A stretch of DNA of 33,345 nt from an uncultured Clostridium sp. (GTDB lineage Bacteria > Bacillota > Clostridia > TANB77 > CAG-508). How positions within the stretch are numbered: position 1 is the first letter of the stretch; every line of letters starts with the position of its first letter. The position numbers and the translations under genes were made by a program. Under the pieces are notes generated by a model. The model made no database searches. It saw only the letters and a list, made by a program, of their open reading frames with translations, and was not told the DNA's origin. The stretch covers positions 1-33,345 of the forward strand of contig CAMUHU010000012.1 of NCBI GenBank assembly GCA_947088765.1. Reading direction: 5' to 3'. This document shows, piece by piece, positions 1-33,345 of the stretch.

Positions 1-55
1 GAACCCATGTCTCCGCCGTGAAAGGGCGATGTCTTAACCGCTTGACCACGGGGCC
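1..55 (-). tRNA. tRNA-Glu (UUC), 3' end cut off by the window edge
   Basis: Read on the minus strand it begins GGCCCCGTGG at position 55. The anticodon stem-loop is UCGCC, CUUUCAC, GGCGG, giving anticodon UUC (Glu). The variable region and the start of the T arm are present, and the rest lies beyond position 1. It follows tRNA-Lys by a few bases and is probably co-transcribed with it. Confidence 0.9.
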
Positions 56-62
56 GTGAATT

Positions 63-138
63 TGGTGAGCCATCCGCGACTCGAACGCGGGACAACTTGA
101 TTAAAAGTCAAGTGCTCTACCACCTGAGCTAATGACCC
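63..138 (-). tRNA. tRNA-Lys (UUU)
   Basis: A complete 76-nt cloverleaf on the minus strand. The acceptor starts GGGTCAT at 138 and pairs with ATGGCTC. The anticodon loop is CUUUUAA between CUUGA and UCAAG, giving anticodon UUU (Lys). The T loop is GTTCGAGTC-like, and the 3' CCA is encoded at 63-65. It is the first gene of a Lys-Glu tRNA unit with its own promoter. Confidence 0.95.
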
Positions 139-183
139 ATTTACCAAATATATAAGCACATGTTTAAGAACAAATGCTTATAT

Positions 184-212
184 ATAATACTACAAATTAT
201 TTAATCTGTCAA
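184..212 (-). promoter_or_regulatory. Promoter of the tRNA-Lys/tRNA-Glu unit
   Basis: On the minus strand TTGACA (207-212) is followed after 17 bases by TATTAT (184-189), a near-consensus sigma-A promoter upstream of tRNA-Lys. A 10-bp inverted repeat (TATATAAGCA at 149-158, TGCTTATATA at 175-184) covers the leader just downstream of the start site. It could be a processing hairpin, but this is not certain. Confidence 0.75.
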
Positions 213-259
213 CGGTTTTTTGAAATATTTTTGATTTTTCTGTAAATTTTTTATGTTTT

Positions 260-448
260 TTATTTTTTATTTAATTCTACAAGTAATTCTTCTACATCTA
301 TTCCATGTGCTTCACATGCTTCTTCAATTGTTTCTCCATGCGCAATTGCACAGTTTAAACAATGCATTCCTGCTTCTGTTAATATATCTGCTTTTTCTGG
401 AAGTCTTTCTAATAATTCTCCTATTATCATTGTTTTTTCAATTTTCAT
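260..448 (-). CDS. DUF1858 family small protein with a CxxC motif
   Basis: About 62 residues. The sequence (MKIEKTMIIGELLERLPE, later GMHCLNCAIAHGETIEEACE) matches the short DUF1858 family, also described as a hybrid-cluster-protein-associated redox disulfide domain. The two cysteines of HCLNC are seen directly; a redox or metal role is a family-level idea only. I prefer the ATG at 448: homologues begin MKI, and the Shine-Dalgarno AAAGGA abuts the in-frame ATG at 460, too close to serve it, but lies 11 bases from 448. It stands alone on the minus strand between the tRNA-Lys promoter and the divergent secretion operon. No clear promoter of its own was found. Confidence 0.8.
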   Translation of the reverse strand: MKIEKTMIIGELLERLPEKADILTEAGMHCLNCAIAHGETIEEACEAHGIDVEELLVELNKK

Positions 449-570
449 TTTTATTTCCATCCTTTCTATTTCTTAAACTGTGTCAAACTGTTAATATTAT
501 TTCTATGACGCATCTAATCTGACTGAATTTAAAAATATAACTTATTTTATCACATTTTTTCTAAAAAGTA

Positions 571-599
571 TAGACAAAAGATGATTTTTGTTGTAATAT
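571..599 (+). promoter_or_regulatory. Promoter of the left type IV secretion / primosome operon
   Basis: TAGACA (571-576), 17 bases, TAATAT (594-599). It matches sigma-A consensus at five of six and five of six positions. The expected start, near 606, lies downstream of the ATG at 581, so that ATG cannot begin the first gene if this promoter is the one used. Confidence 0.55.
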
Positions 600-625
600 A
601 TAGAAAAAATTTAGGGGGTGATTAT

Positions 626-763
626 ATAGATTACCTAGTCAAATTATTTTTCATATCTTTTATTATTAATATTCTAGTTGTTTTTTATTCATTTTATGTG
701 TATTTCGACTCAATTCTTTTCAAAGATTTACGAAATCCATTTCACAATGCCAAAAAAAGTTAA
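626..763 (+). CDS. Small hydrophobic membrane protein at the head of the secretion operon; possible AUA start
   Basis: An open frame (in frame from the ATG at 581) encodes a roughly 45-residue peptide with one long hydrophobic segment (FFISFIINILVVFYSFYVYF) and a basic tail ending NAKKS. There is no ribosome-binding site before 581, but a strong one, AGGGGGTGAT, lies at 613-622. The codon 7 bases after GGGGG is ATA (626). The later PrgI-like gene in the same operon uses the identical site with TTG at the same spacing. Either ATA is the start codon or the start has mutated. The stop is 27 bases before the VirD4 gene. I do not recognise the family; position and size suggest a small secretion-complex membrane subunit. 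Confidence 0.4.
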   Translation: MDYLVKLFFISFIINILVVFYSFYVYFDSILFKDLRNPFHNAKKS

Positions 764-790
764 TTTCATAATTTATAGGAGGTATTTTTA

Positions 791-2504
791 ATGTTTGTTA
801 ATACTATTTTTAGGCGATTTCTATTCACCATTGTATTCCTAATTCTCTCTCTATATATTGCATTTATACTTTTTTATCCCTTGTATATTTCTTCTAGCGT
901 TACTATAAATTTACCCTTTGGTCCTTTTAATATTTGTCCTGAATACTCGAATTTATGGAAAAAAATCAAAGCAATATATATTATATTTTTTATTATATCA
1001 AATTTAATTTATTCTAATCTAATTTATCAAAAACTTTTTACTAAAAGTAATAAAAAAATTACAAAATTGCAAAAAACTCAAATGCAAGATTTACATTTAA
1101 GTATTATGAATAATTCTACTGATACTCCATTAATAATCCCTAAAGAAGGATTATACCAAAACATTTTAATTACAGGTACAATACGGTACAGGAAAAACTA
1201 GTTCAGCAATGTACCCTTTTACAAAACAATTAATAGGATTTAAATCTGATAATTTTAAACAAAAATTAGGCATGTTAATTTTAGATGTTAAAGGAAATTA
1301 TTATAATCAAGTAAAAAAATATGCAAATTTTTATAATAGAAAAAAGGACTTAATTGTAATAGGTTTAGATAGCAATATTAGATATAATCCATTAGATAAG
1401 CCTAATTTAAAAGCCTCAGTTTTAGCTAATAAATTAAAAACTATCTTAACTTTATTTTCACCAAATAACTCAGAATCCTATTGGTTAGATAAAGCTGAAC
1501 AAGTTTTAACTGAATGTATAAAATTGTGCAGACTCTATAATAATGGCTATGTTACATTTGTTGAACTACATAAGTTAATTACTATTCCAGATTATTACAA
1601 AGATAAAATAAAATTATTACGAGAAAAATTTTTATCAGGAATATTCACTATTGAGGATATTCATAATTTGTATTCGTCTATTGAATTTTTTGAAAAAGAG
1701 TTTATTTCTTTAGATTCTAGAACCTCATCAATTCTAAAATCTGAAATAACTAGAATAACTGGTTGTTTTGTTTCTGATTATAGTGTGCAAAAAATATTTT
1801 GTCCCGATAAATCTGAGTTAAATTTTCACGGATTCTCTGATGTTGTAAATAGAGGAAAAATCGTTGTTTTAAATATGAACATTTCTGAATATAGAAATCT
1901 TTCTAAAATTATAGCTGCATATTTAAAGTTAGATTTTCAATCAGAGGTAATGAGTCGTCTTGCACATTCTAATTCTTCTTTAAGAAGTGTTGCATTTATA
2001 AGTGATGAGTATCATGAATATGTTACAGATACAGATTCTAATTTCTTCGCACAGTCTAGGGAAGCAAAGTGTATCAATATTGTTGCAACTCAGAGTTATA
2101 CATCACTTTTAAGTTCTATTAATAATCAATATACTGTAAAAGTCATTGTTCAGAATTTAATTAATAAATTTTGGTTTCGAACTGATGATATTTTTACTGT
2201 TGAAGATGCCCAAAAGCAAATTGGAAAAGAGGAAAAGGATAAATTGTCTATTGGATTTTCCGAAAATTCTAATGACTCCAATTCTAATAGTATTATTAAT
2301 TCAATTTGTTCTCACAAAACTAGCTCTTCTGAAAGTATTAGTCGTTATACTCAATCTGATTATATTTTTGATACTAATTTCTTTACACGAGAATTGGAAA
2401 CATTTTCGTGCATAGCCTTTATTTCTAATGGTTCTAAAATTTTAGCACCCCAAAAGTTAAGTCTAATACCCTATTTTATCTTAGATAAAGATATGGAAAT
2501 TTAA
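791..2504 (+). pseudogene. VirD4/TraG-like type IV coupling ATPase, frameshifted in the Walker A motif
   Basis: Two frames together give one about 570-residue VirD4/TraG-family protein. The N-terminal part (791-1201) has two membrane segments and runs to NILITGT; the rest (from 1185) begins GTGKTSSAMYPF and continues to the stop at 2504. Removing the C at 1184 restores ITGTIGTGKTSSA, a complete P-loop near residues 129-136. Walker B is FISDEYHEY, followed by the family's NIVATQSYTSL segment. VirD4 proteins are inner-membrane ATPases that feed substrate into the secretion channel. No other disruption is visible and codon usage is even across the junction, so the change is either very recent, a sequencing error, or a programmed shift. 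RBS AGGAGG lies upstream of ATG 791. Second gene of the operon, followed by virB2. Confidence 0.85.
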
Positions 2505-2539
2505 ATTTTTTATAATTTTATATATATTAGGAGGTTCTT

Positions 2540-2884
2540 ATGAATTCAAAATTCAAATCAAAAGTTTTTTATTATACCTTATTTATTCTAGGTATATTTA
2601 TATGTATTCTATTTTCTTTTTCTGGCACTTGCTTTGCTGGATATCCAAAATTAGTCAATAATATTGTTTCTGCCTTTGAGAAGGTGGAAAAGTATATTGT
2701 GGCTATTGCTACTCCTGCTGCAGCTGTATCAATAGGTTGTGGCTTTTTAATGCAAAAATTTAGTTTAGGCGATGAGGAAAGAATTAGAACTGGTAAAAAG
2801 TTAATTCGTACAGCTTTTATCTCTTACGCATTTATTATTTCCTTAGATTTAATTATATCACTAATTGAAAGTCTTATTTCATAA
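2540..2884 (+). CDS. VirB2/TrbC-like pilin subunit
   Basis: 114 residues. A signal peptide (hydrophobic FILGIFICILFSFSGTCFA, likely cut before GYP) is followed by two hydrophobic helices around a short polar loop with GDEERIRTGKKLI. This matches the TrbC/VirB2 layout: a leader, then two membrane helices joined by a short cytoplasmic loop. Such proteins are the pilin or channel-lining subunit of type IV secretion systems. Its start is set by GGAGG six bases upstream. It sits 35 bases after virD4 and 17 before the VirB6-like gene. The fit rests on architecture and context, since this family is poorly conserved in sequence. Confidence 0.7.
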   Translation: MNSKFKSKVFYYTLFILGIFICILFSFSGTCFAGYPKLVNNIVSAFEKVEKYIVAIATPAAAVSIGCGFLMQKFSLGDEERIRTGKKLIRTAFISYAFIISLDLIISLIESLIS

Positions 2885-2901
2885 TTCTGGGAGGTCCTAT
2901 A

Positions 2902-3771
2902 ATGAATACCAATTCTATTATTGAAACTATTAATTCTCTTTTTGGAAATCTCTTTTCTTCGATTGATGGAACTATTTATTCTGCACTTGACAGTATTACA
3001 TTTATAAATACTGATATAATAAATTCTTATTATTTCGAGAAAATTTTTGGAACAACTACATCTAACGGCTTTTTATTGATAGCAAATGCTCTACTTATTG
3101 GGTTTGTTTTGTATTATGGTATTACTTATCTACTTTCTTCTCTTGGTATTATTCAAGATAGTATACAAAAACCCTCACAATTTTTCTTTAAAATTTTACT
3201 AGGTGGACTATTGATGAATTCTAGTTTGTTTATTTGTGAACAATTAATTTTCATTAATTCTCTAATTTCTGAAGCTATAAGGGCTTTAGGTCACGAGCTT
3301 TTAGGCGGGGATATTTGTTTTTCAGAATTAATTAATCAAGCAAATGCCATAATATTTTTAGAAAATTCGTCTGGTAGTATTTTTTCAATTGATGGTATTT
3401 TAAAAATGATTTTCTCATTTAGTTTCTTTAATATTATATTTTCATATTCTGTTAGATATATTATGATTAAAGTTTTTATATTAATTTCCCCTTTTGCCTT
3501 CTTATCACTTTCTACACCTAATACCTCTGTATTTTTTAAGTGTTGGATAAAAAGTTTTATAGCTCTACTCTTTATAGAGCTTCTAGCCTCTATTATATTA
3601 ATAGTGATGTTTTCTATAACTTATAGTTCTAAAGATATTACATCTAAATTATTGCTAATTGGTGCTCTTTTTGCCTTAATAAAGTCTAACTCTTATATAC
3701 GAGAGCTTATTGGTGGAATTAATACTGAAATCTCAGATAGTATGTACATGCTACGAACTTTTATGAAATAA
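2902..3771 (+). CDS. VirB6/TrbL-like polytopic membrane protein
   Basis: 289 residues with about six strongly hydrophobic segments (for example GFLLIANALLIGFVLYYGIT, IIFSYSVRYIMIKVFILISP and FIALLFIELLASIILIVMFS) and a polar N-terminal region. Length, topology and position after a VirB2-like pilin fit the TrbL/VirB6 group that forms the inner-membrane channel of type IV secretion systems. The conserved-looking FKCWIKSFIALLF segment lies near residue 215, and the C-terminus (IGGINTEISDSMYMLRTF) is polar. RBS GGGAGG, ATG start. Family assignment is by topology and context rather than by a catalytic motif. Confidence 0.65.
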   Translation: MNTNSIIETINSLFGNLFSSIDGTIYSALDSITFINTDIINSYYFEKIFGTTTSNGFLLIANALLIGFVLYYGITYLLSSLGIIQDSIQKPSQFFFKILLGGLLMNSSLFICEQLIFINSLISEAIRALGHELLGGDICFSELINQANAIIFLENSSGSIFSIDGILKMIFSFSFFNIIFSYSVRYIMIKVFILISPFAFLSLSTPNTSVFFKCWIKSFIALLFIELLASIILIVMFSITYSSKDITSKLLLIGALFALIKSNSYIRELIGGINTEISDSMYMLRTFMK

Positions 3772-3783
3772 GGGGGTGATATT

Positions 3784-4092
3784 TTGAAATTTATAATACC
3801 TCAAAATTATAATTTATCAAGCAAGTTATTTGGAATTTTAGATTACTCCTCTGTAGTAATTATTGCTTTATGGTGTTTATTTATTTTTTGTATTACTAAT
3901 TTTATTTTTAGTGCTTTATATCTAAAAATCTTTATTATAATTGTATTATGTTTCCCAGTTGTTATATTCTGTTTTGTTGGTTTTAATCATGAAAATGTTA
4001 TCTATGTATTATCATATATTTGCAAATTCTTATTTTCTCAAAAAATTTATCTATATCAGAAAAATTCCATTGTGCATTTCAACAAAAGATGA
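3784..4092 (+). CDS. PrgI/VirB3-like small membrane protein (TTG start)
   Basis: 102 residues. It starts with a short amphipathic stretch (IIPQNYNLSSKLFGILDYSS), then two adjacent membrane helices, then a basic tail SQKIYLYQKN. This is the PrgI-family (VirB3-like) pattern: N-terminal IPxxY, two helices, and a C-terminal YLYxK-type segment. VirB3 proteins partner the VirB4 ATPase at the inner membrane; here the VirB4 gene is about 24 kb away (28127-29911). The start is TTG, 7 bases after AGGGGG. It follows the VirB6 gene by 12 bases. Confidence 0.65.
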   Translation: MKFIIPQNYNLSSKLFGILDYSSVVIIALWCLFIFCITNFIFSALYLKIFIIIVLCFPVVIFCFVGFNHENVIYVLSYICKFLFSQKIYLYQKNSIVHFNKR

Positions 4093-4093
4093 T

Positions 4094-4114
4094 ATAATTC
4101 TTAATTAGAATTAT
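4094..4114 (+). other. Small hairpin before the DnaD-like gene
   Basis: ATAATTCT and AGAATTAT form a perfect 8-bp inverted repeat with a 5-base loop between the PrgI-like stop and the AAGGAG site of the next gene. It has no U-tract, so it is not a standard terminator. It may mark a processing point between the secretion and primosome parts of the operon. Confidence 0.3.
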
Positions 4115-4135
4115 TATAAGGAGTGAAACATTAAC

Positions 4136-5134
4136 ATGAAAATAGAGCATAATGATGAGTCAATACTTTTTTCTACTACTGATATACCTGATATCTTTTT
4201 TACAGAATATTTACCTCAAGCACCTGGTGATTATATAAAGGTTTTCCTTTATTTAACTTTTATCTCAAAATACGGCAAGGAGATAAAATTTAACGATATG
4301 TCTAAAAAATTAGCTCTTCATATTAATGTTATCCAAGAGGCACTAAAATATTGGGAGGAAGCTGGAGTTATTACAAAGAAAACTACTGGATATATTTTAA
4401 ATAATTTAAAAGAGATAGAACTTCATAATTTATATAAACCAAAAGTTGCATTATCTGCAGCAGATATAGAAAAAAACACAAGAAATCAGTATCGTGCAAA
4501 AGCTGTTGAAACAATTAATACATCTTTCTTTCAAGGAATTATGACTCCTTCTTGGTATTCTGATATAGATTTATGGTTTAAGAAATATTTATTTGATGAA
4601 GAAGTTATGATCGCTTTATTTAATTATTGCTACAAGAAATCTGCACTTCACAGAAATTATTTACAAACTGTTGCAGATGCTTGGGCTAAGAATGGTATTA
4701 AAACTTATTCTGATTTAGAGTTATATTCTGAAAAACAAGGAAAGTTACAAAAGATTAAAAGTACAATTTCAAAAAAATTAGGACTTGCTAGACCTTTAAC
4801 AGAATATGAATCTGCTTATATTGAAAAATGGACTATTGAATATAACTATCCTTTAGATGTAATTGAAATAGCTTTAAAGAAAACTACATCAAAGACTAAC
4901 CCTTCTTTTGATTATTTGAATGTAATTATAAGTGGTTGGCATGATAGAAATTTGAAAACTGCTGAGGAGGTTCAAAATTTCTTAGCTGAATATAAATCTC
5001 AACAAAAAAATATTAAGGAATTAGAGAAAAAGTCTAAATATAATAATTATGAACAGAGAAATTATAGTAATTTTGATAATTTATATGCAAATAATCAAAA
5101 TTATAATGATAATAAGACTACTGTTAATATTTAG
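4136..5134 (+). CDS. DnaD-domain replication initiation protein
   Basis: 332 residues. The N-terminal part (to about 105) is winged-helix-like (GDYIKVFLYLTFISKYG, then LHINVIQEALKYWEEAGVI). A middle alpha-helical DnaD-like segment follows, and then a second DnaD domain near 225-290 carrying the signature YLNVIISGWHDRNLKT. The tail is Asn/Tyr-rich and probably disordered. DnaD proteins bind DNA and DnaA at the origin and help recruit the helicase and its loader. The next gene, 11 bases on, is the DnaC/DnaI-type loader, the classic primosome partner. The SD AAGGAG is 12 bases from the ATG, rather far. It lies head-on to the leftward fork from the origin near 22.4 kb. Confidence 0.85.
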   Translation: MKIEHNDESILFSTTDIPDIFFTEYLPQAPGDYIKVFLYLTFISKYGKEIKFNDMSKKLALHINVIQEALKYWEEAGVITKKTTGYILNNLKEIELHNLYKPKVALSAADIEKNTRNQYRAKAVETINTSFFQGIMTPSWYSDIDLWFKKYLFDEEVMIALFNYCYKKSALHRNYLQTVADAWAKNGIKTYSDLELYSEKQGKLQKIKSTISKKLGLARPLTEYESAYIEKWTIEYNYPLDVIEIALKKTTSKTNPSFDYLNVIISGWHDRNLKTAEEVQNFLAEYKSQQKNIKELEKKSKYNNYEQRNYSNFDNLYANNQNYNDNKTTVNI

Positions 5135-5145
5135 GAGGTATTGTC

Positions 5146-6147
5146 TTGTCTGATCTGGTTTTAAAGCAATTATTAAAAGAATATGAAAAGAAAAAATTTA
5201 TTGCTGATACGAATTTTGAGTATAAAAAATCTTCTCTTTATAGGGATTGTCCTGAACTAGATGAGATTAATTTTAAACTAAATAATTATGCAATAATGCT
5301 TTCAAAATTAATTTTAGAGAATAATATTGAACAATATAAAAAAGCAAAAGAAGAATTTGAAAAACTAAAAAAAGATAAAGAATTAATTATAGAAAATCTA
5401 AACTTGCCTGATGATTTTTTTACACCTGATTATGAGTGTAAACTTTGTAATGATACTGGTTATGTTGTTGATGAAAATAATAAGACAGTTCTTTGTAGTT
5501 GTATTAAGCAAAAGTTATTTAATATAAAGTACAATTCTTCTAATATTGGAGATTTAAATAAAGAAAATTTTAATACTTTTGACATTTCATTATATTCTAC
5601 AGAGATAAATCCTGATAAGTTTAAAGCTAATATTTCACCTAGAACAAATATAGAAAATATTAAAAAAATTGCTAAAAATTTTATATCTAATTTTGATGAC
5701 CCAGAGGAAAAAAACCTTTTATTTATTGGTAATACTGGTCTCGGAAAGACCTTTCTTTCTAATTGTATTGCTAATGAATTGTTAAAAACAGATAAAACTA
5801 TTTTATATCAATCTGCTTCTTCTATGTTAGACTCTATTATTGATTATAAGTTTGGAAAAGAAAATTCTTCTGATAATATATATAATAATACTTTAACTGT
5901 TGATTTACTTATAATTGATGATTTGGGAACTGAAAATATTAATGCTCTAAAATTCGCTGAATTATTTAATATTATTAATACTAGATTGTTAAATCAAAAT
6001 AATCATATTACTAAAACTATTATTTCTACAAATTTGAATATAGATAATTTGTTTAAGAATTATGATGAGCGTATTGTTTCTAGGTTAGTTGGCTATTATA
6101 ATATTTGCAGATTCTTCGGTGATGATATAAGGTTTATAAAGAAATAA
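5146..6147 (+). CDS. DnaC/DnaI-type replicative helicase loader
   Basis: 333 residues, TTG start 7 bases after AGGAGG. The N-terminal part is a charged helical region followed by a zinc-binding motif (CKLCNDTGYV near residue 98, then CSC), as in DnaI-type loaders. The C-terminal AAA+ domain has Walker A GNTGLGKT (about 195-202), Walker B LLIIDDLG (about 252-258), an STN sensor segment (IISTNLNIDNL) and an arginine-finger-like ERIVSRL. It would load the DnaB-type helicase onto origin DNA opened by DnaA. It is the last gene of the operon that starts with type IV secretion genes; a hairpin follows. Confidence 0.92.
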   Translation: MSDLVLKQLLKEYEKKKFIADTNFEYKKSSLYRDCPELDEINFKLNNYAIMLSKLILENNIEQYKKAKEEFEKLKKDKELIIENLNLPDDFFTPDYECKLCNDTGYVVDENNKTVLCSCIKQKLFNIKYNSSNIGDLNKENFNTFDISLYSTEINPDKFKANISPRTNIENIKKIAKNFISNFDDPEEKNLLFIGNTGLGKTFLSNCIANELLKTDKTILYQSASSMLDSIIDYKFGKENSSDNIYNNTLTVDLLIIDDLGTENINALKFAELFNIINTRLLNQNNHITKTIISTNLNIDNLFKNYDERIVSRLVGYYNICRFFGDDIRFIKK

Positions 6148-6154
6148 ACTTATT

Positions 6155-6182
6155 AGACATGCTTTGCATGTCTATAATTTTT
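6155..6182 (+). terminator. Terminator after the helicase-loader gene
   Basis: AGACATGC, TTT, GCATGTCT: an 8-bp perfect stem with a 3-base loop followed by ATAATTTTT, 7 bases after the stop codon. It closes the left operon. Confidence 0.65.
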
Positions 6183-6184
6183 CT

Positions 6185-6246
6185 TATTTCAAAAACAAAA
6201 AACGTACTTTCGTACGTTTTTGTTTTGGCGGAGATTGAGGGCTTTG
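6185..6246. repeat. Direct repeat, copy 1: terminator hairpin plus a 21-nt piece of the tRNA-Ser 3' end
   Basis: This 62-bp stretch matches 6322-6382 except for one extra A and one T/C change. It holds an AAAACGTAC/GTACGTTTT hairpin and, at 6226-6246, the CCA end, acceptor strand and half T arm of tRNA-Ser(GCU) read on the minus strand. The rest of the tRNA is absent, so this is a remnant. Confidence 0.85.
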
Positions 6247-6260
6247 CCGAGCCGCGTCCT

Positions 6261-6285
6261 AAAAACAGTCCACTGGACTGTTTTT
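6261..6285. terminator. Hairpin with A/T-run flanks, bidirectional terminator-like
   Basis: AAAAACAGTCC, ACT, GGACTGTTTTT: an 11-bp perfect stem with a T run on the right and an A run on the left, so it could end transcription from either side. It sits in the spacer between the two copies of the tRNA-derived direct repeat. Confidence 0.6.
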
Positions 6286-6321
6286 ACCTCATTTCATTCG
6301 GTACGTCCTTTTCAAAGCCCC

Positions 6322-6382
6322 TATTTCAAAACAAAAAACGTACCTTCGTACGTTTTTGTTTTGGCGGAGATTGAGGGCTTTG
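6322..6382. repeat. Direct repeat, copy 2, overlapping the 3' end of the intact tRNA-Ser(GCU)
   Basis: Partner of 6185-6246. Its right end is the functional 3' end of tRNA-Ser(GCU). A duplicated tRNA 3' end is the usual footprint of a site-specific integration or excision event, but only 75 bp lie between the copies. Confidence 0.85.
6334..6357 (-). terminator. Terminator of the tRNA-Ser pair
   Basis: A hairpin AAAACGTAC/GTACGTTTT with a 4-base loop, 4 bases downstream of the tRNA-Ser(GCU) CCA end on the minus strand and followed by a T-rich run. The same hairpin is present in repeat copy 1 (6197-6220). Confidence 0.65.
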
Positions 6383-6453
6383 AACCCTCGCGGCCACTTA
6401 CGCAACCCTAACAGTTTAGCAAACTGTCCCCTTCAACCACTTGGGTAAATCTC
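6362..6453 (-). tRNA. tRNA-Ser (GCU)
   Basis: A 92-nt class II tRNA on the minus strand beginning GGAGATTTACCC. The anticodon loop is TTGCTAA between ACAGT and ACTGT, giving GCU (Ser). The long variable arm and encoded CCA are present. It is second in a Ser-Ser unit after tRNA-Ser(UGA). Confidence 0.95.
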
Positions 6454-6462
6454 CATAAAAAA

Positions 6463-6555
6463 ATGGCGCAGAGGGTGGGATTCGAACCCACGGTAGGCTA
6501 TAAACCTACGCCAATTTTCAAGACTGGTGCCATAAACCAACTCGACCACCTCTGC
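6463..6555 (-). tRNA. tRNA-Ser (UGA)
   Basis: A 93-nt class II tRNA on the minus strand beginning GCAGAGGTGG. The anticodon loop is CTTGAAA between CCAGT and ATTGG, giving UGA (Ser). The long variable arm (GCGTAGGTTT, then AGCCTAC), T arm GGGTTCGAATCCC and encoded CCA are all present. Confidence 0.95.
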
Positions 6556-6583
6556 ATATGTTACTTTGCCAGTAACAGTATAT

Positions 6584-6613
6584 ATATTAGCATATTTTTA
6601 GCATACTTGTCAA
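6584..6613 (-). promoter_or_regulatory. Promoter of the tRNA-Ser pair
   Basis: TTGACA (6608-6613), 18 bases, TAATAT (6584-6589) on the minus strand. A small GTTACT/AGTAAC hairpin (6560-6576) lies between the start site and the tRNA. Confidence 0.7.
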
Positions 6614-6673
6614 TAGTAATTTTTGGAAAATTTTCTATCTAAAAAAATGAGAAAATTTTCTATCTGAAAAAAA

Positions 6674-6701
6674 CACCGAGAAAAGTATAATTTTCTCAGT
6701 G
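6674..6701 (-). terminator. Module terminator T1, downstream of protease copy A
   Basis: CACCGAGAAAA and TTTTCTCAGTG form a stem with one mismatch; on the minus strand the hairpin is followed by a T run. It belongs to a family of near-identical hairpins that bracket the protease modules (also 8424, 10190 and 12478, with a half copy at 11897). Confidence 0.75.
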
Positions 6702-6750
6702 AAATGACACATATTATTTTTTAATAGTTACTTAATTAATCAAACTATTA

Positions 6751-7683
6751 TTATGCTGATTGAATATGAGCTTGTATACGATTATATAAATCTGCATTTA
6801 TCCTAACCGCACTATTGTAATAACATACACCATTTTCTAGATGTTCTGTTGCTATAATTCCAACAATCTTTCCTGAATCCAAAGACATAACTGGTGCTCC
6901 GTTATCTCCATATTCTATATCACATAAAGTCTTTAAGTAGCGATCTCCTGCTGCAGATATACTATTAGTATCCTGCCACATCTGAAATCCTTTATTTTTA
7001 GGATATCCGACTGTGGAAGCTTTGAGTCCTATATAAAGAGTATAATTATTGTTATAGCTGACTCCAAGCCAAGAATTAAAACTTGTATCCAAATCTACAA
7101 TGCCCCAATCCCATAAAACGTTTTTATTATTTGCCCATTCGTCATTTGATGTTAATTTAGTAGCATGAGCTGTTCCATAAGGACGATTGTATCCATCTGA
7201 ATTTAATGCTGGTATTACTGTTACTACTTTAGCCCAACCACCATTATCATGTGAATACACCATATCACCTGACGTTAGCATGACGGTGCTGTAAACTAGA
7301 GAACCCGTCCCTCTCCTTACAGTGCCATCAGGAAATGTTGATTCAACATAACAAATAGCATTATAAGGATATACAGTTGTATTACTAACTGCAATTCTAT
7401 CGTCAGGACCAATTATTCCTGTAGGAGAAATTTCCTCACCATTTACTCCGTCGGTTTCAGCACTGTCTGTATCTTCGTGAATATAGTTTTGGTCAGCTCC
7501 ATATGTGATTTTTCCTGTTTCCACATCGTAAGTAATACTTGTGCCATACTCCTGTTTCTCTGTGATATCAACAGGGTTCTCCCTGTTTTCTGCCGCATAA
7601 ACATTCGTACCTGCAAGTATTATTGCTAAAACTAAACCAAAGCTTACTATCCGTTTAATTATTGTTGCTATCTTTTTCTTCAT
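6751..7683 (-). CDS. Secreted V8-like (S1 family) protease homologue lacking catalytic His and Ser
   Basis: 310 residues. The start is the ATG at 7683, served by GGAGG 7 bases upstream. A signal peptide (KKKIATIIKRIVSFGLVLA to NVYAA) is followed by a propeptide-like region with TGKITYGADQ, then a trypsin/V8-like fold. Compared with the paralogue at 8554-9488, the catalytic Asp remains (WDWGIVDL, D192), but the His of TSGHVIY is Asp (TSGDMVY, D140) and the Ser of GESGG is Asn (GDNGAP, N261). The reading frame is intact and a good promoter lies upstream, so this looks like an expressed secreted pseudoenzyme rather than random decay. It could bind substrate, act as a decoy or regulate a sibling. 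It follows a broken Big_14-like gene and is ended by T1. Confidence 0.8.
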   Translation of the reverse strand: MKKKIATIIKRIVSFGLVLAIILAGTNVYAAENRENPVDITEKQEYGTSITYDVETGKITYGADQNYIHEDTDSAETDGVNGEEISPTGIIGPDDRIAVSNTTVYPYNAICYVESTFPDGTVRRGTGSLVYSTVMLTSGDMVYSHDNGGWAKVVTVIPALNSDGYNRPYGTAHATKLTSNDEWANNKNVLWDWGIVDLDTSFNSWLGVSYNNNYTLYIGLKASTVGYPKNKGFQMWQDTNSISAAGDRYLKTLCDIEYGDNGAPVMSLDSGKIVGIIATEHLENGVCYYNSAVRINADLYNRIQAHIQSA

Positions 7684-7763
7684 TGAGATACCTCCATTTT
7701 TTCTTTTAACTATATGTGTCATTTTTTATGTGCAATTCGCAATTCTACGAATAGTACAGTAAT

Positions 7764-7792
7764 ATTTTACTCTTAAGTTAATGTTTTGTCAA
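7764..7792 (-). promoter_or_regulatory. Promoter of protease copy A, with upstream direct repeats
   Basis: TTGACA (7787-7792), 17 bases, TAAAAT (7764-7769) on the minus strand, about 80 bases before the ATG. Two ATTTACCA motifs about 19 bases apart lie directly upstream of the -35. The same arrangement recurs before copy B, so a shared regulator is possible. Confidence 0.6.
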
Positions 7793-7905
7793 TATTTGGT
7801 AAATCCTTTACAATATGGTAAATATTTGCAATGTTTGTCCTTTAAATATTATTTTTTTACTCACTTCTTCTTAGTTATGTAATATCATTTTTTATTATTT
7901 GTAAT

Positions 7906-8335
7906 TTACTCAATAACAAATTCAACATATAGTTCTTTTTCTCCTTCGGATGTATCCACTGATTTTACTATTCTATATTCTCCATTTTCTAATGCCCCAT
8001 ATCTTTCAGACCAATCTAGGTCAAAATCTAGTTCTCTTGAAGAAGTAGACATACTGACTGCTTTAACAAAGTATGTTCCGTTTTACACATTTCCACTCGT
8101 TATTTTCTTTCTTTTCTATTCTATAATCTTCTGTTTCTCCATAGTTATTTTTTTTATCATTGTTCTTTATGATTATTTTTGCACTTGTCCTTGTTAATGT
8201 TCCTTCTTTTATAATCATTGTTAGATCTGAGTTACCATCATTAAATATACTTTTATTTAATATCATAAATATAGCAACTGATATTACAACAAGTATTACT
8301 AAAACAATCAATGTGATTATTAACCCTTTTTTCAT
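7906..8335 (-). pseudogene. Big_14-like membrane-anchored protein, copy A, frameshifted
   Basis: It starts at ATG 8335 (AAAAGG 8 bases upstream) as MKKGLIITLIVLVILVVISV, an N-terminal membrane anchor, then the Ig-like TLTRTSAKIIIKNND, YRIEKKENNEWK. Near 8080 the frame breaks: the open frame ends NILC at 8063, while GTYFVKAVSM through DWSERYGALENGEYRIVK to YVEFVIE continues in another frame to the stop at 7906. One extra base (the G at 8080 on the plus strand, C in the gene) accounts for it, and the length otherwise equals the intact copies. The fold resembles the Big_14 bacterial Ig-like family; this is from memory, not a search. The spoiled copy is paired with the spoiled-active-site protease A. 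Confidence 0.75.
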
Positions 8336-8423
8336 TATTATCACCTTTTCCCTTCAATGTTTGGATATTTTTATACTAGCATACTATTTTCATATTTCAA
8401 CTATTACAATAATATTTAAAAAA

Positions 8424-8450
8424 CACCGAGAAGATTATGCTTTCTCGGTG
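8424..8450 (-). terminator. Module terminator T2, downstream of protease copy B
   Basis: CACCGAGAA and TTCTCGGTG, a perfect 9-bp stem; the minus-strand transcript continues into a T run. Nearly identical to the hairpin at 10190-10216. Confidence 0.75.
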
Positions 8451-8553
8451 AAATGACCATATTTGTTTTTAACTGTTACTAAATACTCTTATTCAGTATA
8501 TACTACTTTAGTTCTCAATAGATATCATATACCAAAGTATGTCTTTACCGTAT

Positions 8554-9488
8554 TTAATCAAAGTGTTCCTTTATTCGACTACATAAATCAGAGGTTATTC
8601 GGACATGAAAATTTGCATATTCTTCATTAGGTGTAATTTCTTTATAACCTGCAATAACTCCTATAAGCATTCCAGTCCTATCATCAATAAGTGCACCTCC
8701 ACTTTCACCTTTAGTGAAGTCACATAAAGCCATATACCAGTATTCTGTAACATTAGATATACTATTAGTATCAGAATACATATAATAGTAATGACCTTCT
8801 TCGTCTGGATACCCAATAGCCGTCACACTTGTGCCTAATTGGTTATAGTAATTATCATAATATCCGAATGATTGCCAAGTACTATAGCCTTTCTTCAAAT
8901 CCAAAATAGCCCAATCCCATTCATGGTTACCGTTGACAGTCCATTCTTCGTTAGAAGTTAAATTCATAGCATAAGTAGAGCCTAAAGGCTCACTGTCCTT
9001 TCCATTTTTTGCAGGTGTTACTTTTACATGATAAGCCCATCCACCAAGTTCTTTATCATATATGACATGACCAGATGTTAACAATACATCAGAATATACT
9101 AAAGTACCACTACCTTTTTTAACTTTATTATTCTTAAAGTATGCTTCAATATAGCAAATATTTCGGTATGGACTGTCAGTCGTGTTTGTAATACGAACTC
9201 GATTATCAAGACCAATAATACCATTATACAGTGGACTTATACCATACTCATCATATTGTATTGCATATGAACTTGCATCAGATAAATCACCAGTCTGGTC
9301 AGCACCATATGTGATTTCTCGTGTTTCCACATTGTATGTGATACTTGTAGCATACTCTTGCTCATCTGTACTGTCAACAGTAGTAACCTCTCCTTCTGTT
9401 GCATAAACGTTTGTACACGTCAGCATCATTGCCAATACAATCCGAAGCTTACCATCCGTTTAATTATTGTTGCTATCTTTTTCTTCAT
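8554..9488 (-). pseudogene. V8-like (S1 family) protease copy B: intact catalytic triad, signal peptide broken by a 1-base deletion
   Basis: The mature part is open from 9435 to 8554 and keeps all three catalytic residues: His in TSGHVIY, Asp in WDWAILDL, Ser in GESGGAL, as in V8/glutamyl-endopeptidase-like S1 proteases. The true start (ATG 9488, GGAGG site upstream, same as copy A) reads KKKIATIIKRMVSFGL, then shifts frame to a stop. Compared with copy A one base is missing near 9437, which would restore GLVLAMMLTCTNVYA. The open frame at 9435 begins with TTG and has no ribosome-binding site. As sequenced, the protein is not secreted and probably not made. It follows the intact Big_14-like gene at 9674-10099 and ends at T2. 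Confidence 0.8.
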
Positions 9489-9564
9489 TGAGATACCTCC
9501 ACTTTCTTAACTATATGTGTCATTTTTTATGTGCAATTCGCAATTCCACGAACAGTACAGTAAT

Positions 9565-9593
9565 ATTTTACTCTTAAGTTAGTGTTTTGTCAA
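9565..9593 (-). promoter_or_regulatory. Promoter of protease copy B
   Basis: TTGACA (9588-9593), 17 bases, TAAAAT (9565-9570) on the minus strand, in a leader almost identical to that of copy A, including the two upstream TTACCA motifs. Confidence 0.6.
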
Positions 9594-9673
9594 TATTTGG
9601 TAAATCCTTTAAAATATGGTAACTATTTGCAATTTTTGTACCTTTATAATATTATTTTTTTATTATTTGTAAT

Positions 9674-10099
9674 TTACTCAATAACAAATTCAGCATATAG
9701 TTCTAGTTTTCCTCCTTCTGTATCCAGTGTTTTTACTATTCTATATTCTCCATTTTCTAATTCTCCATATCTTTCAGCCCAATCTAAGTTAAACTTTAGC
9801 TCTCCTGTTAAAGTACCCATCGAAATTAGTAAAAATGAATGTTGTCCTATTTGTTTTACAGGTATCCAATCTTCATTTTCTTTTTTTTCTATGCTATAGT
9901 TTTCTCCATAGCTATGTTCTTTATCATTATCTTTTATAATTACTGTTGCACTTGTTCTAGTTAATGTTCCTTCTTCTATTGTCATAGTTATTTCTGATCC
10001 ACCTTTATTAAACATACTTTTATTTAATATTATAAATATAGCAACTGATATTACAATAAGTGTTACTAAAACCATTAATATTATTAATCCTTTTTTCAT
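9674..10099 (-). CDS. Membrane-anchored Big_14-like Ig-domain protein, copy B
   Basis: 141 residues from ATG 10099 (AAAAGG 8 bases upstream; the longer frame from 10108 starts with GTG inside that site). An N-terminal membrane anchor (GLIILMVLVTLIVISVAIFI) is followed by an outside domain with TMTIEEGTLTRTSATVII, YSIEKKENEDW, LDWAERYGELENGEYRIVK and a terminal AEFVIE. The pattern resembles the Big_14 bacterial Ig-like family; function is unknown. No lipobox is seen. This is one of three paralogues here (with 7906-8335 and 11966-12391), each originally followed by a V8-like protease on the same strand. A surface partner, substrate or inhibitor of the protease would fit, but that is inference. 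Confidence 0.75.
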   Translation of the reverse strand: MKKGLIILMVLVTLIVISVAIFIILNKSMFNKGGSEITMTIEEGTLTRTSATVIIKDNDKEHSYGENYSIEKKENEDWIPVKQIGQHSFLLISMGTLTGELKFNLDWAERYGELENGEYRIVKTLDTEGGKLELYAEFVIE

Positions 10100-10189
10100 T
10101 ATTATCACCTTTTTCCCTTCAATCTTTCGATATTTTTATACTGGCATACTATTTTTATTATTTCAATTATTACAATAATATTTTAAAAA

Positions 10190-10216
10190 CACCGAGAAGA
10201 TTATGCTTTCTCGGTG
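10190..10216 (-). terminator. Module terminator T3, downstream of the protease fragment
   Basis: CACCGAGAA and TTCTCGGTG with a 9-base loop; same sequence as T2 (8424-8450). It lies beyond the stop of the protease fragment at 10321. Confidence 0.75.
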
Positions 10217-10320
10217 AAATGACACATATTTGTTTTTAACTGTTACTAAATACTCTTATTCAGTATATACTACTTTAGTTCTCAATAGATATCATATACC
10301 AAAGTATGTCTTTACCGTAT

Positions 10321-10553
10321 TTAATCAAAGTGTTCCTTTATTCGACTACATAAATCAGAGGTTATTCGGACATGAAAATTTGCATATTCTTCATTAGGTG
10401 TAATTTCTTTATAACCTGCAATAACTCCTATAAGCATTCCAGTCCTATCATCAATAAGTGCACCTCCACTTTCACCTTTAGTGAAGTCACATAAAGCCAT
10501 ATACCTGTATTCTGTAACATAAGATATACTATTATATCAGAATACATATATTA
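10321..10553 (-). pseudogene. V8-like protease copy C, C-terminal fragment
   Basis: Nearly identical at DNA level to the 3' end of copy B and its downstream region (about 10110-10553 against 8345-8790). It keeps the GESGGAL serine motif and the EHFD terminus. A 2-base deletion relative to B breaks the frame near 10535, and similarity stops at about 10553, where recombinase-derived sequence begins. It is a recent duplication, truncated on its 5' side. Confidence 0.8.
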
Positions 10554-10953
10554 AATAATTCATCTGATATAATTCTCATTTCTGGCTTTCCAACTGTAAT
10601 CCATTCTTCCTCTGGCAATCTTTTCTAGTTCCTGTTATAAAGTCTGTTACTTCACTCTTTTTATTGGTTACCCTTCCTATATATTTTGAAGTAAATCTAC
10701 TGTATTTCTGGCAAAACGACTTACATCTTTTACAACTATTTTATCAATTTTTTTCTTTAGCATCTTGCATCATTTGTTTGAACTGCTTTCTGTGTTTTAT
10801 TTGCTTTCCTGATATTCCCTCATCTGCATATAGCTTGTACAATTCATAATTATTCTTTTTGGTAAATTCATTAAAAATTTCTATTTGCTTTTCAAATGAT
10901 TCTACTTGTGATTCTTTTTCAGTTGATACTCTTGCATATGCTGCAATTTTCAT
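10554..10953 (-). pseudogene. Serine recombinase (resolvase/invertase family) remnant with internal deletion
   Basis: It opens MKIAAYARVSTEKESQVESF, the catalytic N-terminus of serine recombinases with the nucleophile Ser in ARVST, and continues to YADEGISGKQ. The frame breaks in an A run near 10744 (one A missing) and resumes as KIVVKDVSRFARNTVDLLQN. It then jumps after a stop to LPEEEWITVGKPEMRIISDE, which in large serine recombinases lies well further along. The middle is therefore deleted and the end lost at the junction with the protease fragment. It is a dead remnant of a mobile element that may have carried the neighbouring toxin-antitoxin locus. Confidence 0.8.
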
Positions 10954-11042
10954 AATATCACTACTTTCTTTTATTATCTGTAACTTTTGTTTCGTTCTGT
11001 TACATTGTGGTATATTTGTTGTGAAAAAGCAATAAAATACAT

Positions 11043-11071
11043 AAAAAAACTACTCCTATGTTTAGTAATAG
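11043..11071 (-). terminator. Terminator of the type III toxin gene
   Basis: On the minus strand CTATTACT and AGGAGTAG pair at 7 of 8 positions around AAACAT, followed directly by a run of seven T, about 50 bases after the toxin stop. Confidence 0.6.
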
Positions 11072-11122
11072 CTTTTGCTTATCTTATATCTTGTAGATTA
11101 ACTTATGCTTTTATAATTTTTC

Positions 11123-11614
11123 TTATGCGTTTTCTTGTGTGTTTTCATTTTCTAATAATATATTTTTCATTTCAATTATGTCATAAAATGGAATGTTAAT
11201 ACCTTTCTTGGCTAGTTTTATAACATTCATTGATGTTTCTATAATTTCATCTTTTAAAGACTCGGTTATTTCTACATCTTGCATTCTATTTTGGTATTTA
11301 CTTTCTATATATTCTTCATTTGTTGGAAAAATATTTTGTATTAAAAATGTTTTTTCTTTTCCTAATACTTTTCCAAAAACAAAGTTATAAACTTTCTTTC
11401 TAGTCTTTTTCTTGTTTTTATATATATATTTATATTTTTCTACTTTACTTGATATTGGTACAAACCATATTATTTCTCCATTTTCTGGATCATTAAAACA
11501 AAAATAGCAAGGTCTCTTATTTCCATTTTCTTTATTCTCCATTAGCTTATAACCTTTAAATATATCAAAAAATTCATCTTTTATAAAATAAAATTTTCCG
11601 TTTTCTACTTTCAT
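11123..11614 (-). CDS. Type III toxin-antitoxin endoribonuclease toxin, CptN/ToxN/AbiQ-like
   Basis: 163 residues from ATG 11614, with GAGGT a few bases upstream; the longer open frame merely reads through the antitoxin RNA. Features typical of the CptN/ToxN group are FYFIKDEFFDIF at the start, LMENKENGNKRPCYFCF, WFVPISSKVEKYKYIYKNK (the conserved P-x-SS-x-V-x-K-Y segment), and GKVLGKEKTFLIQNIFPTNE followed by YIESKYQ. These toxins are RNases that cut their own repeat RNA, which in turn binds and inhibits them; some abort phage infection. Upstream are exactly the expected parts: promoter, 48-nt pseudoknot repeats and an attenuating terminator. The frame is intact, unlike its mobile-element neighbours. 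Confidence 0.88.
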   Translation of the reverse strand: MKVENGKFYFIKDEFFDIFKGYKLMENKENGNKRPCYFCFNDPENGEIIWFVPISSKVEKYKYIYKNKKKTRKKVYNFVFGKVLGKEKTFLIQNIFPTNEEYIESKYQNRMQDVEITESLKDEIIETSMNVIKLAKKGINIPFYDIIEMKNILLENENTQENA

Positions 11615-11632
11615 TTTTACCTCATTTCTAAC

Positions 11633-11663
11633 AAAAAATCTACCTCCGAAAAGGTAGATTTTT
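11633..11663 (-). terminator. Attenuating terminator between antitoxin RNA and toxin
   Basis: AAAAATCTACC, TTTTC, GGAGGTAGATTTTTT on the minus strand: a strong stem with a T run, 19 bases before the toxin ATG. In type III systems this leaky terminator makes antitoxin RNA far more abundant than toxin mRNA. Confidence 0.85.
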
Positions 11664-11674
11664 ATTAACATTTG

Positions 11675-11770
11675 TCCACCTACGCACTTATTTGTCGGAG
11701 GTAGGGCTCCGAGTAACATTTGCACACCTATACACTTGTACCCCGCAAATAGGGTTGCGGCTAACATTTG
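11675..11770 (-). repeat. Two 48-nt antitoxin repeats with covarying pseudoknot
   Basis: Unit 1 is 11770-11723 and unit 2 is 11722-11675, both starting CAAATGTTA. Stem 1 is CCGCA/TGCGG in unit 1 and TCGGA/TCCGA in unit 2, so the pairs change together. In both units the loop CCTA can pair with TAGG about 20 bases downstream, giving an H-type pseudoknot. Paired changes across units argue for a functional RNA. Confidence 0.82.
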
Positions 11771-11812
11771 ATTTGGACAAGATACATTTAACGTATCTCT
11801 ATTATTATATTC

Positions 11813-11842
11813 ATTATAACCTTTTTTATTAACAAAAGTCAA
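11813..11842 (-). promoter_or_regulatory. Promoter of the type III toxin-antitoxin operon
   Basis: TTGACT (11837-11842), 18 bases, TATAAT (11813-11818) on the minus strand: a strong promoter, as expected for an abundant antitoxin RNA. Confidence 0.78.
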
Positions 11843-11965
11843 TACTTTTTCAAGATTTTCTAAATATCCTTTTGGAAAATTTTCTATCTAAAAAAACACC
11901 GAAAAATATTATTTTTTTACTCACTTCTTCTTAGATATGTAATATCATTTTTTATTATTTGTAAT

Positions 11966-12391
11966 TTACTCAATAACAAATTCAGCATATAGTTCTTTTT
12001 TTCCTTCAGTTGTATCCACAGATTTTACTATTCTATATTCTCCATTTTTTAATTCTCCATATCGTTCAGACCAATCTAATTTACATTCTATTTTTCCATC
12101 TTTTCCAGGTATCAGTCCAAGAAGATTAAATGGATAACTATTAATTTCATTTATCGATTTCCACTCGCCATTTTCTTTTTTATCTATACTATAACTTTCT
12201 CCACAACTATAATCATTTTTACTTTCTAAAATAATTGTTGCACTCTGCCTTGTTAATGTTTCCTTTTGTATTGTCATTGTTATATCTGCTTTACCTTCAT
12301 TAGATACATTTTTGTCTAACATTATAAATACAGCAAATGACATTATAATAAGTATTACTAAAACCATTAATATTATTAATCCTTTTTTCAT
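11966..12391 (-). CDS. Membrane-anchored Big_14-like Ig-domain protein, copy C
   Basis: 141 residues from ATG 12391, placed as in copies A and B with an AAAGG site 8 bases upstream; the frame extends to 12454 but without a ribosome-binding site. An N-terminal anchor (GLIILMVLVILIIMSFAVFI) is followed by TMTIQKETLTRQSATIILES, YSIDKKENGEWKSI, LDWSERYGELKNGEYRIVK and AEFVIE. It is the intact end copy of the tandem family, nearest parB. Its protease partner is missing: a half terminator (CACCGAAAA near 11897) and the toxin-antitoxin locus follow directly. A possible promoter is TTGAAA with TAGTAT 17 bases on, about 50 bases upstream of the ATG. Function unknown. Confidence 0.75.
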   Translation of the reverse strand: MKKGLIILMVLVILIIMSFAVFIMLDKNVSNEGKADITMTIQKETLTRQSATIILESKNDYSCGESYSIDKKENGEWKSINEINSYPFNLLGLIPGKDGKIECKLDWSERYGELKNGEYRIVKSVDTTEGKKELYAEFVIE

Positions 12392-12477
12392 TATTATCAC
12401 CTTTCTCCTTATGTTTGATATTTTTATACTAGCATAATATTTATATTTTTTCAATTATTATAATAATATTAAAAAAA

Positions 12478-12504
12478 CACCGAGAATTTTATACTTTCTC
12501 GGTA
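12478..12504 (-). terminator. Module terminator T5, downstream of parB
   Basis: CACCGAGAA and TTCTCGGT, same family as T1-T3, followed on the minus strand by a run of seven T. It ends parAB transcription and marks the parB-side edge of the protease island. Confidence 0.72.
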
Positions 12505-12568
12505 AAATGATATATATTTGTTACTTTTATTTATTAGCTTTCTAAGCGTTTTTATTTTCTTAAACATA

Positions 12569-13468
12569 TTATACCTTTATCAAGTCTAAAATTCTCTCTA
12601 AATCGTCGTTTGATTGGTATTCTATTACTATTTTTCCTTTTTTTACTCCTGCATCCAATCTTACCTTTGTTCCAAAGAAACTTTTGAATGAGTCTTCTAC
12701 ATCTCTATATATTGCTTCATATCTTTGATCTTTTTTCTTCATCTTTTTTGTTAATTGTGTTTTTTGTTCTACTTCTCTTACACTTGCCCCTGTTTCTAAT
12801 AATCTTAATGCCATATCATATTGCTTGTCTCCATCTGGAATTGCAAGTAATGCTCTACAATGTCCTTCTGTAAGTTTTCCTGCTCTTACCATGTCTAATA
12901 CTCTTGAGTCAAGATTTAATATTCTTATTGTATTTGTTATTGCACTTCTGCTTTTTCCTATTATCTTTGCTACATCTGCTTGTGTTAATTCATATTCTTC
13001 CATTAATGCTTTTATTCCCATTGCTTTGTCTATAGGGTTTAAATCTTCTCTTTGTATGTTTTCTATTAATGCAATTTCTTTGTTTTTTCTTTCGTCTTTT
13101 TCTCTAATGATTGCTGATATTTCTTTTAGCCCTGCTTTTTTGCATGCTCTCCATCTTCTTTCTCCTGCAACAATTGCATAATATCCATCTTCTTTTGTTA
13201 CTATTATTGGTTGAATTAATCCATATTGCTTAATTGATTCTGCTAATTCTTCTAAGCTTTCTTCATTAAAGCTTTTTCTTGGTTGATTTCTGTTTGGTTC
13301 AACCTCACTAATTTTTAAGTTTAATACTTTTCCTTCTAATTGTTCTTCTTCCTCTTCATTATTGCCATCTTCTAATTTTTCGTCTTTTATTTCTTCTTTT
13401 TCCTCTGCACTCGTCGAAAATAACGCATTTAATCCTTTTCCCAATCCAGTTTTTCTTGGCGTTGCCAT
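12569..13468 (-). CDS. parB: Chromosome-partitioning protein ParB (Spo0J)
   Basis: 299 residues. A basic start (ATPRKTGLGKGLNALF) and an acidic linker precede the ParB/sulfiredoxin-like N domain (ISEVEPNRNQPRKSF, then AIVAGERRWRACKKAGL with the GERR CTP-binding motif, about 55-145). The helix-turn-helix DNA-binding domain follows (LTQADVAKIIGKSRSAITNT, LTEGHCRALL), and a C-terminal dimerisation segment ends DDLERILDLIKV. ParB binds parS sites near the origin, spreads using CTP and works with ParA to segregate the origin. RBS AAAGGAG, 18 bases after the parA stop, so the two form an operon. No perfect parS site was found by eye in this window. Confidence 0.96.
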   Translation of the reverse strand: MATPRKTGLGKGLNALFSTSAEEKEEIKDEKLEDGNNEEEEEQLEGKVLNLKISEVEPNRNQPRKSFNEESLEELAESIKQYGLIQPIIVTKEDGYYAIVAGERRWRACKKAGLKEISAIIREKDERKNKEIALIENIQREDLNPIDKAMGIKALMEEYELTQADVAKIIGKSRSAITNTIRILNLDSRVLDMVRAGKLTEGHCRALLAIPDGDKQYDMALRLLETGASVREVEQKTQLTKKMKKKDQRYEAIYRDVEDSFKSFFGTKVRLDAGVKKGKIVIEYQSNDDLERILDLIKV

Positions 13469-13486
13469 TAATAATCACTCCTTTTT

Positions 13487-14275
13487 CTATCTCATATGTC
13501 TTGCTAATTTATCTTCTTCATTTTTCTTTAGAATTTCTTTTACTAGTTTTTCATAACATTTTGCACCTTTAGATTTAGGGTCATATATTGATATTGGCAT
13601 TCCAAAGCTTGGTGCCTCACTAAGTCTTACATTCCTTGGTATTACTGTTTTATAAACTTTGTCTTCAAAATAATTTTTAACCTCTTTTACTACTTGATTT
13701 GATAAGTTTGTTCTAGCATCATACATTGTTAGAACTGCTCCTTCTAATTCTAATTCTTTGTTTAAATGCTTTTTTACTAGATTAACTGTATTCATCAGTT
13801 GCTCTAATCCTTCTAAGGCATAGTATTCACATTGTACTGGTATTAATACACTATCAGATGCAGTAAATGCATTTAATGTTATTAATCCTAATGATGGTGG
13901 ACAATCTATAATTATATAATCATAGTTTTCTTTTTCTTCCTCTATTCTCTCTTTTAGTCTATATTCTCTTGACATCATTGATACAAGTTCTACTTCTGCT
14001 CCTGCTAAATTTATATTAGAAGGACATATTTTTAAATTTTTAATTTGAGTTTCTAACACTACTTCTTCTATTTTTGTTTCTTCTATTATAACATCATATA
14101 TTGATTTATCTGTCTTTTTTTCTATACCAATTCCACTTGTGGCATTACCTTGAGGGTCTGCATCTATTAGCAATACTTTTTTTCCTTTTTTTGCCAATAT
14201 GGTGCTTATATTTATTGAGGTAGTTGTCTTTCCTACTCCACCTTTTTGATTTGCGATTGATATTACTCTTCCCAC
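13487..14275 (-). CDS. parA: Chromosome-partitioning ATPase ParA (Soj)
   Basis: 262 residues, GTG start 6 bases after AGGAGG. It begins [20 protein letters not shown], the deviant Walker A of ParA/MinD ATPases, with [12 protein letters not shown] (A' motif), [16 protein letters not shown] (Walker B) and an ending [17 protein letters not shown] nucleotide-dependent DNA-binding dimer that moves ParB-bound origins and, in Firmicutes, also influences DnaA. First gene of parA-parB with a promoter at 14337-14365. The usual neighbour rsmG, between mnmG and parA in many genomes, is absent. Confidence 0.96.
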
Positions 14276-14336
14276 TATATACCTCCTTTTAATATTTATG
14301 TAAACTGTATTTATTTTTTCTTTTTTCTTCCCTATA

Positions 14337-14365
14337 ATAATATCTAAAATATATTAATATGTCAA
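14337..14365 (-). promoter_or_regulatory. parA-parB promoter
   Basis: TTGACA (14360-14365), 17 bases, TATTAT (14337-14342) on the minus strand, about 60 bases upstream of the parA GTG. Confidence 0.65.
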
Positions 14366-14401
14366 TATTTTTATGATATTTTTACTATTTTTTTTACTTT
14401 G

Positions 14402-16276
14402 TTATTTTCTTTTTCTTTGTTCAAGATATATTAATAATACTGATATATCTGCTGGAGAAATCCCTGATATTCTTGAAGCTTGTCCTACTGATGTTGGTTT
14501 AAATTTGTTTAATTTTTGCCTTGCTTCTAATCTTAAACCTTTTAATTCTTCATAGTCTATATCTTCACTTAAAGATTTTTCTTCTAGTTTTTTGAATTTT
14601 TCTACTTGTTCTTCTTGCATTTTTATATATCCTTCATATTTTACTTGAATTTCTACCTCTTGTTTTTCTTGTTTTGTTAGGACAGGTCTCTCTTCATCTA
14701 AAGGTTCCAATTTTTCATAGTTTAATTCAGTTCTTTTTAATAATTCAGATAATCTTGTTCCATTAACTATTGTAGTTGCTCCGTATTTTTCTAATAATTC
14801 ATTTGTTTCTTGTGATGCTTTTATAGATTTACTCTTTATCCTTTTTATCTCTTCTTCAATGTTCTCTTTTTTTTCTAAAAATTTGTTATATCTTTTTTCA
14901 GAAATTAATCCAACATTATATCCTATTTCAGTTAATCTTAAATCAGCATTGTCTTGTCTCAATAATAGTCTATATTCCGCCCTTGATGTCATCATTCTAT
15001 AAGGTTCATTTGTACCTTTTGTTACTATATCATCTATTAAAACTCCTATATATGCATCAGATCTTTTTAATATTATAGGGTCTTCTCCTTTTATTTTTAA
15101 TCCTGCGTTTATTCCTGCTATAATTCCTTGTGCTGCTGCTTCTTCATATCCTGATGTTCCATTTATTTGACCTGCAAAAAACATTCCTGATATTCTCTTC
15201 AATTCTAATGATAGCTTTAATTGAGAAGGTTCTATACAATCATATTCTATAGCATATGCGGGTCTTGTAAATTCTGCATTCTCTAGACCTGGTAATGTTC
15301 TATACATATCAATTTGAACATCTTCTGGTAATGAGGAACTCATTCCTTGTATATACATCTCTTCTGTATCTTCTCCTATTGGCTCTACAAATACTTGATG
15401 TCTAGGTTTATCAGCAAACCTTACCACTTTATCTTCTATTGATGGACAATACCTTGGTCCTGTTCCTTCTATTTCTCCTGCATATAATGGAGATCTATGT
15501 AAATTTGCTCTTATTATTTCATGTGTTTTTTCATTAGTATAAGTAAGGTAACATGGTTGTTGTTCTTTTTCTGATGTTTCATTTTCAAATGAAAACATTT
15601 CTATCTCTTTGTCTCCTTCTTGAATTTCCATTTTTGAAAAGTCAATAGTTCTTCTATTTATTCTTGCAGGTGTGCCTGTTTTAAATCTTACTATATCTAT
15701 TCCTAAATCCTTTAAACATTTTGATAATTGATTTGCTGGAAAAACTCCATCTGGTCCACTTTCATAAGAAACATCACCAATAAATATTTTTCCTTTTAGA
15801 TATGTACCAGTTGCTAATATTACAGATTTAACATTATATATTGCTCCTAATTGAGTTTCTACATTTACGACTTTTCCATTCTCTACTCCTATATTTACTA
15901 TTTCTGCTTGTTTTATTGATAAATTTTCTTGTTTTTCTAATGTATGCTTCATTTCTATATGATATCTTTTTCTATCAGCTTGAGCTCTTAGAGAATAAAC
16001 GGCTGGTCCTTTTGATGTATTAAGCATTTTTAATTGTATAAATGTTTTATCTATGTTTTTTCCCATTTCTCCACCTAGTGCATCTATCTCTCTAACTAAA
16101 TGACCTTTTGAACTTCCTCCAATATGAGGATTACATGGCATATTTGCAATAGCTTCTAAACTTATTGAAAACATTAATGTTTTTAGTCCCATTCTAGCTG
16201 TAGCTAATGCTGCTTCACATCCTGCATGCCCTGCACCAATTACAGCTACATCATAATCTCCTGCATTATATTTCAT
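14402..16276 (-). CDS. mnmG: tRNA uridine-5-carboxymethylaminomethyl modification enzyme MnmG (GidA)
   Basis: 624 residues, the usual length. The N-terminal FAD-binding motif is [20 protein letters not shown]. Other family signatures are [20 protein letters not shown], a [20 protein letters not shown] segment, [19 protein letters not shown], and the C-terminal helical domain with [15 protein letters not shown]. With MnmE it installs the cmnm5 group on U34 of tRNAs reading split boxes, using FAD and methylene-THF. It follows mnmE on the same strand. The start ATG at 16276 overlaps the stop of a 4-codon ORF that begins at the Shine-Dalgarno (AAAGGAATG), a pattern shared with yidC. Confidence 0.97.
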
Positions 16277-16317
16277 TTCAATTTCATTCCTTTCTGAGTT
16301 CAGTATTTTAAATGTTT

Positions 16318-16347
16318 ATTATATATCAATTTTATTTTTTATAACAA
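16318..16347 (-). promoter_or_regulatory. Possible mnmG promoter
   Basis: TTGTTA (16342-16347), 18 bases, TATAAT (16318-16323) on the minus strand, in the 184-base gap between mnmE and mnmG. The -10 is perfect and the -35 is weak. Read-through from mnmE is also possible. Confidence 0.4.
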
Positions 16348-16460
16348 ATATTTTTCTTGAATATTCACTTAAAATTTTGAGTTTATTCTATATTAAACAT
16401 ATTGTAATTCAAGTGTGAAACTCGACTTTTTGTTTTAAAAACCTTTTAGTCAATATTCTT

Positions 16461-17834
16461 TTACTTTCCTAAGCAAAATTTTTTAAATATCTCATCTATT
16501 ATTTCTTCTGAAACTGAATTACCAGTTATTTTTCCCAAGTCCTCTAGAATTTGTCTTATTGATATTTGAATTATATCTAATGGCATATCATTGTCAATTG
16601 AGTTAATACTTTCGTTTGTGTTTTTTTGTGCATTTTTTATCATTTCTTTATGTCTTTCATTAGTTACAGTAATGCTATCATCTATGTTTATTTCTCCTAA
16701 TTTAAACATTTCAGATATTTTTTTATACAACTGTTCTATTCCCTCTTTTTTTAAAGCTGATAATTTTATTATTGGTTTATTATTTTTAATTAGTTCCTCT
16801 GTTTCTATTGATATTTCTTCTTTTAAGTCTTGCTTGTTTAGAACTATAATCGATTTTTTATTTTTTAAAAGTTCTAATATTTCTCTGTCATCATTTTCTA
16901 ATTTTTTTGAGGAATCTATTATATATATTACCAAATCTGCATTTTTAGCTATCTCCTTTGCTTTTTCAATTCCTATTTGTTCAATTTTATCATTAGTTTT
17001 ATTTCTTATTCCTGCTGTATCAATAACTTTTATAGGTATTCCTTCTATTGTTATAAATTCTTCTATAATATCTCTTGTTGTGCCTTCATATTCAGTTACT
17101 ATTGCTCTTTCTTCATTTAAAATAGCATTTAATAATGATGATTTTCCAGCATTTGGTCTCCCTATTATTGCCATTCCAATACCATCTTTTATTAATTTAC
17201 CTGTTTCAAAATTGTTTTCTAGTTCTTTTAATTTTATGTTAACTTTTTCTAAAGTATCTCTTAACTCTTTCTTAGTAGTTTCTTCTATATCATATTCTGG
17301 ATAATCTATAGAAGCCTCTATGTCTACCATTTTTTGCATAATGTCTTGTCGTATTTCATTTATTTTATCAGATAATTTTCCTTCTAATTGATTTACTGAT
17401 GCTTGTTGCTCTTTCTCTGTTTTTGAATTTATCATATCTATTATTGCCTCTGCTTGAGCTAGATCTATTCTCCCATTTAGAAATGCTAATTTTGTAAATT
17501 CACCTGGCTCTGCCATTTTTGCACCATTTTCTAAACAAAGCTCTAATATCTTTTTTAAAATTATTGGACCACCGTGTGAATTTATCTCACACATATTTTC
17601 CGTTGTAAAGGATTTTGGTGAAACAAAATATGTAACTAGTACTTCATCTATAATATTTCCATTAGAGCTTAAAATTTTGCCATATTTCATTGTATATCCT
17701 TTTATTTCATTTTTTTCCTTATTTTTCGGTTCAAAAATCTTTTCAATTATTTTAAATGTATCCTTACCACTCATTCTTATTATTCCAATTCCACCATATC
17801 CAGGTGGTGTAGATATTGCTACTATTGCTTCCAT
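16461..17834 (-). CDS. mnmE: tRNA modification GTPase MnmE (TrmE)
   Basis: 457 residues from the ATG at 17834, where homology starts (EAIVAISTPPGYGGIGIIRM); the longer frame to 17939 is not supported. Domains: a folate-binding N-terminal domain (about 1-118, with NSHGGPIILKKIL), a helical region, and a Ras-like G domain with GRPNAGKSSLLN, DTAGIR and NKQD. The C-terminal cysteine motif FCLGK ends the protein. It partners MnmG in U34 modification. The Shine-Dalgarno AAAGGA is directly followed by an in-frame ATG (17846) and lies 12 bases from the chosen start. An adjacent leader hairpin (GGTTGGAAAAG with its complement, 17864-17897) lies upstream. Confidence 0.96.
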   Translation of the reverse strand: MEAIVAISTPPGYGGIGIIRMSGKDTFKIIEKIFEPKNKEKNEIKGYTMKYGKILSSNGNIIDEVLVTYFVSPKSFTTENMCEINSHGGPIILKKILELCLENGAKMAEPGEFTKLAFLNGRIDLAQAEAIIDMINSKTEKEQQASVNQLEGKLSDKINEIRQDIMQKMVDIEASIDYPEYDIEETTKKELRDTLEKVNIKLKELENNFETGKLIKDGIGMAIIGRPNAGKSSLLNAILNEERAIVTEYEGTTRDIIEEFITIEGIPIKVIDTAGIRNKTNDKIEQIGIEKAKEIAKNADLVIYIIDSSKKLENDDREILELLKNKKSIIVLNKQDLKEEISIETEELIKNNKPIIKLSALKKEGIEQLYKKISEMFKLGEINIDDSITVTNERHKEMIKNAQKNTNESINSIDNDMPLDIIQISIRQILEDLGKITGNSVSEEIIDEIFKKFCLGK

Positions 17835-18010
17835 TTTTAATATCATTCCTTTCTGTAAAAACTTAGGTTGGAAAAGAATTATTATAATTTTTTCAACCTT
17901 TCCTATTAATATAACAAACAAGAAAAGTGGCTTTGCCACCTTTTCTTTTGCCGATTTAAGTTTCCGAATGTAAATGAGGAAATCTTAAAGGCAATAGCGA
18001 TTATAGCCTT

Positions 18011-18082
18011 TTATATACTAGGAAAGTTTTTTTAAGTTATTGTTAAATTTATACCTATTTATAAAATTTTCCTAGTATATAA
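18011..18082. repeat. Perfect 15-bp inverted repeat around a 42-base AT-rich spacer
   Basis: TTATATACTAGGAAA (18011-18025) and TTTCCTAGTATATAA (18068-18082) are exact complements; the pairing extends about five more bases inward with one G-T wobble. It could be a cruciform, a transcript-stabilising stem or a miniature element. No target-site duplication is evident. Confidence 0.7.
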
Positions 18083-18087
18083 GAAAA

Positions 18088-18144
18088 ATCAAAGTAAGTA
18101 TTTTAAATTAATTCATCTTATGAATTTAAAAATCCTCACTTTGA
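18088..18144 (-). terminator. Terminator of the rpmH-to-jag operon
   Basis: On the minus strand TCAAAGT and ACTTTGA close a long AT-rich stem with ATTCAT/ATGAAT at the tip, followed by TTTTTC. It lies 20 bases after the jag stop. Confidence 0.65.
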
Positions 18145-18164
18145 CTTTAGATTTTTTTATTTTA

Positions 18165-18854
18165 TTATTTTAATGAAATTACTATTCTTCTATGTTCACC
18201 TTCGCCTATACTTTCTGTCTTTACTTTTGCATTTGTTTGTAATATTGTATGAATTATTTTTCTTTCATATGCAGTCATAGGTTCTAACGTAACTGATTTT
18301 CTGTTTTTTATAACACTATTTGCAACTCTTTGTGCTAAATCTTCTAGTACTTTTTTTCTTTTTTCCCTATATCCTAATATATCTACATTTACATGTATTT
18401 TTTCAGTTATATTTTTTCCAGCTACAGCAACAAGAATAGTTTGTATTGAATTTAATACTTCTCCCCTATATCCTATTAAAAATTTTGCTTCTTCCCCTTT
18501 TATTTCTATATAAATTGTATTTCCATCTTGCTCTTTTATCTGATAATTTATTTCTTTTCCAATTATATTCGTAAACTCTTTTAAAAACTTTTCTATCTGA
18601 GCTTTTGCCTTTTTTATATTTTCTTCGCTTATTTCTTCATTTTTTACTATTCTTTGATTTTCATTTTGTTTCTTTTCTTTTAATGTTATCTCTACTTTTA
18701 CTACCCTTGGTGCTAATATACTAAAAAAGCTTTTTTTATCTTCATCTTCTAAAATTCTTATTTCAACATCTTTTTTTGAAACTTTTAACTCTTTTAGTCC
18801 TTTTTCTATAGCTTCAGTGCTAGTTTTTCCTTCAAATATCTTTGTTATATCCAT
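18165..18854 (-). CDS. jag: RNA-binding protein Jag/KhpB (SpoIIIJ-associated)
   Basis: 229 residues from ATG 18854 (an in-frame ATG at 18863 directly abuts the AAAGGA site). Three parts are visible: the Jag_N domain (DITKIFEGKTSTEAIEKGL to about 55), a charged linker, then a KH domain (KFLIGYRGEVLNSIQTIL) and an R3H domain (SVTLEPMTAYERKIIHTILQ, ending GEHRRIVISLK). It binds RNA and is linked to envelope growth and, with KhpA, to RNA regulation. It is always found beside yidC, here 42 bases downstream of it, and is the last gene of the rpmH-rnpA-yidD-yidC-jag run. Confidence 0.95.
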   Translation of the reverse strand: MDITKIFEGKTSTEAIEKGLKELKVSKKDVEIRILEDEDKKSFFSILAPRVVKVEITLKEKKQNENQRIVKNEEISEENIKKAKAQIEKFLKEFTNIIGKEINYQIKEQDGNTIYIEIKGEEAKFLIGYRGEVLNSIQTILVAVAGKNITEKIHVNVDILGYREKRKKVLEDLAQRVANSVIKNRKSVTLEPMTAYERKIIHTILQTNAKVKTESIGEGEHRRIVISLK

Positions 18855-18896
18855 TTTTTTCATTCCTTTCTAATACAAAAAGAATTTTTTTTATTT

Positions 18897-19745
18897 TTAG
18901 GCTTTTTCTTCTTCTTTAATAACTTTATTTAAAACTAATCTTTCAACTATCATTAATATATTATTTACTAACCAATATAAAGCTAATCCTAATGGTGCTA
19001 CTAATGCTATTGATATAGACATTATAGGCATTATATACATCATGTTTTTATTTGCTTGTTCCATTGGATTCGGTAATGCTTCTTCTTTTGCTGGTTCTTT
19101 ACCATCTGTTATTAATTTTTCTTTTTCTTTCTTTTTATTCATTGATGAATTTAATTTCATTGAGAAAAATGTAGTTATTACATATAAAGCTGGTATTATA
19201 AATACTTTTACATCTGATGCATCTTGAATTGGAACCCCACTTAAATCTAATCCTAAGAAATTCATATTTATATAAACTTTTTCATCTTCATTTCCTTTTT
19301 GCTTAATTATACTTATTTCTGGATATGCATTATTTGTAGAACTTTCTTCTTCTATTTCTATTTTGTATTGTTCTATTAAACCACTATCTACCTTTTTCAT
19401 GTATGTTAATGGGCTTCTTACTAAATAAAATACTGAAAATAAAAGTATTATTTGTACTATAGCTCCTAAACATCCACTAAAAGGACTCATATTTTCTCTT
19501 TTATATAATTCTATTGTTTCTTGATTTAATTTTTCTGGATTATTTTTATATTTGTCTTGTATTTCTTTTAACTTTTGTTGAACTTTTGCTGTTTTCTTCA
19601 TTGTTTTTTGTTGTTTTATTGTAATTGGTAATAATACTAGTTTTACTATTATTGAAAATACTATCATTGCTAATCCAAAGTTTCCTAAGTTATTATATAA
19701 AAAATTCAAAAAATATCCAAATGTGTTTGCAAAAAAACTTATCAT
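18897..19745 (-). CDS. yidC: Membrane protein insertase YidC
   Basis: 282 residues. An N-terminal helix (FANTFGYFLNFLYNNLGNFG) is followed by the 60KD_IMP core: LPITIKQQKTMKKTAKVQQK (cytoplasmic coiled region), MSPFSGCLGAIVQIILLFSV and a C-terminal run of helices ending in NNILMIVERLVLNKVIKEEE. It inserts membrane proteins alone or with SecYEG. Unlike many Gram-positive YidC proteins, no lipobox signal peptide is seen at the start. Its ATG overlaps the stop of a 4-codon ORF that starts on the Shine-Dalgarno AAAGGAATG. Confidence 0.95.
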   Translation of the reverse strand: MISFFANTFGYFLNFLYNNLGNFGLAMIVFSIIVKLVLLPITIKQQKTMKKTAKVQQKLKEIQDKYKNNPEKLNQETIELYKRENMSPFSGCLGAIVQIILLFSVFYLVRSPLTYMKKVDSGLIEQYKIEIEEESSTNNAYPEISIIKQKGNEDEKVYINMNFLGLDLSGVPIQDASDVKVFIIPALYVITTFFSMKLNSSMNKKKEKEKLITDGKEPAKEEALPNPMEQANKNMMYIMPIMSISIALVAPLGLALYWLVNNILMIVERLVLNKVIKEEEKA

Positions 19746-19792
19746 TTATTTTTCATTCCTTTCTTAAGTACTAACATTTTACACTTTATATG

Positions 19793-20011
19793 TTATTTTA
19801 AAGGATCATATCCTCCTTTTGAAAAAGGATTACATCTAATTATTCTCTTTGTTCCATAATACAATCCCTTTATACTACCATATTTTTGTATTGCTTGCAT
19901 AGTGTATTCTGAACATGTGGGATAATATTTGCAATGAAATCCCATTTGACTAAATATTTTTGAAATTGTTTTTTTATATATTTTTATTAATGTTATTAGT
20001 AATTTTTTCAT
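19793..20011 (-). CDS. yidD: Membrane protein insertion efficiency factor YidD
   Basis: 72 residues. It has the family signature: an amphipathic N-terminal helix (LLITLIKIYKKTISKIF), then CKYYPTCSEYTMQAIQKYG and a C-terminal RIIRCNPFSKGGYDPL. A small peripheral protein that assists YidC-dependent insertion. Its start lies within the 3' end of rnpA (38-bp overlap), so the two are translationally coupled. Confidence 0.96.
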   Translation of the reverse strand: MKKLLITLIKIYKKTISKIFSQMGFHCKYYPTCSEYTMQAIQKYGSIKGLYYGTKRIIRCNPFSKGGYDPLK

Positions 20012-20354
20012 TTATAAGAATACCTGTCCTTCTAAAAATATTATCAAAATCTTTTTTTATTTCATAATAATTTGCTTCACTTGGTTTTCTTTTTTTATTC
20101 CATACAAAAACAAAATCATATCCTTTTAATATCTTGTCTCTTATATATATTCTATAATTTTCTCTTATTAATCTTTTTATTTTATTTCTTTCTACTGCTC
20201 CTGCAATTCTTGAACTAATAGCTATACCTATTCGATTTGTTTTTTTATTATTTTTTATAATAAAAAATTGAATATATTTGCCATAATAATATTGCCCTTT
20301 GTTTAGAACTCTTTTAAATTCATAATTTTTTTTTAATGTGTTAAATTTTTTCAT
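19974..20354 (-). CDS. rnpA: Ribonuclease P protein component
   Basis: 126 residues. It starts MKKFNTLKKNYEFKRVLNKG and carries the family's basic motif RNKIKRLIRENYRI in the centre, with VFVWNKKRKPSEANY beyond. It binds the RNase P RNA and helps process tRNA 5' ends. It sits downstream of rpmH as in almost all bacteria and overlaps yidD. There is no strong Shine-Dalgarno (only AGAGAAAAAG). Length is near the upper end for the family because of a Lys/Asn-rich tail. Confidence 0.95.
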   Translation of the reverse strand: MKKFNTLKKNYEFKRVLNKGQYYYGKYIQFFIIKNNKKTNRIGIAISSRIAGAVERNKIKRLIRENYRIYIRDKILKGYDFVFVWNKKRKPSEANYYEIKKDFDNIFRRTGILINEKITNNINKNI

Positions 20355-20401
20355 TTCTTTTTCTCTACTTTTTTATAAACTTTTATGTATAATTAAACAT
20401 T

Positions 20402-20426
20402 ACAAATAAAGGACCGCTTTATTTGT
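20402..20426 (-). other. Hairpin between rpmH and rnpA
   Basis: ACAAATAAAG and CTTTATTTGT form a perfect 10-bp stem with a 5-base loop, 19 bases after the rpmH stop. There is no U-tract, so it more likely sets relative levels of rpmH and rnpA (processing or stabilisation) than ends transcription. Confidence 0.5.
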
Positions 20427-20445
20427 TGTGCAGTCCCCTCTATTT

Positions 20446-20580
20446 TTAAGCAGTTAGTTTTTTTCTTCCTTTTGTTCTTCTTGATTTTAATATATTTCTT
20501 CCTGATCTTGTACTCATTCTTTTTAAAAATCCATGTTCTTTGCTTCTTTGTATTTTTTTTGGTTGATATGTTCTTTTCAT
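20446..20580 (-). CDS. rpmH: 50S ribosomal protein L34
   Basis: 44 residues, too short for many ORF lists: [20 protein letters not shown] continuing [20 protein letters not shown] and ending KLTA. This is the canonical L34 sequence. The start is set by GGAGG 7 bases upstream. It is the first gene of the leftward operon, divergent from dnaA, the standard arrangement at bacterial origins. Confidence 0.97.
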
Positions 20581-20669
20581 TATTGCACCTCCTATTTTAA
20601 TGTTATATACTACATCGAGTATTTTTCAACTCTGACTGCAATTTTTATTTTTATAAATTTAGCATTGAA

Positions 20670-20698
20670 ATTATATATTAATTTTCTTGGTTTGTCAA
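20670..20698 (-). promoter_or_regulatory. rpmH promoter
   Basis: TTGACA (20693-20698), 17 bases, TATAAT (20670-20675) on the minus strand: both hexamers perfect. Confidence 0.85.
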
Positions 20699-20721
20699 TG
20701 CTTTTTCTTTACTTTTTAAAG

Positions 20722-20751
20722 TTATCCACATTTTTTATTATTTTTTCCACA
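20722..20751 (+). promoter_or_regulatory. DnaA boxes upstream of dnaA
   Basis: TTATCCACA (20722-20730, perfect) and TTTTCCACA (20743-20751, one mismatch) lie just ahead of the dnaA -35 at 20758. They probably serve autoregulation of dnaA and form the upstream half of a bipartite origin. Confidence 0.75.
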
Positions 20752-20757
20752 TTTTTA

Positions 20758-20787
20758 TTGACTTTTGTTTCTCTTTTTTGATATTAT
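20758..20787 (+). promoter_or_regulatory. dnaA promoter
   Basis: TTGACT (20758-20763), 18 bases, TATTAT (20782-20787), giving a leader of about 30 bases before the dnaA ATG at 20826. Confidence 0.6.
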
Positions 20788-20825
20788 ATGAAATATTTCT
20801 ACAAAAAATGAAGGGGACGAAAATA

Positions 20826-22163
20826 ATGGCTCAAGATTTGAACGAACTTTTAAATAACGTAAAACTATTGATGAGTGACGCAATTAGTGGTATATCTTAT
20901 CAAACTTGGATAGAACCTCTAGAGATATCAAGTATGAATGATGATAATATTGTACTAGTTGCACCATCATCATTTCACATAGACCAAGTTAGAAGATATA
21001 TCGATCCTGTTGATAATGCTTTTAAATTTTTAACTCATAAAGGTCATAAAATTACTTTTGTTACTCAAGAAGAATTAGAAAAAGGAAATTCTACTAATAT
21101 ACATAATGTAGGGGAGATTATAACTCCTGTAAATTCTAATCTTAATCCTAAATATACTTTTGAATCTTTTGTTATAGGTGATAACAATAGATTTGCTCAT
21201 GCTGCAGCTTTTGCTGTATCTGAAGCACCAGGTATTTCTTATAATCCATTATTTATTCATGGGGGAGTAGGTATTGGTAAAACTCACCTTATGCACGCAA
21301 TAGGTCATGAAATATTAGCCAGAAATTCTGATAAAAGAGTGGTTTACGTTACTTCTGAAAAATTTACTAATGAATTTATTAATAGTATAAAAGATAATAA
21401 AAATGAAGAGTTTAGACAAAAATATAGAAACATAGATGTTCTATTAATTGATGATATTCAATTTATTGCTGGAAAAGAAGGTATACAAGAGGAGTTTTTC
21501 CATACTTTTAATACTATTTATGAAAATAAAGGTCAAATTGTAATTACTAGTGATAAACCTCCTAAAGATATTAATCCATTAAGTGAACGTTTAAAATCTA
21601 GATTTGATTGGGGATTATTAGTTGATATTTCTGCTGCTAATTATGAAACTCGTTTGGCAATTTTAAGAAAAAAAGTTCAATTAGAAAATATTGTTATTGA
21701 CGATATTATTCTTTCTAATATTGCTACTAAAGTGGACTCAAACATTAGGGAACTGGAGGGTACATTAAATAAGATAGTAGCTCAAGCTTCTTTAACTCAT
21801 AGTCCTATAACTTTTGAATTAGCCGAAAAAGCAATTAATGATGTTATTTCTCAAAGAGAAAAAATTGTTTCTTCTAATTACATTAAAGAAACTGTTTCTA
21901 AATATTTTAATATTTCTGTAAAAGATTTAGATAGTGCTAAACGTTCTAGTGATTTAGCTTATCCTAGACAAATTGCAATGTATTTGTGTAGGGAAATTGC
22001 TGATATTCCTTATAAAAAAATAGGGGATGACTTTGGTAAAAGAGACCATTCAACAGTTATGCATGCTTGTGATAAAATATCTAATGATATAAAGCAAAAA
22101 GATGAAACTAGATTGATTGTGGAAAGTGTGAAAAACATTATTTTAAATCCAAATCAAACTTAA
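20826..22163 (+). CDS. dnaA: Chromosomal replication initiator DnaA
   Basis: 445 residues from the ATG at 20826 (GAAGGGG upstream); the in-frame extension to 20778 overlaps the promoter. Domain I is near 1-85 (LLMSDAISGISYQTWIEPLE), followed by a short linker. The AAA+ domain III has Walker A GGVGIGKTHL (about 146), Walker B VLLIDDIQFIAG and a TSDKPPKDI sensor segment. Domain IV carries the DnaA-box-binding signature GKRDHSTVMHACDKI. ATP-bound DnaA opens the origin, here most likely at 22419-22477. Codons are T-rich, unlike dnaN just downstream, matching a leading/lagging switch between the two genes. Confidence 0.98.
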   Translation: MAQDLNELLNNVKLLMSDAISGISYQTWIEPLEISSMNDDNIVLVAPSSFHIDQVRRYIDPVDNAFKFLTHKGHKITFVTQEELEKGNSTNIHNVGEIITPVNSNLNPKYTFESFVIGDNNRFAHAAAFAVSEAPGISYNPLFIHGGVGIGKTHLMHAIGHEILARNSDKRVVYVTSEKFTNEFINSIKDNKNEEFRQKYRNIDVLLIDDIQFIAGKEGIQEEFFHTFNTIYENKGQIVITSDKPPKDINPLSERLKSRFDWGLLVDISAANYETRLAILRKKVQLENIVIDDIILSNIATKVDSNIRELEGTLNKIVAQASLTHSPITFELAEKAINDVISQREKIVSSNYIKETVSKYFNISVKDLDSAKRSSDLAYPRQIAMYLCREIADIPYKKIGDDFGKRDHSTVMHACDKISNDIKQKDETRLIVESVKNIILNPNQT

Positions 22164-22270
22164 AGTTAGTTTTTATAATATTTATAATAGATTTATCAAA
22201 AATATATGTTTTCAAAATTTATGTTTTATTGTGTTGTTGTTTTATTTAGTATTATTAATATTTTTAAAGG

Positions 22271-22477
22271 TTATACACATTCAATTGTGAATAACTTGTT
22301 GATAACATGTTTATAATTATTTATTCACATTCAAAATTGGAAACTGTGGAAAATATTATAAGTTATCCACTTAGTTATCAACATTAATAGTATTTAGGGA
22401 AGTAATAGTTTTAGGTGCTTTTCCACATTTTCCACAGACCTACTACTACTACTACTAAAAATATTTATTTTATATAA
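22271..22477 (+). other. oriC: Replication origin oriC (dnaA-dnaN intergenic region)
   Basis: The 329-base gap holds a cluster of DnaA boxes: TTATACACA 22271, TGTGAATAA 22286 (reverse), TGTTGATAA 22297 (reverse, one mismatch), TTATTCACA 22321, TGTGGAAAA 22345 (reverse, one mismatch), TTATCCACT 22363, TTATCAACA 22375, TTTTCCACA 22419 and 22428. The last two abut and are followed by a trio array (22440-22457) and an AT-only stretch. The order box, short GC-containing spacer, trios, AT-rich DNA is the basal unwinding system known from Bacillus subtilis. Confidence 0.92.
22440..22457 (+). repeat. DnaA-trio element: six tandem CTA
   Basis: Six uninterrupted CTA triplets (the GAT trios, read 3' to 5', on the other strand), three bases after a DnaA box. 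DnaA is known to extend along such trios as a filament on one strand to open the duplex. Six perfect copies is an unusually regular array. Confidence 0.85.
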
Positions 22478-22492
22478 AGGAGTTTGAAAAAA

Positions 22493-23611
22493 ATGAAATT
22501 TGTCTGTGAAAAAGAAAAATTAATCAAAGCTATTAATTCCGTAGTGAAAGGAGTATCTTCAAGAACTACTATGCCTATATTAGAAGGTATTCTTATCCAA
22601 ACTAATAATCAAGAGATAAAGTTAACTACATATGATTTAGAATTAGGTATAGAATATGTAATTGAATGCAATGTAGAAGAACAGGGAAATACAGTTGTAA
22701 ATGCTACAATGTTTAGTGAAATTATTAGGAGGTTACCTGATTCTGATATAAGTATAACTTTAAATGAAAAAGATTTACTAGTAATAGAATGTGAAGGTTC
22801 TTTATATAAGCTATCTACTATGAATCCTTTGGAATTTCCTGAATTACCTGCTATAGATATAGAAAATTCTGTAGAATTAGACCAAAATACTTTAAAAAAT
22901 ATGATAAGAAAGACTATATTTGCAGTAAGTGTAGAAGAAAATAGACCTATTTTTACAGGATGTTTATTTGAGATACAAAATAATAAAATAAATGTAGTTG
23001 CAGTTGATGGTTTTAGATTAGGTTTAAAAAGTAATTATTTAGAAAGTAGTTCTAATGATTTTAATGCTGTTATTCCAGGTAAGACATTAAACGAAGTTAA
23101 TAAAATTATTTCGGATTCATTTGATAAGATAAAAATGAGTATATCTAAAAATCAGGCATTATTTGAAATGGAAAATTGTAAAATAGTAACAAGGCTATTA
23201 GATGGCGAATTCTTAAAGTATGATAATGTTATTCCTAAAACATGGGAAACAAGAATAAGAGTAAACAAAAAAGATTTACAAGAGTGTTTTGAAAGAATTA
23301 GTTTAATTTCAATGTCATCAATAGAAAAAGAAAGAAAATACCCTGTAAAGGTTTCAATAGAGATAGGAAAAGCAATTATTTCTTGCACAAATCAAGCAGG
23401 TGATGCGAAAGAGGAAATATTAGTTTCTACAGAAGGAAAAAATGTTGAAGCTGGATTTAATCCTAAGTATTTCTTAGATGCATTAAAGGTAATAGATGAC
23501 GAGGAGATATTCGTAGACTTTGGCAGTAGCATTTCACCATGTATCATAAGACCAGTTAATGAAGATGGTTCATATATATATATGATATTACCTATAAAAA
23601 TACAAGATTAG
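22493..23611 (+). CDS. dnaN: DNA polymerase III beta subunit (sliding clamp)
   Basis: 372 residues. The ATG at 22493 is preferred over the in-frame TTG at 22484, which abuts the AAGGAG site. The start MKFVCEKEKLIKAINSVVKG and the segments SRTTMPILEGILI, MFSEIIRRLPD, ENRPIFTGCLFEI, VAVDGFRLGL and the C-terminal YMILPIKI are typical of the clamp's three repeated domains. It tethers polymerase to DNA and recruits Hda/YabA-like and repair proteins. First gene right of the unwinding element, co-directional with the fork, 22 bases before recF. Confidence 0.97.
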   Translation: MKFVCEKEKLIKAINSVVKGVSSRTTMPILEGILIQTNNQEIKLTTYDLELGIEYVIECNVEEQGNTVVNATMFSEIIRRLPDSDISITLNEKDLLVIECEGSLYKLSTMNPLEFPELPAIDIENSVELDQNTLKNMIRKTIFAVSVEENRPIFTGCLFEIQNNKINVVAVDGFRLGLKSNYLESSSNDFNAVIPGKTLNEVNKIISDSFDKIKMSISKNQALFEMENCKIVTRLLDGEFLKYDNVIPKTWETRIRVNKKDLQECFERISLISMSSIEKERKYPVKVSIEIGKAIISCTNQAGDAKEEILVSTEGKNVEAGFNPKYFLDALKVIDDEEIFVDFGSSISPCIIRPVNEDGSYIYMILPIKIQD

Positions 23612-23633
23612 GAAAGAAAAAAAGGGAAGAAGA

Positions 23634-24707
23634 ATGTACATAAAAAAATTATCGTTAACTAATTTTAGAAATTATAATAAACAAGAAATAGAATTAAGCA
23701 AAGGTATAAATATTTTTTATGGAGATAATGCACAAGGCAAAACAAATATAATAGAGGCTATTTATTTATCTAGTATTGGAAAATCATTTAGAGCAAAAAA
23801 AGATATTGAATTAGTTAATATACAAAGTCAACAATTTGCAACAATAGAAACACAATTTGAAAAAAAAGATAGAGACGGAAAAATAAAATTAGAAATTAAG
23901 GATAAAAAAAATATATATATTAACGAAATAAAAGCAAAAAAAATAAGTGAAATTTTAGGTAATATAAATATAGTTTTATTTAGTCCAGATGATATAAATC
24001 TTTTTAAAGGAGGACCTTCAAAAAGAAGAAAAGTTTTAGATATAATGATTAGTCAGTTAAGACCTGCATATATATATAATTTGAATTTATATTTAAAAAC
24101 AATAGAACAAAGAAATAATTATCTAAGATTAATAAAATATGAAAATAAGTCTGAAGATTTGTTAGATATATGGGATGAAAAATTAGCAGAATATTCTGAA
24201 AAATTATATAAATATAGAAGTGAATTTATGGATAAAATAAAAGAAAGAATAGTTGATATTCATAAAAGAATAACAAAAGACAATGAAATAATAAAAATAA
24301 AATATATTTCTGATTTTTCAAATAAAAAAGAATATTTAGAAAAATTAAAAAACGATAGAAAAAATGATATTTCAAGAGGTTATACAGGTAGAGGAATTCA
24401 CAGAGATGATTTTATAATATATTTAAATGAAAAACCTTTAAGTATTTTTGGTTCTCAAGGTCAACATAGAACTGTTTTATTATCTTTAAAAATTGCAGAA
24501 TTGAACATAATATATGATGAAATTAACGAATATCCTATATTATTATTAGATGATTTTATGTCTGAACTAGATAATAAAAGAAGAGAAAATTTAATAGAAA
24601 ATATAGAAAACATACAAGTAATTATAACTTGCACAGAAAGATTAAATTTAAAAGAAAAAGAAAAAAAAATATTTTATATAGAGAACGGAAAAGTAACTGT
24701 AGAATGA
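23634..24707 (+). CDS. recF: DNA replication and repair protein RecF
   Basis: 357 residues. It begins MYIKKLSLTNFRNYNKQEIE with Walker A GDNAQGKTNIIEAIY near 31-45, ABC signature-like SQGQHRTVLLSLKIAEL and Walker B ILLLDDFMSELD. An SMC-like ATPase that loads RecA at gaps with RecO and RecR and is involved in restart of stalled forks. RBS AAAGGGAAG. It lies between dnaN and gyrB as in most Firmicutes, but without the small yaaA S4-like gene often placed before it. Confidence 0.97.
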   Translation: MYIKKLSLTNFRNYNKQEIELSKGINIFYGDNAQGKTNIIEAIYLSSIGKSFRAKKDIELVNIQSQQFATIETQFEKKDRDGKIKLEIKDKKNIYINEIKAKKISEILGNINIVLFSPDDINLFKGGPSKRRKVLDIMISQLRPAYIYNLNLYLKTIEQRNNYLRLIKYENKSEDLLDIWDEKLAEYSEKLYKYRSEFMDKIKERIVDIHKRITKDNEIIKIKYISDFSNKKEYLEKLKNDRKNDISRGYTGRGIHRDDFIIYLNEKPLSIFGSQGQHRTVLLSLKIAELNIIYDEINEYPILLLDDFMSELDNKRRENLIENIENIQVIITCTERLNLKEKEKKIFYIENGKVTVE

Positions 24708-24734
24708 TTAAAATTATAAAAATTAAAAAAAATA

Positions 24735-24763
24735 TTGATTTTTTTTAATTTTTAATATAATAT
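24735..24763 (+). promoter_or_regulatory. gyrB promoter
   Basis: TTGATT (24735-24740), 17 bases, TAATAT (24758-24763), giving a start near 24771 and a leader of about 200 bases ahead of gyrB. Confidence 0.5.
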
Positions 24764-24783
24764 AAATAAAACGAGAAAATAAA

Positions 24784-26898
<2,115 letters not shown>

Positions 26899-26903
26899 AA
26901 AGA

Positions 26904-26933
26904 CCGAAGGTTCCGATTATTCGGAACCTTCGG
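26904..26933 (+). terminator. Terminator-like hairpin after gyrB
   Basis: CCGAAGGTTCCGA, TTAT, TCGGAACCTTCGG: a perfect 13-bp stem 5 bases after the stop. The following bases are A/T-mixed with no clean T run, so it may stabilise the 3' end rather than terminate efficiently. Confidence 0.65.
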
Positions 26934-27409
26934 ATTATGTAAAAAGTAAAGCTAATATTAATCTACAGCTAAAACTATTATGCATAAATACTCAACTAAT
27001 ATATATTACTATATAAATAATCAATTTTCCACACATAATAATCAGTTGCTAGGCCATAAAAACACTTTTAATAACCATATTCATCCTTATGAATAAAGGA
27101 CTAATAACAATCATTACGAAATATAAATATGACCGTATCTCAAATATATTACCTATAATTTAACCATATATAAGAACATAAAAAATAATCTATAAGAAAA
27201 CTTAAAATATACAAATATAGCTTACATACAAATAATATATTCTTATCGCCGGCATAATATAATCTTAAAAATAAAACTATAATACACCTTTGCTCGAATA
27301 ATATAAAACCTAATAAAATCTTATATTACTCTTTGAATCAACTAATATTAACCTTACAATCTTTATTATAATCAAAATAAAAAAATATATACAAAAAAAT
27401 AAAAAAGTA
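26934..27409. other. Gene-free, G-poor AT-rich stretch between gyrB and the VirB4 locus
   Basis: About 475 bases with stops in all frames. The plus strand has noticeably few G residues and many short TAATAT and ATATA tracts. One isolated DnaA-box-like TTTTCCACA occurs near 27024. No tRNA-like fold, strong hairpin or known RNA was recognised; it could be a decayed gene, a binding region or an untested small RNA. Confidence 0.5.
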
Positions 27410-27437
27410 TTGACAAAATAAAAAAAGATGATACAAT
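27410..27437 (+). promoter_or_regulatory. Promoter of the VirB4 locus
   Basis: TTGACA (27410-27415), 16 bases, TACAAT (27432-27437): a strong sigma-A promoter about 90 bases before the first gene. Confidence 0.7.
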
Positions 27438-27531
27438 ATCAGTAATTTAAAGTCAAAAAATTTTTAATCAAATCTATTTTATCAATTAAAAATAAAAAGT
27501 TTTATCTAAAAAATTCCAAAAAGGAGAAAAA

Positions 27532-28080
27532 ATGAAAAATTTAATATCTATTCAAGAATGGTTGCCATTTTCTAAAATTTTTAAGAAAGGAGTGGTAAAA
27601 TTAAAAGATGACTCCTATGTAAAAATATTAAAAATAGTTCCGATAAATTATAGTCTAAAATCGGAAATAGAAAAAGAGGCAATATTAAATTCCTACAAAA
27701 TTTTCTTAAAAACATGTAATTTTAACCTACAAATTTTAATTCAATCAAATAAAGAAGATTTAAATCAAATTATATCAAAAATTAATAATCAAATAAAAAA
27801 AGAAAAAGAAGAAAAAATAAAAAAAATATCAGAGAAATATATTAATTATATAAAAGAAATTAATTATAATAAAAAATCAACAGCAAGAAGATTTTATATA
27901 ATAATAAAAATATCTAATAAAAAAGGTGAAGAAAATATACAACAAGAACTAGAAGAAAAATATCTAAAAATAAAAGAAGGACTAGAAAGATGTGGCAATA
28001 GAATCGAAGAAATAGAAACAAAAGAAGAAACAAGGGAGGTTTTGTTTTCTTTTTATAATAAGAGATTAAGCCAGTTATAG
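27532..28080 (+). CDS. Type IV secretion-associated protein, TraC / VirB4-N-domain-like
   Basis: 182 residues, soluble, with a coiled-coil-prone Lys/Glu-rich centre (QIKKEKEEKIKKISEKYINY). It starts ISIQEWLPFSKIFKKGVVKL, then YVKILKIVPINYSLKSEIEK, LNSYKIFLKTCNFNLQILIQ and later RRFYIIIKISNK. These resemble the non-ATPase N-terminal region of VirB4/TraC-type proteins (the FxxxDGIv, P-x-N-x-x-LKS-x-x-E and lQIliqs features), but there is no Walker motif. The next gene, 46 bases on, encodes a full VirB4, so this is a separate protein, perhaps forming a complex with it. RBS AAAGGAG. Assignment by resemblance and context. Confidence 0.55.
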   Translation: MKNLISIQEWLPFSKIFKKGVVKLKDDSYVKILKIVPINYSLKSEIEKEAILNSYKIFLKTCNFNLQILIQSNKEDLNQIISKINNQIKKEKEEKIKKISEKYINYIKEINYNKKSTARRFYIIIKISNKKGEENIQQELEEKYLKIKEGLERCGNRIEEIETKEETREVLFSFYNKRLSQL

Positions 28081-28126
28081 ATAAAAATAATATAAAAAAT
28101 ATTTTTAAAATTTGAAAGGAAAAAAT

Positions 28127-29911
28127 ATGAAACAAAAAGAGGAAATAGAATTAGAAAAAGGAAATTTCAAAGATATAGACTATATAAGTCCATCATATAT
28201 AGATAAAAAAAATCCAAAGTACTTTGAAATAGATGGGATAAAATATTCTGGATTATTAATAATAAATTATAATAGAGAAAATAGCGAATTAATTTTAAAA
28301 AATTTAATTGATATTAATATAAACATAAATATATCCATTTTTTATGAAAAAAAGGATAATTTCAAAGTTATTAGAGAATTAACTTATTATATTGGCAATT
28401 CAGGAGCAGAAATAAAAGAAAATGGGAAGAAAAATAGAGAAGATATAGAATTAATATCATACACTCATAATGACGCACAATATATAAGAAAAGAAATGCA
28501 AATAAACAATGAAGAACTTTATAACATATATATATACATAGAAATATTTTCAGAAGACGAAAAAGAATTAGAATATTTTTTAAATAAAGTAGAAGGAATT
28601 ATACAAAGTCAAGGAATGCAAACAAGAAGAGCTTACTTTAGACAAGAACAATGCTTTTTGTCATGTACACCAATAATGAAAAATTCAGAAGACATAAAAG
28701 CGGTCTCCAGAAGAAATATATTAACTTCTGGACTATTAGCTACATATCCATTTATTTCATCATCAATATTTGATAAAAATGGAATATTTATAGGAACAAA
28801 TATGAACAATAACTCACCTGTTTTTGTTGACAAATATGACAGAGAAAAATATAAAAATTCAAACATGTGCATATTTGGTACAAGTGGAGCAGGAAAATCT
28901 TTTTATACTAAGTTATTAATAATTAGAAATAGAATTTTAGGGATAGAACAATATGTAATAGATCCAGAAAGAGAATACGAAAAATTATGCAATGAAATGA
29001 ATGGAGTATTATTAAAAATAGGTCCAGCATCAAAGACATATATAAATATTTTTGACATTAGGCAAGAAAGTATAGAAGAAAATGAAAAGGGGTATTTAGC
29101 AACAAAAATAGGAAAACTAATAGGATTTTTTAATTTAGTATTTGGAGATATAAATGAAGAAGAAAAAGGAATATTAGAAAACAAAATAATAGAATGTTAC
29201 AAGAATAAAGGTGTAAATTTTAATGATGAGAGCTTATTTAAAAGAGAACAAGGTAAAAAAATTTTTAAAGAAAGTAAAGATATGCCAAAATTAGAAGACT
29301 TATATAATATATTAGATGACAAAGAGAAAACTCAAAAAACATTTAAAATAAAATTATTTCCATTTATAAAAGGCTCTTTAAAATTCTTTAATAATTACAC
29401 AAATATAAAAATAAATAATAAATTAATAGTTGCAGATATATATGAATTAGGAGAAGAAAATATAAAATATGGAATGTATACTTTTACTGAATTATTTTGG
29501 GACAAAATAAAATTAAATAGAAACAAAAGAAAAGCAATTTATTTAGATGAAATTTGGAGATTAATAGGAGTAACATCAAATAAATATGTTGCAAGTTTTA
29601 TATATAAAATATTTAAAACTATAAGAAAATATGGAGGAAGTGCTACTGCAATAACACAAGATGTATCTGATTTATTTAGCTTAGAAAAAGGTACATATGG
29701 AAAAAGTATATTAAATAATTCGAGTATAAAAACATTTTTCTCACTAGAAGAAGAAAATATCAAAATTTTAAGTGAAAATGCAAATTTATCAGAAATGGAA
29801 AAAATAGAAATAAAAGGATTAAAAAAGGGAGAAACATTGATGTTTATAGGAGATAATCATGTTTTAGTAAAAATAGAAGCAGATGAATTTGAAAAAGAAT
29901 TAATTGAATAG
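28127..29911 (+). CDS. virB4: VirB4-family type IV secretion ATPase
   Basis: 594 residues from ATG 28127 (GAAAGGA upstream; an in-frame TTG at 28112 precedes that site). The N-terminal domain (about 1-190) ends with QEQCFLSCTPIMKNSEDIKA. The ATPase domain has NMCIFGTSGAGKSFYTKLLI (Walker A, about 251-258), the family's YVIDPEREYEKLCNEMNGVL, RKAIYLDEIWRLIG (Walker B, about 473) and GGSATAITQDVSDLF. This powers assembly or substrate movement at the inner membrane, working with the VirB3-like and VirB6-like proteins encoded at 2902-4092. No frame damage is seen. It is placed between gyrB and gyrA, splitting a pair that is normally adjacent. Confidence 0.9.
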   Translation: MKQKEEIELEKGNFKDIDYISPSYIDKKNPKYFEIDGIKYSGLLIINYNRENSELILKNLIDINININISIFYEKKDNFKVIRELTYYIGNSGAEIKENGKKNREDIELISYTHNDAQYIRKEMQINNEELYNIYIYIEIFSEDEKELEYFLNKVEGIIQSQGMQTRRAYFRQEQCFLSCTPIMKNSEDIKAVSRRNILTSGLLATYPFISSSIFDKNGIFIGTNMNNNSPVFVDKYDREKYKNSNMCIFGTSGAGKSFYTKLLIIRNRILGIEQYVIDPEREYEKLCNEMNGVLLKIGPASKTYINIFDIRQESIEENEKGYLATKIGKLIGFFNLVFGDINEEEKGILENKIIECYKNKGVNFNDESLFKREQGKKIFKESKDMPKLEDLYNILDDKEKTQKTFKIKLFPFIKGSLKFFNNYTNIKINNKLIVADIYELGEENIKYGMYTFTELFWDKIKLNRNKRKAIYLDEIWRLIGVTSNKYVASFIYKIFKTIRKYGGSATAITQDVSDLFSLEKGTYGKSILNNSSIKTFFSLEEENIKILSENANLSEMEKIEIKGLKKGETLMFIGDNHVLVKIEADEFEKELIE

Positions 29912-29925
29912 AAAGAAGGAATAAT

Positions 29926-30657
29926 ATGAATCAAATATTAGACAATGATTTAAATAAAGAAATAAAAGAAAATTTAATAGAAGATAATATAGAAAAAAAA
30001 CAAAATAATTTTTTAGGTAATATATTAGGAAAGACCATAAATACAGCAATAGACACAGGATTAAGAATAATTTTACCAAATTCAATAGAAGATAGTGTAA
30101 TAGATATAAAAAATTCATTATTTAATGATGGACTAAAAGAAGGTATAAAAAGTGCTATAAATTCTGCTATAAATTTAGGAAAAAGTGCAATAGGAATTGT
30201 AACAGGTAAATTTGAAAATGTTTCTCAAGCATATAATGCAGTAAAAAGTGGAGGGTTATTAGACAGTACATCTAAAGCATTAGATAGTGCTATAAAATCA
30301 GCAAATAAGAATGGAATGATAAAAGATGGAACTGCAAAATTTATAAAAAAAGGAAAAAATGCTTTAAAAGAATGTATATCAAGTAATATAGAAAAAACTT
30401 TTATGGAGCAAATAGACAGTGTTGAAAAAATAGGGAAATATGTTAATAACTGGAATAAATGCTTAGAAAATAAAGATTTAAAGGGAATGGAAAGAGAATA
30501 TAAAAAAATACAACAAAAATTAGAATCAGTTATGCCATTAGAACAAACTTTAAACGAAGTGGAAACAATATCTAATATACAAACATTAATAAAAAACAAA
30601 GGAGGAATAGAATATTTATCAGCTGAAGAAATAGAATTAGCAAAGAAATTAATATAA
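29926..30657 (+). CDS. Uncharacterised helical protein, last gene of the VirB4 locus
   Basis: 243 residues, not recognised. An acidic N-terminus is followed by a Gly/Ala/Ser-rich region of amphipathic helices with a repetitive look (LGKTINTAIDTGLRIILPNS, IKSAINSAINLGKSAIGIVT, SKALDSAIKSANKNG), then a charged helical C-terminal part (YKKIQQKLESVMPLEQTLNE). No signal peptide or clear transmembrane helix is seen, but the middle could be membrane-active. RBS AAGGA 5 bases upstream; it starts 14 bases after virB4, so the two are co-expressed. It could be a secretion-system accessory protein or a substrate; both are guesses from position. Confidence 0.75.
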   Translation: MNQILDNDLNKEIKENLIEDNIEKKQNNFLGNILGKTINTAIDTGLRIILPNSIEDSVIDIKNSLFNDGLKEGIKSAINSAINLGKSAIGIVTGKFENVSQAYNAVKSGGLLDSTSKALDSAIKSANKNGMIKDGTAKFIKKGKNALKECISSNIEKTFMEQIDSVEKIGKYVNNWNKCLENKDLKGMEREYKKIQQKLESVMPLEQTLNEVETISNIQTLIKNKGGIEYLSAEEIELAKKLI

Positions 30658-30681
30658 GGAAAAAAAATTAAAAACTTTCAC

Positions 30682-30710
30682 TTGCATATTTTTTATTGTT
30701 TTAGTATAAT
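30682..30710 (+). promoter_or_regulatory. gyrA promoter
   Basis: TTGCAT (30682-30687), 17 bases, TATAAT (30705-30710), about 50 bases before the gyrA ATG. So gyrA has its own promoter, separate from gyrB. Confidence 0.7.
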
Positions 30711-30760
30711 ACAAGAGAATATAAAACAACGAAAAATATATAGGGAAAAGAGGATTTTAA

Positions 30761-33238
30761 ATGGATAGACCAGAAGAAACAATAATAGAAAGAGATATTG
30801 AAAAAGAAATGAGAACAGCATACATTGATTATGCGATGAGCGTAATTGTAGCACGTGCTTTACCAGATGTTAGAGATGGTTTAAAACCAGTACATAGAAG
30901 AATTTTATATTCTATGCATGAAGATGGAATTACATCAGACAAGCCATATAGAAAATCAGCAAATACAGTAGGTTCTGTGTTAGGAAGATATCATCCACAT
31001 GGAGATGCAGCAGTATATGATGCAATGGTAAGAATGGCACAAACCTTTTCATTAAGATATCCATTAATAGATGGACATGGAAACTTTGGTTCAGTAGATG
31101 GAGATCCACCAGCAGCAATGAGGTATACAGAAGCAAGAATGTCAAAAATTGCAAATTATATGATGTCAGATATAGAAAAAAATACAGTAAATTTTGTTCC
31201 AAACTATGATGATAGACTACAAGAACCAAGTGTATTGCCAACAAAATTACCAGCATTATTATTAAATGGTTCATCAGGAATAGCAGTAGGAATGGCAACA
31301 AACATACCACCACACAATTTAATAGAGGTGGTAAATGGAATAGATGCAATGATAGATAATCCTGAAATAACTAATGAAGAATTAATGCAATACATAAAAG
31401 GTCCAGATTTTCCAACTGGAGCAACAATATTAGGAAAAGAAGGTATAAAAGAAGCATATACAACAGGACGTGGAAAGATAATAATGAGAGCTGAAGCAGA
31501 AATTGAGGAAATGGCAGGAAATAGACAAAGAATAATTGTTACATCTTTACCATACCAAGTAAATAAAGCACGTCTACATCAAACTATAGATCAACTTGCT
31601 AGAGATAAAAAAATAGAAGGAATATCAGCGATAAGAGATGAATCAGATAGAACAGCTAATACTAGATTAGTAATAGAATTAAAAAGAGATGCAAATGCAC
31701 AAGTAATATTAAATAGATTATATAAATATACACAAATGCAAGATACTTTTGGAGTAATAACATTAGCACTAGTAAATGGAGAACCAAAGATATTAACATT
31801 AAGAGAATGTATATATTATTTCTTAGAGCATAGAAAAGAAGTAATAGTCAGAAGAACTAGATTTGAACTTGAAAAAGCAGAAGCAAGAGCACATATATTA
31901 GAAGGATTAAGAATAGCAATTAATAACATTGATGAAGTAATAAAAATAATTAGGGAATCTTATGATGATGCAAAAGAGAAATTAATGGAAAGATTCAAAT
32001 TATCAGAAATACAAGCACAAGCTATTTTGGATATGAGGTTAAAAACATTACAAGGATTACAAATAGAAAAAATAGAAGAAGAATATAGTGAATTAATGAA
32101 ATTAATTGAACATTTAAAAGAAATACTTGCAAATGAATATTTAGTATATCAAATAATAAAAGAAGAATGTGAAGAATTAAAAAGCAAATATGGAGATGAA
32201 AGAAAAACAAAAATAATAGGTGCAGCAGGAGAATTTGTAGATGAAGATTTAATAAAAGAAGAACAAACTGTAATAGCACTTACACACTTTGGTTATATAA
32301 AACGTATGCCTATAAATACATATAAAAGTCAAAGAAGAGGTGGAAAAGGTATTACAGGAATTGCTACACGTGAAGAAGATTTCGTAAAAAATATATTTAC
32401 AGCATCAACACATGACACAATATTATTCTTTACAAATAAAGGAAAACTATATAAATTAAAAGGATATGAAGTACCAGAGGCAGGAAGAACAGCAAAGGGA
32501 ACTGCAATAGTCAATTTACTAAGTTTAGACCCTGGAGAAAAAGTATCAGCAATTATCCCAATACAAAACTTTGCAAATGGAAAATATTTACTAATGTCAA
32601 CAAAGAGAGGAATTATAAAAAAGACACCACTTACAGAATATGATTCATCAAGAAAGACGGGATTACAAGGAATTGCATTAAAAGACGATGATGAATTAAT
32701 TTCAGTAAGATTGACTGACGGAGAAGACAATGTAGTTCTAGTAACGCAAAATGGACAATGTATAACATTTGATGAAAAAGATGTAAGGCCAATGGGAAGG
32801 GTATCACAAGGTGTAATAGGAATAAAATTAGATTCAGATGATGTTGTAATAGGAATGGAATCAATAATAACTGGAAGTAAAGCAACACTATTAACAATAA
32901 CTGAAAATGGATTTGGAAAAAGAACAGAACTTGATGAATACAGGGTTCAAATAAGAGGAGGAAAAGGAGTAACAACATATAAAATTACTCCAAAAACAGG
33001 AAAAGTTGTAGGAATAAAAATAACAGATGGAAATGAAGATGTAATGTTAATAACTGATACAGGAATAGTTATAAGATTAAAAGTTTCCGAGGTTAGTGTC
33101 TTAGGACGTTCAACACAAGGTGTTACATTAATAAGAACAAATGATGGAGGAAAAGTCGTAAGTTTTGAAATTGTTGAACCAGAAGAAGAAATTGAAGAGG
33201 AAATAGAAGAAGCAAAAGATAAAAATTCAGATGAATAG
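30761..33238 (+). CDS. gyrA: DNA gyrase subunit A
   Basis: 825 residues, full length. The N-terminal breakage-reunion domain has [20 protein letters not shown] and the catalytic Tyr122 in AAMRYTEAR. The quinolone-determining region reads [12 protein letters not shown], with Ala at position 83 (Ser in E. coli) and Asp at 87. The GyrA-box, which marks true gyrase rather than topoisomerase IV, is QRRGGKG near residue 525; a C-terminal beta-pinwheel follows, with an acidic Glu-rich tail. It works with GyrB at 24970-26898, but a three-gene secretion locus separates them. RBS AGAGGA, own promoter at 30682, terminator at 33248. Confidence 0.98.
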
Positions 33239-33247
33239 AAATATAAA

Positions 33248-33276
33248 ATAGGCATGGTAATACATGTCTATTTTTG
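33248..33276 (+). terminator. gyrA terminator
   Basis: ATAGGCATG, GTAATA, CATGTCTAT (one G-T wobble) followed by a T run, 9 bases after the gyrA stop. Nothing further is seen to the window end. Confidence 0.75.
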
Positions 33277-33345
33277 TATTCTATAAATATTACATTTAAA
33301 AAACATAATTATAAAAAACAAATTATAAATTAAAAAAAGAAAAAA

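Follow-up and report, generated by a model that had tools for sequence, protein, structure and literature searches.

In the chymotrypsin mechanism of serine proteases, His57 acts as the general base and Ser195 as the nucleophile. Pseudoproteases have been well studied in animals. The described bacterial enzymes closest to the gene analyzed here are the S1B glutamyl endopeptidases, including the Bacillus intermedius enzyme (1p3c), staphylococcal V8 protease (1qy6) and Esp (4jcn), a group in which His213 is part of the S1 pocket for glutamyl specificity (PMC5508998). Serine protease homologues (SPHs), trypsin-family proteins with substituted essential catalytic residues, have also been reported from prokaryotes, and of 247 trypsin-like proteins surveyed in 91 prokaryotic genomes, 2 were inactive (PMC2605481). 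In the Clostridia, CspC of Clostridioides difficile is a pseudoprotease that acts in a circuit with its active relative CspB (PMC6636752, PMC4619724).

The window analyzed here is the whole 33,345-nucleotide stretch of contig CAMUHU010000012.1 from an uncultured Clostridium sp., a gut-type Clostridia genome in which a secreted V8-like protease homologue, referred to as copy A, is encoded by an intact gene. The gene occupies positions 6751..7683 of the minus strand as an open frame of 310 amino acids, with its ATG at 7683 and its stop codon at 6751-6753. The product begins with a hydrophobic signal peptide (residues 1-30, 7594..7683, minus strand) that ends NVYA|AE, with the cleavage site (|) placed by inspection, followed by a pro-region of about residues 31-88 (7420..7593, minus strand), residue 90 being aligned to residue 2 of mature 1p3c. 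A ribosome binding site, GGAGG, recognized by inspection, lies 7 nt before the ATG (7691..7695), a sigma-A type promoter, TTGACA-17-TAAAAT, lies further upstream (7764..7792), and an intrinsic terminator with an 11-bp stem and a T run follows the 3' end (6674..6701), all on the minus strand. The original prediction of an intact secreted frame with intact signal peptide, ribosome site and promoter is therefore correct in its coordinates, strand and signals. Just upstream of the -35 box, at ~7785-7825 on the minus strand, are two direct repeats of approximately ATTTACCA, ~22 bases apart, which, as judged by eye, resemble a regulator site with LytTR-type spacing.

Sequence similarity across the mature domain places copy A in subfamily S1B. 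In a single-sequence search, 1p3c matched residues 90-277 with an E-value of 1.7e-8, and a family profile compared with solved structures gave 1p3c at 4.5e-43, followed by V8 protease at about 2e-26. The Pfam Trypsin_2 model scored barely above its cut-off, and the NCBIfam search assigned no family. Outside the bacterial family, a class-wide search with the single copy A sequence gave nothing stronger than weak matches, and two scans of viral contigs found no homologue. Two structure prediction runs, each with a 4-sequence alignment, gave models with mean pLDDT of 41 and 49, the latter having a fairly confident N-terminal barrel. For the poor model, the matches listed by Foldseek were chymotrypsin-like proteases, with 1p3c and V8 near the top and TM-scores below 0.5. 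Since these models do not allow active-site geometry to be judged, the argument about the site is made from sequence only.

Homologue-aligned columns place Asp140 (GAT, 7264..7266, minus strand) at the position of the catalytic His57, in LTSGD for LTAGH, and Asn261 (AAC, 6901..6903, minus strand) at the position of Ser195, in GDNGAP for GDSGGP, while the catalytic Asp102 is kept as Asp192 (GAT, 7108..7110, minus strand) in WDWGIV. Because H, D and S are present at these columns in all 45 other full-length homologues of the active set, the D/D/N of copy A is no alignment accident, and both replacements, originally proposed from the window, are confirmed by the S1 alignment. In place of the His57-Asp102-Ser195 triad of active S1 serine peptidases, copy A and its orthologue have D-D-N, and copy A combines an intact frame and fold motifs with replaced catalytic residues, as expected of a serine protease homologue. 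The protein contains five His residues in all, the one near the site being His145; active homologues have both His145 and the catalytic His, so His145 is ancestral. A different His/Ser pair filling the site, the outcome that would have undone the original prediction, was rejected at the sequence level on this ground. With neither a general base nor a nucleophile, copy A should be incapable of classical serine-protease hydrolysis, and there is strong support for its being a catalytically dead S1B homologue as judged from its residues.

An orthologue of copy A is present in a sister species (genome G002, contig CAOKMR010000039.1, from an uncultured Clostridiaceae bacterium), at the same position in an array adjoining parB. 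The two proteins are 99% identical and share the same Asp and Asn. Both genomes are fragmented (156 and about 160 contigs) and the sister is a metagenome-assembled genome, circumstances that could raise the suspicion of sequencing or assembly error; but the recurrence of the same two substitutions in an independent sister-species assembly indicates that they are fixed and makes such an error extremely unlikely. Five codons differ between the two genes. Three changes are nonsynonymous, at residues 20, 23 and 58 in the signal peptide and pro-region, while the other two, both synonymous, fall in the mature part, whose protein sequence is 100% identical except for two extreme C-terminal residues absent in G002. 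If changes fell at random, as under neutrality, both mature-part changes would be synonymous with a chance of about 0.07, which is suggestive of constraint, but weakly. The substitution pattern on which the idea of retention could be checked thus leans in its favor without settling it, and since copy A is seen in two sister species only, with five changes in total, the direct signal of selection is weak.

The locus of copy A is a tandem array. Copy B (8554..9488, minus strand) is a paralogue with intact H/D/S whose signal peptide is disrupted by a 1-nt deletion near 9439, so that in this genome the locus may encode no active protease that is exported; the related copy B' in G002 is intact. Initiation at a TTG at 9435 would yield a copy B product with a shortened leader. 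Copy C (10324..10536, minus strand) is a 3' fragment; the 300-nt block in which it lies matches the 3' portion of the copy B unit at 99% identity. The array around copy A is decaying, with copy B frameshifted, copy C truncated, and one gene for a Big_14 (Ig-like) protein broken. From the promoter through the leader to the first part of the signal peptide (7600-7860 and 9430-9660), A, B and B' are mostly 80-100% identical, whereas per 60-nt block the mature part of copy A is only about 40-70% identical to either B copy, a pattern that points to homogenized 5' ends joined to mature domains that are old and diverged. As it has its promoter and signal peptide in common with the active copies, copy A, if expressed, should give a secreted product controlled in the same way as theirs.

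These patches of identity, together with the near-identical block in B and C and an order of array copies that differs between the two species, could also be read as signs that copy A is a silent donor cassette, valuable as recombination material in the array rather than through its product. That reading is improbable, as copy A is equipped with a promoter, ribosome site and terminator of its own, its mature sequence is the same in both species, and no mosaic active copy with A-like mature segments was seen among the homologues.

Triad loss was found to recur in relatives. A survey of the same bacterial family covered 390 genomes and about 50 full-length homologues; among profile matches weaker than about 45 bits, the majority proved to be short stretches of other frames and were left out. 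Triad losses without a restored nucleophile occur in four separate lineages (about 4 of 49 homologues), comprising copy A and its orthologue (D/D/N), the copies in G034 (E/N/T, with an additional two-residue deletion at the Ser loop) and G416 (D/N/E), and that in G285, in which Ser is changed to Asp. Lineages other than that of copy A thus include open frames in which no triad residue is left. The tree requires five separate changes when one Ser-to-Cys replacement is counted, and four are required even if only its starred branches are considered. The clearest case is the G416 copy, in which 24 of 26 conserved positions outside the triad are kept but 0 of 3 catalytic ones (hypergeometric 0.003 under random placement of changes), and the dead copies of G416 and G285 adjoin an active paralogue. 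The Ser-to-Cys homologue, in G343 (L112:969-1805), has His and Asp intact and is a possible cysteine-nucleophile variant that may be active. In another bacterial family (G724), a weak homologue in a 560-codon frame (L062:1306-2985) has its three triad columns occupied by A, N and G, in an uncertain alignment.

The position of the catalytic His is acidic in three of the four dead lineages (D in copy A, E in G034, D in G416), a pattern noticed post hoc that may be due to chance. It would also fit a rebuilt site, in which Asp140, Asp192 and Asn261 bind a metal or catalyze another reaction, making copy A a new type of enzyme. This is very improbable, as copy A shows no obvious nucleophile or general base, its remaining His residues are either ancestral or distant in sequence, and the four dead lineages have no common set of replacements.

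The broken neighbors of copy A, the many frameshifted homologues in the family and the confinement of copy A to two sister species would all fit early decay, in which copy A was only recently freed from selection for activity and has kept its frame by chance. The retention of the frame was compared with a neutral simulation, in which three active homologues accumulated substitutions until neither the His nor the Ser codon remained. With substitutions only, 0.35-0.5% of runs ended with an open frame, and with modest indels about 0.1%; when loss of all three triad residues was required, the frame was open in 0.075% of runs without indels and in 0/4000 with them. In the family tree, the copy A branch (0.75) is not longer than those of its active neighbors (0.71-0.77), so its rate shows no sign of relaxed constraint, and copy A keeps 20 of the 26 non-catalytic positions conserved in active homologues, compared with 20-23 in its active siblings. 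Between copy A and its paralogues, DNA identity over the mature part is no more than about 55%, and synonymous sites are expected to be saturated. Decaying relatives show the opposite pattern, as frame-broken homologues (G002:C92, G003:C13, G058:C3, G130:C46, G144:C5, G186:C11, G249:C1) keep H, D and S wherever their pieces cover these residues; decay in this bacterial family looks like frameshifting with the triad intact, the reverse of copy A. The many frameshift-split homologues suggest frequent pseudogene formation or phase variation.

Early decay is unlikely given the rarity of open frames in the simulation, the absence of rate acceleration, and the reversed pattern in decaying relatives. 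Plain decay, the outcome set against retention in the original prediction, is thus not favored, and other lineages with open, triad-less frames also speak against it. The retained pseudoenzyme proposed there is supported, though not proven, by the same observations and by the conserved positions kept. Maintenance of copy A by selection is moderately, if indirectly, supported by these sequence comparisons, and the independent, repeated triad loss in relatives suggests that it is probably kept as a non-cutting pseudoprotease. Overall, a probability of about two in three is given to the reading that copy A is a secreted, folded S1B homologue, unable to cut peptide bonds and kept as a pseudoprotease.

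The array also contains genes for small membrane-anchored Big_14 proteins, all on the minus strand: a frameshifted gene upstream of copy A (7909..8353), which is intact in G002, an intact gene upstream of copy B (9674..10108), and a further intact gene at 11966..12400. In 30 protease-bearing genomes, 33 Big_14 matches were counted, and 23 of these have a protease gene within 1.5 kb, compared with 0.12 expected. Protease/Big_14 pairs occur in 17 genomes, with the Big_14 gene upstream, downstream, divergent or convergent (further examples of linkage are L014:1379-2056 and L010:2215-3298). The pairing is not exclusive, since Big_14 proteins were found in 7 of 20 genomes in which a profile search found no protease, one of the seven being below the family cut-off. 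Among the dead copies, that in G034 is adjoined by an intact Big_14 gene, and a degraded Big_14 gene lies between the G416 pair. A Pfam search of the Big_14 proteins gave no convincing match beyond Big_14 and no known protease-inhibitor family, and a literature search found no paper joining Big_14 with a protease. From the gene linkage we infer that Big_14 proteins may be binding partners of these proteases, acting as inhibitor, receptor or tether.

Supposing that copy A is retained, it could possibly, if doubtfully, serve as a non-cutting binder, whose cleft would still engage a peptide, an inhibitor or a partner. In that role it would be a decoy or competitor in a circuit of active paralogues and linked membrane-anchored Big_14 proteins. 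Against this stands the broken state of the Big_14 gene beside copy A in this genome. Such a binder or decoy role is a guess from sequence features, and adhesion or host-ligand binding may be considered as other candidate roles. A broader scheme, in which the proteases, their repeatedly evolved dead copies and the Big_14 proteins would form one extracellular control module, is rather unlikely as a whole; here the dead copies, in which the His position is often acidic, would be decoys titrating substrate or Big_14, itself the cognate inhibitor or receptor. The presence of at least four triad losses, two of them beside an active paralogue, often near a conserved gene for an Ig-like partner, constitutes a natural experiment. 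The repeated losses could show how secreted enzymes become binders, and the linked partner gene offers a directly testable interaction.

Compared with the known systems, copy A resembles the S1B glutamyl endopeptidases in being a secreted pre-pro-protein with the same order of motifs, and the mature starts are alike (IIGPDDR and VIGDDGR). It differs from them in having Asp for His57 and Asn for Ser195, and the position of His213 is not His in copy A, where GII aligns to the GVH of 1p3c, or in its nearest active paralogues. A literature search found no paper joining glutamyl endopeptidases with pseudoproteases. With the prokaryotic SPHs (PMC2605481) copy A shares the substitution of essential catalytic residues in a trypsin-family protein, and it probably belongs to this known kind, which is rare among bacterial trypsin-like proteins. 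The proportion of dead copies is higher here, at about 4 of 49 from at least four separate losses, than the 2 of 247 in that survey (Fisher p 0.008), with differing criteria and sampling in the two cases. Like copy A, CspC is a pseudoprotease of the Clostridia, and it works without cutting; unlike copy A, it is subtilisin-like, with an unrelated fold, and has its role in spore germination.
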